Shown here in pieces: positions 1 to 64,000 of a DNA stretch of 64,000 bases. Position numbers and translations under genes: made by a program. Each line of letters opens with the position of its first letter. The stretch's first letter is position 1. Location of the stretch: assembly GCF_016925635.1 (NCBI RefSeq), contig NZ_CP070490.1, positions 4,656,001-4,720,000 of the forward strand, in the 5' to 3' direction. The notes under the pieces were generated by a model. That model was not told the DNA's origin. It did no database searches and saw nothing but the letters and a program-made list of their open reading frames with translations. The stretch is from Lysinibacillus fusiformis (GTDB lineage: Bacteria; Bacillota; Bacilli; Bacillales_A; Planococcaceae).

Positions 1-231
1 ATCTGGGTGTTGGGGAATTTCATAACGCCGATTCCCTGTTTTAATGTTAAATTTTTCTTTCATCACTGGTGATGCAGCCAGCACAATACTACCAGGTTGT
101 TCAAAATTACCGATGATAGCAATTGGATCTGTCAGCACATCTAGCCCTTCTAGCATGGCAATACAGCTTGCATAAAAGCACTTCATATCAATACAAAAAA
201 TATCTCTTTGTGGGAAGTCGTCGTAATTCAT
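1..231 (-). CDS. uvrX: Y-family DNA polymerase (UvrX/UmuC-like), C-terminus outside window
   Basis: Only the N-terminal 77 residues are inside the window. They carry the Y-family palm motif (CIDMKCFYASC, residues 13-23), whose Asp15 would be the first catalytic metal ligand; these enzymes carry out error-prone translesion synthesis. The ATG at 231-229 overlaps the TGA of the upstream small gene (ATGA), so the two are translationally coupled. Both lie behind LexA-type boxes, which fits an SOS-induced UvrX operon as in B. subtilis. The rest of the gene lies left of position 1, so intactness cannot be judged. Confidence 0.85.
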   Translation of the reverse strand, partial: MNYDDFPQRDIFCIDMKCFYASCIAMLEGLDVLTDPIAIIGNFEQPGSIVLAASPVMKEKFNIKTGNRRYEIPQHPD

Positions 232-449
232 ATGACCTCAGACTCTCGCTGTAAAATAGGCAGAAGTGCTAGAACATTGTTAATAAGAAACGTACGCTTC
301 GCTAGCCTTGTAAAGCAAAAGGCGGTAAAGGAATCACCTGTGATGTTGATGATTTTCACGCGCCTTTTTGTAATAGCACCTGATTTCGCTATATACATCA
401 TGTGGACGATTTGGTGACGGTGCATGGCTTTTATTAACTGTTCTTTCAT
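228..449 (-). CDS. small WYL/YolD-like protein upstream of uvrX
   Basis: A 73-codon gene starting at the ATG preceded by AAGGAG with good spacing; a longer in-frame extension to 521 has no ribosome site and would overlap the LexA box region. The product is basic and beta-rich, with a pattern (CFTR..KRTF..NNVLAL) resembling a lone WYL-type or YolD-like domain. Small genes of that kind commonly precede uvrX in Bacilli. Its stop overlaps the uvrX start. Function is not established; a regulatory or accessory role for the polymerase is inference from position. Confidence 0.7.
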   Translation of the reverse strand: MKEQLIKAMHRHQIVHMMYIAKSGAITKRRVKIINITGDSFTAFCFTRLAKRTFLINNVLALLPILQRESEVI

Positions 450-514
450 GTTGAATGCTCCTTTACTGACTCTGTTTACGTGCGTTACATGTTGAACAGA
501 GTTTTTCATAACTA

Positions 515-555
515 AGAACAAACGTTTGTGTTTTCATTATACGCACATACGTTCT
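515..555 (-). promoter_or_regulatory. tandem LexA (SOS) boxes and promoter of the uvrX operon
   Basis: AGAACAAACGTTTG at 515-528 matches the Bacillus LexA box CGAACRNRYGTTYG at 13 of 14 positions. CGCACATACGTTCT at 542-555 matches at 12 of 14. A perfect TATAAT (minus strand, 541-536) lies between them; the -35 is weak. LexA bound here would cover the promoter, so the small gene and uvrX should be induced by DNA damage. The boxes are seen directly; the regulation is inferred from the family. Confidence 0.8.
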
Positions 556-651
556 GAAATAGAAGTGGTAATTTTAGCTAATTTTTATCCAGACAGATGC
601 TAGCGGCATCTAGGCATTTGTGTAAGTCTAGAAGCCCTTAAAACATAATCT

Positions 652-1350
652 ATGATGATGAATAGCTCAATTTACATGAGAAAGGATGTAAGTATCAGCT
701 CAAATATCGATTATAGCTCCCCTTCTGCAGCGTTCACGTTTGATGTCAATAAAAGTAAGCTTTTTAAAAAAGACTCCCGAAATTACATTAATATTCTCGG
801 TGTGGAACAATTAAATACATTAGAAAATACATCTTTGCTTGATATTTTTTTAAGTAAAGACAATGTCATCGAGCCACATTACCATCAAAATGCAGCCGAG
901 CTTGTCTATTGTATTGCAGGAGCAGCAACGGTTTCTCTATTGAATCCCTTTACCAAGAAAATTCAAAACTATCCCATCAAGCCTGGGCAAGTTGCCAATA
1001 TACCACAGGGCTGGTGGCATTATGAGGTAGCAACAGAAGATAACACACATCTACTCGCTATTTTTGATGCGCCAACGCCAGAGGTCATTTTAGGCTCTGA
1101 TATCTTAAAATTCACACCAGCCAATATTATGGCCCATACGTATTGTTTAGATGAAGAGCAATGGAAGAAAACTATTGCACCGATTGTTCCTACAACTTAT
1201 ATTGGACCAGCAAAAGGCTGCAATCGTGTCAAATCAGCAACCGATCAAGCCCCTTATAAACCAACCATGCCACAGCAATATATGAAACCATGTCCATACC
1301 CTTATCCATATCGTTACCCTCATACGTATCCTTATGGCACCTACTATTAG
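652..1350 (+). CDS. cupin-domain protein with Tyr/Pro-rich tail, possible spore-coat protein
   Basis: A single cupin of oxalate-decarboxylase type. Motif 1 is HYHQNAAELVYCIAG (about residues 79-93: His-x-His-x4-Glu-x6-Gly), motif 2 is GQVANIPQGWWH. The metal-binding His and Glu residues are present, but there is one cupin rather than the two of OxdC/OxdD. The last ~25 residues are almost only Pro and Tyr with a few Met, Lys, Arg and His, like cross-linkable coat proteins. The next gene is a DUF3231 (coat-type) protein, which supports a spore role. The start is uncertain: ATG at 652, 655, 658 or 676, none with a clear ribosome site. Enzymatic activity cannot be judged. Confidence 0.75.
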   Translation: MMMNSSIYMRKDVSISSNIDYSSPSAAFTFDVNKSKLFKKDSRNYINILGVEQLNTLENTSLLDIFLSKDNVIEPHYHQNAAELVYCIAGAATVSLLNPFTKKIQNYPIKPGQVANIPQGWWHYEVATEDNTHLLAIFDAPTPEVILGSDILKFTPANIMAHTYCLDEEQWKKTIAPIVPTTYIGPAKGCNRVKSATDQAPYKPTMPQQYMKPCPYPYPYRYPHTYPYGTYY

Positions 1351-1447
1351 CGACCTACTATTCATTTTTTATTGTAAAAGATGAATAGAATGTCATTTAC
1401 TGCTCCATCCTAATCTTAAATCAAACTAAGAGTTAGGAAGTGTCAGG

Positions 1448-1930
1448 ATGACAATGATAAATGAAAATCTAGCATCATTACGATTTAAGGAGATTTTTAA
1501 GCTTTGGTCACAGCTCGGTGTCAATCAAGGCTATATTGCTTCAAGCCATGCTTTTTTTAAGCATACGCGTGATAAAAACTTAAAAATCCTAACATTGGAA
1601 TTTATTCAATGTTTAAAAGAAGAAAATAAACAGCTAACACTGCTATTAAAGGAAAACGGTGTGCTAGCACCAACAGCCTCGATAGAGTACAGCAAAATGA
1701 AAATAACGGATATCCGTGGAAAATCTTTCATTAATGATAGCGAAATTAGTGCTATTTTATCGATGAATATTGCCTCCTCTTTGATTGCCGTAAGCCAAGC
1801 TTTAGAACTGGCAGTAAAGAAAACACATCTAACCAAGTATGGTGAACTCCATATGCGTTATGCCCTACTTGGAGCGAAATTGATTGACCTAAGTAAGAGT
1901 AAAGGCTGGTTATTAGCCTCTCCACGCTAA
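1448..1930 (+). CDS. DUF3231 family protein (CotF/ferritin-like helical, spore-associated)
   Basis: 160 residues, almost wholly alpha-helical, matching one repeat of DUF3231, a family in Bacillaceae related to spore coat CotF-like four-helix proteins. Many members have two copies; this one has one. Start chosen at the ATG behind AGGAAG at about 7-nt spacing. It is separated from the cupin gene by ~100 bp without a clear terminator, so co-transcription is possible. A strong terminator follows. The molecular function of the family is not known. Confidence 0.75.
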   Translation: MTMINENLASLRFKEIFKLWSQLGVNQGYIASSHAFFKHTRDKNLKILTLEFIQCLKEENKQLTLLLKENGVLAPTASIEYSKMKITDIRGKSFINDSEISAILSMNIASSLIAVSQALELAVKKTHLTKYGELHMRYALLGAKLIDLSKSKGWLLASPR

Positions 1931-1971
1931 AAAGAAGCCTCCGTTTATTACCTAACGGAAGCTTCTTTTTT
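1931..1971. terminator. bidirectional terminator between DUF3231 gene and Ca2+-ATPase
   Basis: GAAGCCTCCGTT pairs with AACGGAAGCTTC (one mismatch) and is followed by a T-run on the plus strand and by T's on the minus strand. It serves two convergent genes. Confidence 0.85.
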
Positions 1972-1976
1972 ATCTA

Positions 1977-4583
1977 TTATCGATTTCTCACAAACAGTAG
2001 CTTATACCATTGATTGACTAGGAATGGTAACACCGATAGGCTATAAATAAAGCCTAGCTGTGCTAGTGTTAATGGAGCTACCTCAAAGACCGTTGTAAGC
2101 ATTGGCATAAATAAAACAATGTGTAAACTTAGCACACCAATGATAAAGGCAAACCACGTATATTTATTCGAAAATACACCAATAGCAAAAATGGATTGTT
2201 TGGATCGAGAGTTAAAGCCATGCACTAACCTCGATAAGCATAGTGTTGTAAAGGCCATCGTGCTCGCTGTTAACGTATCGCCTGTCGATAAACCGATTTG
2301 AAACGCAATAATGGTGGAAATGGCGATTAATATCCCTTCAAGCACGACTTGTGTGGTAAAGGCTTTATTTAATAAAGGGGTATGAATGTTTCTAGGCTTG
2401 TCCTTCATTGTTTTCTTATTATTTGGCTCTAAACCGATGGCGATAGCTGGCAGACTATCTGTTAATAAGTTGATGAATAATAGATGGACAGGTGCAAAAG
2501 GAACAGGTAAGCCCAGAACCGTTGCATACAACACGACAAAAATAGCGCCTGCATTTCCAGATAATAAGAACAGAATGGCATTTTTAATATTTGTATAGAT
2601 GCTACGGCCATTGGCGATTGCTTTAACAATCGTTGAAAAATTATCATCAGTTAAAATCATGGACGAGGCATCTTTTGCAACCTCTGTTCCCGTCACGCCC
2701 ATAGCTACCCCAATATCTGCTTGTTTCAGAGCAGGGCCGTCATTGACACCATCCCCTGTCATGGCTACAACATGCCCTTTATCCTGCCATGCTTTAACAA
2801 TACGGATTTTTTGGGCTGGTGTAACACGAGCATACACAGAATAATCATGTACTTTATCTTGTAACTCTTGATCGGTTAGACCCTCGAGTGCATGTCCTTC
2901 TATCGCTTCTGCTGGATTTTGTAAAATACCAATTTGTTCGGCAATAGCCGTTGCTGTAATTTTATGGTCTCCTGTAATCATGACGGGCTTAATACCTGCT
3001 TTTATACAGCTTTCCACAGCCTCTTTTGATTCTTTTCTTGGCGGGTCCATCATTGCCACTAAGCCCACAAAGATTAAATCTCGTTCCGCTCTTGTATCGA
3101 CTTTTTGTAGCGGCAATACCTCCTTATAAGCAATGGCTAACACCCTTAAGCCATTCATAGAAAAATCACGATTCATCGCCTCGATTTTCTGACGATGCTG
3201 CGGGGTCATCTCAAAAATGCCTGTTGATGTTTTGATTCGTGTCACTTTTGGCAAAAGTACATCTAAAGCCCCTTTGGTAATCATGACGGGTTGCTTGTCC
3301 ATCTGATTGACAGTGCTCATGAGCTTCCTCGTCGAATCAAATGGAATTTCAGCCAGGCGTGGATATTGCTCGCGGATATTCAATTCATCTAAACCATACT
3401 GTTTCCCCAATTTCACAAGCGCAATTTCTGTAGGATCGCCGATTTCTTTCTGCTCACGCTCTACAGCATCACTACATAAAAGGGCTTTTACCATTAGCTC
3501 TTTTTCCACTGGGTTCGTTGGATTAAGCCAGTCATGGGGAATCTTCTTCTGGTCTACAAAAACTTCCTGTACCACCATTTTATTTTCTGTTAAAGTACCT
3601 GTTTTATCGGAACAAATGACCGATACACTCCCTAAGCTTTCAACAGCATACAGCTTGCGAATGATCGCATTTTCCTTCGCCATCTTTTGGGTGCCAAAAG
3701 CTAATACGATGGTCACAATGGAGCTCAAAGCCTCTGGAATAGCCGCAACAGCAAGAGATACGGCAAACATAAAGGATTCCACTAAGGCTCGTCCTCGGAT
3801 AAGGTCAATCGTAAAAATCGCTAAACAAATCAAGGTAATCCCTAATGCTAATTTTTCACCGAATTGATCGAGGCTAATCTGTAACGGTGTTTTCTTTTCC
3901 TTGGCTGTATCGAGTAAATTCGCAATTTTTCCGATTTCCGTCTGCATCCCGATTGCCGTAACCATCACGATCCCACGTCCATTGGTCACAAAGCTTCCTG
4001 AGTACACCATATTTTTCTTATCTGCAATGGTGATATTGTTTTTTCGAATAGGGTCTGTACTTTTGGCCACAGCTATCGATTCGCCTGTAAGAGAGCTTTC
4101 GTTGATGTGTAAATTATGGCTTTCTAGTAGTCTGCCATCTGCATTGATATAGTCCCCTGCCTCCAACATCAGAAGGTCTCCTACTACAATTTCTTCAGAA
4201 GGAATTTCTACTAGTTGATTATTGCGCATGACCTTGGCAATGGGAGAGGTCAAGGCTTTCAGATTATCTAGTGACTGTTCTGCCTTGACATGCTGCACTG
4301 TACCTAAAATGGCATTTAAAATAACCACAATCATGATCACAATGGTGCTTTCTACTTCTCCTAGTAGAAAGGAAACAATGGCAGCAACGAGTAAAATGAT
4401 GACCAATAAATCTTTAAATTGGCCCATGAAAACAGCCAACGTACTTGTTTTTTTCCCTTCCTCTAATACATTATAGCCATAGACCTGTTGCCTTTTTTGG
4501 ACGTCATCATCAGTCAAACCTTGTGTGGTGACGTTCAATATCTTCATGACTTCAGCAGATGATTGTTGATGAAATTCAGTCAT
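1977..4583 (-). CDS. P-type (type IIA) Ca2+-transporting ATPase
   Basis: 868 residues, usual length for bacterial SERCA/PMR1-like pumps such as B. subtilis YloB. All signature motifs are visible: actuator TGES (166-169), phosphorylation site DKTGT with Asp326, KGA (437-439), MITGD (535-539) and TGDGVND (609-615). Transport-site motifs are PEAL in M4 (283-286, where PEGL is more common) and NLLTDS in M6 (705-710); these indicate Ca2+ (or Mn2+) rather than heavy metals. An N-terminal cation-ATPase domain and C-terminal M7-M10 are present. The ATG is preceded by GGAAGGAG. It is a single-gene unit with its own terminator. Ion specificity is inferred from motifs. Confidence 0.92.
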   Translation of the reverse strand: MTEFHQQSSAEVMKILNVTTQGLTDDDVQKRQQVYGYNVLEEGKKTSTLAVFMGQFKDLLVIILLVAAIVSFLLGEVESTIVIMIVVILNAILGTVQHVKAEQSLDNLKALTSPIAKVMRNNQLVEIPSEEIVVGDLLMLEAGDYINADGRLLESHNLHINESSLTGESIAVAKSTDPIRKNNITIADKKNMVYSGSFVTNGRGIVMVTAIGMQTEIGKIANLLDTAKEKKTPLQISLDQFGEKLALGITLICLAIFTIDLIRGRALVESFMFAVSLAVAAIPEALSSIVTIVLAFGTQKMAKENAIIRKLYAVESLGSVSVICSDKTGTLTENKMVVQEVFVDQKKIPHDWLNPTNPVEKELMVKALLCSDAVEREQKEIGDPTEIALVKLGKQYGLDELNIREQYPRLAEIPFDSTRKLMSTVNQMDKQPVMITKGALDVLLPKVTRIKTSTGIFEMTPQHRQKIEAMNRDFSMNGLRVLAIAYKEVLPLQKVDTRAERDLIFVGLVAMMDPPRKESKEAVESCIKAGIKPVMITGDHKITATAIAEQIGILQNPAEAIEGHALEGLTDQELQDKVHDYSVYARVTPAQKIRIVKAWQDKGHVVAMTGDGVNDGPALKQADIGVAMGVTGTEVAKDASSMILTDDNFSTIVKAIANGRSIYTNIKNAILFLLSGNAGAIFVVLYATVLGLPVPFAPVHLLFINLLTDSLPAIAIGLEPNNKKTMKDKPRNIHTPLLNKAFTTQVVLEGILIAISTIIAFQIGLSTGDTLTASTMAFTTLCLSRLVHGFNSRSKQSIFAIGVFSNKYTWFAFIIGVLSLHIVLFMPMLTTVFEVAPLTLAQLGFIYSLSVLPFLVNQWYKLLFVRNR

Positions 4584-4782
4584 TGGGTTCTCCTTCCATT
4601 TACAAGAGATGAAGGTCTCCTACTATTTTTCTTGAAAATAATATTCGCTCTTAAAATCTCAAACTCCTCAAATCTGTAAATTCATTAACTACAACAATCT
4701 ATTCCATAGGTAATTAGAGTATGCTAAGAAACCATAGAGAATTTAATTTTGGAAAGCGTATGAAAATAGATTCATGCAGACC

Positions 4783-4820
4783 AATTAAAAAGGTATTGGG
4801 ATGGCTTTCCCAATACCTTT
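4783..4820 (-). terminator. terminator of the purine exporter gene
   Basis: A perfect 12-bp stem (AAAGGTATTGGG with CCCAATACCTTT) followed on the minus strand by TTTTTAATT, just past the stop of the MFS gene. Confidence 0.85.
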
Positions 4821-4836
4821 CATGGCTGTTGTTCTA

Positions 4837-6027
4837 TTATGAGTTATGTTGTGCTGATTGATAATCTACGTGCTGCTCCTGTCCAAGTGGTGCTCTTTTA
4901 ATAGAGAAGATGGCACAGCCTAAAGCACCGAGAACTAGAATCGTACCGAAGCTAGCTAAGTGCATAACAGATCCCGTCCAGGCAAACATTGCGCCACCAA
5001 CTGCTGATCCGATAGAAATACCAATTTGCAGGGCAGCTGTATTTAAGCTTTGCTGAATATCGGATGATTGAGGATCCGCCTGAATTAAGTAATTTTGTAA
5101 TGGCGGTGTCAGTGCCCAGCTCAACGCACCCCATAAAACTGTAAATACTAAAAACAGTGGTAAGGCAATAATTGTATAAGGAATACTGAATAAGACAATG
5201 GCAAAGGCTGAGACAATTAAAATAATGGCTTTACTTGTGCCAATTTTATCACTGATCCAGCCACCTACAGCATTCCCGCTAACAGAGGCAATACCAAAGA
5301 TTAAGTAACAAATACTAATCCATGAAGCACTCATATCAAATGCCTCTACTAAAAATGGTGTTAAATAAGCATAGAGCATGTAATGACCAGCTAGCATAAA
5401 CAAGGTAGTTAACTGCGCTGTCAGGATTTTTAAATTCGCCAGAGATTTGATTTGCGCCTTGAGTGGCACTACTTCTCCAATTGGCATTTTTTCAAGTAAT
5501 AAGGCAATTAATATCATTGAAATCGTTGATAGGATACTAATACCTAAAAATACAGCTCGCCAGCCAAACGCTTCTGTAATAAAAATACCCATTGGCACAC
5601 CGATCACCAGCGCAGAACTTACCCCCATAAAAACAAGCCCCAGTGCTTTAGCACGATGGCGAGGCTCTACGATTTTAGTTGTAATCGTTAATGATAAAAC
5701 AATCACTAACGCTGTACTCATAGCTGTGAAAATACGTGCGATTAGCACAATGATAAACGTTGTACTAAAGAAGGTCATGAGATTTCCTAACGTAAAAATA
5801 AATAAAGAAATAAGGAATAAGCGCTTGCGTTCCACCTTGGCTGTCAAGGATAGTAGGACAGGCGCAGAAATCGCATAAACAAGTGCAAAAATAGTAATTA
5901 ATTGTCCCGCTGTCGCTAAAGACACATCTAAATCCTCTGCAATATTTGGCAGGATTCCACCAACAATTAATTCAACTAACCCTACTGCAAAGGTAGTCAC
6001 AGCAAGAATATAAACTCTCCAATTCAT
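4837..6027 (-). CDS. pbuE: PbuE-like MFS purine base/nucleoside efflux pump
   Basis: 396 residues with 12 predicted membrane segments. It follows the DHA1-family PbuE (YdhL) of B. subtilis closely from the N-terminus (VGLVELIVGGILP) through the TAK-ERKR loop after helix 2 to the SSDIQQSLNT segment in the second half. PbuE exports purine bases such as hypoxanthine and adenine. A purine riboswitch ending in an intrinsic terminator lies directly upstream, as for pbuE, which strongly supports the substrate assignment. In this copy the riboswitch carries the guanine-type specificity base, so the ligand may be guanine or hypoxanthine. The C-terminus is a short polar tail. Confidence 0.9.
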   Translation of the reverse strand: MNWRVYILAVTTFAVGLVELIVGGILPNIAEDLDVSLATAGQLITIFALVYAISAPVLLSLTAKVERKRLFLISLFIFTLGNLMTFFSTTFIIVLIARIFTAMSTALVIVLSLTITTKIVEPRHRAKALGLVFMGVSSALVIGVPMGIFITEAFGWRAVFLGISILSTISMILIALLLEKMPIGEVVPLKAQIKSLANLKILTAQLTTLFMLAGHYMLYAYLTPFLVEAFDMSASWISICYLIFGIASVSGNAVGGWISDKIGTSKAIILIVSAFAIVLFSIPYTIIALPLFLVFTVLWGALSWALTPPLQNYLIQADPQSSDIQQSLNTAALQIGISIGSAVGGAMFAWTGSVMHLASFGTILVLGALGCAIFSIKRAPLGQEQHVDYQSAQHNS

Positions 6028-6084
6028 CGTAATCTCCCCTTCGTTACACGCTCATTTTTGTAGGAGATTGTTTTAAAACAAAAT

Positions 6085-6180
6085 AAAAAATCCTGACTAC
6101 AAAAATAAAGCAAAGTTTTGTAGTCAGGATTTTATGGTTCCTGGTAGAGACCCTCAATCCATATTATTGAGGTTATACAG
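6085..6180 (-). promoter_or_regulatory. purine riboswitch (C74, guanine-type) with terminator platform
   Basis: Read on the minus strand: P1 TGTA/TACA, P2 closing an AATATGG loop, J2/3 TCTCTACC, P3 CAGGA/TCCTG closing AACCATAAA, then J3/1 = A-C before TAC. All core bases of the purine aptamer are present. The discriminating base (position 74) is C (plus-strand G at 6123), the guanine/hypoxanthine type, whereas B. subtilis pbuE has U (adenine). The aptamer's 3' half (CCTGACTACAAAA) is also the 5' arm of a terminator (6134-6085) with a T-run. Ligand binding should therefore block termination, an ON switch like pbuE. Confidence 0.92.
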
Positions 6181-6359
6181 ATCAAATATTTACTTTAGCT
6201 ATAGTAGCACATCAAAATTTCATTGACAATAGCTTTTTTTATAGAGTTTTTTACATCTAACAATCTTTTCATCGAGAGAAAATTTCGATTTTCTGCTTAT
6301 ATTTCGACGAATTTGACCATATATAATAACATACAATAACTATTTTACGAGGTGATTGT

Positions 6360-6563
6360 TTGCGTATAGTAGGATTTGTCTGCTATTTTTTAATACTATT
6401 TTATGGCGTAGAATTAGTAGAAGAAGCGTTCACAAATGAAGAAACAGCAATGCAATCTCCCATGAAAAGTAAGCCATCGCCCATCAAGGAAACCGTTGAA
6501 AATTCAAGGATTTGTGTCTATTATCCCACTTATAAAAGCTGTACCGATTTACCCCAACAATAA
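6360..6563 (+). CDS. small secreted or membrane-anchored protein, unknown
   Basis: 67 residues starting at a TTG behind GAGGTGA at 5-nt spacing. One N-terminal hydrophobic segment (residues 3-18, could be an uncleaved anchor or signal peptide) is followed by a polar, Pro/Lys/Glu-rich stretch and two cysteines near the C-terminus (ICVYY..SCTDL) that could pair outside the cell. It is monocistronic with its own terminator. I do not recognise a family; the start and terminator make it a plausible gene. Confidence 0.5.
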   Translation: MRIVGFVCYFLILFYGVELVEEAFTNEETAMQSPMKSKPSPIKETVENSRICVYYPTYKSCTDLPQQ

Positions 6564-6597
6564 AAAAGAGGCTACTCAATGGAGTGACCTCTTTTTT
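6562..6597. terminator. bidirectional terminator
   Basis: AAAAAGAGG-C-TACTC, a 4-nt loop, then the complementary arm ending CCTCTTTTTT. It lies between the small secreted-protein gene and the convergent signal peptidase gene. Confidence 0.85.
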
Positions 6598-6599
6598 CA

Positions 6600-7160
6600 T
6601 CATTTTGAGCCAATATGAAAATGACTAAATGGATAGAGTATTAATTTTGATTCACCGTAAACTGCATCCTCTGAAATTAAACCATAATGGCGACTATCAC
6701 TACTTTTTAGACGATTGTCACCGAGCACAAAATACATGCCCTTTGGCACTTCTTTTTCATTTACTAATTGTTCCAATGTAAAGTTTTCCGTAATGCGTAA
6801 TTGATTAGGATCATCCGTTTGACGGTTAACATAATCTTCTTTGTATGCTTTGCCATTGACATACAATACATCGTCTTTCATTTCCACTTTATCCCCTGGA
6901 AGACCAATGACACGCTTAATATATAACTCATCCTCAACAGGTGATTGGAAAACAATTTGATCGAAACGTTCGATTTTACTTGTTTTACTTACAATAATAA
7001 TATCCTTATCATGGTAAGTCGGGTACATCGATGCTCCCTGCACTTTAATCGGCGCAAATAAAAATTGCTTACAGCCAAAAACAACAACAGCTGTAATGAC
7101 AATAATTTTGATGTAGGATACTATTTCTTTTTTTAGATTGGATGTTTTTTCCTCTTGCAT
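6600..7160 (-). CDS. lepB: type I signal peptidase
   Basis: 186 residues from the ATG that has GGGGA at 7-nt spacing; longer in-frame starts place the ribosome site wrongly. One N-terminal membrane anchor (about 14-35) is followed by the S26 catalytic domain: Ser44 in GASMYPT, Lys82 in YIKRVIGLPGD, and box E VLGDNRLKSSDSR. This is the short single-anchor form typical of Bacillus SipS/SipT. It removes signal peptides from exported preproteins on the outer face of the membrane. It is monocistronic. Confidence 0.93.
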   Translation of the reverse strand: MQEEKTSNLKKEIVSYIKIIVITAVVVFGCKQFLFAPIKVQGASMYPTYHDKDIIIVSKTSKIERFDQIVFQSPVEDELYIKRVIGLPGDKVEMKDDVLYVNGKAYKEDYVNRQTDDPNQLRITENFTLEQLVNEKEVPKGMYFVLGDNRLKSSDSRHYGLISEDAVYGESKLILYPFSHFHIGSK

Positions 7161-7308
7161 GCTCATTCCCCGATACTGTTTTTTAATAGTATAACATTTT
7201 CTCACTATTATTGACGAATGAATCACACAAATTGTTTCCTATTCATAGAAAAATAGACAAGGCTACAAAGTAACATTGTCTAGAAATTGCTATTTTGATG
7301 TTTCACCG

Positions 7309-7419
7309 TTATGAATGGTTAGTTTGTGTAGCAGAGTGATGCTGCTCGTTTAATAAATCTACTGCTAATACGATACCAACTGGTAATGCAAATGCTAATA
7401 AAATTGTGCCTATAATCAT
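7309..7419 (-). CDS. 36-residue single-pass membrane peptide
   Basis: The ATG at 7419 is preceded by AAAGGAG at good spacing. The peptide is one hydrophobic helix (about residues 2-22) with a short hydrophilic His/Gln/Thr tail. A longer in-frame reading to 7518 would run into the upstream terminator and lacks a ribosome site. No family recognised; too short for a functional guess. Confidence 0.45.
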   Translation of the reverse strand: MIIGTILLAFALPVGIVLAVDLLNEQHHSATQTNHS

Positions 7420-7510
7420 CACAATCACTCCTTTAACCATTTCTAATGTCAGTATACACTTAATTTTCAGATATTTCAAGAAATATCGAAAAATGATGGA
7501 TAACAGCAAA

Positions 7511-7553
7511 AAAATCATTCAACTAGGCATGCACCCTACCTGAATGATTTTTT
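7511..7553. terminator. terminator downstream of the 47-codon ORF
   Basis: AAAATCATTCA and TGAATGATTTTTT form an 11-bp stem with a 19-nt loop. T-runs on both strands make it usable in both directions. Confidence 0.75.
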
Positions 7554-7558
7554 ATCCC

Positions 7559-7702
7559 TTACATAAACAATTTTAAACACAATACTTGTAGGCCTCTTAC
7601 CGCTGATTGGACTGGATTTTTTCGCACTTTACGTTTAGGTACATAGCTTTGCATGCAATGATTCAGCGCTGTATACCTCAGCACCTGGGTCCTCCCATTC
7701 AT
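7559..7702 (-). CDS. small basic protein (47 residues), unknown
   Basis: A short ORF with a strong ribosome site (AGGGAGGGAG, 7 nt before ATG) that ends ahead of a terminator. The product is strongly basic, with VPKRKVRKNP in the middle (residues 21-30) and two cysteines, and has no membrane segment. It lies between the LCP gene and the 36-residue membrane peptide on the same strand. Two other ATGs overlap the start in other frames but close quickly. I do not recognise it; the ribosome site and position are the support. Confidence 0.45.
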   Translation of the reverse strand: MNGRTQVLRYTALNHCMQSYVPKRKVRKNPVQSAVRGLQVLCLKLFM

Positions 7703-7767
7703 TCATCTCCCTCCCTTCGTGGCCAAAAAGTTTACAACTCGTATGCGACATATTGTAAGCAACTTGC

Positions 7768-8706
7768 TTACTTGCTTTGTAAATGGTTTTTTAAATCTGT
7801 TTGTATTTTTTGAAGCTCTGCCTCATTCGGAATGTAGTACCAAATGCGGTTAATCCTTTCTCCATCTCCCTCTTCAAACGATAACTGCTCAATATCCTTA
7901 TCCATTTTTTTATAAATACTTTGTAGCTGAATAAGGTCCTTCACAGAGAAATTCATGCGAACATTGTCGCCTAGTACATTCAGCATATCGGTTGCCTTTA
8001 ATAATGTTGATGGTGTGGAGGCTTTTTTCATCACCGCTTCAATGATTTGGCGTTGTCGAATTTGGCGTCCAAAATCACCTCGTGGATCTTCATAACGAAT
8101 ACGAGAAAAAATAAGGGCCTCATTACCATCTAATGTGATTTCTCCCTTTGGATAATGGTATTCGTCATAGGTTAAATCCATATCATTATCGATTGTTACG
8201 CCACCCAGCGTGTCAATAATTTGTAAAAAGCCCTCCATATTAATAAACACATAATAATCAATGGGTATATTTAAAAAATTTTCGACCGTATCCACAGCCA
8301 TTGGGACGCCCCCAAAGGCATAGGCATGATTAATCTTATCTACTGTGTCATGACCAACAATTTCTGTTCGTGTATCACGGGGTATACTAAGCATTTTCAT
8401 TGTCTGTTTTTCAGGATTCACAGTGATTACAATCATGGTATCGGAACGACCACTATCATCTTTTCGTTCATCGACCCCAAGCATCAGAACCGAAAATGGA
8501 TCTTTTTTAATCACTGTTTTTTCTTCTGGTTGTGCTGCATCTGTTGTTTGAATAAGTGGTGTATTTATTTTATTCATAGTTTTTTGGATGGTAAAGTAGG
8601 CAGTACCTATAAAAATCAAAAAAATTGCTAATAGGCTACCAACAATCCACAGCCATAATTTTTTCTTGCTCTTTTTCTCTTTTGAGCGTTTCATATTTTT
8701 TTCCAT
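7768..8706 (-). CDS. LytR-CpsA-Psr (LCP) family cell-wall glycopolymer ligase
   Basis: 312 residues: a Lys-rich cytoplasmic start, one membrane anchor (about 17-40), then an extracellular LCP domain. LCP signatures seen are LMLGVDER, RSDTMIVITVNP, MLSIPRDT, INHAYAFGG and FSRIRYEDPRGDFGRQIRQRQ, including the conserved Asp and Arg residues that hold the polyprenyl phosphate. LCP enzymes (TagT/U/V) attach wall teichoic acids or other polymers to peptidoglycan. AAGGACTT precedes the ATG; a second ATG four codons on is also possible. Which paralogue it matches cannot be decided. Confidence 0.88.
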   Translation of the reverse strand: MEKNMKRSKEKKSKKKLWLWIVGSLLAIFLIFIGTAYFTIQKTMNKINTPLIQTTDAAQPEEKTVIKKDPFSVLMLGVDERKDDSGRSDTMIVITVNPEKQTMKMLSIPRDTRTEIVGHDTVDKINHAYAFGGVPMAVDTVENFLNIPIDYYVFINMEGFLQIIDTLGGVTIDNDMDLTYDEYHYPKGEITLDGNEALIFSRIRYEDPRGDFGRQIRQRQIIEAVMKKASTPSTLLKATDMLNVLGDNVRMNFSVKDLIQLQSIYKKMDKDIEQLSFEEGDGERINRIWYYIPNEAELQKIQTDLKNHLQSK

Positions 8707-8960
8707 ACATAAGTCCTTTCTTGCTTAACAATTTTGCCCCTCTTTTTGACGTATTAAGTTGGAAAAAAGTTTATCTAGTCTACTTATATGCATAATGAAC
8801 GAAAAAAAGACGTACACTAGTATTTACTAATTTTACAGCATACTATTCCCTCATTTGTCAATTATCTTCCTTTTACATTCATTCCCTTCTATCAAAATGG
8901 TGCTATCTTAATTTATTGAAAATTCATTATTGTTGATATATACTATTTTTAAGATACAAC

Positions 8961-8977
8961 GTCTCTATAATAGAAAC
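8961..8977 (+). promoter_or_regulatory. candidate IclR operator over the -10 of the peptidase operon
   Basis: GTCTCTATAATAGAAAC is a 17-bp near-perfect palindrome (GTCTCTAT-A-ATAGAAAC) that contains the likely -10 TATAAT (8966-8971), 26 nt upstream of TTTAGGAGG. The same 15-base core recurs at 12121, upstream of the IclR gene. The rest of the 8707-9002 gap is AT-rich with no further gene that I can support. Confidence 0.65.
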
Positions 8978-9002
8978 AATTTTATTTAGGAGGAATCACT
9001 CA

Positions 9003-10091
9003 ATGTTTCAAAAAAGAAGAGAGCAGCTCGTTTCCCGTATGCAGCAACAGTCGATTGATGTAGCGGTACTAGTGCCAGGGTCAAACATGTATTATTTTAC
9101 AGGCCTTCAGTTAAAGCAAAGTGAACGCTTAACAGTAGCCGCTATCACCGCTCATAATCAATTATATTTTCTCGTTCCACAAGTAGAATTAACAAAAGTA
9201 GACTTGAGTAATGGTGGGACAATCTTATCCTATTCAGATGAAGAAGGACCTACACAGGCCATCCAGCAACTAAAAAAAGAATTAGGAATAGCGCAGACAC
9301 TTGGTATTGAATATGACGCCATGCGCGTGAAGGAACAGAAGGCTATCGAAAACCTTACATATGACAATTTATGTGATATCGGAGCATCCATTCGTGATAT
9401 ACGTATGGAAAAAGATGAACATGAAATAGCCCTTATGCGTCAGGCTGTACAGATTGTCGAAGAAAGTCTAGCAGCCACATTACCAATTATTCAAGCAGGT
9501 ATTTCAGAAATGGAAGTCGCAGCCCAATTAGAATATGAAATGAGACGACGCGGATCAGAAGGAACACCTTTTGGGACTATTGTTGCTTCGGGTTATCGAG
9601 GTGCGCTTCCTCATGGTAGAGCAAGCACGAAAAAAATAGAGACAGGCGAATTAATCGTCATAGATTTTGGTGCTATTTATAAGGGCTATGTGGCGGATAT
9701 GACCAGAACGGTTGCTTTAGGAGAAGTTTCTCCAACGTTAAAAACGATTTACAGCATTGTGAAGCAAGCAAATGAAACGGCCATAGCAGCCATAAAACCA
9801 GGTATGACAGCTCATGCCATCGATGATCTGGCAAGAGGCATTATTCGCGATGCTGGCTATGGCGATTATTTCACACATCGACTTGGCCATGGCATTGGTT
9901 TAAGCGCACATGAAGAGCCTTATATGATGCAACGTAATCAACTAATGTTAAAGCCAGGCATGGCCTTTACTGTGGAGCCAGGTATCTATGTGCAGGATGT
10001 TGCTGGTGTTCGTATCGAGGATAATTTAATTGTCACAGAAGATGGTTACGAAAATTTAATGACCTATTCGAAAGAATTAATCATTTTATAA
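9003..10091 (+). CDS. M24-family Xaa-Pro peptidase (aminopeptidase/prolidase type)
   Basis: 362 residues with an N-terminal creatinase-like domain and a C-terminal pita-bread metallopeptidase domain. All five dinuclear metal ligands are visible: Asp221 (IDFGA), Asp232 (ADMTR), His296 (HRLGHGIGL), Glu325 (VEPGIY) and Glu339 (VRIEDN). These enzymes release N-terminal residues before proline or hydrolyse Xaa-Pro dipeptides; close relatives include creatinase-like hydrolases, so the substrate is open. Start behind TTTAGGAGG. It forms an operon with the class V aminotransferase 14 bp downstream, apparently controlled by the convergent IclR gene through the shared operator. Confidence 0.9.
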   Translation: MFQKRREQLVSRMQQQSIDVAVLVPGSNMYYFTGLQLKQSERLTVAAITAHNQLYFLVPQVELTKVDLSNGGTILSYSDEEGPTQAIQQLKKELGIAQTLGIEYDAMRVKEQKAIENLTYDNLCDIGASIRDIRMEKDEHEIALMRQAVQIVEESLAATLPIIQAGISEMEVAAQLEYEMRRRGSEGTPFGTIVASGYRGALPHGRASTKKIETGELIVIDFGAIYKGYVADMTRTVALGEVSPTLKTIYSIVKQANETAIAAIKPGMTAHAIDDLARGIIRDAGYGDYFTHRLGHGIGLSAHEEPYMMQRNQLMLKPGMAFTVEPGIYVQDVAGVRIEDNLIVTEDGYENLMTYSKELIIL

Positions 10092-10105
10092 GGTTGGTGT
10101 GTACA

Positions 10106-11305
10106 ATGATAGACATGAGGAAAGTACAACAGGATATGCCGCTCCTTGAACACTATATTTATCTAAACACAGCTGCTGCATCTGCCATGCCACAGCCAGT
10201 AGTGGATGAAATGACGAGCTATCTCCAAAAACAAGCAAGTATTGGTCCCTACTTGCCCTCTTTTCGTCAAGAAACGTATGCTCAAGTAGAGCGTATTCGA
10301 GAAAAAGCCGCATTGTTTATCGGCGCAATAAAAGAGGAAATTGCCTTTGTGCCAAACGGTTCAGTGGCTATTAATTATGTCGCTGGGGGCATGCAATGGA
10401 AACAGGGAGATGAGGTCATAGTGCTCGACACAGAAATGTTGAGTAACTATGTGCCTTGGCTTGCCCTTCAGCAACAAGGGGTTCAGCTGAAAGTGTTAAA
10501 AACGAATGATGAATATATGGTAGATTTACAAGCGCTTGAGCTACTCATCACCCCTCAAACGAGATTGATTGCCTTTGCCCATATGTCCAATGCTGCTGGC
10601 GCACTCCAGCCCGCCAAAGAAATATGTCAGCTAGCCCAGCAACACCATGTACTAACCTTGATTAATGCCAATCAAACACTTGGTTTAACACCGATGAATG
10701 TTGCCGAACTTGGCTGTGACTTTCTAGTTGCATGTGGGCGGAAATGGCTACGCGGCCCTGAAGGATCAGGTATTTTATACGTACGAGAAGCGCTCATTCC
10801 AACATTGACACCCATTATGATTGGCTGGGGCAGCACCCAGTGGGATTATCAGAACAATGCCTATTCTTTTTTAGAAACAGCTAAACGTTTTGAGCCAGGT
10901 TGTCCGATCATTCCCAGTATTTTCGGATTAGGGGCAGCTATTGATTATGCGAACAATATTGGTATCCATCACATATATGAACGCGTACAACAGCTAACAA
11001 ACTATTTAATTGAACAGCTTGCAACGATTCCAGGCATTGTCTTATATGGCCCGCAAAATAATGCTTATCGATTATCGATTACACCGTTTAATATTGAAGG
11101 GCTGTCACCAGATGATCTAACCAATGCTTTAGCAGAACGTGGGGTCATCATTGAAGCGGGCACATTTATGGCGAATACCATTATGGAACGCAATCAAATT
11201 ACTAAAATGGCCCGTTTTTCGCCACACTATTTTAATACGTTTGAAGAAATCGACAAGGCCGTATCCATTATGAAAAAAATCCAAGCAAAGGCTCAAGATA
11301 GTTAA
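10106..11305 (+). CDS. class V aminotransferase / cysteine-desulfurase-fold PLP enzyme
   Basis: 399 residues. The PLP lysine is in ACGRKWLRGPEGSG (Lys213), typical of the branch containing isopenicillin-N-epimerase-like and EgtE-like lyases. Odd point: the Asp that normally sits under the pyridine nitrogen (usually vDxxQ) reads N-A-N-Q here (Asn187). Start chosen at ATG 10106; an upstream TTG (10094) is in frame but sits on the ribosome site. It is the second gene of the M24 peptidase operon, so a role on an amino-acid-derived product of that enzyme is likely (inference). A perfect terminator overlaps its 3' end. Confidence 0.85.
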   Translation: MIDMRKVQQDMPLLEHYIYLNTAAASAMPQPVVDEMTSYLQKQASIGPYLPSFRQETYAQVERIREKAALFIGAIKEEIAFVPNGSVAINYVAGGMQWKQGDEVIVLDTEMLSNYVPWLALQQQGVQLKVLKTNDEYMVDLQALELLITPQTRLIAFAHMSNAAGALQPAKEICQLAQQHHVLTLINANQTLGLTPMNVAELGCDFLVACGRKWLRGPEGSGILYVREALIPTLTPIMIGWGSTQWDYQNNAYSFLETAKRFEPGCPIIPSIFGLGAAIDYANNIGIHHIYERVQQLTNYLIEQLATIPGIVLYGPQNNAYRLSITPFNIEGLSPDDLTNALAERGVIIEAGTFMANTIMERNQITKMARFSPHYFNTFEEIDKAVSIMKKIQAKAQDS

Positions 11306-11326
11306 TGTCTATCTTGAGCCTCTTTT
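11290..11326. terminator. bidirectional terminator between aminotransferase and iclR
   Basis: A perfect 12-bp stem GGCTCAAGATAG / CTATCTTGAGCC followed by TCTTTTTC. It includes the aminotransferase stop codon. Confidence 0.9.
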
Positions 11327-11332
11327 TCATGC

Positions 11333-12106
11333 TTATTCATGATATAATTTAAAGCTGTATTGATCGAAATAACGTTGAATATTCATCGCTCCGTATTGAA
11401 GAACATTCACCATTTCAGGTAACTTCTCCTCTGTTGGCTTACGATAAATAGGGCCAGCAATTGTTAAAGAGGCAATCACTTCTTTTTTACTATTAAAAAG
11501 AGGTACACCTAGCCCAAATACCGAGTGAGAATATTCTCCCGTCGAAAAGCACCAGCCTTGCTGTTGTATTTTTTCTAAATCAGCTAGCATTTCATCAGGG
11601 TCAGTAATCGTTTCAGGAGTTAATCTTTTCATCCCATGCTCCATGATCTCCTTTTTTCTCTCTTCAGGTAGATAAGCCATGATGACTTTACAAGATGCCC
11701 CAATATGTAGCGGTGTCCGCGTGCCAATCGACACCGAAAACTTAATGGTTTGAGAGCTCTCAGCTATTTCCACTGTGACACCATCCGTTCCATCTAGCCA
11801 TGTTAAAAACACGGATTCTTTGATGGTATCTGCAAGGTTTATCATAATTGGTAAAACAAAGTCAGAAAGATTTAATTTATCTTTAACCATCTGACCATAT
11901 TCTAGAAAGCGTAGCCCCAATTCATATTTTTTTGTCTCAGGATTTTGAATAAGAAAGCCTTGTTTTTCGAAGGTCGCTAAAATTCGATAAATAATCGAGT
12001 GACTAATATCCATCTCTTTCGCTAGCTCACGTACACCCCATGTAGGATTTTCCTTATTAAAATATTTCAGAACCTCCAAGGAGTTATCTAATGTTTTTAA
12101 TGTCAT
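11333..12106 (-). CDS. IclR-family transcriptional regulator
   Basis: 257 residues from the ATG behind GAGGTG; an upstream ATG (12118) overlaps that site. An N-terminal winged helix (about 1-65, with ISHSIIYRILATFEKQGFL as recognition region) is followed by the IclR effector domain (about 80-250, including IGASCKVIMAYLP and the GVPLF strand). It is convergent with the peptidase/aminotransferase operon. The palindrome upstream of its own start matches the one in that operon's promoter, so it probably represses both. The effector is unknown; an amino-acid derivative is the simplest guess. Confidence 0.9.
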   Translation of the reverse strand: MTLKTLDNSLEVLKYFNKENPTWGVRELAKEMDISHSIIYRILATFEKQGFLIQNPETKKYELGLRFLEYGQMVKDKLNLSDFVLPIMINLADTIKESVFLTWLDGTDGVTVEIAESSQTIKFSVSIGTRTPLHIGASCKVIMAYLPEERKKEIMEHGMKRLTPETITDPDEMLADLEKIQQQGWCFSTGEYSHSVFGLGVPLFNSKKEVIASLTIAGPIYRKPTEEKLPEMVNVLQYGAMNIQRYFDQYSFKLYHE

Positions 12107-12120
12107 TTTACACCTCAAAT

Positions 12121-12137
12121 GTCTCTATAATAGAACC
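12121..12137 (-). promoter_or_regulatory. candidate IclR operator upstream of iclR (autoregulation)
   Basis: GTCTCTATAATAGAACC shares 15 consecutive bases with the site at 8961-8977 and keeps the palindrome (GTCTCTAT-A-ATAGAACC). It lies 14 bp before the iclR ATG. Seen directly; the protein-site pairing is inference. Confidence 0.65.
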
Positions 12138-12259
12138 GTATTTTGATTATAAAATGAAGCCGGACAATTTTCAATAAATTCAACTATTTTACAATTAGAT
12201 TTTAAATGAATTATTGTATTCAAGCAGTTAATAGGGTCATCCAAATTGCATAGAGCATG

Positions 12260-12352
12260 GCTATCCAGCAAAAATAGAAGGCTATCCACCAGAATCCTCA
12301 TTCTATCCGTCACATATTGAGTTTTATCCGCCAGTTTGCGTATTCTATCCAA
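12260..12352. repeat. tandem 21-bp imperfect repeats, intergenic
   Basis: Four full units and part of a fifth start exactly 21 bp apart at 12260, 12281, 12302, 12323 and 12344. Each begins with the motif (G/T)(C/T)TATCC followed by purine/pyrimidine-variable text, often with (C/G)CA. Because 21 is a multiple of three, a 75-codon minus-strand reading frame runs through, but it looks like a by-product. Role unknown. The array lies between iclR and the MarR terminator. Confidence 0.7.
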
Positions 12353-12353
12353 T

Positions 12354-12393
12354 AAAAAATCAACCCACCTCTTAAAAGGAGCGTTGATTTTTT
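12354..12393. terminator. terminator of the SDR-MarR operon
   Basis: AAAAAATCAAC and GTTGATTTTTT form an 11-bp stem with an 18-nt loop that contains a smaller internal pairing. It is the first hairpin past the MarR stop on the minus strand. Confidence 0.75.
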
Positions 12394-12406
12394 ACATTAC
12401 TATTAG

Positions 12407-12841
12407 CTACTCATTTTTCTGCTGGATACCCTGTACTAATTTTTCTTGAATCCGTAAGTATTGGGCAATTTCCTCATCATCTAATACGTCAAAAAGCTGT
12501 ACAAAGACCTCTTTCCCGATGGATTGAGCCTTTGCTAAAGCACTTTGACCCTCAACTGTAATTTGTAAGCGAATCGTGCGACGGTCGGATGGATCATACA
12601 GTCTTTCTGCTAATCCAAGCTTGACCAACTTTTCAGCAATGCTCGTCATAGCACCTTTTGTATAGCCGATCGTTTCGGCTAATTCTGCTTGTTTTTGCGG
12701 GCCTTTGCCATGTAGCTCGTTTAAAACTAAAATAGGTGAAATTCCTAAAGGATATGGAAACGCTTTTGTAAAACGTATAATATTGGCATTATTCACCTGC
12801 TCAATCATATGAATCAGTTTAAAAATATTTGTCTGTTTCAA
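12407..12841 (-). CDS. MarR-family transcriptional regulator
   Basis: 144 residues starting at a TTG placed 5-6 nt after GAGGAGG; the TTG 15 bases further upstream overlaps that ribosome site and is unlikely. The MarR winged helix is clear: QAELAETIGYTKGAMTSIAEKL recognition region and the wing DRRTIRLQIT. It lies 25 bp downstream of an SDR gene on the same strand. Palindromes upstream of the SDR gene are the likely operator, giving autorepression of the two-gene operon (inference). The inducer is unknown. Confidence 0.88.
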   Translation of the reverse strand: MKQTNIFKLIHMIEQVNNANIIRFTKAFPYPLGISPILVLNELHGKGPQKQAELAETIGYTKGAMTSIAEKLVKLGLAERLYDPSDRRTIRLQITVEGQSALAKAQSIGKEVFVQLFDVLDDEEIAQYLRIQEKLVQGIQQKNE

Positions 12842-12866
12842 AAAAATCCTCCTCAAACGCCGAGCA

Positions 12867-13622
12867 TTAATGAAGCATTAGTGAACCCCCATCCACCATA
12901 ATCGTTTGACCCGTGATGTATTGGGAATCGTCAGAAGCTAAGAAAACAGCTACACGGCCGATATCTTGCTCAGTATCACCAAAACGACCTAGTGGGATTT
13001 TACTTCTAACCGCTTCATAATATTCTGGCTGTGCTTTTGCCCATGCCTGTACACCTGGTGAGTCAGCAAGCGGACTAATGATATTGACATTAATACCAAA
13101 ACGTCCCCATTCATTTGCGGCAACACGTGAAATGCCGCGAATGGCTTCCTTAGCAGCGGCATAAGCTGCCTGTGTTTCATGACCTTGAATGCCTGCTCCA
13201 GATGCAAAGTTAATAATATTACCCTTTGTTTCTTTTAAATGTGGTAGTGCTGCTTGCATTAAATAGAAGGTTGGATAAAAACCTGTCCCAAATGACAAGT
13301 CAAGATCTGCTTGTGTAGTTTCTTCTATTGTAACTTGTTTAGCAGCATGAGCGTTATTAACTAGCACATCTAGTTTACCGTATTTTTCTACGACTGTATC
13401 AATAATTTTTGGTAATTCATCGCGTTCCATTAGATTCGCCTGTAAAAACATAGACTGTGGAGACATTTCTTGTAATTCTTTTGCCATTGCCTCGCCTGCT
13501 TCTGCATTTAAATCCACAATTGTGACAATCGCCCCTTCCTTTACCATAGATTTTGCCATTCCACTACCAATACCACCTGCACCACCAGTAATGATGACTA
13601 CTTTGTTTTGTAGTTTACCCAT
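12867..13622 (-). CDS. short-chain dehydrogenase/reductase (classical SDR)
   Basis: 251 residues. The NAD(P) site is TGGAGGIG (about 12-19); an Asp-rich DLNAEAG after the second strand suggests NAD(H) preference. NNAH replaces the usual NNAG. The catalytic triad is Ser in FASGAG plus YAAAK, and the C-terminus has the usual TGQTIMVDGG. Start behind AAGAAGGAG. It is the first gene of an operon with MarR. The substrate cannot be told from sequence. Confidence 0.88.
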   Translation of the reverse strand: MGKLQNKVVIITGGAGGIGSGMAKSMVKEGAIVTIVDLNAEAGEAMAKELQEMSPQSMFLQANLMERDELPKIIDTVVEKYGKLDVLVNNAHAAKQVTIEETTQADLDLSFGTGFYPTFYLMQAALPHLKETKGNIINFASGAGIQGHETQAAYAAAKEAIRGISRVAANEWGRFGINVNIISPLADSPGVQAWAKAQPEYYEAVRSKIPLGRFGDTEQDIGRVAVFLASDDSQYITGQTIMVDGGSLMLH

Positions 13623-13655
13623 TGCAACAACATCTCCTTCTTGTTTGTCTGTAAA

Positions 13656-13688
13656 TAGTTTAACATTAAACTATTTAATTTTAAACTA
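13656..13688 (-). promoter_or_regulatory. MarR-type operator upstream of the SDR-MarR operon
   Basis: TAGTTTAACATTAAACTA (13656-13673) is a perfect palindrome with an 8-bp half site. The half site TTTTAAACTA recurs at 13679-13688. Together they lie 34-66 bp before the SDR start, where a repressor would block the promoter. The pairing with the neighbouring MarR is inference. Confidence 0.65.
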
Positions 13689-13703
13689 AATTACTTCAGA
13701 TAA

Positions 13704-13738
13704 AAAAGCCTATTCTGGTTAATCCAAAATAAGCTTTT
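13704..13738 (-). terminator. terminator of the sigma/anti-sigma operon
   Basis: AAAAGCCTATTCTGG and CCAAAATAAGCTTTT form a 15-bp stem with two mismatches and T's on both sides, ~50 bp past the anti-sigma stop. Confidence 0.7.
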
Positions 13739-13789
13739 CTAAAATTGACCTTTCCTGCAGGATCGTGCTGATTACTTTTTTCAAGCCCT

Positions 13790-14794
13790 CTATTTCTGAT
13801 TTGATATTACACCAAATATAGACCCTTTAATGTATGGTTGTCCTTGTAATGACTGCAATTGTTCTGGTGTACCAGTTACTACCGCTCCAGTTATTTTCAC
13901 ATCACTTTTCTCCAGGGTCCCATTTTCCCCTATTAAAGCTTGATAAACCTGGTTTGTTTCCCACTCAAAGTTCTTGCCTTTACGAAGAAGCTCAATGTTT
14001 CGAATAAAGGTGTCAACCTCGTCGCTTGAAGAACGTCGGGGTTTTGGTTTGGATTGCTCTGATTGGAAGCCGTAAATGTACGGATGATTAGCTGCAATCG
14101 TATGCTGTCCTTGCTTAATAAAATCTAGCGTATCATCTGTATAAGCATCCACCCACCACCAATCTACTTGCACTTCAGGCGGTAGCTTGCTTTTAATGTC
14201 GTCAAAACGATAGGCATTATCAAAAGAAATAGCTAATTCTACTAAAGTATTTTTCTCCAATTGATTCAGTTCACTAATATTATCTTTATAATGATCGTAT
14301 GCAATTTTAGGGTGATAAAAAAACATTTCTCGATCACCCGTGTAGTCATTAAACCGTTCGAATTGATGTGTTTCTGCCAGTGATTCTGAACCTTCTATTT
14401 GGATGGAGCTAGAAAAGGAAGTGAATGTAAGCGTTCCAAACAGATTATAATCACTTTCGATAGGCTTCCAAATATAGGGTCGATGCTGATCTCCAAGCAC
14501 CTTATAGGTTGTTGTTGTTATTTTTCCTCCAAGCAAATGATCGTCATAAACCTGATTACTAATTTGAACATTGGGCGCACTTATTTCGTTAAATAAATGA
14601 ATATCATCCATTACTTTTTGAGCACTATTTAACGATAAAGTCCTCAGCCCATACCATAAGGCTATTAGCACAATGGGTGTAACGATCAATGTAATCCCAA
14701 TCATTTTGACTGTTGACCAAAACCTTGCCCTTCTCATTATTTTTTTCGTTTGTTTATCATCAAACAAAAATTCATTTTCTTCTTTATTCATCAT
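13790..14794 (-). CDS. membrane anti-sigma factor (Sigma_reg_N / Sigma_reg_C type)
   Basis: 334 residues from the ATG behind AAGGAGG. A short cytoplasmic N-terminus with an acidic/Phe segment (FLFDDKQTKKIMRRARFWST), one membrane helix (about 31-52), then a large extracellular domain rich in Trp/Tyr. This layout matches the sigma-factor-regulator families found beside ECF sigma genes in Firmicutes. Its start overlaps the end of the sigma gene by 11 bp (translational coupling). It likely holds the sigma factor at the membrane until an envelope signal is sensed. The signal is unknown. Confidence 0.8.
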   Translation of the reverse strand: MMNKEENEFLFDDKQTKKIMRRARFWSTVKMIGITLIVTPIVLIALWYGLRTLSLNSAQKVMDDIHLFNEISAPNVQISNQVYDDHLLGGKITTTTYKVLGDQHRPYIWKPIESDYNLFGTLTFTSFSSSIQIEGSESLAETHQFERFNDYTGDREMFFYHPKIAYDHYKDNISELNQLEKNTLVELAISFDNAYRFDDIKSKLPPEVQVDWWWVDAYTDDTLDFIKQGQHTIAANHPYIYGFQSEQSKPKPRRSSSDEVDTFIRNIELLRKGKNFEWETNQVYQALIGENGTLEKSDVKITGAVVTGTPEQLQSLQGQPYIKGSIFGVISNQK

Positions 14795-15287
14795 GAATAT
14801 CCTCCTTAAATCGTTCAGTAAATTCTTCTCTAGCACGTCTGACATGCGTTTTTAGTGTGTTTTCATTCTTATTCATTAAGGCTGAAATTTCCTTATACGA
14901 TAACCCCAGCTCATATTTCAGGATTAATAATTCCTGATGCAAAATGGATAGCGTTTCGAGTGTATTCTGTATGTCCTTTAATTTTTCTTTTTTTAGCATC
15001 TGGATCTCAGGAATATGAATGAATGAAGTCAATTGAACTTCCTCTAATTCTGTTGTTGGATGACGTGTTTCTTTTCTCTTGAGATCATAAAATTGATTGG
15101 TTGCTACACGATATAACCAGCTCATTACTTTGTCTGAGTGAATTCCATTTTTATGTAATAAAAATTTATAACATGTATCTTGGACGATATCTTCTGCATC
15201 CTCATGGGCTAACCCACGTTTTCTCAAATAACGATATAGCAGCGTTCCTGCTTGCTGTAGAAACGCATTCATTGATTGCTTTACCAT
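14784..15287 (-). CDS. ECF-subfamily RNA polymerase sigma factor
   Basis: 167 residues with region 2 (GLAHEDAEDIVQDTCYKFL..WLYRVATNQFYD) and region 4 (LHQELLILKYELGLSYKEISALMNKNENTLKTHVRRAREEF). No region 1 or 3, as in ECF factors. Start at ATG 15287 (GGGAGG, 5-nt spacing); a GTG two codons earlier overlaps the spacing. Co-encoded with its anti-sigma. An ECF-like promoter immediately upstream suggests it transcribes its own operon. Confidence 0.88.
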   Translation of the reverse strand: MVKQSMNAFLQQAGTLLYRYLRKRGLAHEDAEDIVQDTCYKFLLHKNGIHSDKVMSWLYRVATNQFYDLKRKETRHPTTELEEVQLTSFIHIPEIQMLKKEKLKDIQNTLETLSILHQELLILKYELGLSYKEISALMNKNENTLKTHVRRAREEFTERFKEDIHDE

Positions 15288-15307
15288 GTCCACCTCCCTT
15301 CTGCCTA

Positions 15308-15337
15308 TACAACGCAGAACGCCATGAAAAGTTTACA
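15308..15337 (-). promoter_or_regulatory. candidate autoregulatory ECF promoter
   Basis: On the minus strand TGTAAAC (15337-15331), 16 bp, then CGTTGTA (15314-15308). This matches the Bacillus ECF layout (AAC -35 element, 16-bp spacer, CGT -10 element) and lies 20 bp before the sigma start. The leader would be only a few bases long. Seen in sequence; recognition by this sigma is inference. Confidence 0.5.
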
Positions 15338-15479
15338 TATTACAAAAAGTTCCCATTAAATATTTTAGTTTACCGAAAACAAACTACATTTATTTTCAAA
15401 TACATACAAGCATCTTTTTTATTTGACAAGAATATACTGTAGCAGCTAGCTAAAATCACTTTCAAGAAAGGAGTTGTGG

Positions 15480-15851
15480 ATGATGGGTGCTAAATGGATA
15501 AAGGTTTCAGTCTTTTATTTATTGATTGTTTTTGCTTTTGGCCTGTTTATGCATTATACGGTTCAACTTCAATGGAAGGCGACACATGCTCATATTGGTG
15601 TGGTAGGTTGGCTGACTACTGGATTCATTGGTTTAATTTATTCGACTTATAAAGATGCTGCGGAGACAGGTCTTGCCAAAGCACAGTTCTGGCTTTACAA
15701 TCTCGGTTTACCATTCCTTTTTGTTGGCATGATGATGGTGTATTGGGATGTACCACGCTGGTTATTTGAGCTTTTCGTATCAGGTGGTGGCATTGCTGTA
15801 GCACTGTCCGTTCTGTTATTCTTTGTCAATGTCTTTAAATATGTAAGATAA
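15480..15851 (+). CDS. four-helix membrane protein, heme-copper-oxidase subunit I-like
   Basis: 123 residues with four membrane segments. The pattern WKATHAHIGVVGWLTTGFIGLIYS (residues 35-58) resembles helices of cytochrome oxidase/NO reductase subunit I, where His residues ligate heme. Here HAH (39-41) and a His near residue 26 are kept, but the protein is far too short to be a full subunit. Such short proteins are often listed as cytochrome c oxidase-like in Bacillaceae. Start at the ATG 6 nt after AAGGAG. Whether it binds heme is unknown. Confidence 0.7.
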   Translation: MMGAKWIKVSVFYLLIVFAFGLFMHYTVQLQWKATHAHIGVVGWLTTGFIGLIYSTYKDAAETGLAKAQFWLYNLGLPFLFVGMMMVYWDVPRWLFELFVSGGGIAVALSVLLFFVNVFKYVR

Positions 15852-15854
15852 ATA

Positions 15855-15888
15855 GGAAAGCCCCGCTTCAGTTGAAGTGGGGCTTTCC
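15855..15888. terminator. terminator copy 1 (left of element A)
   Basis: GGAAAGCCCCGCTTCA-GT-TGAAGTGGGGCTTTCC, a perfect 16-bp stem. An almost identical copy lies at 16458-16492 on the other side of element A. Confidence 0.85.
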
Positions 15889-15892
15889 TATT

Positions 15893-16455
15893 GTTGAAAA
15901 ACAAAACCATCAATAGAATTTTTGTGAAAGGTGAAAATGGTTTCCGTTGCAGGCTACTTGCTTTCCTGTGGGCGAGCGCCGAATCGCTTCCTCCGCTACC
16001 GCTCCGTTTAGAGTTTTGCCTGTCTCGCTATCCCACGGGAGTCAAGTAGCCCTCCACTCCAACCTACAAAATGTTAACTTTTTAGCAAAGATTTTCAACT
16101 AAAGTGAAGGTCTTCACTACCCATTTTATGGAGGGCTTTTGACACTCATCACTTCTTCGCAATGAAAATAAGAGTCTATCCTTTCTCTAATCATACAAAT
16201 AATGGGCTAATTTGATTACTACGGCTAGCTAGTATGAAAGATAAGGAAAAGCCACTTTTGCAGAATGGTTGATTGGAGTGGAGCTAGCGTCACTCCTAGG
16301 GGATTTAGCGTCACAGAGGAGACCCTGGAGCGAACGGAAGTGAGTGAAGCGGCTCATCGGACGCCCCCTGGAAAGGACGCTGGCGGAACGGAAATCAACC
16401 CCTCGCCTTGCCAAAAGGTCTTTTTCTGCTAGTGACATGATCTTTTTTCAACAAC
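15893..16455 (+). repeat. dispersed non-coding element, copy A (563 bp)
   Basis: Bounded by GTTGAAAAAC on the left and its complement TTTTTTCAACAAC on the right. Two GC-rich modules stand out from the AT-rich surroundings. Module 1 (about 15950-16056) folds as a long hairpin (GGCTACTTG..CAAGTAGCC, CCTGTGGG..CCCACGGG, GCGAG..CTCGC). Module 2 (about 16269-16411) is closed by GGTTGATT/AATCAACC. The whole element matches 38669-39176 read in reverse complement, with ~30 bp more in the middle. It carries no credible ORF or transposase. A direct terminator copy lies outside each end. Confidence 0.85.
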
Positions 16456-16457
16456 AT

Positions 16458-16492
16458 GAAAGCCCCGCTTCACAGTTGAAGTGGGGCTTTTC
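16458..16492. terminator. terminator copy 2 (right of element A)
   Basis: GAAAGCCCCGCTTCA-CAGT-TGAAGTGGGGCTTTTC: the same stem as at 15855-15888 in the same orientation, with a CA insertion in the loop. It now serves the minus-strand bmrD gene. Confidence 0.85.
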
Positions 16493-16499
16493 GTAGCTA

Positions 16500-18233
16500 T
16501 TATTGTAAGGAATTCGCTTGCATTTGATACATCTTGTCATAGATTCCGCCAAGTGCTAGCAGTTCATCATGCGTGCCGTTTTCTACAATTTTCCCTCGAT
16601 CAAGCACGAGGATACGATCTGCATTTTTAATCGTAGAAAGTCGGTGGGCAATAATAAACGTTGTTCGCCCTTTTTTAAGGACATCCATCGCATGCTGAAT
16701 AATTTCTTCCGTTTCCGTATCAATATTCGATGTCGCTTCATCTAATATTAAAATCGCTGGATCGAAAGCAAGTGCACGTGCAAACGAAATCAACTGACGT
16801 TGTCCTGATGATAATGTACTGCCCTTCTCAATGACTGGCTCCTCATAGCCATTCGGTAAGTTCGCTAAAACACGTTCTCCCCCGACAGCATTTAAAGAAG
16901 CTTCTATTTTCTCTTGGGAGATGCGAGGGTTGTTTAAGCCAACATTGGACGCTATCGTACCCGTAAATAAATAGGGGTCCTGTAGCACAATCCCCATATG
17001 TTCACGCATCGTTTGACGAGGAACAGAGGTGATATCAATGCCATCAATGGTAATTTTACCTTTTGACGGGTCGTAGAAGCGGAATAACAAGTTCATAATG
17101 GAACTTTTCCCTGAGCCTGTATGACCAACTAAGGCAATTGTTTCACCTTGATGTGCTTCAAATGATAGGTTTTTCAGCACGTATTCATTGTCTTTATAAG
17201 CAAAGGAAACATCTTCAAAGACCACATTTCCTTTATATCGTGGAATGCTCTTTTCAGAAACAGGCTCTCCATCTGTATCTAGCACCTCAAAGACACGTTT
17301 CCCTGCAACGAGAGAACGCTCAAGCTGAGAAAATTGGTTGACGATATTCGTAATTGGGTTAAACAGCTTTGTTAAATAATCGACAAACGCATACAATGTC
17401 CCCGCTGAAATCACTTCAGTAGCTGTAAATGACTGTGTACCAAAATAGAAAATAAACACGGTAAACATAATGAGCCTTAACGTATTCACAAGGTTAAAGG
17501 AAGTCGCTGAATCAAGCACTAATAGCTTACGTCCATAAGCATAATGCTCATTATTCATATCATCAAATTCCTTCGTCATTTGTTGCTCGCGACGGAATGC
17601 CTGAATAATCGTCATGCCCTGAATGGATTCATTAATCATGGCATTAATATCTGCGATTTTTGTACGAATGACATCGTTATATTTGGAGGCGATTTTTCGA
17701 TACAAAATCATCCACACATAAACAATGGGAATCATTATTAAAGCAAGCATTGCCATTTTCCAATTTAAAATAAAGAGTGCGATATACACCCCAAAAATAG
17801 AAATGAAGCTCGTCACAAAATTGGATAATACCTGTACATATAAATTACGAACTGCTTCTGTATCGTTCGTTACACGAGCAACAATTTTACCTGCTGGTAA
17901 ATTGTCGAAATACTGGATCGGTAAAGTTTGAATATGTTCAAAGACATCCTGACGTAATTTTTGGATTACACGGTTTGCACCGATTTGCAAATAAATATAC
18001 ATAAAATAGCGTAATATAGCCGTTGCAATGGCTAATAATAAATAAACAATGAGCAACCATGTAATCGGTTTGATTTCAATATGACCGATCGTCATGTAAT
18101 GATCAATAATATGTTTCGCAATAAATGGCCCAACAAGCTCCGTAAATACGGCAATTGTCAGGAAGAATAAGCCTAATAATATCGGCTTTTTAAAATACAT
18201 CGCATAGCGTATTAAACGTTGACTCGTACTCAT
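16500..18233 (-). CDS. bmrD: ABC multidrug exporter half-transporter, BmrD-like
   Basis: 577 residues: six-helix type IV membrane domain (about 1-310) and ABC ATPase. Walker A GHTGSGKSS, signature LSSGQRQ, Walker B ILILDEATSNID with the catalytic Glu, and H-loop AHRLST are all intact. It is shorter than B. subtilis BmrD (YheH). Its start overlaps the end of the partner gene by 4 bp (ATGA). Together they should form a heterodimeric drug exporter in which this subunit supplies the catalytically competent site. Confidence 0.88.
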   Translation of the reverse strand: MSTSQRLIRYAMYFKKPILLGLFFLTIAVFTELVGPFIAKHIIDHYMTIGHIEIKPITWLLIVYLLLAIATAILRYFMYIYLQIGANRVIQKLRQDVFEHIQTLPIQYFDNLPAGKIVARVTNDTEAVRNLYVQVLSNFVTSFISIFGVYIALFILNWKMAMLALIMIPIVYVWMILYRKIASKYNDVIRTKIADINAMINESIQGMTIIQAFRREQQMTKEFDDMNNEHYAYGRKLLVLDSATSFNLVNTLRLIMFTVFIFYFGTQSFTATEVISAGTLYAFVDYLTKLFNPITNIVNQFSQLERSLVAGKRVFEVLDTDGEPVSEKSIPRYKGNVVFEDVSFAYKDNEYVLKNLSFEAHQGETIALVGHTGSGKSSIMNLLFRFYDPSKGKITIDGIDITSVPRQTMREHMGIVLQDPYLFTGTIASNVGLNNPRISQEKIEASLNAVGGERVLANLPNGYEEPVIEKGSTLSSGQRQLISFARALAFDPAILILDEATSNIDTETEEIIQHAMDVLKKGRTTFIIAHRLSTIKNADRILVLDRGKIVENGTHDELLALGGIYDKMYQMQANSLQ

Positions 18234-19972
18234 GAGGCACCTCCTTCTAGCTGCTGACGGTCAAATTGCTCTTTATACCATCCTTGTTGCGCAAGAAGTT
18301 CCTCATGTGTTCCCTGCTCTACAATTTGCCCATCATCCAATACGATGATGACATCCGCATGCTGAATACCAGACAAGCGATGCGTTGTGATAATGGTTGT
18401 TTTACCTTGACGTTCACGCTGAATATTTTCAATAATTCGTGCCTCCGTCTTCGCGTCGACAGCTGAAAGGGAATCATCCAGCATTAAAATTTCAGGATCT
18501 TTAATTAATGCACGGGCAATGGATACACGTTGTTTTTGACCGCCTGAAAGAGAGACACCCTTTTCTCCAACAAGTGTTTCAAGGCCCATTGGTAGATTGC
18601 CTAAATCCTTTTCAAAATACGCGGCATGAATCGCCTGCTGTAATTCTGCTTGTGTTGCATCTTCTTTCCCAAATAAAATATTTTCACGAATAGTCCGTGA
18701 GAATAGCACATGATCTTGCGGCACATAACCAATCCAGTCGAGAATCTGCTCCTTCGTTTGAGCGGTAATATCGATACCGTCAATGGAAAGCTGTCCCTGT
18801 CCGATTGGGTATTCTCGCAATAATTGGCGTAGGAAGGTTGTTTTACCTGCCCCTGTTTTACCAACAATGCCGAGCGTTTGACCTTTTTTCAAGGACAGTG
18901 AAATTTGCTGTAGATTTTTCACCTGACTCATTGGATATTGGAATGTTAAAGCATCAAAGCCAATCGCATTCGGTGTCGCAATCATTTGCGGATTCGGAAT
19001 ATTTCGAACATCTGCCTCGTAGTTCAATGTTTCCTGTACGCGATCTAGTGAGGCATTCCCCTGCTGCATAACATTGATGAGCTCGCCAATTGCAAATATT
19101 GGCCAAACAGCTAAACCTAAATAAACATTAAACGTGACCAATTGTCCAACTGTCATCGCTTCCGTTGCCACTAAATGAGCCCCGTAGCCAAGTGCTACCA
19201 CATAGCTAATACCTGTTCCGACTTTTGTAATTGGACCAAATAAAGCATTGATTTTAGCTGTGTGAATATTTTTCGCATACACGACTTCACTCATATCCGC
19301 AAAATTAGCCTCATCCTTTTTTTCCTGCACATAGGCGCGCACCACTCGCACACCTGCCACAGATTCAAGTACACTATCGTTTAGCTCCCCAAAAGCATCT
19401 TGTGCCTTCATATAACGCTCATGAACAATTTTCCCTAAATATTGAATGAGGATTGCCATGATAGGGACTGGTAACATCGCAAAAAATGTGAGCTTCCACG
19501 AAATCATATAGCCCATCGCAAAAATAATAAAGCCCATATAAACCGTTGAATCAATCAATGTCATAATGCCAAAACCAGCTGTCATGGAAACGGCATTTAA
19601 ATCATTTGTTGCACGTGCCATGAGATCGCCTGTACGGTTTTTCTCATAAAACGTTGGGGTCATGCGTAAAAAATGCTGCATCAAGTTTCGACGTAAAATT
19701 TTCTCAAGGTTGATAGCCCCTTCAAATAGTCGGAATTGCCACACAAAATTTAATAAATAGCCCCCAATAATAATCCCAATAAAAATCAATACATACTTAG
19801 TTAAAATAGCTGGTGTCATCGCTCCTGTAGTCAATAGATCAATAATTGAGCCGAGTAAATATGGAGGCACAACCTCTAATCCACTAGCAACCATCAGTAA
19901 AACAATGGCAACCGTATATTGCTTCCAGTATTGTTTAAAGAACCAGCCTAATTTACTTAACACATCAAACAT
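18230..19972 (-). CDS. bmrC: ABC multidrug exporter half-transporter, BmrC-like
   Basis: 580 residues, membrane domain plus ATPase. The N-terminus (LGWFFKQYWKQY) and overall length match B. subtilis BmrC (YheI). Walker A is GKTGAGKTT and the signature LSGGQKQR. Walker B reads MLDDSLSAVD, with Asp where the catalytic Glu normally sits: the degenerate site expected in the asymmetric partner of a heterodimer. First gene of the bmrCD unit, preceded by a leader ORF and attenuator as in B. subtilis bmrB-bmrCD. Confidence 0.88.
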   Translation of the reverse strand: MFDVLSKLGWFFKQYWKQYTVAIVLLMVASGLEVVPPYLLGSIIDLLTTGAMTPAILTKYVLIFIGIIIGGYLLNFVWQFRLFEGAINLEKILRRNLMQHFLRMTPTFYEKNRTGDLMARATNDLNAVSMTAGFGIMTLIDSTVYMGFIIFAMGYMISWKLTFFAMLPVPIMAILIQYLGKIVHERYMKAQDAFGELNDSVLESVAGVRVVRAYVQEKKDEANFADMSEVVYAKNIHTAKINALFGPITKVGTGISYVVALGYGAHLVATEAMTVGQLVTFNVYLGLAVWPIFAIGELINVMQQGNASLDRVQETLNYEADVRNIPNPQMIATPNAIGFDALTFQYPMSQVKNLQQISLSLKKGQTLGIVGKTGAGKTTFLRQLLREYPIGQGQLSIDGIDITAQTKEQILDWIGYVPQDHVLFSRTIRENILFGKEDATQAELQQAIHAAYFEKDLGNLPMGLETLVGEKGVSLSGGQKQRVSIARALIKDPEILMLDDSLSAVDAKTEARIIENIQRERQGKTTIITTHRLSGIQHADVIIVLDDGQIVEQGTHEELLAQQGWYKEQFDRQQLEGGAS

Positions 19973-20011
19973 ACATCATAACCTTCTTTCCTCCGTGCTG
20001 TTGTGGGTGGC

Positions 20012-20068
20012 TACCCACTTTCTAGAAATTCCTTTTTGAAAATCATTCGTCGTACTGTGTTTCGCATA
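20012..20068 (-). CDS. second short ORF in the bmrCD leader (18 codons)
   Basis: MRNTVRRMIFKKEFLESG, with AAAAAAGGAG 9 nt before ATG. It lies after the attenuator and before bmrC. The stop codon is inside a small hairpin (GTGGGT-AGCC-ACCCAC) just ahead of the bmrC ribosome site. Basic peptide. It could couple translation to bmrC; I cannot show that it is made. Confidence 0.4.
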
Positions 20069-20111
20069 TACATACACTCCTTTTTTGTTTCACTACAACC
20101 TTTTTTGCACA

Positions 20112-20147
20112 AAAAAAGACACATACCCTAAAAGAGTAAGTGTCTCT
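20112..20147 (-). terminator. attenuator terminator in the bmrCD leader
   Basis: On the minus strand AGACACTTACTC pairs with GGGTATGTGTCT (one mismatch, one wobble) and is followed by TTTTTTTG. It lies 52 bp past the leader ORF stop and ~140 bp before bmrC, so transcripts should end here unless antitermination occurs. Confidence 0.8.
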
Positions 20148-20198
20148 TATAAAAGGCAGGATAATTCCATACCTTTTTCTGCAATTTTAAATAAATGT

Positions 20199-20255
20199 TA
20201 GGCATGGACAATGTATGTAACTGTGATAGAATGTGATACTGATAAAATGAACATT
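20199..20255 (-). CDS. leader peptide of bmrCD (BmrB-like)
   Basis: 18 codons, MFILSVSHSITVTYIVHA, with AAAGGAGG 8 nt before ATG. The start region (GGCATGACAATG) is complementary to the end of the ORF (CATTGTC-CATGCC), so a stalled or absent ribosome changes the RNA fold. In B. subtilis, BmrB translation controls bmrCD by ribosome-mediated attenuation. The layout here (promoter, leader ORF, terminator, bmrCD) is the same, but the peptide has to be tested. Confidence 0.7.
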
Positions 20256-20298
20256 GTCATGCCCTCCTTTAGTTTATTTGTTATAGTGTTCTTGAAGA

Positions 20299-20326
20299 TT
20301 ATCACACTATAGAAATATTTGTCAAC
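20299..20326 (-). promoter_or_regulatory. sigma-A promoter of the bmrCD leader
   Basis: Minus strand TTGACA (20326-20321), 16 bp, GATAAT (20304-20299). The start site would fall about 25 bp before the leader-peptide ribosome site. Confidence 0.75.
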
Positions 20327-20835
20327 TATCACCCTGTTATTTTTTATCATTTTCAAGAAATAGTTAGCGCTTTAAAGCATTGAAATGCTCTAAGGAATCA
20401 AAGGGAGAACATGCTTAAAATTACAGTATTATCTATAACCTTACAATAATTCTATGGCACAAACATTAACCTAAAGACTGAAATCCAAGGCTAGAGATTT
20501 TGATACCCAGTAGTAGACAATAGAATATTCTTTTTGCGTCTGTTGCACTCCTTCCATATGCTTATCTCATCATCTTTATTTAGTTAATTATTATTTAGTT
20601 ATTTATTATTTAGTAGTGTCGGGATTTCCGTTTATGGATTAGCCGTCACCGGGTTTTCCGTCAACGGCTTCACATAAGAGGGACAAAGAATTGTCCTTGT
20701 AATAAAAAATATTTCAATTTCCACATATAATATTTCGAAATATTATTTCATGCGCATCTATAACTTTCTATACACTATATACATTTTAACAATCGATTTT
20801 GGGACATAACTTGAATTGAAATATTTCTAAAATTT
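20327..20835. other. 509-bp intergenic stretch without a supported gene
   Basis: AT-rich. It contains a short hairpin (AAAGCATT-GAA-ATGCTCT near 20375), a 12-codon ORF with AAGGGAG (start 20411, MLKITVLSITLQ) that I cannot support further, a TTATTTAGT-rich run at about 20577-20615, and a GC-richer patch with repeated CCGTCA at about 20627-20665. There is no fluoride-riboswitch consensus although crcB follows. Confidence 0.5.
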
Positions 20836-20863
20836 TTGTCTCATGATACACTTTCATTATAGT
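20836..20863 (+). promoter_or_regulatory. promoter of the crcB operon
   Basis: TTGTCT (20836-20841), 16 bp, TATAGT (20858-20863), 21 bp before the crcB start. Confidence 0.55.
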
Positions 20864-20884
20864 CATTTTCAGTAAGGGGTTTTT

Positions 20885-21250
20885 ATGTTGAGGTCATTTC
20901 TAGCCGTGGGAATTGGTGGAATTCTTGGTGCCATCTGTCGATATAGTCTGAGTCTCGCCGTTCCCAATACAGAAATATTTCCATTCACAACACTGTTTAT
21001 TAATTTACTGGGCTGCTTTTGCTTAGCATGGCTTTTTACTTCATTTATAAAACGCACACCTATTGTACTAGGAGTAGGTACAGGGTTTTGTGGAGCTTTT
21101 ACTACCTTTTCGACATTTTCCTTAGAGACACTATTACTCCTAGAAAATAGCGAGTGGCTACAGGCTGTACTCTATGTTACAGTGAGTGTTTTAGGTGGAT
21201 TAGCTTGCACATGGCTGGGAATACGACTTGCTAGGGGGCGTATTGCATGA
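20885..21250 (+). CDS. crcB: fluoride channel subunit CrcB/Fluc (first of pair)
   Basis: 121 residues, four membrane helices. Fluc signatures: GGILGAICRY at the N-terminus, NLLGCF and GTGFCGAFTTFSTFSLE (Phe-box and TTFSTF). Fluc channels expel F- and work as dual-topology homodimers or, when two genes are present as here, as heterodimers of opposite topology. ATG behind AAGGGG. Overlaps the second subunit by 4 bp. Confidence 0.93.
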   Translation: MLRSFLAVGIGGILGAICRYSLSLAVPNTEIFPFTTLFINLLGCFCLAWLFTSFIKRTPIVLGVGTGFCGAFTTFSTFSLETLLLLENSEWLQAVLYVTVSVLGGLACTWLGIRLARGRIA

Positions 21251-21576
21251 TTTTAGTCGGAATTGGTGGATTTTTTGGCGCTCTTTCTAGATTTTATTTA
21301 GGAAAATTACTTGTACATCCCTATCCATGGGCGACTTTTATTATTAATTGTACAGGCTCCTTTGCGCTTGGTTTCTTATTTGCCCTACATCTTAGTGATT
21401 GGTTATGGCAATTAATGGGCATAGGTTTTTTAGGAGCCTACACAACTTTTTCTACTTTTGGATTTGAATGTCTACAGCTTATAGAACAACAAAAATGGAG
21501 ACAAGCCATTAGCTATATTGCCAGTACCTTGCTAATTGGCGTACTTTGTGCAGCTATTGGTTATCTAGTCGTATAA
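21247..21576 (+). CDS. crcB: fluoride channel subunit CrcB/Fluc (second of pair)
   Basis: 109 residues with four helices: GGFFGALSRFYLG, NCTGSFALGFL, GFLGAYTTFSTFGFE. Translationally coupled to the first subunit (ATGA overlap). The pair should form one heterodimeric F- channel. Confidence 0.93.
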   Translation: MILVGIGGFFGALSRFYLGKLLVHPYPWATFIINCTGSFALGFLFALHLSDWLWQLMGIGFLGAYTTFSTFGFECLQLIEQQKWRQAISYIASTLLIGVLCAAIGYLVV

Positions 21577-21590
21577 AAGAGGGTGAACTA

Positions 21591-21938
21591 GTGACACAGC
21601 CGTCAAAAGAGTTATTGGAGGAATTAGAAGTTGAAATAGAGCAAACGCTCTATGCATTGATTGACCTAGAATTAGAGGAAAATTACGCTACCATGAATAC
21701 ACAATTTGCGCAATTACTTGCCAAGGTTCAGACAGCCCTGTTAATTAATTACAAGTTGGATGTTCTCGTTGAACCTCAAGCTTTTGCAACTGAAACTTGT
21801 ATTCTTTTACAGAGCCTCATAGAAGCAAAGGCGAGACCAAATAAAAGGCATAAACTGTTAACACATCGCATGATTTTGAAAATTTGGTTACGAAAAAATC
21901 AACGATTCATGAGGGAATTTCTACCTCAAATGTTTTAG
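21591..21938 (+). CDS. hypothetical helical protein, third gene of the crcB operon
   Basis: 115 residues from a GTG behind GAGGGTGA; a longer reading frame to 21546 lies inside crcB and lacks a ribosome site. Acidic N-terminal helices (LLEELEVEIEQTLYALIDLELEE), a basic C-terminal third (KARPNKRHKLLTHRMILKIWLRKNQRF) and no membrane segments. Not recognised. Its place behind crcB and before the shared terminator suggests co-expression only. Confidence 0.6.
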   Translation: MTQPSKELLEELEVEIEQTLYALIDLELEENYATMNTQFAQLLAKVQTALLINYKLDVLVEPQAFATETCILLQSLIEAKARPNKRHKLLTHRMILKIWLRKNQRFMREFLPQMF

Positions 21939-21970
21939 GCGCCACTTGAAATTGCAAGGGCGCCTTTTTT
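21938..21970. terminator. terminator between crcB operon and sirtuin gene
   Basis: GGCGCC-A-CTTG pairs with CAAG-GGCGCC, followed by TTTTTT on the plus strand. It overlaps the stop of the upstream gene, and its T-run reaches the 3' end of cobB. Confidence 0.85.
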
Positions 21971-22664
21971 AAATTTGAAGTTTTTGCAACACTTCTTTTA
22001 TTTTCCCCCTCACCGTCAGATCAAATGGGGTTGTCTGCTGTGAAATATCCATATTAATATAAACGGTTTTTCCTGTTGTCATCATAGGCAGTTGATTGAC
22101 GGGATATACCTCAAGACTCGTTCCAAGGACAAGTTCAGCTGTTTTAATTTCCTCCATGGAACGGTGCCAGCTTGCTTGTGGTAGGCTTTCTCCAAATAGC
22201 ACGACATTTGGACGAAGTTTCCCACCGCAATGGGTGCAACTAGGCTTGTTCAAGAAGCTTTCCATACCACCAGCCTGCTGGCAACGTTGACAACGAATAG
22301 ACCGAATGGAACCATGTAATTCCTCGACGTATTGACTTCCCGCTAATTGGTGAAAGCCATCCACATTTTGAGTAGCGATTAGAGACACTAGACCTCTTTG
22401 TTCCCAATCAGCTAATATAAGATGCCCCTCATGGGGAGCCGCCTTTTCTAGGTTTTCGATACGTGTTTTATAAAATTCATGAAATAATGAGTAATGATCT
22501 GTTAATGCTTCCGTTGTCGCGACAGTTCTTGGATCCATTTGTTTCCACCAACCAGATGCTGAACGGAAATCAGGAACTCCACTTTCTGTTGACATGCCCG
22601 CTCCTGATAGAATCACTGTATTATTTGAGGATAGTAACCACTCACGTAAACGTTCTATTGCCAT
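21969..22664 (-). CDS. cobB: SIR2-family NAD-dependent protein deacylase
   Basis: 231 residues. GAGMSTESGVPDFR (21-34) forms the NAD loop, TQNVDGFH (98-105) and catalytic His117 in ELHGS follow. A zinc ribbon has Cys125, Cys128, Cys143 and Cys146, and GTSLEV closes the NAD site. It removes acyl groups from lysines, with AcsA-type enzymes the classic targets. Start behind AAAAGGAGG. Monocistronic. Confidence 0.93.
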   Translation of the reverse strand: MAIERLREWLLSSNNTVILSGAGMSTESGVPDFRSASGWWKQMDPRTVATTEALTDHYSLFHEFYKTRIENLEKAAPHEGHLILADWEQRGLVSLIATQNVDGFHQLAGSQYVEELHGSIRSIRCQRCQQAGGMESFLNKPSCTHCGGKLRPNVVLFGESLPQASWHRSMEEIKTAELVLGTSLEVYPVNQLPMMTTGKTVYINMDISQQTTPFDLTVRGKIKEVLQKLQI

Positions 22665-22718
22665 TTTCCCCCTCCTTTTTTCGTATTAAAACTACCTTCA
22701 CCTATTTCGACAATCAAC

Positions 22719-23345
22719 CTATTTTTCCTCTGCATTCTTATAGGAATGTTTAAAAGGAGGCTTCCATTTTAATTTATTATTCACAGATAACATGCGAATC
22801 ACTACTATAAAAATAACAATGACTGACAATTCAAGCGGGCTGTCCCACCCTAACCATATCCAAAGGGCACATACAAATGTTAGGACAGCATGTATTTCTT
22901 CTCTTAATGCAAGTGGCGTTCTACCCGCTAACAAATCTCGAACCATGCCTCCACCAACACCTGTAAACATCGACGCTATAATAATGATGCCGAGGTCATG
23001 ATGCAAGCTTTTTGCTAATAATCCCCCTTGAATAGCGAACGAAGCCAGTCCAATCGAATCAAAGAAGTAGCCCCAGCGGTTCCAGTGGTGAATCCAATTC
23101 CTTTTGACAAATAAAATAGCCGTCAGCGTGACTAAAACGACTAATAAGGATTGCCGCTCCCATATATCTGACACAGGGATATCCAGTACAACGTTGCGGA
23201 TAATGGAACCACCATAGGAAGTTGTAAGACCAAGCACAAATATGCCAATAAAAGAATAGTTGGCCTGTAACGCAACAAATGCTCCACTAATGGCGTAGGC
23301 AATAATGCCAATGATATGTAGTACTGACCATGTCACATAATCCAT
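22719..23345 (-). CDS. UPF0126/TRIC-type seven-helix membrane protein (YvgT-like)
   Basis: 208 residues with two GG-containing repeats (YGGSIIRNVVL and GVGGGMVRDLL), each starting a three-helix unit: the bacterial TRIC/UPF0126 fold, a trimeric cation-channel family. The ATG directly follows GGAG with too little spacing; a GTG three codons on (8-nt spacing) is a good alternative start. The gene sits right behind an intrinsic terminator in a ~190-nt leader, which suggests attenuation control. The physiological ion is unknown. Confidence 0.82.
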   Translation of the reverse strand: MDYVTWSVLHIIGIIAYAISGAFVALQANYSFIGIFVLGLTTSYGGSIIRNVVLDIPVSDIWERQSLLVVLVTLTAILFVKRNWIHHWNRWGYFFDSIGLASFAIQGGLLAKSLHHDLGIIIIASMFTGVGGGMVRDLLAGRTPLALREEIHAVLTFVCALWIWLGWDSPLELSVIVIFIVVIRMLSVNNKLKWKPPFKHSYKNAEEK

Positions 23346-23361
23346 CTCCTTTTTAATATAC

Positions 23362-23564
23362 AAAAAAGCCCACCATAAAATAGTTGCGCTTTGATTACGC
23401 AAACTATTTTATGGTGGGCTAATATTCTAGCAGTAGTACCTACTAATTTATCCATCTCACCATGTATCATAAAAAATTATATAGAAGCTATGCAATAGTT
23501 AAATGACACAACGACCATAAAATTTCCTAGTTAAAATTGTAATTGATTTTTTTGTTAAACTCAA
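23362..23564 (-). promoter_or_regulatory. leader with intrinsic terminator before the YvgT/TRIC gene
   Basis: Minus strand: TTGAGT (23564-23559), 17 bp, TACAAT (23541-23536), then a leader of about 165 nt ending in a long terminator (18-bp stem AGCCCACC...GGTGGGCT plus TTTTTT, 23420-23362) only ~17 bp before the start codon. An early leader segment (23524-23515) can pair with nine bases of the terminator's 5' arm and so act as antiterminator. A 13-codon ORF (MVVVSFNYCIASI) starts inside this segment. No known riboswitch or T-box consensus seen. Confidence 0.6.
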
Positions 23565-23577
23565 TATGAATTTTTGA

Positions 23578-24504
23578 TTATAGCGTTTCATACATGACTT
23601 GACCCATTTGAGAGACGTCATAATCTCCTAATGCAGCTACTTCCGATTGGAAATCAGGTGCATTCAAAATCTCTTTTACCGCATCAATTAGTGGTTGATT
23701 CTCAGGCGTTTTTAATAACACAATATCATAACGTTCGGTGACAACCGGTATAAAATCGACCTGGATAAGCTTGGCGATTTTTTCAATTCCTATCCCAACA
23801 TCTGCACGTCCATTTGCGACAGCAGAGGCGACATCGAGGTGGCTCATTTCTTCCTGTGAATAGCCTGCAATCGTGGATGGTGCAATATCGTGAATGCGTA
23901 ATTGCTCATCTAACAGAGTACGAGCCCCTGAACCTTTCTCACGATTGATAAGTGTGAATGTCTTAGTTTGAAAATCTTCAAATGTGCGAATTTCCAACGG
24001 ATTCCCCTTTTGAACATAGAAACCTGCTTTACGTGATACGACATTGATAAGGACAAATGCATGGCTCACAAAGATCTTTTTTACATAAGGCGTATTATAA
24101 TCGCTTGTATCCCCATCAAACATATGCAAGCTCGCAATATCACAGTCTCCATGATACAGTGCCATCACACCATTGAAACTACCTTCATGTGAACGTAATA
24201 CTTTCGTAGATCGTCGTTTCTCAATATATTTTGCTAAAATATCTAACACTAAATCTTGCCCACTTATAATAATTTTCGCGTGATTTTTAGTTGGAGTAGC
24301 TACGGATGCCTGTGGCACAGCTGGCGCACTACCTGTTTTTCGTTTTTGTATATAGGTTTGCAAGTCAGCACGATCTACCCGCATTTGCCGCCCTACACGG
24401 AAAACCGGCAAGTCTCCCTTTTTCACTAAATCATAAATCGTTAATTTTGAAACCTTTAATAATTGTGCAACCTCTTCAATCGTATAGGATTGTTCTTGTG
24501 ACAT
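23578..24504 (-). CDS. molybdate-type regulator: excisionase HTH plus periplasmic-binding-like domain
   Basis: 308 residues. An N-terminal MerR/excisionase-like helix-turn-helix (YTIEEVAQLLKVSKLTIYDLVKKG, 7-30), a linker, then a substrate-binding-protein-like domain (about 75-305) of the kind seen in molybdate/tungstate regulators. It is divergent from modAB with 163 bp between, where two palindromes lie. It likely senses molybdate or a related oxyanion and controls modAB and perhaps the cofactor genes. Ligand not proven. Confidence 0.82.
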   Translation of the reverse strand: MSQEQSYTIEEVAQLLKVSKLTIYDLVKKGDLPVFRVGRQMRVDRADLQTYIQKRKTGSAPAVPQASVATPTKNHAKIIISGQDLVLDILAKYIEKRRSTKVLRSHEGSFNGVMALYHGDCDIASLHMFDGDTSDYNTPYVKKIFVSHAFVLINVVSRKAGFYVQKGNPLEIRTFEDFQTKTFTLINREKGSGARTLLDEQLRIHDIAPSTIAGYSQEEMSHLDVASAVANGRADVGIGIEKIAKLIQVDFIPVVTERYDIVLLKTPENQPLIDAVKEILNAPDFQSEVAALGDYDVSQMGQVMYETL

Positions 24505-24605
24505 GTAAAAGTTCTCCTCCTATAAGCCTCTATTTACATGGTAACGTATTTAAAGCTTTATGAACATCTTGAAATTTTTCTACCAATACTATCTTTCTTT
24601 TTTAC

Positions 24606-24651
24606 TTATAACTGATTATAATTAGTCATGTCTTGTTATAACTAGTTATAA
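24606..24651. promoter_or_regulatory. paired palindromic operators before modA
   Basis: TTATAACTGATTATAA (24606-24621, imperfect palindrome) and TTATAACTAGTTATAA (24636-24651, perfect) have centres exactly 30 bp apart, about three helical turns, ending just before AAAGGAG of modA. They are the obvious site for the divergent regulator. Confidence 0.7.
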
Positions 24652-24667
24652 AAGGAGTATATTCATA

Positions 24668-25453
24668 GTGAAAAAATTTTATCGTTTATTTGCGACACTG
24701 TTAGTATTAGTTGGTCTTTTAGCAGCCTGTGGTAACCAAGAAAAAGAGGTGGCAACAAACGAACCTGTTGAATTAACGATTTCTGCCGCAGCTAGTTTAC
24801 AGGATGCCTTAGAAGAACTGAAAACAACTTATGAACAGCAACACGATACAATCAACATCCTCTATAACTTTGGTGGTTCAGGTGCATTACAGCAACAAAT
24901 TTTACAGGGTGCTCCTGCCGATCTTTTCTTTTCAGCAGCAGAAGATAAATTCGATGCTCTTGTAGAGAAAGAAATGATCGATCAAAAGCAAGGAACAGAT
25001 CTTTTAGCCAATGAATTGGTATTAATCGTTCCTAAAAACAATGAAAAGCAAATTCAATCCTTTGAAGATTTACAACAAGCAGGAAAAATTGCACTCGGTA
25101 CACCCGAAACGGTTCCTGCTGGGCAGTATGGCGTGGATACATTAAAAAATATGCAACTTTGGGATTCACTTGAATCGAAAGTAGTGTATACAAAAGATGT
25201 ACGTCAAGTACTTACTTACACAGAAACAGAAAATGTGGATGCTGGAATGGTTTACAAAACAGATGCCCTTGTCTCTGATAAAGTCAATGTCGTTGCAACT
25301 GCTGATGATGCTATGCACGCACCAATTATTTATCCTGTAGGTGTTCTAAAAGCTAGTAAGCATGCGCAAGAGGCGGAAGATTTTTATCAATTCTTACAAA
25401 GTGATGAAGCTATGGATGTCTTTGAAAAGTATGGGTTTAAAGGGGCTCAATAA
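24668..25453 (+). CDS. modA: molybdate ABC transporter substrate-binding lipoprotein
   Basis: 261 residues from a GTG behind AAAGGAG. Lipobox LLAAC with Cys21, then the ModA fold: SAAASLQDALEEL (oxyanion-binding Ser), NFGGSGALQQQI, GAPADLFFSAAE, and the DAGMVYKTDA segment that closes the site. It captures molybdate (or tungstate) outside the membrane and delivers it to ModB. It is the first gene of a two-gene operon; no modC ATPase is encoded in this window. Confidence 0.93.
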   Translation: MKKFYRLFATLLVLVGLLAACGNQEKEVATNEPVELTISAAASLQDALEELKTTYEQQHDTINILYNFGGSGALQQQILQGAPADLFFSAAEDKFDALVEKEMIDQKQGTDLLANELVLIVPKNNEKQIQSFEDLQQAGKIALGTPETVPAGQYGVDTLKNMQLWDSLESKVVYTKDVRQVLTYTETENVDAGMVYKTDALVSDKVNVVATADDAMHAPIIYPVGVLKASKHAQEAEDFYQFLQSDEAMDVFEKYGFKGAQ

Positions 25454-25456
25454 AAG

Positions 25457-26113
25457 ATGAGTACCGATTTTTGGTCTCCACTTAGGCTTTCGATTGAAAT
25501 AGCCTTTGTTGCAGGGATCATCGCTATTATAGCAGGTATTTTAATGGGTAAATGGATGGCAGCTCATCATTTCAAAGGCAAACTAGTGGTAGAAACGGTG
25601 TTGCTATTACCCTTAGTACTACCTCCTACAGTAGTCGGTTTCCTGCTCATCGTTATTTTCGGGAAAAATAGTCTGTTAGGAAATTTCATTATCTGGCTAT
25701 TCGATCAACCTATCATGTTCACATGGTGGGCGGCTGTCATCGCTTCTACGATTGTTGCCTTTCCATTAATGTATCAATCGGCTAAAACTGGCTTTGCCTC
25801 TGTCGATCGAGATATTGAAAATGCAGCACGTGTGGATGGGGCGAATGAATGGCAGGTCTTTCTTTATGTGTCCATCCCCCTTGCATTAAAGGCACTTGTA
25901 TCTGGTGGGATTCTAAGCTTCACACGAGCTTTAGGTGAGTTTGGAGCGACTCTCATGTTTGCGGGGAATATTCCAGGGAAAACACAAACAACACCGCTAG
26001 CGATTTATATGGCGATTGATTCGGGAAACATGACTCTTGCCTGGACATGGGTTTTGTGCATGATCGCTATTTCCTTCCTTTTGCTTCTTAGCATTCATAT
26101 CCTGAAAGTATAA
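25457..26113 (+). CDS. modB: molybdate ABC transporter permease
   Basis: 218 residues with five to six membrane helices and the ABC permease EAA loop (ENAARVDGANEWQVFLYVSIPLA, about 115-137) that docks the ATPase. LPPTVVGFLLIVIFG is typical of ModB. It starts 3 bp after modA. The ATPase must come from elsewhere in the genome, since the operon ends here at a strong terminator. Confidence 0.93.
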   Translation: MSTDFWSPLRLSIEIAFVAGIIAIIAGILMGKWMAAHHFKGKLVVETVLLLPLVLPPTVVGFLLIVIFGKNSLLGNFIIWLFDQPIMFTWWAAVIASTIVAFPLMYQSAKTGFASVDRDIENAARVDGANEWQVFLYVSIPLALKALVSGGILSFTRALGEFGATLMFAGNIPGKTQTTPLAIYMAIDSGNMTLAWTWVLCMIAISFLLLLSIHILKV

Positions 26114-26147
26114 AAGAGGTAGTTGGTTCAAGCCAACTACCTCTTTT
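26113..26147. terminator. bidirectional terminator between modB and moaD
   Basis: A perfect 14-bp stem AAAGAGGTAGTTGG / CCAACTACCTCTTT with T's on both strands. Confidence 0.9.
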
Positions 26148-26150
26148 TGA

Positions 26151-26384
26151 TCATCCCCCACTGATGGGTGGAATAAAGGCGATTGTGTCGCCAGATTTGA
26201 CAATCGTGGTATCCGTTGCAAATTCCTCATTAATCGCCGTCATTATCTGTTGTAATGATAGCTGGGGATAGTGCTTTTCCATCCACTCTTTTAATTGCGC
26301 AACTGTCACATCTGACAGCTCTACTGTTAGCTTTGACTCACCAACCGCTTCCTGTAGATGGGCAAATAATAAAATGTTAATCAC
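26151..26384 (-). CDS. moaD: molybdopterin synthase sulfur carrier subunit
   Basis: 77 residues, ubiquitin-like, ending in FIPPISGG: the C-terminal Gly-Gly that is adenylated by MoeB and converted to a thiocarboxylate. It overlaps moaE by 8 bp and is last in the moeB-moeA-mobB-moaE-moaD operon. Confidence 0.93.
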   Translation of the reverse strand: MINILLFAHLQEAVGESKLTVELSDVTVAQLKEWMEKHYPQLSLQQIMTAINEEFATDTTIVKSGDTIAFIPPISGG

Positions 26385-26856
26385 CGTTTTCCTCCTCCTG
26401 AATGGCTGGTTTCCCTTGTGGATAGGGAATATTTTCTAATTGATCACCAATCCATTCTGTCCCGTCCTCCCAATGTTCTTTTTTCCAAATCGGCACAATT
26501 TGTTTTATGCGATCAATTGCATATTCATTCGCCATATAAGCTATTTTACGATGCCGTGATGACACAGCAATCACTACAGCAATATCAGAAATAGCTAAAT
26601 GACCAACACGATGGGTGATGGCCACTTTTGCTTCTGGCCACTCTTCTTGTATTTCCTTCGCAATCTGTTCAAACATTTTAATCGCCATCGCAGGATAGGC
26701 TTGGTATTCCAAATGCATTGTTTTTTTACCATTCGTCATTTCACGCACGGTGCCGATGAATAATGTAATGGCCCCAGCATTTCGACTAAGGACTTTTTTT
26801 CTTACTTCCTCCACATCAATCGGTTGATCGATAATTTCAAATAACGCTGTCGTCAT
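26377..26856 (-). CDS. moaE: molybdopterin synthase catalytic subunit
   Basis: 159 residues. MoaE signatures: GAITLFIGTVRE, LEYQAYPAMA, THRVGHLAISDIAVVIAVSSRHR and WKKEHWEDGTEWI, including the lysines and His/Arg residues of the active site. With MoaD it inserts two sulfurs into cyclic pyranopterin monophosphate to give molybdopterin. Overlaps mobB by 4 bp. Confidence 0.94.
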   Translation of the reverse strand: MTTALFEIIDQPIDVEEVRKKVLSRNAGAITLFIGTVREMTNGKKTMHLEYQAYPAMAIKMFEQIAKEIQEEWPEAKVAITHRVGHLAISDIAVVIAVSSRHRKIAYMANEYAIDRIKQIVPIWKKEHWEDGTEWIGDQLENIPYPQGKPAIQEEENGD

Positions 26857-27377
26857 AGTTTTCCCCTCATTTCTGTCAACAAAAATTCCATATATTGTGT
26901 TTCTTCATGAATCGAAAAAGCTGGGATTGTTAAGGATGGATCGAGTAGATAGCTTGGCCAATAAACCACACAGAGGATATTCGCTACTTGCTGTAGCAGC
27001 ACTTGATCCTGAGCAGTGCGCAGCAACACAACCTTCGGATAATGTTCATTTTTATACCCTTCAATCAGTATGATATCCAGTGGAAGGGACTCATAGATTG
27101 TTAGTATATCAGCCAACTGCCAGCTATCTTGGTGAATACTCATACGTAAAGTACCTGCCCCCTCCACTGCTGTGACAACCGCACCTGCCAGCTCATGACG
27201 ACTACTATCCTTCGAGGTTTCGATCATCGGCACACCACCATGTCCGTGATGCTTAATGGTTCCTACTCGTAGCCCTTCCATTGTAGCCTGCTTGATCAAT
27301 TGCTCCATCAATGTCGTTTTCCCACTATTTTGATAGCCAACTATCTGTAAGATTTTTCGATGTTGTCCCAAGGCCAT
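26853..27377 (-). CDS. mobB: molybdopterin-guanine dinucleotide biosynthesis GTPase MobB
   Basis: 174 residues. P-loop GYQNSGKTTL (14-23), the MobB motif TIKHHGHGG, and a DIILIEGYK Walker-B-like strand. MobB assists MobA in making the guanine dinucleotide form of the cofactor, consistent with an MGD-dependent formate dehydrogenase nearby. Its start lies inside the 3' end of moeA (37-bp overlap), unusually long but with its own GGGAAGTGA ribosome site. Confidence 0.92.
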   Translation of the reverse strand: MALGQHRKILQIVGYQNSGKTTLMEQLIKQATMEGLRVGTIKHHGHGGVPMIETSKDSSRHELAGAVVTAVEGAGTLRMSIHQDSWQLADILTIYESLPLDIILIEGYKNEHYPKVVLLRTAQDQVLLQQVANILCVVYWPSYLLDPSLTIPAFSIHEETQYMEFLLTEMRGKL

Positions 27378-28630
27378 TCACTTCCCTGCAAATCTTCTAG
27401 CAAAAGGACATCCACTTGCATACCCTTTTCATAGCCTCTAGAGCCACCTGGTAAAACAATGAACGCATTGGCTGTCGCTAAAGATGAAACTGCACTCGAT
27501 TTATCAAAGCCAGATGGGCTAGTGACGAGCTGCCCTTTTTCATAATAGATACTAGCTCGTACAAAGCGTGTAAAGGGATTAGGCTTTGTAAAATCCGCCC
27601 CTAAAATAGCTTGCTCTCTGCGTAAATGTGGTTGTTTATTCCCATATGCAGTGCGAATAATCGGGCGTACAAATAGCTCAAAGCCAACATAGCAGGCTGA
27701 GGGATTACCAGAAAGTCCAAATAATAATTTGTCATTGCGAGCCGCAACCGTTGTCACACTACCTGGACGCATCGCTACTTTATTGAACAATACCTTTGCA
27801 TCAATCGCTTCGTAAATGGCTGGTAAATAATCATAATCACCTACGGAAACGCCTCCTGTTGTAATTAAAATATCTACTTCCTGTAAGGCTTTTTCGACGT
27901 TTTCAATACATAATGTAAGATCATCGCTAAACTTGCCGAAATATTTTACTTCTGCTCCAGCACGCTCAATCTGAGCCATCATCATATAGGCATTACTATT
28001 TCGAATTTTGCCTGGCTGTAAAGATTCACCTGGCTCTAGTAATTCGCTACCAGTGGCAATCACACCAATAACCGTTTTACGAAAAACGGGTACTTGCTCA
28101 TAGCCAAAAGTAGCAAGTAAGGCCATCACACCCGGGTTAATATATTGGCCTTGTTCAATGAGGACTGCGCCTTGCTGCACATCTTCCCCTTTATAGGAAA
28201 TATTAGTACCTGCTTCAAAAGACCGTTTAATCGACATATACTTCTGATTATTTTCTTCAAATGTATGGGTTAATTCTAGCATGACCACTGCATCACACCC
28301 TTGTGGTATCGGTGCTCCCGTCATAATACGGACAGCTTGATGATCCCCAACTACTTCGTCATAGACATAGCCTGCCCCAATTTCTCCAACAACTTGAAAA
28401 CGGACGGGATGCTGTGAAGAGGCTTCTTGACTATCAATGGAACGAATGGCATAGCCATCATACGGCGAACGATCAAAGGCTGGTACATCATGATCAGCTT
28501 TAACAGCTTCTGCGATAAATCGCCCATGAGCTTGTGTTAATGACACATGCTCCTTTTGTGCTTGAAAGGCGTAGTCCATTACACGATGAACAGCTTCTGC
28601 CACAGGAATTGGTTGTCTTTTTTCTAACAT
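27341..28630 (-). CDS. moeA: molybdopterin molybdenumtransferase
   Basis: 429 residues from the ATG behind AAAGGAG (8-nt spacing); a GTG three codons earlier is inside that spacing. Motifs: DVPAFDRSPYDGYAIRS, RIMTGAPIPQGCDAVVMLE, VIATGSELLEPG, TTGGVSVGDYDYL and GLSGNPSACYV. MoeA inserts molybdate into adenylylated molybdopterin. It lies 13 bp after moeB and is translationally linked to mobB. Confidence 0.94.
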   Translation of the reverse strand: MLEKRQPIPVAEAVHRVMDYAFQAQKEHVSLTQAHGRFIAEAVKADHDVPAFDRSPYDGYAIRSIDSQEASSQHPVRFQVVGEIGAGYVYDEVVGDHQAVRIMTGAPIPQGCDAVVMLELTHTFEENNQKYMSIKRSFEAGTNISYKGEDVQQGAVLIEQGQYINPGVMALLATFGYEQVPVFRKTVIGVIATGSELLEPGESLQPGKIRNSNAYMMMAQIERAGAEVKYFGKFSDDLTLCIENVEKALQEVDILITTGGVSVGDYDYLPAIYEAIDAKVLFNKVAMRPGSVTTVAARNDKLLFGLSGNPSACYVGFELFVRPIIRTAYGNKQPHLRREQAILGADFTKPNPFTRFVRASIYYEKGQLVTSPSGFDKSSAVSSLATANAFIVLPGGSRGYEKGMQVDVLLLEDLQGSEWPWDNIEKSYR

Positions 28631-28643
28631 TTGGCACACTCCT

Positions 28644-29660
28644 TTATCCTAATAAACGATAATAAATGCTTTTAGCTTTTTGTATATCTTGTATACCATG
28701 TATTACTACTCGCCCATCTTGGAAAATAACGATTCGGTAATCTTCAGCTTGGTAAGATAGCAAATAAGGATTGACCTGAATTTCACCATAGGAACGAAGC
28801 TGGTTTGCCAGTTGGTCGAACGAATAGTGAATGGGCTTTGGTGGTCGAATTTGGACCGCGTCACGGCCACAAAGTATCTGTAATTTAGTTTGATTTTCAT
28901 AGGACAGGTAAGGATATGTCGGCTTATCGCCACAAGATGGACAATCAGCCTGCCTTATTTTCTCTACATTGATTTCATAGTGTTGATTTTGCCAAACATC
29001 AAACGTTAAGTAGCTTTTTCGTAAGGCTTTCTCATCCCCAACAAGCAATTTTAAAACCTCTGCCACTTGATAAGCAGCTACGATTTGGACCGTTGGGCTA
29101 ATAATTCCTACCGTATCACAAGTCATCCCAGTATGGGGCATCACGTTTAATAAGCAATGCAAACAAGGTGTTTTGCCTGGCACAATCGTATAGGTCGCGC
29201 CATAACTTCCAACACAAGAGCCATATACCCAAGGAATACGATACTTTTGTGCAAGGTCATTCATGACAAAGCGAACATCAAAATTATCAGTCGCATCGAC
29301 CATCACATCTACACCTTCTAGCAATGGTAGCAAGGACTCGGTACAAGCATCCATAATGCCGACATGGATTTCTACCTCTGTGTTAATTTGTTGAAGGCGC
29401 TTTTTAGCTGCGATGACTTTGGGCATTTTTTCTTGTGCATCTAGCTCTGTATATAATTGCTGTCTTTGTAAGTTGCTCCACTCTACATAATCACGATCAA
29501 TGAGGGTCAGCCTACCAATACCAGCACGCACAAGTGCTTCTGCGCTAGCACTCCCCAATGCACCCGCGCCTATCATAAGGACGTGTTTTTGTTGGAGGGA
29601 CTGTTGCCCTGTTTGTCCAATAGGGTGAAATAATTGTTGTCTAGAATATCTATTTTGCAT
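28644..29660 (-). CDS. moeB: MoeB/ThiF-family adenylyltransferase for MoaD
   Basis: 338 residues. ATP site GAGALGSASAEALVRAGIG (32-50), Arg finger region NLQRQQLY, DATDNFDVRF, catalytic-type cysteine in GMTCDTVGII and zinc cysteines (CLHC, CPSC). The ~70-residue C-terminus beyond the E1 domain reads like a degenerate extra domain; it has no rhodanese active-site Cys that I can see. It activates the MoaD C-terminus. First gene of its operon. Confidence 0.9.
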   Translation of the reverse strand: MQNRYSRQQLFHPIGQTGQQSLQQKHVLMIGAGALGSASAEALVRAGIGRLTLIDRDYVEWSNLQRQQLYTELDAQEKMPKVIAAKKRLQQINTEVEIHVGIMDACTESLLPLLEGVDVMVDATDNFDVRFVMNDLAQKYRIPWVYGSCVGSYGATYTIVPGKTPCLHCLLNVMPHTGMTCDTVGIISPTVQIVAAYQVAEVLKLLVGDEKALRKSYLTFDVWQNQHYEINVEKIRQADCPSCGDKPTYPYLSYENQTKLQILCGRDAVQIRPPKPIHYSFDQLANQLRSYGEIQVNPYLLSYQAEDYRIVIFQDGRVVIHGIQDIQKAKSIYYRLLG

Positions 29661-29767
29661 AAGTATGAGGCCTTTCTTTCTATGAATTTTCGTTTGACCT
29701 TTTCATTTATAGCATTATAATAAAAGCAATGTTTTTTAGCAAAACGCATTTGAAGGAGGTCCTACCT

Positions 29768-30262
29768 GTGCATCCCACACATCAACAGCAACCAATCCAA
29801 GTTGCTATTTTAACGATCAGTGACACACGCACAAAGACAGATGATCATGCTGGTCAACGTATTCAGTCCTTACTTCAAGAAGCTGCATTTGAAGTAGTGG
29901 ACTACCAACTAACAAAGGATGAACCACTGGATATCGCTCGTCATGTTACAAATTGGTGCAGTGATCCAACAATTAATACCATTATCGTCACTGGTGGAAC
30001 AGGATTTACACCAAGAGATCAAACCTATGACACCATTCTGCCTCTGTTTGAAAAAGAAATGATGGGGTTTGGTGAATTATTTCGAACGCTCAGCTATGAA
30101 GAAATTGGCCCAAGAGCGATGTTTAGTCGTGCCACTGCTGGGAGTCTTCAGCAAACAGCCATTTATGTTTTACCAGGTTCCACTAATGCGGTGACTTTAG
30201 CTATGACGAAGCTTATAGTGCCTACTGTTCAACATTTTGTCGGTGAGTTACATCGCTTATGA
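29768..30262 (+). CDS. moaB: molybdopterin adenylyltransferase MoaB/Mog-type
   Basis: 164 residues from a GTG 7 nt behind GAAGGAGG; an upstream start at 29729 is out of place for this site. Motifs: VAILTISDTR, DDHAGQRI, TTGGTG-type IVTGGTGFTPRD, and GPRAMFSRATAG. It adenylylates molybdopterin before Mo insertion by MoeA. First gene of the divergent moaB-mobA-moaC operon. Confidence 0.92.
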   Translation: MHPTHQQQPIQVAILTISDTRTKTDDHAGQRIQSLLQEAAFEVVDYQLTKDEPLDIARHVTNWCSDPTINTIIVTGGTGFTPRDQTYDTILPLFEKEMMGFGELFRTLSYEEIGPRAMFSRATAGSLQQTAIYVLPGSTNAVTLAMTKLIVPTVQHFVGELHRL

Positions 30263-30849
30263 AAATTGCTGGTATTGTGTTAGCTGGCGGTCAATCCTCT
30301 CGCTATGGTCAGCCAAAAATGTTTGAGACATTTGCTGGGCAGCCTTTATATAAGCATAGTCTCATAGCCCTGCAAAAAAATCAGCTAGATCCTCTTATTA
30401 TTGCTACAAATGCGCACTTACAACATCAGTTTGGACAGGAAAATGTCCAATGGGTCATTGAAAAGCAGCCACATCAAGGCCCTCTTTTTGCCTTGCATCA
30501 TATCATGATAGCCTATCCTGATGTGGAATGGTTTTTTGTCGTAGCGAGCGATATGCCTTATATGAATGCAAAATTTATCCAAAAAATGCTAGGGCTGATT
30601 AATGACAGTTATGATGCCATTGTTCCGACGCAAGCGCTACGCGATCAGCCATTAGCTGCATTATATCGACGTACTGCTTTACCAAAGGCGACACAATTAA
30701 CGGCACAAAACAAACGGAGTATGAAAGTGCTTTTAGAGCAACTTCGTGTCTGTTATGTTCCTTTTGATGACGATAACTCAACATTTATCAATATCAATGC
30801 ACAACAAGACTGGTCACAAACAAGTAAAAAGGAGTCTAACAATGAATAA
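30259..30849 (+). CDS. mobA: molybdenum cofactor guanylyltransferase
   Basis: 196 residues. Nucleotidyltransferase signature [14 protein letters not shown] (9-22), ASDMPY metal motif, and [10 protein letters not shown]. It links GMP to Mo-molybdopterin to give MGD. Overlaps moaB by 4 bp and moaC by 8 bp. Confidence 0.92.
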
Positions 30850-31324
30850 TTTTACACACTGGAACGAAGAAGGTCGTCCTAAAATGGTCGATATCTCGGC
30901 AAAAGAAATCACAACACGTACAGCCATTGCTCGCAGTACGATTATATTATCCGATGCGGTCTATGAAGCCATCCAACAAGGTGGCATTAAAAAAGGTGAT
31001 CCGACGCAAGTTGCGCAAATTGCAGGGATTATGGGTGCTAAAAAAACGGCTGATATCATTCCCATGTGCCATCCCATCATGCTACAGGGCACAGACTTCC
31101 AGTTTGACTATGAAAAAGCAGAAAATGGCTATGAGCTCCATATTCAAGCCACTGTTAAATGTAGTGGAAAAACGGGTGTTGAAATGGAAGCCCTCACTGC
31201 TGTGTCGATCGCTGCACTAACTTTTTATGATATGTGTAAAGCCGTTGATAAGACGATGGTCATTAAAGAAACCTATCTTGTTGAAAAAACTGGTGGGAAA
31301 AGTGGCACTTTTGTGCATAAATAA
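30842..31324 (+). CDS. moaC: cyclic pyranopterin monophosphate synthase
   Basis: 160 residues from the ATG behind AAAAAGGAG. Motifs: [43 protein letters not shown] and [26 protein letters not shown], containing the catalytic Lys, His and Asp. It converts the MoaA product to cPMP. Confidence 0.95.
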
Positions 31325-31327
31325 ACA

Positions 31328-31360
31328 GAAAAAATTCGGCATGATTGTGCCGATTTTTTT
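31328..31360. terminator. bidirectional terminator between moaC and moaA
   Basis: TCGGCA-TGATTG-TGCCGA flanked by A- and T-runs on both sides. Confidence 0.8.
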
Positions 31361-31374
31361 CTGTTTTTTTCACG

Positions 31375-32391
31375 TTACCCCCCAATGTGAGACATTTCAA
31401 TTTTTGACGTTTTCCTTTTTGCCATGGTTTGTTCATTACGTTCATCTGAATAACGATCATTTCTTGTTTCCCAAACATTCGTAATACACTTGATGATAGC
31501 TGCATCATCTTGCCCTGAACGTAATAGTTCTCTTAAATCCGTGCCTTCTGTCGCAAATAAACAAGTGTATAATGATCCTTCTGCAGAGAGACGAGCACGT
31601 GAGCAATTGGAGCAGAAAGAATCCGTCACAGACGAGATTACACCAATCTCACCTTGGGCATCTTGATATTGATAACGTGTTGCCACTTCTCCCTTATAAT
31701 TGGGGGCTACTGGCTGTAACGGTGAAATCTGATGGATTTGCTCAATAATATCTTTTTTGGACACCACATCATCCAAGCGCCAGCCGTTTGAATTCCCTAC
31801 ATCCATATATTCTATAAAGCGTAGAATATGTTGTTTTTCTTTGAAAAATTGTGCCATTGTAACAATATCTTGTTCATTTTTCCCTTTTTGAACAACCATA
31901 TTAATTTTTACTTGTAAGCCCGCTTCTGCAGCCTTTTCAATTCCCTCTAACACAGGCAATACCTTGCCTCGATGACCATTCATCTCAAAAAAACGCTCAT
32001 CATCAAGTGAGTCTAGACTAACCGAAACTCGCGCTAAGCCTGCTTGTGCCAATGGCTGTGCATATTTTTTTAATAACGAACCATTGGTTGTTAAAGCAAT
32101 ATCTTCTACACCCTCTATGCGGTGAATACGGGCAATTAATTCGGGCAAATCACGACGTAACAATGGTTCTCCGCCTGTAATCCGTATTTTTTTCACGCCC
32201 AATGAAACAAAGATTTTTACTAATCGTTCAATTTCATCAAAACTTAATATTTTATCAGATGGTAAAAATGCGTAATCTGGACCAAATACTTCTGCTGGCA
32301 TACAATAGCGACAACGAAAATTACAACGATCTGTCACGGATATTCTTAAATCTCTTAACGGTCTGTGTAATTGGTCTTGTAGATTCGTCAT
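31375..32391 (-). CDS. moaA: GTP 3',8-cyclase (radical SAM)
   Basis: 338 residues. The radical SAM cluster motif gives Cys23, Cys27 and Cys30 (CNFRCRYC), ITGGEP follows, the second cluster is [19 protein letters not shown], and the conserved Gly-Gly is at the extreme C-terminus. First committed step of molybdopterin synthesis. The start directly follows fdhD (no gap), so it is last in a DUF2294-fdhD-moaA operon. Confidence 0.95.
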
Positions 32392-33207
32392 TTAATCTCC
32401 TTCTTTCAATTCATTAGCTGGTAATAGGATGCGTTGTGGATGTGTATAAATATTCAATGCGTGTTGTCGAATAAAGCCAACCGTCGTAATACCCAGCTGC
32501 TCCGCTAATTGCAATGCTAATTCGGTTGGTGCTGATTTAGATAGTACAATGGCACAGCCTATTTTGGAAACCTTTAGTAAAATTTCCGACGATATTCGTC
32601 CGCTAAAGACGATGATTTTATCTTCCATACGGATATTGTTACGTAGGCAATAGCCGTAAATTTTATCTAAAGCATTATGACGACCAATGTCCATGCGACT
32701 TAAGACAATGCCATTCACATCACATAGTGCAGCATTATGCACGCCACCCGTTTTCTTAAAAATGTCGGCATCATGCTGCATCTCGTGCATTAAACGGAAG
32801 CAATCTTCGGTCGTTATTTGGACATGGACTTCATCCATTTTTTTGGCTACTAATGCATCATTCGTAAACACAAACCCTTGTCGACTCATCCCACAGCAAG
32901 AGGTAATATAGCGCTTGTTTTGCGTCTGTTGGTAATAAGGATTGACATGCTTTGTTTTAATATGCACAAAACCTTCTTTCTCCTGGTGCCAAATTTCTTC
33001 AATATCCTCAAAGCTACGAATGACTCGTTCAGAGGCTAAGTAGCCGATAACCATATCTTCCACATACTCTGGTGTACATACCATTGTGACAAATTCTTGC
33101 TGATTTATTTTTACGGTCACCGCGTATTCTGAGACGATTAAATCATCCATTTCTTTCACCTGTTGTCCTTCAACACGCACAACTTTTCTTGTTATTGCTC
33201 GATCCAT
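32392..33207 (-). CDS. fdhD: formate dehydrogenase sulfurtransferase FdhD
   Basis: 271 residues. Motifs: EDMVIGYLASERVI, ITSCCGMSR with the paired cysteines that relay sulfur from a cysteine desulfurase, TGGVHNAALC, DIGRHNALDKIYG and FSGRISSEILLKVSKIGC. FdhD sulfurates the Mo cofactor of formate dehydrogenase, so it ties the cofactor genes to the fdh operon across the gap. Starts 12 bp after the DUF2294 gene. Confidence 0.94.
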   Translation of the reverse strand: MDRAITRKVVRVEGQQVKEMDDLIVSEYAVTVKINQQEFVTMVCTPEYVEDMVIGYLASERVIRSFEDIEEIWHQEKEGFVHIKTKHVNPYYQQTQNKRYITSCCGMSRQGFVFTNDALVAKKMDEVHVQITTEDCFRLMHEMQHDADIFKKTGGVHNAALCDVNGIVLSRMDIGRHNALDKIYGYCLRNNIRMEDKIIVFSGRISSEILLKVSKIGCAIVLSKSAPTELALQLAEQLGITTVGFIRQHALNIYTHPQRILLPANELKEGD

Positions 33208-33219
33208 AAGGCATCCCCT

Positions 33220-33567
33220 TTATTCACTGATATTCTTTTCAAAAACAAAGACGGAAATCGCAAAATCCTCTTCAATTTTAATATCTGAAAATAAGTGAAG
33301 TAATTTGCTGCCCATCAATTCTTCCATACCCTCTGGTGGCGATTGTGTATATAAATCTTGAATCATACTCGTCCTTGCAGCATGCACCATTTTCAGTCCT
33401 TCAGGTGTACTGGCAATAAATTTTTCTGTCGGTGTAATATTCCCGTATAAAGTAGAGACAGCCATATTCTCGACAAAAACGGTATGAATACGTTCAGGAC
33501 CTTTACCAAACACTTCCTTGCGTAACTTTCGAATCATGTCATTAAATTCATGTATTTTTTTAGACAT
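33220..33567 (-). CDS. DUF2294 family protein
   Basis: 115 residues, no membrane segment or signal. The pattern FGKGPERIHTVFVENMAVSTLYGNITPTEKFI fits DUF2294, a small family found in Firmicutes near formate dehydrogenase or transport genes. Function unknown. First gene of an operon with fdhD and moaA, with GGGAG upstream of the ATG. Confidence 0.75.
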   Translation of the reverse strand: MSKKIHEFNDMIRKLRKEVFGKGPERIHTVFVENMAVSTLYGNITPTEKFIASTPEGLKMVHAARTSMIQDLYTQSPPEGMEELMGSKLLHLFSDIKIEEDFAISVFVFEKNISE

Positions 33568-33683
33568 AGCAACGATTCTCCCATCGTAATTAAACTTTTT
33601 TTAGGCAAATGGTTATGTGGGCCACCCTTACAGTTTGTTAATGATATAGCAACTTTTAAAAAAATAAAAGAGAAAATACTTCT

Positions 33684-33698
33684 TGATAATAATTCTCA
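33684..33698 (+). promoter_or_regulatory. Fur-box-like sequence
   Basis: TGATAATAATTCTCA matches the 7-1-7 Bacillus Fur box (TGATAATNATTATCA) at 13 of the 14 defined positions. It lies between the DUF2294 operon (117 bp from its start) and a plus-strand promoter (24 bp before its -35). Either could be the target; iron control of Fe-S/Mo formate dehydrogenase genes would make sense, but this is inference. Confidence 0.5.
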
Positions 33699-33721
33699 TT
33701 TAATAAATTTTATGATAAATA

Positions 33722-33750
33722 TTGTTCATTTTGAAGGAAAGGGCTATAAT
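33722..33750 (+). promoter_or_regulatory. promoter of an apparent non-coding transcript
   Basis: TTGTTC (33722-33727), 17 bp, perfect TATAAT (33745-33750). No ORF with a ribosome site follows before the terminator at 33886. Confidence 0.55.
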
Positions 33751-33756
33751 ATTCAT

Positions 33757-33941
33757 ATCACAAATGGAATTGATTTATTTTGATCCCTATGTCACGATGT
33801 TGCATAGTGTTTTTAATAGTTGAATTCTATTGTTATTAAAAAATAAAAGTTGATTGAGTTTTTAGCAAGGCCTGCTAAGAATTTTATCCACCATGAATTA
33901 TTAGCATGTCTAGAACATGTAATTTCATGGTGGATTTTTTT
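33757..33941 (+). ncRNA. candidate small RNA of ~185 nt
   Basis: The interval runs from the predicted start after TATAAT to a strong intrinsic terminator (15-bp stem ATCCACCATGAATTA / TAATTTCATGGTGGAT, T7). It encodes only short frames without ribosome sites. A hairpin TAGCA-AGGCC-TGCTA lies just before the terminator. Expression is not shown by sequence. The remaining ~200 bp up to the fdh start have no feature I can support. Confidence 0.4.
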
Positions 33942-34145
33942 ATTTTTTTGAATAGCCGAGACATGGATAACTTGTTATGATCTAGCAATTTGCCTATTTT
34001 GAGGTAGCTTCAAGAACAATTGGGAATTACAATGATAACAAGACAATCTTTTCAAAAATAACCAACTCAATTTGTTATTCCCTTTTTGTCTTAAGCTGCA
34101 ACATGTTGTCCGATTAGTCTCAAAGTGCAAAAGGAGGAAGTTATC

Positions 34146-37082
34146 TTGACTCAAATTAATATTAATGGCGTATCGTATGATGTAAAAGAGGGAGCTACAA
34201 TCCTTGATACCATTAATCAACATGACATTCCACATCCACAGATTTGTCATGTGCCCGCTGTTGACCCAATCGAAACATGTGATACATGTATCGTGGAGGT
34301 GAATGGCCAATTAGTTCGTTCCTGCTCCACAAAGGCAATAGACGGTATGAATGTATTACTAACTTCTGACAAAGCAAAAGCAGCACAAACAGAAGCGATG
34401 GACCGTCTACTCGAAAATCATTTACTGTACTGTACAGTTTGTGATAACAACAACGGGAATTGTACATTACACAACACGGCCGAATTAATGGAAATCGAGC
34501 ATCAAAAATATCCATACCAACCAAAAGTGGAACCTCATGAAGTGGACATGTCACATCCGTTTTATCGTTATGATCCTAACCAATGTATTGCTTGTGGTCA
34601 GTGCGTAGAGGTTTGTCAAAATCTACAGGTGAATGAAACATTATCCCTTGATTGGGAAGCAGAAAGACCACGTATTATTTGGGATACGGGCGTTGCCATC
34701 AATGATTCTTCATGTGTAAGTTGCGGTCAATGTGTAACCGTTTGCCCATGTAATGCCTTAATGGAAAAATCCATGCTTGGAGAGGCTGGATTTATGACTG
34801 GTCTGAAACAGGATATGTTAGATCCGATGATCAGTTTAATTAAGGAAGTTGAACCGGGCTATAGCGGTATTTTTGCCGTTTCCGAAGTGGAAGCAGCTAT
34901 GCGTAGTAAACGCACTAAAAAAACAAAAACAGTTTGTACTTTCTGTGGTGTAGGCTGCTCGTTCGAAGTTTGGACAAAGGGCCGAAAAATTTTAAAAGTA
35001 CAGCCTTCTGAAGGTCCAGTAAATGCGATTTCTACTTGTGTCAAAGGGAAATTCGGCTGGGATTTTGTCAATTCTGAGGAACGTATTACAAAACCACTCA
35101 TTCGTAAAAATGATGAGTTTGTTGAATCATCGTGGGATGAAGCATTGGATTTAATTGCAACAAAACTAGGCGGAATTCAACAACAATATGGACCAGGTTC
35201 TGTTGGCTTTATCTCCTCTTCTAAAATTACAAATGAAGAGAATTACTTAATTCAAAAAATGGCACGTCAGTTATTTGGAACAAACGATGTCGATAATTGT
35301 TCTCGTTATTGTCAATCCCCTGCTACTGACGGTTTATTACGTACAGTAGGTTTAGGCGGTGACGCTGGTACGATCAAAGATATCGCCAAGGCTGGGCTTG
35401 TCATTATTGTTGGGGCTAACCCAGCTGAGGGACACCCTGTTTTAGCAACACGTGTGAAACGTGCGCATAAATTACATGGTCAGAAATTAATTGTTGCCGA
35501 TATTCGTAAGCATGAAATGGCTGAGCGTTCCGACATCTTTATGCGTCCAAAGCAAGGTACTGACCAAGTTTGGTTAATGGCTGTTACCAAATATATCATT
35601 GATCAAGGTTGGCATGATGAAGCGTTTATTCAAGAAAACGTCCTTCATTATGAAGATTTTAAACAAGTACTTGCAACCTATACACTTGATTATGCGCAAG
35701 AAATGACGGGTATTAGTAAAGAAACATTGATCGAAGTGGCTGAAATGATTCGTGATGCAGATGGGACATGTGTGCTTTGGGGCATGGGTGTAACACAAAA
35801 TACTGGTGGCTCCTATACATCCGCGGCGATTTCAAATTTACTTTTAGCAACGGGGAACTATCGTCGTCCAGGTGCTGGTGCCTACCCACTTCGCGGCCAT
35901 AACAATGTGCAAGGTGCCTGCGATATGGGGACACTTCCAAATCTACTGCCAGGTTATCAAAGAGTCACTGATGACGAGGCACGTGCAAAATTCGAAAAAG
36001 CCTATGGTGTCCCTATTCAACCACAGCCTGGTCGAAATAATATGCAAATGTTAGATGCGATTATGGAAGGGAAAATGAAAGCAATGTATTTAGTGGGTGA
36101 AGATATGGCACTTGTTGACTGTAATGCTAACCATGTAGATGAGGTGCTTTCACAGCTTGACTTTTTCGTTGTCCAAGATTGTTTCCTATCACGCACAGCA
36201 CAATATGCAGATGTGATTTTACCTGCTGCGCCTTCGCTTGAAAAAGAAGGTACATTCACGAATACAGAACGCCGCGTTCAACGCCTGTATCAAGTATTAC
36301 CAACACTTGGTGAGTCGAAAGCAGATTGGGAAATCTTGCAAGCGGTTGCTCGTCGTTTAGGAGCAGATTGGCATTATGATCACCCAAGTGACATTTTTGA
36401 TGAAATGGCCAGCCTGTCTCCCCTCTTCTCACAAGCCAACTATGAGGTTCTAGAGGGCTGGGGAAGCTTCTGTTGGGGTAGCCATGATGGTAAGGATACG
36501 CCCTTATTATATGAAGATGGCTTTAACTTCCCTGACAAAAAAGCTCGTTTTGCTTTAAATGATTGGGTGCAACCTGTTGAGTTTGAAGCACAATACGATT
36601 GTCATATTAATAATGGCCGTATGCTTGAACACTTCCATGAAGGAAATCTAACTAATAAATCGAAAGGTATTCAATCGAAAGTACCTGAAATTTTCGTTGA
36701 AGTATCACCAGAATTGGCGAAAGAACGAGGCATTGCAGATGGAGCCCTACTTCGTTTAGTGTCTCCATATGGTGCCTTGAAGCTAAATGCTCTTGTTACA
36801 GATCGCGTACAAGGAAACGAATTATTCTTACCAATGAACTCTGTTAGCAAAGATTCTGCCATTAACTTCCTAACAGGTCCTGCAGCAGACGTAAATACAT
36901 CAACACCAGCTTATAAACAAACAAAAGTACGAGTAGAAGTGCTAAAAGCAAAAGGAAAATCACCACTTCCTCGCACGAACCCACGCTATAAAAAGCGTCA
37001 TCCTCAAAATGGTGTTGAGGTACAACGAAAATGGAATCGTCCTGGCTACGTTCACTTAACAACCATTAACGAAAGAGAGTGA
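34146..37082 (+). CDS. formate dehydrogenase catalytic subunit (YjgC-type, Fe-S/Mo)
   Basis: 978 residues from a TTG behind AAAGGAGG. Domains in order: [2Fe-2S] ferredoxin (Cys34, 45, 48, 60); NuoG-like His91/Cys96/99/106 cluster; two [4Fe-4S] (Cys147-157 and Cys190-200); molybdopterin oxidoreductase with its own cluster (Cys264, 267, 271, 298) and Mo ligand Cys389 in NCSRYCQSPAT, so a cysteine rather than selenocysteine enzyme; C-terminal MGD-binding domain. It oxidises formate to CO2; the electron acceptor is unknown because no NuoEF-like diaphorase is adjacent. Operon with DUF1641 and Mrp. Confidence 0.93.
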   Translation: MTQININGVSYDVKEGATILDTINQHDIPHPQICHVPAVDPIETCDTCIVEVNGQLVRSCSTKAIDGMNVLLTSDKAKAAQTEAMDRLLENHLLYCTVCDNNNGNCTLHNTAELMEIEHQKYPYQPKVEPHEVDMSHPFYRYDPNQCIACGQCVEVCQNLQVNETLSLDWEAERPRIIWDTGVAINDSSCVSCGQCVTVCPCNALMEKSMLGEAGFMTGLKQDMLDPMISLIKEVEPGYSGIFAVSEVEAAMRSKRTKKTKTVCTFCGVGCSFEVWTKGRKILKVQPSEGPVNAISTCVKGKFGWDFVNSEERITKPLIRKNDEFVESSWDEALDLIATKLGGIQQQYGPGSVGFISSSKITNEENYLIQKMARQLFGTNDVDNCSRYCQSPATDGLLRTVGLGGDAGTIKDIAKAGLVIIVGANPAEGHPVLATRVKRAHKLHGQKLIVADIRKHEMAERSDIFMRPKQGTDQVWLMAVTKYIIDQGWHDEAFIQENVLHYEDFKQVLATYTLDYAQEMTGISKETLIEVAEMIRDADGTCVLWGMGVTQNTGGSYTSAAISNLLLATGNYRRPGAGAYPLRGHNNVQGACDMGTLPNLLPGYQRVTDDEARAKFEKAYGVPIQPQPGRNNMQMLDAIMEGKMKAMYLVGEDMALVDCNANHVDEVLSQLDFFVVQDCFLSRTAQYADVILPAAPSLEKEGTFTNTERRVQRLYQVLPTLGESKADWEILQAVARRLGADWHYDHPSDIFDEMASLSPLFSQANYEVLEGWGSFCWGSHDGKDTPLLYEDGFNFPDKKARFALNDWVQPVEFEAQYDCHINNGRMLEHFHEGNLTNKSKGIQSKVPEIFVEVSPELAKERGIADGALLRLVSPYGALKLNALVTDRVQGNELFLPMNSVSKDSAINFLTGPAADVNTSTPAYKQTKVRVEVLKAKGKSPLPRTNPRYKKRHPQNGVEVQRKWNRPGYVHLTTINERE

Positions 37083-37086
37083 GAGC

Positions 37087-37566
37087 ATGGCTGTACCCAT
37101 TACAGGCATTAAAAAACAACAATTAACGGAAGAACAACTAAAGGAACAAAAATTAGACAATCTAAAAAAACTACTTTCTGATAATGAAGAAACGGTCAAT
37201 CAAGTGTTTAGTATTATGGCTGAATTAAATGATATCGGTGCACTAGAAGCAGCAATGAAGCTACTTGAAGCCAAAGAAGAAGTCGCCCATGTTGCACTTG
37301 GTCAATTAACACGTAAGCCTGTAACCAATATTATTAACAATTTAATGGGTGTTGTAGGTGCATTGACGGAGCTCAATCCTGAAACAACGACTAAGCTGAT
37401 CGAAGGCTTAAATACAGGCGTAGATGAAGCAAGCAAAGCACTTGAATCGAATGAAAAAGTAAGTGCCTTTAAGCTGATGAAAATGTTAAATGATCCAGAT
37501 GTCAATCGCGCGCTCAATTTTGGGGTCCATTTCTTAAAGGGACTTGGCAAAGGCTTAAAAGAATAA
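37087..37566 (+). CDS. DUF1641 protein, formate dehydrogenase partner (YjgD-like)
   Basis: 159 residues, helical, no cofactor motif. KLLEAKEEVAHVALGQLTRKPVTNIINNLMGVVGAL and the C-terminal VHFLKGLGKGLKE are typical of DUF1641. The same pairing as B. subtilis yjgC-yjgD. Starts 4 bp after the catalytic subunit. Thought to be an accessory or membrane/acceptor-docking partner; its precise job is not established. Confidence 0.85.
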   Translation: MAVPITGIKKQQLTEEQLKEQKLDNLKKLLSDNEETVNQVFSIMAELNDIGALEAAMKLLEAKEEVAHVALGQLTRKPVTNIINNLMGVVGALTELNPETTTKLIEGLNTGVDEASKALESNEKVSAFKLMKMLNDPDVNRALNFGVHFLKGLGKGLKE

Positions 37567-37578
37567 GGTGGTTCCTAT

Positions 37579-38625
37579 ATGTTAACAAAAGAACATGTTG
37601 TAAACGCATTGAAACAAGTGAATGATCCTGAGCTCCATCAAAGTATCGTAGATTTGAATATGGTGCGTAACATCCAAATACATGACAACCGTATAGCGCT
37701 GGATATTATTTTGACCATTCCAGGATGTCCGTTAAAGGCAAAAATACAGCAAGATGTGGAGGAGGCATTACAAGCGCTTGGTGCTTCCACTGTTACCATT
37801 AGCTTTGGCGCTATGACAGATCAGGAGCGACGCACATTAACTGCCTCTCTACAAGCAAAAAATGTAACTGAACAAGGAATGCCGAACATGCTACTGCTTA
37901 ATTCTGGCGTTCAATTCATTGCCATCACAAGTGGTAAAGGCGGTGTTGGAAAGTCTACTGTAACAATCAATTTAGCGGTTGCTCTTGCTCGTCTTGGTAA
38001 ACGTGTAGGTATTTTAGATGCCGATATCTATGGTTTCAGTATCCCTGCCATGATGAAGATTGACCAAAAGCCTACCATGCTTGATCAAACGGCAATTCCA
38101 GTAGAAAGTCACGGCGTAAAAATGATGTCGATGGGCTTTTTTACAAATGACAACCAGCCTGTTATGTGGCGTGGTCCTATGCTCAATAAGTGGATTCGCA
38201 ATTTCCTTGTCAACACGCTATGGGGAGATTTAGATTATCTCCTCATCGATTTACCACCTGGTACAGGAGATGTAGCGATTGATATGGCTGCGATGATTCC
38301 ACAAGCTCAAGAAATCATCGTGACAACACCGCATCTTGCCGCGTCTCATGTTGCTTCTCGTGCAGGCTTGATGGCTCAACATACAAAACACACGATTCTT
38401 GGTGTTGTTGAAAACATGGCCTATTTTGAAGGAGCAGATGGTCAAAAAAACTATCTATTTGGACAAGGTGGAGCAGAACAGTTAGCAGATTTATTGCAGA
38501 CACATGTGATAGCTCAGATTCCTTTCGCTCAACCTGAGGAAAATACAGGTTCCTCGGTCTATGATGAAGAGTCGATAATCGGTGAAGTGTTTACTCATTT
38601 AGCAGAAGATCTGCTTTATAAATAA
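37579..38625 (+). CDS. Mrp/NBP35-family ATP-binding protein (SalA-like)
   Basis: 348 residues: N-terminal MIP18/DUF59 domain (1-85, VNDPELHQSIVDLNMV, TIPGCPLK) and a deviant-Walker P-loop ATPase (GKGGVGKST about 118-126, DADIYGFSIP, DLPPGTGD). The CxxC cluster-binding pair usual near the C-terminus of Mrp proteins is missing (sequence YFEGADGQKNYLFG), as in SalA-type members. Twelve bp after DUF1641, so probably used in assembling the cluster-rich dehydrogenase, although loss of CxxC argues against direct cluster carrying. Confidence 0.87.
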   Translation: MLTKEHVVNALKQVNDPELHQSIVDLNMVRNIQIHDNRIALDIILTIPGCPLKAKIQQDVEEALQALGASTVTISFGAMTDQERRTLTASLQAKNVTEQGMPNMLLLNSGVQFIAITSGKGGVGKSTVTINLAVALARLGKRVGILDADIYGFSIPAMMKIDQKPTMLDQTAIPVESHGVKMMSMGFFTNDNQPVMWRGPMLNKWIRNFLVNTLWGDLDYLLIDLPPGTGDVAIDMAAMIPQAQEIIVTTPHLAASHVASRAGLMAQHTKHTILGVVENMAYFEGADGQKNYLFGQGGAEQLADLLQTHVIAQIPFAQPEENTGSSVYDEESIIGEVFTHLAEDLLYK

Positions 38626-38628
38626 TAT

Positions 38629-38665
38629 GAAGCCCTTGATTTGTGTAAAAACAAATCAAGGGCTT
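38629..38665. terminator. terminator copy 1 (left of element B)
   Basis: GAAGCCCTTGATTTG-TGTAAAAA-CAAATCAAGGGCTTC: perfect stem, T-poor tail. The same 37 bases recur exactly at 39182-39218 in the same orientation. Confidence 0.8.
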
Positions 38666-38668
38666 CAT

Positions 38669-39176
38669 GTTGTTGAAAAAAGATGATGTCAACGGCAGAA
38701 AAAGCAACTTTGCAAGGTGAGGGGTTGATTTCCGTTCCGCCAGCATCCTTTCCAGGGGGCGTCCGAGGAGCCGCTTCACTCACTTCCGTTCGCTCCAGGG
38801 TCTCCTCTGTGACGCTAAATCCCCTAGGAGTGACGCTGGCTCCACTCCAATCAACCATTCTGCAAAAGTGTCTTTACTTTTTTTCATAGTAGCATAGCGA
38901 TCAAATCGCCCATTAACTGTATTCTTAGAGGGGATAGGCTCTTATTTTCAATGTGGCGAAGTGATGCGTGACAACCTTCACTTTATTTGAAAATCTTTGC
39001 TAAAAAGTCAGTGGGTTGAAGTGGAAGGCTACTTGACTCCCGTGGGATAGCGAGACAGGCGAAGCCCTGCACGGAGCGGTAGCGGAGGAAGCGATTCGGC
39101 GCTCGCCCACAGGAAAGCAAGTAGCCTGCAACGGAAATCCATTTCTACCTTTCAATTGACAGTTTTGTTTTTCAAC
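38669..39176 (-). repeat. dispersed non-coding element, copy B (508 bp, inverted relative to copy A)
   Basis: Begins GTTGTTGAAAAAAGATG and ends TTTTTCAAC. Read in reverse complement it aligns end to end with 15893-16455: module 2 hairpin (about 38722-38860), AT-rich middle, module 1 hairpin (about 39027-39130). GC-rich modules contrast with neighbours. No ORF with coding character; the frames through the modules recur in both copies and look like structure by-products. It sits between two exact copies of the local terminator. Confidence 0.85.
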
Positions 39177-39181
39177 ACTAA

Positions 39182-39218
39182 GAAGCCCTTGATTTGTGTA
39201 AAAACAAATCAAGGGCTT
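39182..39218. terminator. terminator copy 2 (right of element B)
   Basis: Identical 37-bp copy of 38629-38665, including the asymmetric loop, hence a direct duplication. It now ends the minus-strand 39226 gene. Confidence 0.8.
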
Positions 39219-39225
39219 TATTCTA

Positions 39226-39516
39226 TCACTTATAACCAGCCTTTTGTAACACCTGCATGAAATAAAAACGATACGTATTTTTGACGAATGTTTCTAGTGG
39301 TAGCCCTACATTCACTTGATATTTTGTAAATATAAAATAAAATCGTTTATCCCACTTTAGGCGTAATAACTCGCCTGCCTCTTCCCCATACTTCGTTGTA
39401 AATTCTTCAATCAAAGGTTCGACCATCTCATAACAATAGTCTTTTAAATTGGCCAGTGCTTCAATATCTTTATCCCTTTGAAAGCGTATAATCCAATCTA
39501 CTAATTGCTCATCCAT
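39226..39516 (-). CDS. hypothetical protein, 96 residues
   Basis: Acidic, helical, rich in aromatic residues (DYCYEM, WDKRFYFIFTKYQ, YRFYFMQVL), no membrane segment or known motif. AAGGATGG precedes the ATG. The helix pattern faintly recalls sigma region 2 but I would not assign it. Separate from the next upstream gene by ~90 bp. Confidence 0.55.
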   Translation of the reverse strand: MDEQLVDWIIRFQRDKDIEALANLKDYCYEMVEPLIEEFTTKYGEEAGELLRLKWDKRFYFIFTKYQVNVGLPLETFVKNTYRFYFMQVLQKAGYK

Positions 39517-39609
39517 ATTCGCACGCCATCCTTTTATTCAGAGTTTCTTCCTATTAAATTATACTCCTTTTTTGGAGAATCGGAAAAAGAACAATTATTC
39601 GAATAGATT

Positions 39610-40719
39610 TCACTCATCAATAGGGCGATTCCAACGTAGATGATAGTGAACAAACCTCTTTTTCGTTTCTTTATCGAATACTAGAAATCTATCACCAGCT
39701 TGAATGACATAACTAGTCTCTAATGTCCGTACACCTGGCTGTTGTTGCTGTGAATTAATGACACCAATATTATTTTCCCACAATACTTGATGTTTGTTCA
39801 TATCATAAAGCAATAGCATGTGTTCAGCACTTTCTCGCTGTGTTTGTCGATAAGAAACAAGCGCTGTTTTTTCTACGATATCCACATCGACCACTTTTGG
39901 CTCTAAATTTTCATAGGCTTGAATGGCTGGCTCTGTTAGGACAGCTTGACTAAAATCTCGAATGGCCTGATCATCCTCTACAAGCAGTGGATGTGTAGCA
40001 AAATAACCCGGCAACTCGGTTTCAATGAAAAAACGGGCAGATAGGTAATCTTGAGCCTTCGCCTCCTCACTTAATGCTTTACCATCAAAGCGATAGAATT
40101 TACCATCGACCCCTTCCAAATATAAATTGTTCTCTAGGACAGCCATTTGATGTGCATTATTACTCAATATCGCTATTAAGGATGGATGTTGCTTTCGAAA
40201 ATCTTTTTCAGAAAGTATTTCTTTGCCTGTTTCCATATCTAACAATGACAATTGACCAAACTCATCATCACGATGATGGATAAGAAGACCACCCATAAAT
40301 TTCCCAATCAGTGTTTCTTTATAGGAAGCTGATTTTGTCCATTGCTTTTCACCCGTTTGTAAATTCACAGCTACTAGGAGATGGTGTGCAATTAAATGCG
40401 TAATTCCATTCGATGTCCCATTATTTTCCGAACCTTGCACCATTTGGACAGCAATGCTTTGTGAATCATCTGTATAAATCGGAGAATCTGATTTAATTGG
40501 AAAGCCTCTCCCCGCTAAGCCAAAAACAATCATTAAGAGATGACTGACCAATAAAAAAGCAATGAGCAAAATGCTAGAAGTAACGAGTCGTTTACGTTTC
40601 ATGACGATAAACAATAACAGTATAAATCCTATGCCTAGCACAATACATAAAAAAATATCGTGGATGAGCCAACCATTTAAGCGCCATGAATACATATATC
40701 GTTGCAGAAATTGTTCCAC
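39610..40719 (-). CDS. membrane-anchored beta-propeller-like protein, unknown
   Basis: 369 residues: two membrane segments near the N-terminus (about 20-42 and 47-68), then an extracellular region with repeated strands of the type LLVAVNLQTGEKQW, LSLLDMETGKEIL, LLLYDMNKHQVLW and FLVFDKETKKRF, resembling PQQ-like/WD beta-propeller blades. No catalytic motif seen. The next gene upstream on the same strand (CbrC-like) is 23 bp away, so the two are probably co-transcribed. Function unknown. Confidence 0.65.
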   Translation of the reverse strand: MEQFLQRYMYSWRLNGWLIHDIFLCIVLGIGFILLLFIVMKRKRLVTSSILLIAFLLVSHLLMIVFGLAGRGFPIKSDSPIYTDDSQSIAVQMVQGSENNGTSNGITHLIAHHLLVAVNLQTGEKQWTKSASYKETLIGKFMGGLLIHHRDDEFGQLSLLDMETGKEILSEKDFRKQHPSLIAILSNNAHQMAVLENNLYLEGVDGKFYRFDGKALSEEAKAQDYLSARFFIETELPGYFATHPLLVEDDQAIRDFSQAVLTEPAIQAYENLEPKVVDVDIVEKTALVSYRQTQRESAEHMLLLYDMNKHQVLWENNIGVINSQQQQPGVRTLETSYVIQAGDRFLVFDKETKKRFVHYHLRWNRPIDE

Positions 40720-40742
40720 TTCTCTACCCCCTCAAACAACCA

Positions 40743-41573
40743 TTAACTAAAATCTGAATAAAGCACATAACGGTCACATTCCAAGCATTGAAACAAATAC
40801 CCTTGATGATGACCATTGTTCATTAAGGATGCAGAAAGTTCTTCTTTCGGAAACCCTGTATAATTGTCAAATTGATCCTCAATTCCTAGCTCCACTATAT
40901 CACTCCAACCAACATAACCAATAAATGCACAGTAGTCAGAGCAATGTGCCACCCAATTATTCCCCTGCCAGCTCACATAACCTGGCGTGCGATACAGTAC
41001 TTCTTGTGCCAATAAAGGATTGGTAATCTGCTCATCATACAGTAAATCTTGCTGAAAAGAGCCATCATATTTTTGCGCTGCATCCCCACTGTGAATACAA
41101 GTAGGACAGAGATAATCAACATCCTCAATTGCGTAAATGCCTCCTGTATAATAAACATCCACTTGCTGTTGGCAACAATCACAGACAACGACCTCATCTG
41201 TTTCAAATATTTTCGCCTCAAGCGGTTTGGGGACATATTTAAACGTTGGGATAATCGTTTGTGTTGGCTGATGATCTCTTATTTTTCGTGGCAACAGAGG
41301 ATTCACCGAATTTGCTTGATTTATGTAGGTTTGGAGAACACCATATTTTTTTCGATCTTTTTTATCGTCTTTATTCATAATGACAGTAAATAACCGATAA
41401 GCCTCTGGATACATTCTAAGTAAACAGTAAACCTCTACTAATATCCTTAACGTTTCTTCTGTTTGTTGAACCTGCTTTAATTGATCTTTAAAAATATGCA
41501 TTTGATTAATGGTTATCGGATTGGAAGGATTAAATGTTTGTCTTAGATCATGCCATTCCTCAACAATCGTCAT
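40743..41573 (-). CDS. CbrC/UPF0167 family protein
   Basis: 276 residues. An ~100-residue helical N-terminal extension is followed by the CbrC domain (TFKYVPKPLEAKIFETDEVVVCDCCQQ onward) with cysteine pairs CDCC, CPTC and CLEC that probably bind zinc, and the FDNYTGFP/YLFQCLECDRYVLYSDFS ends typical of the family. CbrC is named for altered colicin E2 sensitivity in E. coli; its biochemical role is unknown. Confidence 0.8.
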   Translation of the reverse strand: MTIVEEWHDLRQTFNPSNPITINQMHIFKDQLKQVQQTEETLRILVEVYCLLRMYPEAYRLFTVIMNKDDKKDRKKYGVLQTYINQANSVNPLLPRKIRDHQPTQTIIPTFKYVPKPLEAKIFETDEVVVCDCCQQQVDVYYTGGIYAIEDVDYLCPTCIHSGDAAQKYDGSFQQDLLYDEQITNPLLAQEVLYRTPGYVSWQGNNWVAHCSDYCAFIGYVGWSDIVELGIEDQFDNYTGFPKEELSASLMNNGHHQGYLFQCLECDRYVLYSDFS

Positions 41574-41598
41574 AAAAAATAGGCCTCCTTCTCATTTG

Positions 41599-41907
41599 CT
41601 ATTTGGTAAAAGAATAATCTTTAATCATTTGGCAAATTTCCACTTTATAATTTGTGTACCATTTGTCTTTACCCAATTGTTGTGCCGTCAAATGCTTGGC
41701 ATTGTCTTTCCATGCTTGGATAGCCTCTAGCGATTCCCAATAAGACACCGTTATGCCCTTTCCTTCCTCGTTTCTGACACTTTCCACACGAAGGAAACCA
41801 GGTTGTTGCTGTGCTAAGGCATCGATGAGGTCAGCCATCTTGCCATAGCCTTCCCCATCTTGTTTAGTTCTTTGCGATGTAAAAATCACTGCATAATATG
41901 TTTCCAT
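41599..41907 (-). CDS. antibiotic biosynthesis monooxygenase (ABM)-domain protein
   Basis: 102 residues with the ferredoxin-like ABM fold: YYAVIFTSQRT, PGFLRVESVRNEEGKGITVSYWESLEAIQAWK, KDKWYTNYKVEIC. Relatives (YqjZ, EthD/ABM types) are small oxygenases or heme-handling proteins; the heme-degrading Asn-Trp-His set is not evident. Short gap (~25 bp) to the CbrC-type gene downstream. Confidence 0.8.
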   Translation of the reverse strand: METYYAVIFTSQRTKQDGEGYGKMADLIDALAQQQPGFLRVESVRNEEGKGITVSYWESLEAIQAWKDNAKHLTAQQLGKDKWYTNYKVEICQMIKDYSFTK

Positions 41908-41994
41908 TTATTTCTCCCCCTCTATTACTTTTATTGTAAACGATAATGACTTTGACTAAAATCTAAATATAGGAAACTGAAAGGATTGTGACAT

Positions 41995-42681
41995 ATGGGA
42001 ATTAATCCAAACATGGCAGAAGTAGCAGCACTTCTTGGTGAAACGTCAAGGGCAACCATTCTTGCTAGTATGATGGACGGTCGTTTTCATACGGCTAGTG
42101 AACTGGCATATATGGCTGCTATCAAGCCACAAACTGCTAGCTTCCATCTTGCTAAATTAGTAGAAGGAAAGCTGATAAAAGTTGAAAAACAGGGCAGACA
42201 TCGTTATTTTCAATTGGCTGATGAGGACATTGCTCAATTTTTAGAGTCATTCCTAGCCATCTCACCGCCACCTGAAGTGCGTTCATTAAAGCAATCAAGC
42301 CAAATCAAATTATTGCAGGATGCTAGAACTTGCTATGATCATCTTGCTGGTAAATTGGGTGTCCAATTAACGGAATCGATGATGAATGCAGGTTATATAA
42401 AACTAGACGACAAGCAATTTATCCTGACAGATGAAGGCACATTATTTTTCACCACATTCGGAATCGATTTAGCTGCTTTAAAGAGAAAACGACGCTCCTT
42501 TTCTCATGCCTGTTTAGATTGGAGTGAACGGCGTTATCATTTAGCTGGTGCACTAGGCAGCGAGCTATTAAATCAATTTTTCAACCTCGATTGGCTTATA
42601 CGTGTTCCCTCTATTCGCGCCATTAAAGTGACGGAGAAAGGTAAAATAGGCTTTAAAGAGGTCTTTCATTTAGATTTGTAA
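41995..42681 (+). CDS. ArsR-family transcriptional regulator with C-terminal domain
   Basis: 228 residues. Winged helix (AEVAALLGETSRATILASMMDGRFHTASELAYMAAIKPQTASFHLAKLVEGKLIKVEKQGRHRYFQL, 8-73) and a ~130-residue C-terminal helical extension common in a subgroup of ArsR-like regulators. No metal-binding cysteine motif (CxC) in the recognition helix. Divergent from the ABM gene (87 bp), which is a possible target. Confidence 0.85.
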   Translation: MGINPNMAEVAALLGETSRATILASMMDGRFHTASELAYMAAIKPQTASFHLAKLVEGKLIKVEKQGRHRYFQLADEDIAQFLESFLAISPPPEVRSLKQSSQIKLLQDARTCYDHLAGKLGVQLTESMMNAGYIKLDDKQFILTDEGTLFFTTFGIDLAALKRKRRSFSHACLDWSERRYHLAGALGSELLNQFFNLDWLIRVPSIRAIKVTEKGKIGFKEVFHLDL

Positions 42682-42686
42682 AATAG

Positions 42687-42720
42687 AAAAGGGCTCTGAG
42701 TTATCTCCTAGCCCTTTCCT
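42687..42720. terminator. terminator between ArsR and EamA genes
   Basis: AAAGGGCT..GAG-TTAT-CTC..AGCCCTTT with T's on the plus side. The minus-side arm overlaps the last codons of the EamA gene. Confidence 0.7.
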
Positions 42721-43574
42721 TTACTAAAAGTACGATTTACTAAATAAATGCCCATGATGATGAATAAGCCGCCAACCATTAGGGATGGTTTTAACGGTTC
42801 ATTTAATAACACCCAGCCTGTTAATACACCAAAAAATGGCGCTAAAAATAAATAGGCACTTGTTTTCCCTGGATCACTGTTTTGCAGAAGATAATACCAG
42901 CCCGCAAATTGAATGATGGAGGAAAAAATACTAAGCCACAACAAAATTATTAATGATTGTTTATTCACAATAAAAAATGGTTGCTCTAACAAGACACTCC
43001 CAAGTAAAAGGAGTAAGCCGCCAAACAACATCTGGTAAGCCGATAAAGTCCACGTATCAAATAATACGCCCCATTTTTTCACTAATAGGGTGGCAATGGC
43101 CCAAAAAACAGCAGATAGCAAGCCAAAAAGGATACCTATTTTCAATTCAACTTGTGCCCCCATCGTGATGATCACGCCGATTAAGCCAAACAATACTCCT
43201 ATCCATTGATAGACATGGTAGCGTACTTTCATAAAAATGGTGGCAAAAATCACAACTAGTAATGGGTTTGTAAATGTTAATATAGAAGATTCACTTGCTG
43301 TGATGGTGCGTAGACTTAAAAAAATACATCCCATCACACCTGCCGTTTGAAAGGACCCGATCATGCATAACTTGAACCATTCTTTCTTTGCAATAGGATG
43401 AGGTCTCTTCAAGATGATCACAACGATAGCCATCATAATACCTGCCAATATAAAACGGAGGGCAGCCAATAATAAAGGCGAGGCATACGGTAAACCTAAT
43501 TTAACAATGGCAAAAGATGAACCCATTAAAAAGGTCGTTACTACTAATAAAGCAATAAATTGATAATTTTTCAT
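42708..43574 (-). CDS. EamA/DMT-superfamily transporter (RhaT/YdcZ-like)
   Basis: 288 residues, ten helices as two EamA repeats (about 5-135 and 145-285). Typical features: GSSFAIVKLGL near the start, LRTITASESSILTFTNPLLVVIFATIF, and LLQNSDPGKTSAYLFLAPFFGVLTGW. Drug/metabolite exporters of this family carry amino acids or small metabolites; the substrate cannot be told. Confidence 0.87.
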   Translation of the reverse strand: MKNYQFIALLVVTTFLMGSSFAIVKLGLPYASPLLLAALRFILAGIMMAIVVIILKRPHPIAKKEWFKLCMIGSFQTAGVMGCIFLSLRTITASESSILTFTNPLLVVIFATIFMKVRYHVYQWIGVLFGLIGVIITMGAQVELKIGILFGLLSAVFWAIATLLVKKWGVLFDTWTLSAYQMLFGGLLLLLGSVLLEQPFFIVNKQSLIILLWLSIFSSIIQFAGWYYLLQNSDPGKTSAYLFLAPFFGVLTGWVLLNEPLKPSLMVGGLFIIMGIYLVNRTFSKGKG

Positions 43575-43712
43575 CTAATAGCTCCTTATCTGATAGAATA
43601 ATTGCTCTATGTTGATTATAATCAGGAAGTATTTCCATGCTTATCGAAGTATGGATTACAACTATCATTAAAGATAGAATGAGACTATACATATCTAAAG
43701 GAGGAGATAGCG

Positions 43713-44153
43713 ATGCATTATAGTGCAAAGCAGCCTAGAAGTAGCTTATTACCATCCATACTTTTTTATGGGACATTCCTATTGATTACTTTAGGAGATA
43801 ATTTCATCCTTACCCTTTTATTGAGTCTCTCATTGTTACTTTGTTTGGCAGGTCTCCTAGTACAATATGATTTACTGATCAAAGAAAATGAAATCAAGTA
43901 TACCATCTCTCTTTGTAAGGTCGTACTATTTTCAAAGCATCTGCAAGCACAGCAAATAAAGCGCATACTGTTTAAGCGCTATGGATGGGCAACACCGGGT
44001 GCAACGATTATCACAAAAGGCTTCAACTTACATATTGTCTATTTTAAACCGAAAGATGTGATAACACATTTGGATCATTTTGCTCAATTCAATCATATAA
44101 CTATCAGAAAAACGAAAGATTTTAGAAGACTACGTAAGGAAGAAATCAATTAA
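43713..44153 (+). CDS. membrane protein with PH-like cytoplasmic domain, unknown
   Basis: 146 residues: two adjacent hydrophobic segments (about 13-30 and 31-50), then a beta-rich domain (LIKENEIKYTISLCKVVLFSKHLQAQQIKRILFKRYGW) like bacterial PH domains. GGAGGAG upstream of the ATG. Divergent from the EamA gene, single gene with its own terminator. No recognised function. Confidence 0.65.
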   Translation: MHYSAKQPRSSLLPSILFYGTFLLITLGDNFILTLLLSLSLLLCLAGLLVQYDLLIKENEIKYTISLCKVVLFSKHLQAQQIKRILFKRYGWATPGATIITKGFNLHIVYFKPKDVITHLDHFAQFNHITIRKTKDFRRLRKEEIN

Positions 44154-44167
44154 AGGGATAGGATTTA

Positions 44168-44205
44168 AAAAATCTTACCTCCAAAAAGCAAAGAGGTAAG
44201 ATACT
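44168..44205. terminator. bidirectional terminator
   Basis: Perfect 10-bp stem ATCTTACCTC / GAGGTAAGAT between two convergent genes; T-content is modest on both sides. Confidence 0.65.
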
Positions 44206-44210
44206 ATTGA

Positions 44211-45173
44211 TCATTTGTTTTGCATAAACAATCTGACGTTTTCTGCGATTTCCGGCGATTTTGTATGGTGTAAGTAATGATCCCCATCCAATGTGATTAC
44301 TTTGCCATAAACTGAATATTTGACTTGTTCTTCATGGAGTGGTATCCAATTTTTTTCAACACCCTCACTATTTGCTTGGACAAATAATAGAAGGGGTAAA
44401 TCTTTAGGGAATGTAAGATTTTTTGCTGCTGTAAATTTTTTGTAAATACTTTCTAATTCATTAGAAGTACTTGTATTATAAAAGTTTTTGAGTGTAATCA
44501 TCCTTATTTGCTCTTTTGTGTCATCATCATACGGAAGACCTGCATAGGGATCATCTGTAAATTTTATAAGAATTCTTGCAATCCCTGATTTTTTTAGAAG
44601 TTGTAATGACTTGATTGGAAATTTCGTGTCCATCCCATCCTGCGTAGGTACACTGCTATCAATCCCGACAAATCCAGTTACTTCATTCCGATATTTATTG
44701 ACATAATCCAGACCATAGATGCCTGCTATCGAGTGTCCCATGAGCATATACCGATCAATCTTTAACTCCTGTAAAGCTTCATGAATCTCACTAACTATGT
44801 TCTCCGTGCTTCGTTCTTTAGCAGTATCCTCACTTAAGCCATAACCAAAGGGCTCTACGGAGACGATCTTATAATAAGGAGCTAGTTCATCTATCAGTGG
44901 CTTGAAATCAAGCGTTGGTGCTGCAGTTCCGAAGCCTGGTAGCAGTACGATGGTTTCAGTACCCTTGCCTTGGATGGTGATATTCATCTTTTTCCCATTA
45001 ACAGAGACGAGCTGACCATAGGGTTCTATTTTTCCTTGCTCTATTTTGTTGCAAACAATGTTTACTGTAAAAACAATAGCAAGTAGCACCACAATTGTTA
45101 CACCGATGACCGCCATTGATTTCAGTAAAACACGCGTAAATTTTTTCATGTTTGATGCACGAGGGGGATTCAC
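44211..45173 (-). CDS. membrane-anchored alpha/beta hydrolase
   Basis: 320 residues from a GTG (GGAGG 11 nt upstream); an in-frame ATG eight codons on is possible but has no ribosome site. One N-terminal membrane helix (about 18-41), then an extracellular alpha/beta-hydrolase: oxyanion LLPGFG, nucleophile Ser148 in MGHSIAG, and a C-terminal LDGDHYLHH with the catalytic His. Substrate unknown. Downstream on the same strand as the two-component genes, but a terminator separates them. Confidence 0.83.
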   Translation of the reverse strand: MNPPRASNMKKFTRVLLKSMAVIGVTIVVLLAIVFTVNIVCNKIEQGKIEPYGQLVSVNGKKMNITIQGKGTETIVLLPGFGTAAPTLDFKPLIDELAPYYKIVSVEPFGYGLSEDTAKERSTENIVSEIHEALQELKIDRYMLMGHSIAGIYGLDYVNKYRNEVTGFVGIDSSVPTQDGMDTKFPIKSLQLLKKSGIARILIKFTDDPYAGLPYDDDTKEQIRMITLKNFYNTSTSNELESIYKKFTAAKNLTFPKDLPLLLFVQANSEGVEKNWIPLHEEQVKYSVYGKVITLDGDHYLHHTKSPEIAENVRLFMQNK

Positions 45174-45291
45174 CTTTACTCGTGCCTCCCTCCTTTACTA
45201 CGATTATTCCAGCTACTTTTAAGCTGTTAGTATTAATATAAAGGAGGAAGATGTCTTCCGAATGACGACAATATGAACGCAAGATGAACAA

Positions 45292-45329
45292 TAAAAAATG
45301 TTACGACATCCCTCTAGGAGTCGTAACAT
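45292..45329 (-). terminator. terminator of the two-component operon
   Basis: ATGTTACGAC / GTCGTAACAT 10-bp stem followed on the minus strand by TTTTTTATT. Confidence 0.85.
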
Positions 45330-45336
45330 TATCCCT

Positions 45337-46698
45337 TTAATTTAAGGAAAAAGGCAATCTGACAATGATTGTCGTTCCTCGTCCAAGCTCACTCTCTACT
45401 TGAATTTCTCCTTGATGTAGCGAGACAATTTGTTTCACGATAGCAAGTCCCATTCCACTGCCTTCATATTTGTGACTATGTGAACGATCAGCCTTAAAAA
45501 ATCGCTCAAATATACGTTTCTGATCCTCTAAAGAAATCCCAATGCCCCTATCCGTTATTCGCACTGTCACATGATCAGCATGTTGCTTCATGCTGATCTC
45601 AATCGTATCATGAGCATGTGAAAATTTAATACTATTCGTAAGAATATTTGTCCATACCTGATGTAATTGATCGTAATCAGCCATGAGGCGAACAGCCTTC
45701 AAATTAAGCTCAAAATCGATGTTGCGAGAAGACCATTGCGGCTGGATCGAGACAATGACACGTCTAATTTGCTCATCTAGGTTGAACCTATCAAGATGCA
45801 TGGGCTTTGTCTTTGATTCTAGTAAGCTCAGCTTTAAGAGGCTATCACTCATCTTGGACATTCGATTGGCTTCTGAAATGATAATATCAAGATAACGGCT
45901 TTTCTCGTCGTCCGTTACATCGACTTGCTTTAGTGCTAACGCGTAGCCAGAGATGGAGGTAAGTGGAGACTGCACCTCATGGGATACGTTCGATACAAAA
46001 TCTCTTCTCATTTGCTCTAGCTGCTGTAACTCCTCCGCCATGTCTTCAAAGCTTTTAGCCAACGTCCCTAGCTCTCCTGATTGTTTAATGTTTAGCTCTA
46101 CATTGAAGTCACCACCAGCAATATGTTTAGTTGCTTGTGTTAGCTTTTTGATTGGCTTCACTAGAAACATCGCTGCTACTAAAAACACAACACTTCCTAT
46201 AACAAGGGCATAGGTAGCAAAATTCAAAATCAACTTTATGGAAAAAGAGGTAGAAGGTAAAGATATAGGCTGGATAAACATCGCTTTTGTTCCCATTTCA
46301 GTTGTTAAAGGTATGCCAACAAGAATAGATGAAATGCCCCCAGGATTGACTTGAATGACCTCTCCAGCCAGCACAGTTTGCACTTGTGTCATGGTTACAG
46401 GAGCCAGTTCATCGTCAGGAAGCTTTCCGTAAGACGTAAAATGCCCCGTTTCTTCATAAATGCGAATATGATAGGATTCAAGCTGATGCATATCACGAAT
46501 GAAACGATCTGCTTCATTAAACGGTAATGTGTCAAAAATTTGTACCATGTCTTGACCAAAATTCAGTAAGGGAATTTGTAGGTTTTCATTCAATTTATCT
46601 TTAAATACCCATGTTGCCATGAAAAAGGAGATAACAGTTCCTCCAATGACAGCAACTAAAAAGATTAAAACGACGCGTGTATATAAAGATTTAATCAT
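45337..46698 (-). CDS. sensor histidine kinase (HssS-like)
   Basis: 453 residues: membrane helix 8-30, extracellular sensor ~31-155, second helix ~158-180, HAMP 178-232, dimerisation/His box with His240 in NVSHEVQSPL, then HATPase (NILTNSIKFS, DRGIGISLEDQ, GSGMGLAIVK). The HEVQSP variant and overall layout resemble heme-sensing HssS kinases, but the usual hrtAB efflux genes are not next to it, so I leave the ligand open. Overlaps the regulator by 4 bp. Confidence 0.9.
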   Translation of the reverse strand: MIKSLYTRVVLIFLVAVIGGTVISFFMATWVFKDKLNENLQIPLLNFGQDMVQIFDTLPFNEADRFIRDMHQLESYHIRIYEETGHFTSYGKLPDDELAPVTMTQVQTVLAGEVIQVNPGGISSILVGIPLTTEMGTKAMFIQPISLPSTSFSIKLILNFATYALVIGSVVFLVAAMFLVKPIKKLTQATKHIAGGDFNVELNIKQSGELGTLAKSFEDMAEELQQLEQMRRDFVSNVSHEVQSPLTSISGYALALKQVDVTDDEKSRYLDIIISEANRMSKMSDSLLKLSLLESKTKPMHLDRFNLDEQIRRVIVSIQPQWSSRNIDFELNLKAVRLMADYDQLHQVWTNILTNSIKFSHAHDTIEISMKQHADHVTVRITDRGIGISLEDQKRIFERFFKADRSHSHKYEGSGMGLAIVKQIVSLHQGEIQVESELGRGTTIIVRLPFSLN

Positions 46699-47369
46699 TC
46701 ATCAACCTCAAGCCTATAGCCAAGACCCCTTATTGTTTCGATATGAAAATCAGTTATCGTGTTGAAGCGCTCGCGCAGGCGCTTAATATGTACATCGATG
46801 GTTCGATTATCTCCCGCATAATCAATCCCCCAAATTTGATCGATTAGTTGTTCCCGTGTATAGACTTGCCCAGGTGTTTCCGCAAGCTTATATAATAATT
46901 CAAATTCCTTGAGTGGCAGTGAAATGGCATCTGTCCCTCTCATGATTTTATAGGTCTGACGGTCCAGCGTGATTTGACCAAGTTGTATCGTCTGCGAATG
47001 ACCAATCCTGTAGCGCTTTAAAAGCGCCTTTACACGTACCGTCAGCTCTAACGGGTCAAATGGCTTCGTTAAATAGTCATCTGTTCCGAGCTCAAAGCCC
47101 TTCACTTTTTCCCATGTTTCTCCTCTTGCTGTCAGCATTAGTAAGGGCAGATCTGTATTCATTTTGCGTAGCTCCTTACATAGTGTCCAGCCATCCATCG
47201 TTGGCATCATAATATCCAGTACAACAAGATCAATTGGCGTTGAGCGATAGAGGGCTAGCGCTTCTTTGCCATCTCCAGCCTCTATGGTCGTGAACCCGTC
47301 TTTGCGTAGAAAAAGGCAAACAAGTTCACGAATGTTCACATCATCATCCGCTACAAGTATCGTTGGCAT
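46695..47369 (-). CDS. OmpR/PhoB-family response regulator (HssR-like)
   Basis: 224 residues: receiver domain with acidic pocket DDD (8-10), phosphoacceptor Asp52 (VVLDIMMP), Thr and Lys (LTAR, LTKPFD); C-terminal winged helix (ISLPLKEFELLYKLAETPGQVYTREQLIDQIWG, IDVHIKRLRERF). First gene of the two-gene operon with its kinase. Confidence 0.92.
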   Translation of the reverse strand: MPTILVADDDVNIRELVCLFLRKDGFTTIEAGDGKEALALYRSTPIDLVVLDIMMPTMDGWTLCKELRKMNTDLPLLMLTARGETWEKVKGFELGTDDYLTKPFDPLELTVRVKALLKRYRIGHSQTIQLGQITLDRQTYKIMRGTDAISLPLKEFELLYKLAETPGQVYTREQLIDQIWGIDYAGDNRTIDVHIKRLRERFNTITDFHIETIRGLGYRLEVDE

Positions 47370-47463
47370 ACTTTCGTTCCCCTCTTTTCCAATGTATTAT
47401 TCACACACATTATACTATATAACTAATGTACTTCTCCCCTACCAATAGCTTATTTCCTTAAAG

Positions 47464-47506
47464 TAAAAAAACCCCTCCTTTATATGAAAAAATATAAAGG
47501 AAGGTT
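47464..47506 (-). terminator. terminator of amj
   Basis: Minus strand: AAACCTTCCTTTATAT and ATATAAAGGAGGGGTTT stem with T7 tail. Confidence 0.85.
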
Positions 47507-47511
47507 TCTAA

Positions 47512-48327
47512 TCAAGCAATTAGCTTTGCAAACCACGCGACATAATGCGCGCCAGGAATCAATAATAACTGTGCCACAATGGTTCCTAAAAATCTGGAAA
47601 ACATCATCATAACGGACATTCTCTTTAAGTCGAGATAACTCCCTCTCTTATTGATAACATCATCGGCCAGAATGGATATTTTAGGGTCAATAAACAGGAT
47701 CAATAGAATCGTTGCAATACCATTGATTAATCCAGATGCCATGACAGCAGTAGTCTTTAGTTCTGGTACTAATAATGTGGCATATAAAGCGGATAAAACA
47801 CCAATGGTATAGATAGCTGTAATGACAATATTGATGATGAATAATTTAATTGGTATATCCCCTAGACGAATGCCTTTTAAATAACTAAAACTTGGTTTAT
47901 GAATATGCTTAATACCTCGTCTTATATAGTCCAACGTAAAGCCCTTTTTCATTAAAGCGGGAATGGAACCTCTTTCCTCAGCCAAATGGACGATAGCCCT
48001 TGAAAAAATAGCTATAAAGGTGGGGATGAGTAAGATTCCTACTATTGTTCCAAGCGAAGCCGCTCCAATAATGAGTCGAAATTGGTGCTCTACAAATGTC
48101 ATCGCATTATCTGCAGGTGCTGTATCAACAAGGCTCCCTGTGAATGGTTGTTGCATCATATTTGCTAACCTTGACACCATGACCATTACATTAAAAAGAG
48201 ATAAAGCCGAAGCTAGTAATTTGACACGTGCTCCTGATAGACGTACTGCATAGGCAAGCGTTTCAATGGCATGAATGATTAAAATAAATAAAGCAATCAT
48301 GATTAATTTTTCTGTTATTAAATCCAC
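47512..48327 (-). CDS. amj: lipid II flippase Amj
   Basis: 271 residues, six to eight membrane helices, DUF2837. It matches B. subtilis Amj (YdaH) in features such as IHAIETLAYAVRLSGARVKLLASALSLFNVMVMVSRLANMMQQP. Amj moves the peptidoglycan precursor lipid II across the membrane and can replace MurJ, being induced when MurJ fails. Single gene. No ECF promoter can be claimed with confidence in the short upstream region. Confidence 0.9.
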   Translation of the reverse strand: MDLITEKLIMIALFILIIHAIETLAYAVRLSGARVKLLASALSLFNVMVMVSRLANMMQQPFTGSLVDTAPADNAMTFVEHQFRLIIGAASLGTIVGILLIPTFIAIFSRAIVHLAEERGSIPALMKKGFTLDYIRRGIKHIHKPSFSYLKGIRLGDIPIKLFIINIVITAIYTIGVLSALYATLLVPELKTTAVMASGLINGIATILLILFIDPKISILADDVINKRGSYLDLKRMSVMMMFSRFLGTIVAQLLLIPGAHYVAWFAKLIA

Positions 48328-48408
48328 ATATGTACCTACTCTTCGCTTTCCTACACTTTAACATTGGGACGCTTCTCCCACAAAATAGTTCCGCTTGAAA
48401 AAATACCG

Positions 48409-48897
48409 TTACTTCTGTAGCTGCTTACCAATCAATTTCAATATATCTTCCTTTGACATCTCTTCGATCAACAGCGTTTCTCCATCCATACCATGTGGAT
48501 TCCACCAAGCATGTAAAGAATCTTCGCCGAAGTCATTCTTTTTGGAGCTAGAATGATGACGAATAACGGTTTCCTCAAAAGATAAATCAAAATAATACGT
48601 ATAGGCCTTCTGATCATAGAATTGTATTAAATCTTTTAACATATCTCCATAACGACTGGTATATAATATTCCTTCTACAATGACAACTTCACAACGACCT
48701 TTACCATACTCTGCGATTTGACGAATGAATTCAATAGAAAGATTGCCTTCTCGATCATGCACCTTTAACATATCACGTCGGACAACATCTTGCGGAACTA
48801 AAAGCGTACCATGTCCAAGATGATGTTGAAGACTTTTCGCAATCGTCGTTTTTCCGCTACCAGAATTTCCTCGGATGATAATTAGTTTAGATTCCAA
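48409..48897 (-). CDS. P-loop kinase (zeta-toxin/uridine-kinase-like AAA)
   Basis: 162 residues. Walker A GNSGSGKT (10-17), an ExD-like VPQDVVRRDML after the second strand, VVIVEGIL Walker B strand, and FDLSFEETVIRHHSSSKKNDFGE lid region. Resembles small kinases of the zeta-toxin/gluconate-kinase type found singly in Bacilli. No antitoxin gene adjoins. It follows an MFS gene by 16 bp, so the two may be co-transcribed. Substrate unknown. Confidence 0.78.
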   Translation of the reverse strand: MESKLIIIRGNSGSGKTTIAKSLQHHLGHGTLLVPQDVVRRDMLKVHDREGNLSIEFIRQIAEYGKGRCEVVIVEGILYTSRYGDMLKDLIQFYDQKAYTYYFDLSFEETVIRHHSSSKKNDFGEDSLHAWWNPHGMDGETLLIEEMSKEDILKLIGKQLQK

Positions 48898-48913
48898 ATT
48901 TCCCTTCTCCTTT

Positions 48914-50182
48914 TTAAGCTGCTCTTCTAGACCAAATCACAACAGGAATCAATACTAATGACAATAGCCCTCCCGCTAAGGACAACACCGCATAGCTTGA
49001 ATTCGCCACTACCATACCTGATAGCGCACCACCTGACGCACCCGCTAATGCAACAAAGACATCCATTTTCCCCTGTGTTTTTGCACGTGTAGCAGGTTCC
49101 GTTGCATCAACGATTTGAGCAGTCCCACTGATTAAACCAAAGTTCCAGCCTAATCCTAGTAAAGAAAGTGCCACAATGAGTAACACCATTGAATCGCTTG
49201 GTGCAAACGCCGCCACTAAACCCGCGAGTAGCAATGTAATACCCGAAGCAATACTCATCGCTGTCCGTCCGATTTTATCGACAAGAATACCTGTGACGAG
49301 TGATGGCAGATACATAGAACCTACATGAAACCCTATCACAATGCCAACTTCGGCTAAACCATGTCCATGATGTTTCATATGTACGGGTGTCATTGTCATA
49401 ATCGCTACCATGACAATTTGTGTCAAGACCATCACCGTTGCCCCTATCGCTAAGCCTCTTTTATTGCCTGTAGTATGCAAGGATTGTGCTTGATGTTCTT
49501 TGTTCATTTTTTGCTTATGTGCCTCAAGGGCTTTCGCTATTTCTAATGGATCAGGACGCAACAGAGTAAATAATACAAGTCCCGCTACAATAAAGGCGAC
49601 AGCCGATAATATAAAAGGCCCTGCCAAAGCTGGAATACCAATGGATCGTGCCACTTTCCCCATCCATTCTACTAAATTCGGACCTAAAACAGCGCCAAAC
49701 GTAGTCATAAGCATGGTCGTACTAATTGCCGTAGCACGCTGCTTATCATTGGCTAAATCCGTCCCAGCGTAGCGAGCCTGTAAATTAGTTGCCGTACCCG
49801 CTCCATAGATTAATAGAGAAGCAAACAATAACACAATACTATTCATTAAAGCAGCCAGGACTACACCCATCGCGCCTATTCCGCCCACTATAAAACCTGT
49901 TGATAAGCCGATACGGCGGCCATAACGCTGCGATAGTTTCCCCACAATAAAAGCTGCACCTGCCGAGCCTAACGTAAATAATGCAGAGGGTACACCCGCA
50001 TAGGCATCCGTTCCTAGCATTTGTTGTGCCAGTAGAGCGCCAACCGTAATCCCTGCCGCAAGCCCAGCTCCACCAAATATTTGGGATAGACTAACAACGA
50101 TGAGTACACGTCTATATAGGTTTTTTAGTTTTTCTGGTGACTCCATATAGGACGCGATTGACTCTTTAGATTTTCCAACCAT
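48914..50182 (-). CDS. MFS transporter (YdeG-like)
   Basis: 422 residues, 12 helices with a His-rich loop between the halves (HMKHHGHGLAE after residue 260). Motif A-like GKLSQRYGRRIGLS after helix 2. Members close to B. subtilis YdeG; substrate unknown. ATG preceded by AGAAAGAAGG. Confidence 0.82.
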   Translation of the reverse strand: MVGKSKESIASYMESPEKLKNLYRRVLIVVSLSQIFGGAGLAAGITVGALLAQQMLGTDAYAGVPSALFTLGSAGAAFIVGKLSQRYGRRIGLSTGFIVGGIGAMGVVLAALMNSIVLLFASLLIYGAGTATNLQARYAGTDLANDKQRATAISTTMLMTTFGAVLGPNLVEWMGKVARSIGIPALAGPFILSAVAFIVAGLVLFTLLRPDPLEIAKALEAHKQKMNKEHQAQSLHTTGNKRGLAIGATVMVLTQIVMVAIMTMTPVHMKHHGHGLAEVGIVIGFHVGSMYLPSLVTGILVDKIGRTAMSIASGITLLLAGLVAAFAPSDSMVLLIVALSLLGLGWNFGLISGTAQIVDATEPATRAKTQGKMDVFVALAGASGGALSGMVVANSSYAVLSLAGGLLSLVLIPVVIWSRRAA

Positions 50183-50317
50183 TTTTCAACCTTCTTTCTC
50201 TTAATTCTCTATGTATATCAAACAAGATTACTTGAAGCTAATGAAGAAGGAACCGTCCCCATTTAGACAGTTCCTTTCATCTGCTACCCCCTTTATACGA
50301 CTACCGTATTCCACATA

Positions 50318-51505
50318 TTAATGTGCATGCATAACGACTTTCTTTTTCTTCGAGTAGAATAAGAAAGTAGCTGTTAAACTTAAGCTTATGATTCCAAAAA
50401 CAAGTCCCATACCACTTAAACCAATTAAATCTAGCATCATGCCTGTCGATAAAAGCACGATTTGAAAGACAACCGAATCAATCATGTTTCGGAACGAGAA
50501 AAAGCGTCCATGAAACTGTTTTGGTACTTGCTTTTGGAAGATTACCATTGTCGTTGGGAAAAAACAGCCAACGGAAAAGCCAAAAACGCCAAATGCCACT
50601 AAAGCGAAAAAGGGAATGTCCGCCAGTAACAGTAGTAGCTCCATTGAGCCGATAATAAAGGCTAATGAAAAAAGCAGCGTGCCCATTTGTACACGATTAG
50701 CGATCATTTTCAAACCAGCTGCCCCCAGCATAAAACCAATGCCTTCCACCGTATACAGTAACCCTGAAATTGTGGTAGATTGGTGGATTTCAGATATTTT
50801 CATAATGACTAAATTGAAAGAGCCTAAAAATAATGTTGGAATTAACATTAAGACAAGCGTCATCAAGACGACCGGGTGCTCTTTCACCATCGGTAACACT
50901 TCTTTAAAATTCCCTTTTTCTTTATTTGCCAGCGTTGCATTGGTTGTTTCATCTAATTGTAGCAAGCTTGTAATGACAAACATGACTATGTAGACAATAA
51001 ATGAAATAATATATAACCATTTTAATTCAAAGAAGCTTAGCATAAATCCTGCTGCAGCTGTGCCAATAATCCTAGAGATGGTTCTGGCATTCATTTGCCA
51101 AGCATTTAGCGTAATTAAATCTTGCTCATTAGCAATCATTGGAATAATCGATTGCAAGGCAGGCATATAAAAAGCTGCTGCTATTTGCAGTGTGATTAAA
51201 AATAGGATCATCCAAATAACCGAATTGGTATAAAGTGCGATAAACATAAATAAAACACTGATGATGCGTCCGATACTTGCCATCTGGACAACCGTTTTTT
51301 TCTTCGATTGGTCAATGATACGCCCTGCCATTGGACCGACGACTAAGCCTGCTAAAATACCACAAGAAATAATTAATGATTTGTGAAAGTCAGAAGGTAC
51401 TACCTCTTGCATAAAGGCTAAATTCCCAATAATGCCAGCCCATAAGCCAAGACCTACGACAAATTCACCTAATAAAATAATCCAAACGTTTCGATTTTTC
51501 CACAT
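50318..51505 (-). CDS. MFS transporter (macrolide-efflux/YfiS-like)
   Basis: 395 residues from the ATG behind AAGGAG; an in-frame extension to 51565 has no ribosome site. Twelve helices, with GPMAGRIIDQSKKKTVVQMASIGR as motif A and FFPTTMVIFQKQVPKQFHGRFFSFRNM typical of Mef/YfiS-type exporters. Drug substrate cannot be inferred. Confidence 0.83.
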   Translation of the reverse strand: MWKNRNVWIILLGEFVVGLGLWAGIIGNLAFMQEVVPSDFHKSLIISCGILAGLVVGPMAGRIIDQSKKKTVVQMASIGRIISVLFMFIALYTNSVIWMILFLITLQIAAAFYMPALQSIIPMIANEQDLITLNAWQMNARTISRIIGTAAAGFMLSFFELKWLYIISFIVYIVMFVITSLLQLDETTNATLANKEKGNFKEVLPMVKEHPVVLMTLVLMLIPTLFLGSFNLVIMKISEIHQSTTISGLLYTVEGIGFMLGAAGLKMIANRVQMGTLLFSLAFIIGSMELLLLLADIPFFALVAFGVFGFSVGCFFPTTMVIFQKQVPKQFHGRFFSFRNMIDSVVFQIVLLSTGMMLDLIGLSGMGLVFGIISLSLTATFLFYSKKKKVVMHAH

Positions 51506-51686
51506 GCTGTTCTCCTTGTTGCTTCCATAAAATTTATCGTAACAAAATTTTAAATATTCGTACATAAAAATATAGAAAAATTTGCTAGATTCTATGCCAT
51601 TCTTTCCCTTTCTAGTTTACCTTATCGAGTATACTATTTTTCCTAGAGGGAGTACTCATTCAAAAGTTTGAACTTGCGGCTAAAAG

Positions 51687-51724
51687 AAAAACAACGTTTG
51701 ATGGGCGTATCAAACGATGTTTTT
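51687..51724 (-). terminator. terminator of the mnt operon
   Basis: AAAACA-A-CGTTTGAT pairs with ATCAAACG-A-TGTTTT; T-run on the minus side, just past the last permease gene. Confidence 0.85.
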
Positions 51725-51726
51725 CG

Positions 51727-52596
51727 TTAAGAGATTTCTAGTTTATGAACAAGTGCTTTTTTTCTACGTTCAACTATTTTTTGACAGATGAACGTCACGA
51801 TAAAGATTAAGCCGACTGTTGTCGCCATCATACCTGCTATAGAAGTATCCCAGAACTTCGCTAAATAATAACCCAAGACGGAAGCAGCAGCACCAAAGAG
51901 CATACTATAGACGAACATTTGCTTAATCGTCTTGCTGATTAAATAGGAAGTAGCAGCTGGCCCAATCAACATGGCAACCACTAAAATGGCTCCCACACTA
52001 TCAAAAGCTGCCACTGTTGTAAACGAAATGGACGTCATAAAGCCATAATGTAGAAAGACGACGGGAATGCCAATGGTTGCTGCATACACAGGGTCAAACG
52101 TCGCAAGCTTCATTTCTTTAAAGAATAAGAGCAGGAACGCAATATTAATCACGAGGACGAGCAATAGCATCCACACCGCCTTAGGCATCGCTAGCCCAAG
52201 CAGTGTCCATCTATCCCAAGGAACAAAAGCTATCTCTCCCATTAAAACATGTTCAACATCTAAATGGACATTGCCGGCATATAAGGTGATCAGGAGGACA
52301 CCTGCTGCAAACAGGGATGTAAACACCACACCAATCGCAGCATCTTCTTGAATACCAGAAGAATGTAATAATTGCACGAGATAGGCTGTTAGAATCCCTG
52401 CAAACGCGGCACCTACTAACATCCAAAAGCCATTTAATGTTTGGGTAATAAGATAGGCCATCACGATACCAAAGAGCACTGTATGACTGATCGCATCTGC
52501 AATCATAGACATTCTACGCAAGATGAGGAAGACACCTGCAATCCCGCATGTTATCCCAACTAATAGTCCTGTGAATACAACCCAAAATTCGATCAT
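51727..52596 (-). CDS. mntD: Mn/Zn ABC transporter permease (second)
   Basis: 289 residues, eight to nine helices of the ABC-3 family (SMIADAISHTVLFGIVMAYL, SVGAILVVAMLIGPAATSYL). Overlaps the first permease gene by 4 bp. The two permeases probably form a heterodimer, as MntC and MntD do in B. subtilis. Confidence 0.88.
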   Translation of the reverse strand: MIEFWVVFTGLLVGITCGIAGVFLILRRMSMIADAISHTVLFGIVMAYLITQTLNGFWMLVGAAFAGILTAYLVQLLHSSGIQEDAAIGVVFTSLFAAGVLLITLYAGNVHLDVEHVLMGEIAFVPWDRWTLLGLAMPKAVWMLLLVLVINIAFLLLFFKEMKLATFDPVYAATIGIPVVFLHYGFMTSISFTTVAAFDSVGAILVVAMLIGPAATSYLISKTIKQMFVYSMLFGAAASVLGYYLAKFWDTSIAGMMATTVGLIFIVTFICQKIVERRKKALVHKLEIS

Positions 52597-53465
52597 CCTA
52601 CATCACCCTGCTTCCGAAATTGCATTTTCCTACGATATTTACTAATTTGACCAGCTGGACTTATAAAATACGATAGAAAGAATATACCTGCTGCGACTAA
52701 AACGATAATCGGACCAGTCGATAACCCTGTTCGAATCGCACTAATAAAGGTTCCTGTTATGCCAGCAATGCCTCCAATCGCGGCACTTAAGATCAGCATC
52801 GTACTCAATTTATTTGTCCATAGCTTGGCACTAGCAGCAGGAATAATTAATAAGGCCGACATTAAAATCACCCCTACAGCTTGGATCCCTGTAACAATCG
52901 TCATAACAATTAAAACCGTTAAGGTTGCCTTTAAAGCCTCAATTGGTAAGCCAATTCCCTTTGCATAAACAGGATCAAAGATCAGTAGCTTCCATTCCTT
53001 ATAAAGTAACAGACTCACCACAATAATGATGGTTGCGCTAATAAAGAGCCACATTAAATCCGCCTTGGTCATCGTCGCTGCTTTGCCAAAAATAAAATTA
53101 TTCAATCCGCTCTGATTCCCAAGTGGGCTCCGATTAACGACAGTTAAAAATACAACGCCAACACCAAAAAATACAGTAAGGACTAATCCTATAGCAGCGT
53201 CAGCCTTCATTTTTGAAAATGACACAATCCATTGAATACAATACACAGATAATGCAGATGTAATGCCCGCTCCTAGCATTAAAATCGGCAATTCCTTTTG
53301 ACCTGTTAGCAGGAACGCCAGGGCAATGCCTGGTAATGCTGCATGCGCCGCAGCATCACCAACTAGACTTTGTTTTTGTAAGAAGGAGAACGTGCCTGTG
53401 ATGCCAGCTGCAATGCCAAGTAACATCGTTCCGCTCAGTACCCACAATAAGTTACCACTTAACAT
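52593..53465 (-). CDS. mntC: Mn/Zn ABC transporter permease (first)
   Basis: 290 residues, ABC-3 family (SLVGDAAAHAALPGIALAFLL, AVGVILMSALLIIPAASAKL). It lacks the long C-terminal extension with a DtxR-like regulator domain that B. subtilis MntC (435 residues) carries. Starts 11 bp after the ATPase gene. Confidence 0.88.
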   Translation of the reverse strand: MLSGNLLWVLSGTMLLGIAAGITGTFSFLQKQSLVGDAAAHAALPGIALAFLLTGQKELPILMLGAGITSALSVYCIQWIVSFSKMKADAAIGLVLTVFFGVGVVFLTVVNRSPLGNQSGLNNFIFGKAATMTKADLMWLFISATIIIVVSLLLYKEWKLLIFDPVYAKGIGLPIEALKATLTVLIVMTIVTGIQAVGVILMSALLIIPAASAKLWTNKLSTMLILSAAIGGIAGITGTFISAIRTGLSTGPIIVLVAAGIFFLSYFISPAGQISKYRRKMQFRKQGDVG

Positions 53466-53476
53466 AGTGTCCCTCC

Positions 53477-54214
53477 TTACACATGCTGCATCATGAAAAG
53501 TTTACCACCATATGTTTTTTGTAATTGCTCTGGTGTAAAAACATCTTCTGTTGCGCCTGATGCTAAAATGGTTTTGTTTAATAAAATCGTATAGTCAAAA
53601 TATTCTTTGACGGTTTGAAGATCGTGATGCACAACAAAAATACTTTTTCCCTGTGCCTTTAAATCTTTTAAAATATCAATAATTGTTTTTTCTGTCGCAG
53701 CATCTACCCCCGCAAACGGTTCATCTAAAAAATAAATATCTGCATTTTGTGCAAGGGCTCTCGCTAGGAACACACGCTGCTGCTGCCCTCCTGAAAGCTG
53801 CCCGATGGAACGCTCTGCAAAATCCTGCATCCCTACACTTGCTAATGCTTGTCGAGCAACAATTTTATCTTGCTTGGATGGTCTTTTAAACAAACCTGTA
53901 TGACCATAACGCCCCATGAGCACCACATCCAGCGCATTTGTAGGGAAATCCCAATCCACCGCATTACGCTGTGGGACATAGCCCACGACTAAACTCTTTG
54001 GCTCAAACATCTTCCCTAAAATTTCAACCTTTCCTACTTTATTAGGAAGTTGATTTAAAATGGCCTTTAAAAATGTGGATTTCCCCGCACCATTTGGGCC
54101 AATAATGGCAGCTAGGTGGCCTGTAGGCACTGTTACACAGGCATTTTCTAATACTGTTTTCTTATCATACGCGACTGATAGATTTTCTACTGTTAATGCA
54201 TACATTTTCTTCAC
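53477..54214 (-). CDS. mntB: Mn/Zn ABC transporter ATP-binding protein
   Basis: 245 residues. Walker A GPNGAGKST, Q-loop VGYVPQRNAVDWDFP, signature LSGGQQQR, Walker B IYFLDEPFAG, H-loop VHHDL. The VPQR-x-VDWDFP-x3-LDVV stretch is diagnostic for manganese/zinc importers. Directly follows the lipoprotein gene. Confidence 0.9.
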   Translation of the reverse strand: MKKMYALTVENLSVAYDKKTVLENACVTVPTGHLAAIIGPNGAGKSTFLKAILNQLPNKVGKVEILGKMFEPKSLVVGYVPQRNAVDWDFPTNALDVVLMGRYGHTGLFKRPSKQDKIVARQALASVGMQDFAERSIGQLSGGQQQRVFLARALAQNADIYFLDEPFAGVDAATEKTIIDILKDLKAQGKSIFVVHHDLQTVKEYFDYTILLNKTILASGATEDVFTPEQLQKTYGGKLFMMQHV

Positions 54215-55129
54215 CTACTTTAATGCATCGACGATCGTGTCGATGTTATGTTGATACATACCTATATACGTACCTTCTGTTGTTCCTTCAGCTCCCATGG
54301 CATCGGAGAATAATTCCCCACCGATGACAATGTCGTGGCCTTTTTCCTTCGCCCCTTCAATGACAGCCTTCATCGCCTTATCAGATACACTGGATTCTAT
54401 AAAAAGAGCCTTAATCTTTTTTTCTACTAAGAAATCAACCATCTCCTGGACATCTTTCACACCGTACTCTGAATCCGTACTCAGTCCTTGTAAGCCACGT
54501 ACTTCAAATCCCTGACTTCTGCCAAAGTAATTGAACGCATCATGAGCCGTTACTAATATTCTTTGCTGCTGTGGTATTTCATTCACACGTTGTTGTGCAT
54601 AGCCTTGTAAATCATCTAGCTTTTTCAAGTAAGCTGCTTCATTCGTTTGAAAATCTGCTTTAAATTCAGGATATTCCTCCTGAAGTTGCGTACTGATTGC
54701 CTTGACAACGCCTTTCCAAAGCTCAATATCAAACCAAATATGTGGATCATGGAGCATGGCATCTGTGTCACTGGCAAGCAGTTGCTTTTCATCTAATGTC
54801 TCGCCCACTGCCAGGACTGTTTTATCCTTAGCCATTTGTTCAAATATATCAAGCATCTGTCCTTCTAAATGTAAGCCATTATAAAAAATGACTTCTGCTT
54901 TATCCAATTTTGATAAATCACTTTGAGTCGCCTTATATAGATGAGGATCTACCCCTGGGCCCATCAATGCTGATACCTGTAAATGATCGCCACTGATTTC
55001 TTTAATCGCATCTGCAATTTGTCCAGTAGTTGCAACCACAATGCCTTCTTTTTCACCCTCTGTTTCTGCTGAACAGCCAAATAATAGAAGTGAGAGTGAT
55101 AATACCATTACACCTAACCATTGTTTCAT
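54215..55129 (-). CDS. mntA: Mn/Zn-binding lipoprotein of ABC transporter
   Basis: 304 residues. Lipobox LLFGC with Cys19, then a cluster A-I metal-binding fold with ligands His63, His130 (DPHIWFD), Glu245 (IES) and Asp276 (FSDAMG): two His, Glu, Asp as in Mn-binding members. There is no His-rich loop, which argues against Zn. An MntR-like box lies at the head of the operon, supporting Mn. Metal choice is inferred. Confidence 0.88.
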   Translation of the reverse strand: MKQWLGVMVLSLSLLLFGCSAETEGEKEGIVVATTGQIADAIKEISGDHLQVSALMGPGVDPHLYKATQSDLSKLDKAEVIFYNGLHLEGQMLDIFEQMAKDKTVLAVGETLDEKQLLASDTDAMLHDPHIWFDIELWKGVVKAISTQLQEEYPEFKADFQTNEAAYLKKLDDLQGYAQQRVNEIPQQQRILVTAHDAFNYFGRSQGFEVRGLQGLSTDSEYGVKDVQEMVDFLVEKKIKALFIESSVSDKAMKAVIEGAKEKGHDIVIGGELFSDAMGAEGTTEGTYIGMYQHNIDTIVDALK

Positions 55130-55188
55130 TTTTCTACCTCTTCTTTCTCTTTATTAAGCAATTGTTTGAAAAAATGTGCATACGCACG

Positions 55189-55259
55189 TAGGAACCAATT
55201 GGCGGACAAGCTGTAAATTGTTTGTCATGCCCGCCTTTTAATAGCAGTTGGCGTTCCTA
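55189..55259. repeat. 71-bp compound inverted repeat in the mntA leader
   Basis: Outer arms TAGGAA / TTCCTA and CCAA / TTGG, inner arms GGCGGACAA / TTGTCATGCCCGCC (bulged). It forms a stable cruciform-like hairpin on either strand, with no T-run, so it is not a plain terminator. It sits between the 53-codon ORF and mntA, where it could act as an mRNA processing or regulatory structure, or be a small mobile remnant. Confidence 0.6.
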
Positions 55260-55284
55260 TCACGACTTTTTTTCATACAATGCC

Positions 55285-55446
55285 TTAATTTATATTCATT
55301 TTCCTAATAAGCTGGCGCCAGCTCATCCAGAAAAGTATTAACATCATACCTGCACCTACTGAATCGGTAAGTTTCCATACAATTGTCAAAATAATTAAAA
55401 TGGCCATTGGAAGAATCGTCAGCTTGAAATCACCTAAATCTTTCAT
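55285..55446 (-). CDS. 53-residue membrane protein at the head of the mnt operon
   Basis: Starts at the ATG 12 nt after AGAAAGAAGAG. One or two hydrophobic segments (about 9-24 and 31-43) and a basic tail (WRQLIRKMNIN). It lies 32 bp downstream of an MntR-like box and ~155 bp before mntA on the same strand. Small MntR-controlled proteins are known elsewhere (E. coli MntS), but I see no sequence likeness. Function unknown; its position suggests a role in Mn homeostasis. Confidence 0.6.
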   Translation of the reverse strand: MKDLGDFKLTILPMAILIILTIVWKLTDSVGAGMMLILFWMSWRQLIRKMNIN

Positions 55447-55477
55447 TCACGCACTCTTCTTTCTTAGGAGATATTTT

Positions 55478-55521
55478 GTTTCCCTTAGGAAAAATATATG
55501 CTTAATACAAAGAAAATTCAA
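55478..55521 (-). promoter_or_regulatory. promoter and MntR-like operator of the mnt operon
   Basis: Minus strand: TTGAAT (55521-55516), 17 bp, TATATT (55498-55493). TTTTTCCTAAGGGAAAC (55494-55478) begins in the -10 and covers the start site. It is a near-palindrome (TTTCCTAAGGGAAA) close to the MntR boxes of B. subtilis mnt genes. A repressor there would block initiation. Confidence 0.65.
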
Positions 55522-55584
55522 CTACTTTATGAAAATTTCTTTAAAAAAATTTTTTTCTTACATAAAACTTAGTTTAGCCCAAAC

Positions 55585-55619
55585 AAAAAAATCCCTAATG
55601 AAGACATTAGAGATTTTTT
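55585..55619 (-). terminator. terminator of the tetR gene
   Basis: CTAATG-AAGA-CATTAG stem extended by A/T runs; T7 on the minus strand. Confidence 0.8.
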
Positions 55620-55651
55620 ATAAAAATACATAGATATATGTTAATAAACAT

Positions 55652-56260
55652 TTATTTTTCTTTTTCTAGCGGTTTCCCTATAAACTCAAATGCATAAATA
55701 TGTGTCTTAGTTAATTCAATGATGTCCTTGATTAATGCTTCTTCTGATTTTTCATAGCCGCTTGCAATCCATTGCATCATTAATCCATAAAAACCGTAGG
55801 ATGTATAATGCTTGAACATGTCCATATTGACAGGCTGTTGATTGATTGTCTCAAATTTAAATTGCTCTTGATAAATTTTTGTAATCGTTAAGGGCATACG
55901 TGTATGCAACCCAGGAATGGTATCTTCCACATTCAGCAACTCGAAAAAAAGACGATGCTTATAAATGTAATGAATAATATTAAAGGATGGTGCTTTCAAT
56001 TTGGTCGTATATACCTTTTCTCCATATAGGTATGGTTCACCTACTGCTACTTCCAGACCATTCAACATCAGTTCGAGCAAATTTTCTGCCAGCTCAAATT
56101 TATCTTGAAAATGCACATAAAAGGTACTACGGTTGTAGCCTGCTTGTTCTACAATATCCTTCACTGTAATGGCTTGAAAACCATGTTGTTTAATTAAATC
56201 GACAAACGCCTCATAAAAATGACGACGGGTTCTTTCTTGTCTTTGTGTCCATTTTGGCAA
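55652..56260 (-). CDS. TetR-family transcriptional regulator
   Basis: 202 residues from a TTG 8 nt after AGGGAGG; ATG/TTG codons further upstream (56284, 56293) overlap or precede that site and would lie in the operator region. HTH: FYEAFVDLIKQHGFQAITVKDIVEQAGYNRSTFYVHFQDKFELAENLL, then a ligand domain of the YkvE/AcrR-C (TetR_C_8) kind. Divergent from an SDR gene with an obvious operator between, so it probably represses that SDR and itself. Confidence 0.87.
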   Translation of the reverse strand: MPKWTQRQERTRRHFYEAFVDLIKQHGFQAITVKDIVEQAGYNRSTFYVHFQDKFELAENLLELMLNGLEVAVGEPYLYGEKVYTTKLKAPSFNIIHYIYKHRLFFELLNVEDTIPGLHTRMPLTITKIYQEQFKFETINQQPVNMDMFKHYTSYGFYGLMMQWIASGYEKSEEALIKDIIELTKTHIYAFEFIGKPLEKEK

Positions 56261-56296
56261 TTTTGCTTCCTCCCTTTTAGACATTTCAGGCAAATA

Positions 56297-56313
56297 TGTC
56301 TACTAGTTAGACA
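56297..56313. promoter_or_regulatory. TetR-type operator
   Basis: TGTCTACTAGTTAGACA: 17-bp palindrome (TGTCTA / TAGACA around an ACTAGT-like centre) 36 bp before the tetR start and ~110 bp before the SDR start. Confidence 0.65.
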
Positions 56314-56421
56314 CTTGCTACGACATTAATGATTGTTTCCATTTTCAAGCGCTTTACAATAAAAGTACACCGTGATTTACGCAGGGTGCAAGAAAAATGA
56401 TTGTTTAAGGGAGTGTCATAT

Positions 56422-57159
56422 ATGGGGAAATTACAAGATAAAGTCGCAATTATTACAGGTGGTGCTTCTGGTATCGGTGCTGCAACAGCCCAATTATTTG
56501 TAGCAGAGGGTGCAAAAGTGGTGCTTGTGGACCTAAACGAAGAAAAAGGTCAGGCATTTGCTGCCGAACTACAGGCAACAGGAGCAGAGGCTTTGTTTAT
56601 CAAAGCAAATGTAACAGATGAAAATGAAGTAGCAGCTATTTATCAAACAACCATTGAGACATTTGGCAAAGTCGATGTCCTTTTTAATAATGCAGGAATT
56701 GGCCGTGTTACACCAACTGAGGAGCTTCCTTATGCGGAATGGCGTCAAACTGTAAATGTGGATCTAGATGGCGTATTTTTAATGGCCCAAGCAGCCATCA
56801 AAGAAATGCTAAAAGGGAATGGTGGAACGATTGTTAACACAGCTTCGATGTATGGTTGGGTTGGCTCACCAGGATCAGCTGCCTATAATGCAGCAAAAGG
56901 AGGCGTGATTAATTTAACACGTTCATTAGCATTGGAATTTGCTACTCGGGGTATTCGTGTCAATGCGCTTTGTCCAGGTTTTATTGATACACCAATCATT
57001 CCAGAAGAAAGCAAAGAGCCATTACGTCAAATCACACCTATGCAACGACTAGGTCAACCAGTGGAAATGGCGAAAGCTGTTTTATTTATGGCTTGTGACG
57101 ATTCAACGTTTATGACAGGTAACACATTAACTGTAGATGGTGGTTATACAGCCCAATAA
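56422..57159 (+). CDS. short-chain dehydrogenase/reductase (classical SDR)
   Basis: 245 residues from the ATG 8 nt behind AAGGGAG. TGGASGIG cofactor motif, Asp after strand 2 (VDLNEE) for NAD(H), NNAGIG, catalytic Ser in TASMYGW and YNAAK, TGNTLTVDGGY at the end. Close in style to 3-oxoacyl-ACP reductase/glucose dehydrogenase-type SDRs. Divergent from tetR. Confidence 0.88.
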   Translation: MGKLQDKVAIITGGASGIGAATAQLFVAEGAKVVLVDLNEEKGQAFAAELQATGAEALFIKANVTDENEVAAIYQTTIETFGKVDVLFNNAGIGRVTPTEELPYAEWRQTVNVDLDGVFLMAQAAIKEMLKGNGGTIVNTASMYGWVGSPGSAAYNAAKGGVINLTRSLALEFATRGIRVNALCPGFIDTPIIPEESKEPLRQITPMQRLGQPVEMAKAVLFMACDDSTFMTGNTLTVDGGYTAQ

Positions 57160-57168
57160 TGACGTTCA

Positions 57169-57206
57169 AAATAATCGCTTCCCCACAAAGGATAGCGATT
57201 ATTTTT
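57169..57206 (+). terminator. terminator of the SDR gene
   Basis: AATAATCGCT / AGCGATTATT stem with TTTTT. Confidence 0.85.
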
Positions 57207-57283
57207 CACTAGAAAAATTTGCAGTTTTTATCCATTTCCTGCAAACTATTACTAAAGCGAGCAAGAAAGGATGAAGACAACGA

Positions 57284-58312
57284 ATGAAAAAATTAATAGG
57301 TACATTATTATTTTCTATTCTGTTTATAGCTAGTGCAGGCAATGTACAAGCTGCTGGCTTTCGAGATGTATCAGAGGATCATTATGCCTATGAAGCTATT
57401 TTATGGGCAGAAGAGTATGATATTGTTAATGGCTTTACAGACGGTACATTTAAACCGAATGCTACCATTACTGAACAGCAATTAGCAAAACTATTAGCCA
57501 ATTTTTATGAGCTTGAAATGCCCATCGACGAATTAAAAAAGCAAACTCCTTCAGCAAACTGGTCGGATGCATTCTATAACCAACTCGCAAGCTATGGGGT
57601 GCCTTTAAATGGCTATTTCGACAACCGAATCCGAGCGGCTACGGTGAAGCGTGGTGTAGTGGCACAGGCTATTGCTCATTTAGCTAGCGGTAAGAAGGGA
57701 TTAGATCAATCTATTCAATTTTTACTTGATACCTATATTTCTTCCGGGTTAAATCCACAGTATGAAGATCGTAATTTACAAAAGTTTTATGGCGTGACGA
57801 ACAACATGACCCGTGCGCAAGTTGTCACGATGCTCTATCGTATGGACGAACGAAATTATTATGAAATTTCAGCGGATGCACAAGCCATTTATGAGAATGC
57901 CAACAACGTATCTTTAAATAATAGAGCAAAAAATGCTCAAAATCAGCTCGACAAATCATTACAGCAGGCTACGCCTAGTAAAAGCGCATGGGAGGGTGTA
58001 TATACCTATTACTATAAATGGGGGAAGGGTACAAACGATTTTAACCGCCGTGATGCTATGATCTCCAATGCCACAAACAAAAGCTTTTCAATTGCTTTAA
58101 CGGCGAATGATGGTACTGCTTCAGGTAGTGTAAATGGCACAGCCACAATCACAAGTAATACGAAAGCACTTATGAATACATCCTCTAATGGCAATCGCTG
58201 TGTCGTCGAGTTTGAACGTTTATCCAATAATGCCCTAAAGGTGTCCGAGATTGATTGTCGTGCTGAACGTAATGAAGGCACCAATTTTTCTGGTACCTTA
58301 AAGCAACAATAA
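57284..58312 (+). CDS. secreted SLH-domain protein
   Basis: 342 residues. Signal peptide 1-23 (cleavage after VQA). First SLH motif FRDVSEDHYAYEAILWAEEYDIVNGFTDGTFKPNATITEQQLAKLL (26-71). Two further degenerate SLH-like repeats (to ~195), the last reading YGVTNNMTRAQVVTMLYRM. The C-terminal ~120 residues form a beta-rich domain with GTATITSNTKAL and two Cys. SLH domains hold proteins on secondary wall polymer. Role of the C-terminal domain unknown. Confidence 0.85.
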   Translation: MKKLIGTLLFSILFIASAGNVQAAGFRDVSEDHYAYEAILWAEEYDIVNGFTDGTFKPNATITEQQLAKLLANFYELEMPIDELKKQTPSANWSDAFYNQLASYGVPLNGYFDNRIRAATVKRGVVAQAIAHLASGKKGLDQSIQFLLDTYISSGLNPQYEDRNLQKFYGVTNNMTRAQVVTMLYRMDERNYYEISADAQAIYENANNVSLNNRAKNAQNQLDKSLQQATPSKSAWEGVYTYYYKWGKGTNDFNRRDAMISNATNKSFSIALTANDGTASGSVNGTATITSNTKALMNTSSNGNRCVVEFERLSNNALKVSEIDCRAERNEGTNFSGTLKQQ

Positions 58313-58321
58313 CTGATAACA

Positions 58322-58348
58322 GAGTCTGATACATTCAGGCTCTTTTTT
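58322..58348. terminator. terminator between SLH gene and LysR pseudogene
   Basis: GAGTCTGA-TACAT-TCAGGCTC (one mismatch) with TTTTTT on the plus strand. Confidence 0.65.
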
Positions 58349-59234
58349 CATCCTTAAAAGCATCATAGCTAAGTTTGGCTATGGTAATAAAATCTTCGAG
58401 ACAGCGATGCATATGCTTATCTTTATGCCATGCAATATCTGTATAAATGGGCGCTAAATCGACTGTGGATGGTAGCTCCACTAATTGCCCACTTGCCAGC
58501 TCCTTCTCTACGACCATTTTAGGTAAAAACGTTATACCTAACCCTGCCATCACACATTGCTTGATTGCTTCTATGCTGGCAAATTCAATCATTTGTAAGG
58601 GCTTGACACCTTCTTGCTGTAGCTGTGCTTCTAAATGATTACGATAGGAGCATCCTGTTTCTGTTAACAGCATCGTTTCAGTTAATAATTGTTGAGCCGA
58701 TAGCGGATGCCTGATTTCTTTCGAGGCACTGACGAATACAAGCTGTTCCTGTATCAATCGCTCTCGCTTGAGCATAGCAGTTTCCTGATAAGTGTCCGTA
58801 ATCAATGCAATATCAAGTTTACCTGCTTGTAATAACTCCTTCGCAATGTCCGTCGTATGCACAGGCTTAAAAATGATTTTTACTTGCGGATGTGCTTGTT
58901 GAAACTGCTGTAAAATACTTGGTAATCGATAGACACATTGGCTTTCCTGAGCCCCAATTTTTAAGACGATTTGTTCCTGCTCAGTGGACATAGCTTTTTT
59001 CAAATCACGATCTAGCTCTAGCATTTTTTGGGCATACTGTTGCAGACGTTTCCCCTCTTCTGTCAGGACAATACGTTTTCATAGACGCTCAAAAAGAATT
59101 ACACCCAATTCTTGTTCTAATGTTTTAATTTGGGCAGTGATACTCGATTGAGCGTAATCAAGAAGCTGTGCCGTCTGTGTAAAGCTTAAGGTTTCAGCTG
59201 CCGTTAAAAACGTCTGAAGTTGCTTCATATCCAT
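58335..59234 (-). pseudogene. LysR-family regulator interrupted by one in-frame stop codon
   Basis: The 900-bp span reads as a normal ~300-residue LysR protein except for a TGA at 59081-59079. N-terminal part: MDMKQLQTFLTAAETLSF, QTAQLLDYAQSSITAQIKTLEQELGVILFERL, then stop, then KRIVLTEEGKRLQQYAQKMLELDRD and an intact effector domain to the end. At this position the family has Gly/Arg-type residues (FERLGK.., FERxxR..), so a single GGA or CGA to TGA change explains it. No frameshift seen. An internal restart could make only the effector domain. A true gene if the base is a sequencing error. Confidence 0.85.
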
Positions 59235-59329
59235 TCACTCAAACCCCTTTAATTCAATTTTACCGAAACATTCATCTTTATCGATAGTAAATTTCAGTTT
59301 ACACTAGTTAGTAGCTAAGTGACAGGGAC

Positions 59330-59376
59330 ACAGGCTCGCGAACATAGCAATCGTGAAACGATGAAGCCAAGCCTGT
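59330..59376. repeat. nested inverted repeat upstream of the LysR pseudogene
   Basis: ACAGGCT (59330-59336) pairs with AGCCTGT (59370-59376), enclosing ATCGT-GAA-ACGAT. The preceding GTGACAGGGACAC text on the plus strand is of a type often repeated between genes in Bacilli. No ORF. The rest of the 59235-59393 gap shows nothing else I can support. Confidence 0.45.
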
Positions 59377-59393
59377 TGCCATTAAAATTCAAA

Positions 59394-59439
59394 TAAAAAA
59401 ACTTATTTGGGTCATAATAGTTTCCAAATAAGTCTTTTT
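59394..59439. terminator. bidirectional terminator
   Basis: ACTTATTTGG / CCAAATAAGT stem with A- and T-runs at both ends. Confidence 0.8.
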
Positions 59440-59452
59440 ATCGGGCTATCAA

Positions 59453-60001
59453 TTACTCGTTCCCTGCTAATTCTTTTTTTAGAAGATTAGCTGCAGATAA
59501 CACTTTTAAATCTTGTAGAATGTCGCCTGGCTTGTTTCCTTGTCCTACAATATAAGCTTCAAATTTTGTCCCAATAAAGTCAAATATATATTGAAATTGC
59601 TGAATCATTGGTAACCCTTTTATATATGGCTCGTCTCCACCAACTGCAATGACATATGCTTTTTTAGAAGACATCAGTGCCTTAAAATCAGGATAATCTG
59701 GGTCCCTTAAAGTTTGCGACCATCGATCAATAAAATTCTTCATTATTCCTGTCATGCTATACCAATAAATAGGCGTAGAAAAAATAAGAATATCATGCGG
59801 AAGTATCCGGTCAATGATGGCGTTATAATCATCGTTGATATTAGAAAAGCCCTCCTCAGTATGACGCTTATCAATGATCGGCTGAATTAAATAATCCTTT
59901 AAATAAATTTCTTCTACCATTAGGCCTTGAGTAACTAATTTTGTTAATGTCTCTACATTCCCATCAGGACGATTTCCACCGTAAATAACTGCTATTGACA
60001 T
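59453..60001 (-). CDS. flavodoxin-fold NAD(P)H-dependent oxidoreductase
   Basis: 182 residues. FMN-binding pattern YGGNRPDGNVETL (8-20) and FSTPIYWYSMTGIMKNFIDRW (74-94), typical of NADPH-dependent FMN reductase/multimeric flavodoxin (WrbA-like) proteins. Single gene. Substrate (quinone, azo, nitro or metal) undetermined. Confidence 0.85.
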   Translation of the reverse strand: MSIAVIYGGNRPDGNVETLTKLVTQGLMVEEIYLKDYLIQPIIDKRHTEEGFSNINDDYNAIIDRILPHDILIFSTPIYWYSMTGIMKNFIDRWSQTLRDPDYPDFKALMSSKKAYVIAVGGDEPYIKGLPMIQQFQYIFDFIGTKFEAYIVGQGNKPGDILQDLKVLSAANLLKKELAGNE

Positions 60002-60187
60002 TTAGTATCCCTACTTCCTTTAAGTTTTAACTAGTGTCCCCGTATATCAATAGCTTATTATGATTTCACAAATCGATAAAGATGATTATTTCGATAAAAT
60101 AAATCGAAAAATCCGATTACAATTAGCATGCATACTTTTAAAATTATGTTCAATTAAACTAGGTTACAAAATGAAATCAATAGTTAG

Positions 60188-60790
60188 TTATAACCCCTCT
60201 AAATTATCCAACAAACTATACCCATATTTAGCAAATTGTTGTTTGACTTGGTTAATACAATATGCAATTCGTTTCTTTTTTTCTTCTTCAGAATATCCTA
60301 TTGGGTTTTTTACACAAGCACCCAAATCAATCCATTTCAACGTGCTATTTACCGTATCCCAGTATATATGTTCAAATTTAAAATCAAAATCATATCTGTC
60401 TACATTCATCATATCTTTTTTTGCTTCAATCATTTTCAAAACAATTTCTTTTAATTCGTTGTTAGTTATGCCTTCTTTTAAAACCTGTGATAAAGTTTTA
60501 CCATTCACTTTTTCTAAAAATAAAAACTCCCTTTTTTTATATGCATAAATTTTAGGAAAATAAGGACTACTGTTTAACTCTAACAATGCGTAAATATCGT
60601 TATCCCCTTTTCCTTCAGATAGAAATTTTTTCAATATAATTCCTTTGTTTTTCATTTCATAAACAATTGACCGTTTTCGATGTAATTGAATGATTTCAAC
60701 TTCTTTACTCAATATAAGATTATATTCATATAAATAAATAGATTCTTTAGTCTCTTCTGGTAGATCATAAAAATAATTTGTGACAAGCAA
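60188..60790 (-). CDS. small protein-kinase-fold protein, AT-rich, unknown
   Basis: 200 residues from a TTG about 10 nt behind AAAGGAG. Kinase-like landmarks: IILKKFL (ATP-lysine strand, ~51-57), FLFLEKVNGKTLSQVL hinge (~89-104), and HIYWDTVNSTLKWIDLG (~146-162) equivalent to the HxxxDxxN catalytic loop and DxG. This suggests a truncated APH/RIO/BUD32-like fold. Codon use is more AT-rich than the neighbours, with many Lys, Asn and Ile, so recent acquisition is possible. No partner genes nearby. Activity uncertain. Confidence 0.6.
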   Translation of the reverse strand: MLVTNYFYDLPEETKESIYLYEYNLILSKEVEIIQLHRKRSIVYEMKNKGIILKKFLSEGKGDNDIYALLELNSSPYFPKIYAYKKREFLFLEKVNGKTLSQVLKEGITNNELKEIVLKMIEAKKDMMNVDRYDFDFKFEHIYWDTVNSTLKWIDLGACVKNPIGYSEEEKKKRIAYCINQVKQQFAKYGYSLLDNLEGL

Positions 60791-60933
60791 AACTTGATTA
60801 CTCCTTTCATCATAAGAAGATTCGACAAAAAGAGCTTATTCCCTTTATATTTCCATTATTTCTACATTCAAAAAAGTGAATACATTTTAATCATTGGATA
60901 AGAAGAATTGGATGAAAGGTCACCTATCTTTAC

Positions 60934-60985
60934 AAAAAACCCAAACTACACAGAAGCTCATAACACTTCATTAGTTTGGGTTTCT
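60934..60985. terminator. bidirectional terminator
   Basis: AAACCCAAACTA / TAGTTTGGGTTT 12-bp stem with a 24-nt loop; T-rich on both strands. It lies between the kinase-like gene and the TspO-like gene. Confidence 0.75.
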
Positions 60986-61043
60986 TTATAAATAAATTTT
61001 CTTTTCAAAGCACGCTTTCTATCAAATATTATAGATACTTTAA

Positions 61044-61754
61044 CTATAATCTTTTAGGCCTTCCAATGAAAATCCAAATTACCAGGAACAAACTATATAT
61101 AAATGGCATATAGAAAGTACTCCCTGCATCTGCTCCATTCTTGATAGCGATTCCTATAAAAGCCCAGATAATTACTAATGGAAAAAATACATCTTGCTTA
61201 TAAACACGTATAAAAGTAGCTAGCACAGTCGCAAGAATAAGTAATAACTGTGCCCATATTTCCTCCGAGAGCCCAAACCCATCCCACTCATAATATTTAA
61301 GCACAAAGCTAATATTAGCCATCAACGCCACACTAATCCACCCTAAATATACAGAAAACGGAAGTCTCCCTGAAAAACGATTATCCTCTTTCGGGTAACT
61401 TACATACAGAAAAATTATATGAACCAATAAGCCGACCATAATAACAATGGACGTTATAAACAATTCATAATGCCAGCTCAACAACCATGCGATATTTAAT
61501 AATGCAGTGATTACAAAGAGACCAAGCTTGCTATTTATACGATTAGTAGTTGAAGATCGAAATTGTTGTACAAGCCAAATGAATAATAAAAAATAAATCA
61601 AGCCCCAAATACTAAAAACATAACCCGCTGGAATAAACAATACATCTACCTGATTAGAAATTTCACCTGTCTTTTTCCCATTAATCCCCACCGTGCTAGC
61701 TAGTCCATTAATAATAACCATGGCGAAATAACTTATGAGTGCAAGCCATTTCAT
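61044..61754 (-). CDS. TspO/MBR-related tryptophan-rich membrane protein
   Basis: 236 residues from the ATG behind GGGGGAAAG. About seven helices with aromatic-rich motifs FIPAGYVFSIWGLIYFLLFIW and NIAWLLSWHYELF that recall TspO/MBR (which has five helices and PxGxxFxxxWxxLY); this is the longer bacterial relative. TspO proteins bind porphyrins and in phototrophs influence carotenoid synthesis. Divergent from the CarH-type gene with candidate CarH repeats between, so light control is plausible (inference). Confidence 0.75.
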   Translation of the reverse strand: MKWLALISYFAMVIINGLASTVGINGKKTGEISNQVDVLFIPAGYVFSIWGLIYFLLFIWLVQQFRSSTTNRINSKLGLFVITALLNIAWLLSWHYELFITSIVIMVGLLVHIIFLYVSYPKEDNRFSGRLPFSVYLGWISVALMANISFVLKYYEWDGFGLSEEIWAQLLLILATVLATFIRVYKQDVFFPLVIIWAFIGIAIKNGADAGSTFYMPFIYSLFLVIWIFIGRPKRL

Positions 61755-61781
61755 GTTCTTTCCCCCTCTCATTTACATCAT

Positions 61782-61928
61782 CTAATTCAATATATTCATT
61801 ACCCATTCCAACTTATAATTACTCCGCTTACATAACATGAATAAATTATTTAAAGCCATTCGCTTATCTATAAAATCGTATAGCCTACTCATTATGGTAT
61901 GGAAGAAAAAACCAACAAATTGTCTCAT
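61782..61928 (-). CDS. 48-residue ORF upstream of the TspO-like gene
   Basis: ATG 5 nt after AAGGGTGGGG, stop 27 bp before the TspO-like start on the same strand. The peptide is basic and amphipathic (FIDKRMALNN, CKRSNYKLEW) without a clear membrane helix. It is the first reading frame after the CarH-type repeats in this direction. Not recognised. Confidence 0.45.
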   Translation of the reverse strand: MRQFVGFFFHTIMSRLYDFIDKRMALNNLFMLCKRSNYKLEWVMNILN

Positions 61929-61974
61929 TAAATTCCCCACCCTTATTTCCTTTTTATTCAATATTCAACCACTA

Positions 61975-61996
61975 TAGTTATACAATTGTTGTACAA
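61975..61996 (-). promoter_or_regulatory. candidate CarH operator between carH and the TspO-like unit
   Basis: Minus strand: TTGTACAACAA (61996-61986) and TTGTATAACTA (61985-61975), two contiguous 11-bp direct repeats of the same motif as at 63275-63318. They lie 47 bp before the 48-codon ORF and upstream of a carH promoter candidate (TATAAT at 62014-62019). One set could control both directions. Confidence 0.6.
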
Positions 61997-62107
61997 CTTT
62001 TAAATATCTATATTATAATATGAAAAGTTGTAAGGTTTCGGAAAGCACTACGGCACACAAATACTCACAATCATGAATGTTACTAGCTATAGAAAGGCAG
62101 GGAAATA

Positions 62108-63007
62108 ATGACACCAACAGATTGGCAATATAATATTACGCAGGTATCTGAAATCACAGGGCTATCCAAACAAGTGATACGTAAATGGGAAGAGCGCTAC
62201 CAACTTGTTCATCCAAAAAGATTAGAAAATGGACACCGTGTTTATAGTGAAGAGGATGTGCAGCTATATTTAAAAGTACTTAGCCTTTCAAACCAAGGCT
62301 ATTCTATAAAACAAGCAGTGACAATTGTACTTAGCAATCAAAATGTTTTAGAGGCAGTTACCCCCACAGTGTTGACCATAAGCGACAATGTAGATCATTT
62401 CTGTAATCTTTTATTGGAAGAAGGAAGACTTTGCAATGAAGTAGAACTTAATCGACTCTTGCAACAAGCAAATCATTCATTAGGATTAGCAAAATTTCTA
62501 TCTCATGTGATTATTCCTTTCTTACAAGAGGTAGGAAGATTATGGGAAAAACAGGTATGGACCGAGTATCAAGAATCTGTTACTACAATGATTGTTAGAG
62601 ATTATTTAGTACAATTAAGACGGAATTACCACTCTAAAGAGGATGCACCACTAATAATGGGCGCATGCTTACCAGGGGAGCATCATGAAGTTCAACTTCA
62701 TATTTTATTGTTGCAAGCAATGATGACTGGTTGGCGATCATTCCTTGTTGGCAGTTCTCCAGCTGTTGGGGCAATTGAATCTTTAATCATACATTTTAAA
62801 CCAAAGGTGGTTCTATTATCTGCTATGACTACAAGGCCATTTGAGTTATACCCTACTAGCATTCAGCAATTAGATGACTTCGCTGCAAAACATCCTTCTA
62901 TTCGATTTTATATGGGGGGTGCTGGCTCTGAAGAGTATTTAAAAACACATTCCTTACATTCAATTGCTATTGCCAGTACTATTGATGAAGTTATAAATAA
63001 CTTATAA
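62108..63007 (+). CDS. CarH/LitR-type MerR regulator with B12-binding domain
   Basis: 299 residues: MerR winged helix (VSEITGLSKQVIRKWEERYQLVHPKRLENGHRVYSEEDV, 13-51), a four-helix B12-cap domain (about 92-170) and a Rossmann B12-binding domain (about 180-299) with E-x-H motif Glu191/His193, SAM (238-240) and MGG (269-271). CarH proteins repress carotenoid genes in the dark through adenosylcobalamin and release DNA in light. Odd: the cap motif W-x9-E-H of CarH reads W146-x9-E156-S157 here, so one ligand-contact His is missing. The crt gene follows. Confidence 0.85.
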   Translation: MTPTDWQYNITQVSEITGLSKQVIRKWEERYQLVHPKRLENGHRVYSEEDVQLYLKVLSLSNQGYSIKQAVTIVLSNQNVLEAVTPTVLTISDNVDHFCNLLLEEGRLCNEVELNRLLQQANHSLGLAKFLSHVIIPFLQEVGRLWEKQVWTEYQESVTTMIVRDYLVQLRRNYHSKEDAPLIMGACLPGEHHEVQLHILLLQAMMTGWRSFLVGSSPAVGAIESLIIHFKPKVVLLSAMTTRPFELYPTSIQQLDDFAAKHPSIRFYMGGAGSEEYLKTHSLHSIAIASTIDEVINNL

Positions 63008-63264
63008 ACTCTCACTCTAAATAACATTTATTTTTAGTAGGAGTTTAACGTTTTGGTTAGAACTAGTACTATAAGCAAAAGTTAAAAAGTTTATTAATAC
63101 TGCTATCCCTGTTTAAATAAGGCATTGTTCTTACAATCTATTTTATTGAGAAGTTCAACGAGAATATCATGGATGAAAGCATTGGTTACACATGCTTTTG
63201 TCTATGATTTTTTTTTGCACGCAATAGCCATAAAATAATTTTTTAAATTTCAAGAATATATAGT
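63008..63264. other. intergenic stretch between carH and the crt promoter
   Basis: AT-rich, no ORF with a ribosome site. A weak hairpin of GAAAGCAT/ATGCTTTTG type near 63175-63205 is followed by a T-run (TTTTTTTTT at 63209-63217) and probably ends the carH transcript. Nothing else supported. Confidence 0.5.
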
Positions 63265-63318
63265 TTGCACATTTTTGTACACTAATTGTATAATCACTGT
63301 ATAACTTTTGTACAACCA
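63265..63318 (+). promoter_or_regulatory. crt promoter embedded in four 11-bp CarH-type direct repeats
   Basis: TTGTACACTAA, TTGTATAATCA, CTGTATAACTT and TTGTACAACCA occupy 63275-63318 head to tail with exactly 11-bp spacing (consensus YTGTAYAnnnn). The promoter is inside: -35 TTGCAC (63265-63270), 18 bp, -10 TATAAT (63289-63294). Eleven-bp direct repeats over the -35/-10 are the known operator form for CarH tetramers. Confidence 0.8.
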
Positions 63319-63402
63319 ATAAATATTTTTATCTTTTTATAAATCATGACTCAATACAGGTAGTGTTATAAGACTAAATAGCAGATACGGAGGTTTTTCA
63401 CA

Positions 63403-64000
63403 ATGAAAAAGGAGATTATTGTTATAGGAGCTGGTCCAGGTGGTTTAGCGTCGGCAATGCTGCTTAGCGCTAAAGGATTTAATGTCAAAGTTTACGAGAA
63501 ACAACCCTATATTGGTGGTAGAACAAGTGAAATAAAGCTAGGAGAATATAAATTTGATATGGGCCCCACATTTTTAAATATGTTTTATATTATTGAAGAA
63601 ATATTCGAGCTTGCCGGTAAAAATATACATAATTATATAGATCTAGTAAACCTAGATCCAATGTATGAATTAATTTTTCACGATAAGCGCATTAAAATGA
63701 CTCGTGATCGTGAGGAAATGATTCGTCAAATAAATGAACTATTTCCAGGCAATGAGGGCTCTTTTGAAAAATATATGAAGGAAACTAATCACAAATTAGA
63801 AGCGTTAGTACCTGTATTGCAAGCAAGCATGAACCGTTATACAGATTTACTACAACCAAAAGTTTTAAAGGCATTGGGTGAGCTTGAAATCGGTAGATCT
63901 TTAATCGATACGCTTTCACGATTTTACAAGCAAGAGGAATTACAACTTGCCTTTACTTTCCAAGCAAAATACTTAGGCATGTCTCCGTGGGAAAGTCCTG
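63403..64000 (+). CDS. CrtI/CrtN-family carotenoid (phytoene or diapophytoene) desaturase, partial
   Basis: The N-terminal 199 residues are in the window; the frame is open at the right edge. FAD-binding dinucleotide motif VIGAGPGGLASAMLL (7-21), EKQPYIGGRTSEI (about 32-44) and FDMGPTFLNM (51-60) are those of bacterial phytoene/diapophytoene desaturases. Start behind ACGGAGG. Directly behind the 11-bp repeat promoter, so probably light-induced via the CarH-type regulator. C30 or C40 substrate cannot be told from this part. Confidence 0.88.
   Translation, partial: MKKEIIVIGAGPGGLASAMLLSAKGFNVKVYEKQPYIGGRTSEIKLGEYKFDMGPTFLNMFYIIEEIFELAGKNIHNYIDLVNLDPMYELIFHDKRIKMTRDREEMIRQINELFPGNEGSFEKYMKETNHKLEALVPVLQASMNRYTDLLQPKVLKALGELEIGRSLIDTLSRFYKQEELQLAFTFQAKYLGMSPWESP

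Follow-up and report, generated by a model that had tools for sequence, protein, structure and literature searches.

A non-coding element with IS1182-type ends lies between duplicated terminator hairpins in Lysinibacillus fusiformis

Introduction

Target repeats in the IS1182 family are listed as 0–60 bp. That members of this family target terminator hairpins is already known, and duplication of the whole hairpin has been proposed as one branch of a model. In the available part of PMC5678879, insertions of IS1272 replace a stem-loop, and duplication of the entire stem-loop appears, with no example given in that part, as pathway b of the model figure; the available part of PMC4923244 has TnSha1 and IS1272 targeting hairpins and terminators, with deletion. 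Both texts, in the same portions, also mention at second hand that some IS1182 members target palindromes. For ISCbo5, the accessible text of PMC3098183 places all sites but one at hairpins at gene ends, which are taken there as transcription stop signals, and uses the expression 'surrounding hairpin'. An excerpt of PMC11578231 describes an IS1182-type MITE with 4-bp repeats, and bcr1 of Bacillus has been described as having the characteristics of a mobile element, to go by a title cited in PMC2267715.

Here we describe element A of Lysinibacillus fusiformis, two copies of which lie in the window, that is, the whole stretch of 64,000 nucleotides that was analysed (contig NZ_CP070490.1, positions 4,656,001 to 4,720,000). 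As far as the excerpts cited above go, the staphylococcal IS1182-family elements IS1272 and TnSha1 resemble the partner of element A in their family and in their target, a hairpin or terminator of varied sequence; however, insertion of IS1272 removes the hairpin by replacement or deletion, with no target duplication, whereas element A mostly doubles it. In the same partial sources, ISCbo5, an IS1182-family member from Clostridium, shares with element A the sites at gene-end hairpins but is an IS-element transposon and not a MITE, and MITEPye1 of Paracoccus yeei has 4-bp direct repeats and 1–3 chromosomal copies, whereas element A has hairpin-length repeats and dozens of copies; no hairpin target is mentioned for MITEPye1 in that excerpt. 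Compared by description, and from partial sources, bcr1 and other Bacillus stem-loop repeats are, like element A, dispersed intergenic structured repeats; those sources connect them neither with IS1182 ends nor with duplicated terminators. In the open-licence literature we found no description of a hairpin-length duplication by a MITE.

Results

Element A in the window is a 572-bp non-coding unit, and the features at its two loci are as follows.

15857..15886, plus strand: left copy of the duplicated terminator hairpin, with the sequence AAAGCCCCGCTTCAGTTGAAGTGGGGCTTT; a single copy is present in the empty-site relatives L194 and L195
15887..16458, plus strand: element A, 572 bp, non-coding, with IS1182-type ends
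15887..15912, plus strand: left terminal inverted repeat of element A, CCTATTGTTGAAAAACAAAACCATCA
15941..16064, minus strand: first copy of the structured GC-rich module, with covariation; an inverted relative of the right module
16268..16402, plus strand: second copy of the structured GC-rich module, a GTTGATT...AATCAAC unit, with covariation
16432..16458, minus strand: right terminal inverted repeat of element A, CATGTTGTTGAAAAAAGATCATGTCAC
16459..16490, plus strand: right copy of the duplicated terminator hairpin, equal to AAAGCCCCGCTTCAGTTGAAGTGGGGCTTT with a loop 2 nt longer
38630..38665, plus strand: terminator copy at the second element, 36 bp
38666..39182, minus strand: second copy of element A in the window, in the opposite orientation to the first
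39183..39218, plus strand: second terminator copy at the second element, 36 bp, identical to the other (0 mismatches); a single copy is present in L224, L227 and L228

A preliminary description of this DNA had placed a 563-bp element between near-identical copies of one terminator and a related element between exact copies of another. The bracketing copies are indeed found at both loci (15857–15886 and 16459–16490 at the first, two identical 36-bp copies at the second), and the edges of the first element were nearly right; only its size had to be corrected, to 572 bp. The terminators at the two elements are different sequences, and flanking sequences vary between loci genome-wide, so that the picture of a conserved element beside a locus-specific terminator extends to the whole genome. 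The inverted ends of element A read CATAG, CCTAT or CTTAG followed by TGTTGAAAAAC, and CATGTTGTTGAAAAAA. There is no open reading frame of at least 100 amino acids inside the element (15887–16458) and hence, as the preliminary description also had it and as is expected of a MITE, no transposase gene. An Rfam search of element A returned no match at the gathering threshold, and its weak matches were at chance level.

The element in the window is one of about 75 genome copies. A DNA search of the genome, in which the best 40 of 148 candidates were scored, was complemented by pattern searches with the element ends: the left-end pattern gave 107 matches at ≤1 mismatch, 77 of them exact (9 for the reversed control), and the right-end pattern gave 75 matches at ≤3 mismatches (0 for the control). 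Copies were then read from the search loci and from fetched stretches, 350,696 bases in total, in which 71 copies possess both ends (67 being shorter than 700 bp) and 33 further ends stand singly. Controls here gave 19 versus 85 matches for a looser right-end pattern and 1 versus 90 for the left end; because control patterns also give matches, some of the end pairings and single ends are chance matches. No match to element A was found in the plasmid and phage collections that were searched.

Copies of element A occupy intrinsic-terminator positions. Under a simple longest-ORF rule, applied to 63 of the 67 copies shorter than 700 bp, 36 copies lie between convergent genes, 22 between codirectional genes and 1 between divergent genes, with 4 unassigned. 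The median distance from the element to the closest stop codon that points at it is 43 bp, and in 56 of 60 cases this distance is no more than 120 bp. At G000:C1:726276-726839, two left ends of element A stand in tandem with one terminator shared between them. Four copies in this genome have ends that lie far apart and were considered, by their size, as autonomous copies. This was rejected for three of them (L068, L069 and L071), which are interrupted by genes in or between their ends that we take from their protein sequences to be IS3-type and IS4-type; the fourth is at G000:C1:1742579-1744744.

We compared the 60 bp outside each end for all 71 copies, using 4970 mismatched flank pairings as background. 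The duplication score exceeds the maximum of these pairings in 54 of the 71 copies and their 99th percentile in 55, the additional copy (3460745) being a chance match. Most copies are thus flanked by a duplication, the outcome on which the preliminary description had staked its reading, and a hairpin on each side in 54 of 71 copies agrees with its view that both neighbouring genes are left with a terminator. Across the 55 candidate repeats, the length ranges from 21 to 41 bp with a median of 33. Their folding energies have a median of -17.7 kcal/mol, compared to -2.5 for random windows, and 44 of the 55 repeats are more stable than the 1st percentile of those windows. The predicted duplication of 30–40 bp of terminator is therefore upheld as a duplication and refined to the hairpin itself. 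As the repeat mostly starts at a distance of 5 nt from the left TGTTG motif and 2 nt from the right one, the element can be written as CATAG-TGTTG...CAACAACA-TG.

The duplication is also symmetric. Among ungapped duplications that abut both ends with ≤12% mismatches (37 of at most 71), the centre of the duplication lies within 0.5 nt of the palindrome axis in all 37 copies and exactly on it in 34; the length is 29 to 37 bp in 34 of the 37. This symmetry is not an artefact of the method, because the edges of the duplication are set by the element's own ends. The earlier proposal of insertion next to an intrinsic terminator accordingly keeps its terminators, as the stop-codon distances bear out, and changes in its geometry, to insertion into the hairpin with a symmetric cut.

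A clear duplication is absent in 17 of the 71 copies, with the chance match at 3460745 counted here. Four of these (1448390, 1700270, 1962199 and 2017180) are pairings with a poor right end of 5–6 mismatches, one (1035679) adjoins a second element, and in two (1136934 and 2256824) a GAGGCTGGGACA-type end occupies the position of one terminator; that at 1136934 belongs to a full IS1182-type element (L032, G000:C1:1137468) and the other is L113. Such ends at the position of the missing terminator copy suggest that hairpin-replacing and hairpin-doubling modes may coexist in one genome. In the rest of the 17, the flanks differ or match partly on the two sides. At 4838786 there is one hairpin here and one hairpin at the empty site of a relative, which speaks against a strict duplication rule or reflects a later loss. 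A single end outside the 71 (L070, G000:C1:3229344) apparently has just the first half of a hairpin doubled, up to the loop.

Relatives of L. fusiformis offered empty sites for comparison. The locus of the first window element (site 1) was taken from 29 of the 31 other genus genomes among the matches listed, and L200 and L201, at contig ends, were dropped. No element end lies within ~800 bp at site 1 in the 27 relatives with a readable locus; at the second element (site 2), an element-like end motif is found nearby in 1 of 22 relatives (L229). A pattern count scored no hairpin in 6 of the 27 relatives at site 1, where it misses diverged hairpins, scans 220 bp and scores one hairpin at our own locus; at site 2 it scored one hairpin in 10 of 22, none in 12 and two in 0, again missing diverged hairpins. 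We base the empty-site claim on stretches read from flank to flank and not on these weak counts. Between the flanks of site 1, 16 of 20 relatives have one hairpin in a gap of 48–108 bp and four have extra, other sequence, and between those of site 2, 18 of 19 relatives have one CCTTG-type hairpin, L233 being without it.

Stretches fetched from three relatives added four more loci in G003, one of these also in G008, and none from G002. Altogether, five loci (4671892, 4694668, 4753608, 4811467 and 4848618) have two terminators here versus one in a relative, the last three empty sites being read in G003 only. The possibility that empty sites already hold two terminators, which the preliminary description had named as fatal to its proposal, is thus not borne out at any of the five. 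Two further loci are occupied elsewhere: at 2401224 an element lies between a pair of similar hairpins in another species (L088), and at 3689001 the element present in G003 is altered on its left.

The element lacks a transposase, and we turned to the IS1182-type transposons for a partner. A search with the DDE domain PF13751 pointed to seven places in this genome. One of these, the IS1182-type element L037, has the ends CATTCTGTTGATAAAC and CATGTTGTTGAAAAACAACCTTGTCAATG and lies between exact 33-bp hairpin copies. A single in-frame stop splits its gene into two pieces, which match DUF772, DDE_Tnp_1, DDE_Tnp_1_6 and the IS1182 model, each piece alone scoring below the whole-protein cut-off of that model (NF033551). 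The transposases of L171 and L191 score 289 and 283 bits against NF033551, for a cut-off of 270. Of 261 genomes, 6 yielded partner-type genes, namely our own, G013 and G021 from the genus, and G040, G067 and G160 from other genera of the same family; further relatives of the partner occur in Neobacillus sp. OS1-33 and Bacillus sp. AFS006103. The intact partners are only 60–63% identical to our own copy. Since the only partner-like transposase found in this genome has an in-frame stop, the copies of element A may be fossils or may need an unsampled strain. No solved structure resembled the partner transposase; two topoisomerase matches (E 0.12–0.13) were at chance level.

The ends of these transposons match those of element A closely. 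The motif CAT..TGTTGA.AAAC is common to the element A copies of this genome and the IS1182-type transposons. The transposons L171 and L253 have the left end CATTCTGTTGAAAAACAAAATCGTC and the right end CATAGTGTTGAAATAAGATTATGTCAATG, and in L171 the left end resembles the left end of the element and the right end its right end. The right end of L255 and L256, CACAGTGTTGAAAAACAAAACTGTCAATG, resembles the left end of element A, CATAGTGTTGAAAAACAAAACCATCAATAG, and the transposon right end CATGTTGTTGAAAAACAACCTTGTCAATG (L037 and L169) was compared with the right end of element A. Another IS1182-type element resident in this genome, with GAGGCTGGGACA ends (L031–L035), was also considered as a partner and was rejected; its ends differ.

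Transposons with element A-like ends also double hairpins. We examined 15 copies with both ends and distinct flanks, including our own stop-bearing copy and one shortened copy, and found a hairpin duplication in 11, of 14–37 bp and in every case exactly centred. Of the four copies without duplication, three are flanked by hairpins that differ between the two sides, a pattern expected after recombination between copies. A second IS1182 group, whose ends are different (CAGACTGTAGACAAACTC; L146 and L174–L190; G007, G008 and G025), also duplicates whole hairpins: 9 of 10 copies have such a duplication, all of them centred. The target duplication, which had appeared unusually long in the preliminary description, is indeed long, but its length is a trait common to the IS1182-type transposons examined.

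The body of element A consists of two ~130-nt modules in opposite orientation. When thirty modules from the genus, left and right ones together, are aligned, they have in common a single long imperfect hairpin of 31 pairs, 15 of them with compensatory changes. In this alignment 97.6% of cells are paired and the covariation score is 0.367, versus 0.127 in shuffled and ≤0.051 in slid controls; further pair types (28 versus 27.6 in shuffles) are not in excess, and independent changes are fewer than the cell counts because left and right modules form two groups. A second alignment, which combines the window with 19 modules found at other loci, 18 in other genera and one in the genus, has 39 pairs, 22 of them with compensatory changes; alignment A2 leaves out L287. 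With a covariance model, at rough E-values, we detected the module in 113 of the 120 genomes sampled from the order, our own included and all of one family, and in 17 of 17 genera. The printed loci of other genera (L277–L296) contain a solo repeat of ~132 bp with GTTGATT...AATCAAC-like ends, and no transposon ends were seen beside the solo module in these loci. An Rfam search matched the module to no family. The module has a strand bias in predicted RNA energy, which is no more than a hint as to its function.

Discussion

Because its ends match those of IS1182-type transposons and the hairpin duplication is common to both, element A appears to be a MITE-type derivative of such a transposon. 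It has the IS1182-like terminal inverted repeats of a MITE of this family, for which there is an autonomous transposase of the IS1182 family with the same target and the same duplication. Judging from sequence comparison, we consider it very probable that element A is an IS1182-derived element of this type, moved in trans by a DDE transposase and doubling hairpins at terminators; the mobilisation in trans suggested in the preliminary description is likewise supported by IS1182-family transposons with matching ends.

As to mechanism, the transposase would recognise an extruded hairpin or cruciform, in which a single four-way junction brings together both 5' feet of the stem-loop. The 3' ends of the element would be joined at these two 5' feet, and gap repair would then copy the hairpin on both sides. 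It is the symmetry of the duplications from which we infer recognition of a cruciform. Insertion may be harmless to the neighbouring genes, and the terminator hairpin left on either side of an insertion would account for the tolerance of dozens of copies between genes.

An alternative is that the element takes the place of the stem-loop and leaves no duplication, in the manner of IS1272. The transposase family is the same, IS1272 and TnSha1 delete the hairpins that they target according to the available parts of PMC5678879 and PMC4923244, and the resident GAGGCTGGGACA-end element has no direct repeat in the flanks of three copies, where flanks alone were compared. However, in most copies of element A and of the transposons with its ends the hairpin is retained and doubled, and the five empty sites with one terminator versus two here are the opposite of a hairpin lost without duplication, which makes replacement highly improbable for element A. 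We give even less credence to an origin without transposition, with terminators doubled beforehand or the element spread by homologous recombination or gene conversion between terminators. Copies with different flanks on each side are what recombination between copies would give, but the terminator sequences vary by locus, the empty sites are single-copy, the inverted ends match a transposon family, and a two-terminator empty site is found in none of the 20 (site 1) and 19 (site 2) stretches from relatives.

The length and placement of the duplications bear on a further possibility, that a long stagger of fixed size sets the duplication and selection against gene disruption leaves only the insertions at terminators. 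The range of 29–37 bp in 34 of 37 ungapped duplications fits a fixed stagger; yet lengths run from 14 bp (L181) to 41 bp and track the palindrome, and the centre is on the axis in 37 of 37, 11 of 11 and 9 of 9 cases. Such centring is not what selection acting on a fixed stagger would produce, and we regard this explanation as very unlikely. Group IIC introns also prefer terminator hairpins, and a single-strand route such as theirs or that of HUH elements, with the hairpin read as single-stranded DNA, would share the target of element A. To our knowledge, however, these routes do not duplicate the target; moreover, no Rfam group II intron was found at threshold in the window or among the weak matches of element A, and the partner has IS1182 and DDE domains, leaving little probability for a route of this kind. 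Hairpin doubling by an IS1182-type transposase acting in trans therefore remains our preferred reading.

This reading adds dozens of natural cases, five of which have empty sites, in favour of whole-stem-loop duplication by IS1182-type transposition. What is new is the number of natural cases, the exact symmetry, and the covarying ~130-nt module without Rfam match across the family. It also makes structure-directed target choice testable, in that the duplication should follow when the palindrome is altered. We lean somewhat towards a more general view, in which the IS1182-type class would read DNA shape and cut at the two symmetric feet of an extruded palindrome, and the non-autonomous form would carry, as two inverted copies, a family-wide structured module that is a candidate new non-coding RNA or single-stranded DNA structure. 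The strongly covarying module, given its presence in most of the family genomes surveyed (113 of 120) and the lack of an Rfam match, is a separate lead.

Elsewhere in the window, a purine riboswitch is located at 6101–6200 on the minus strand.
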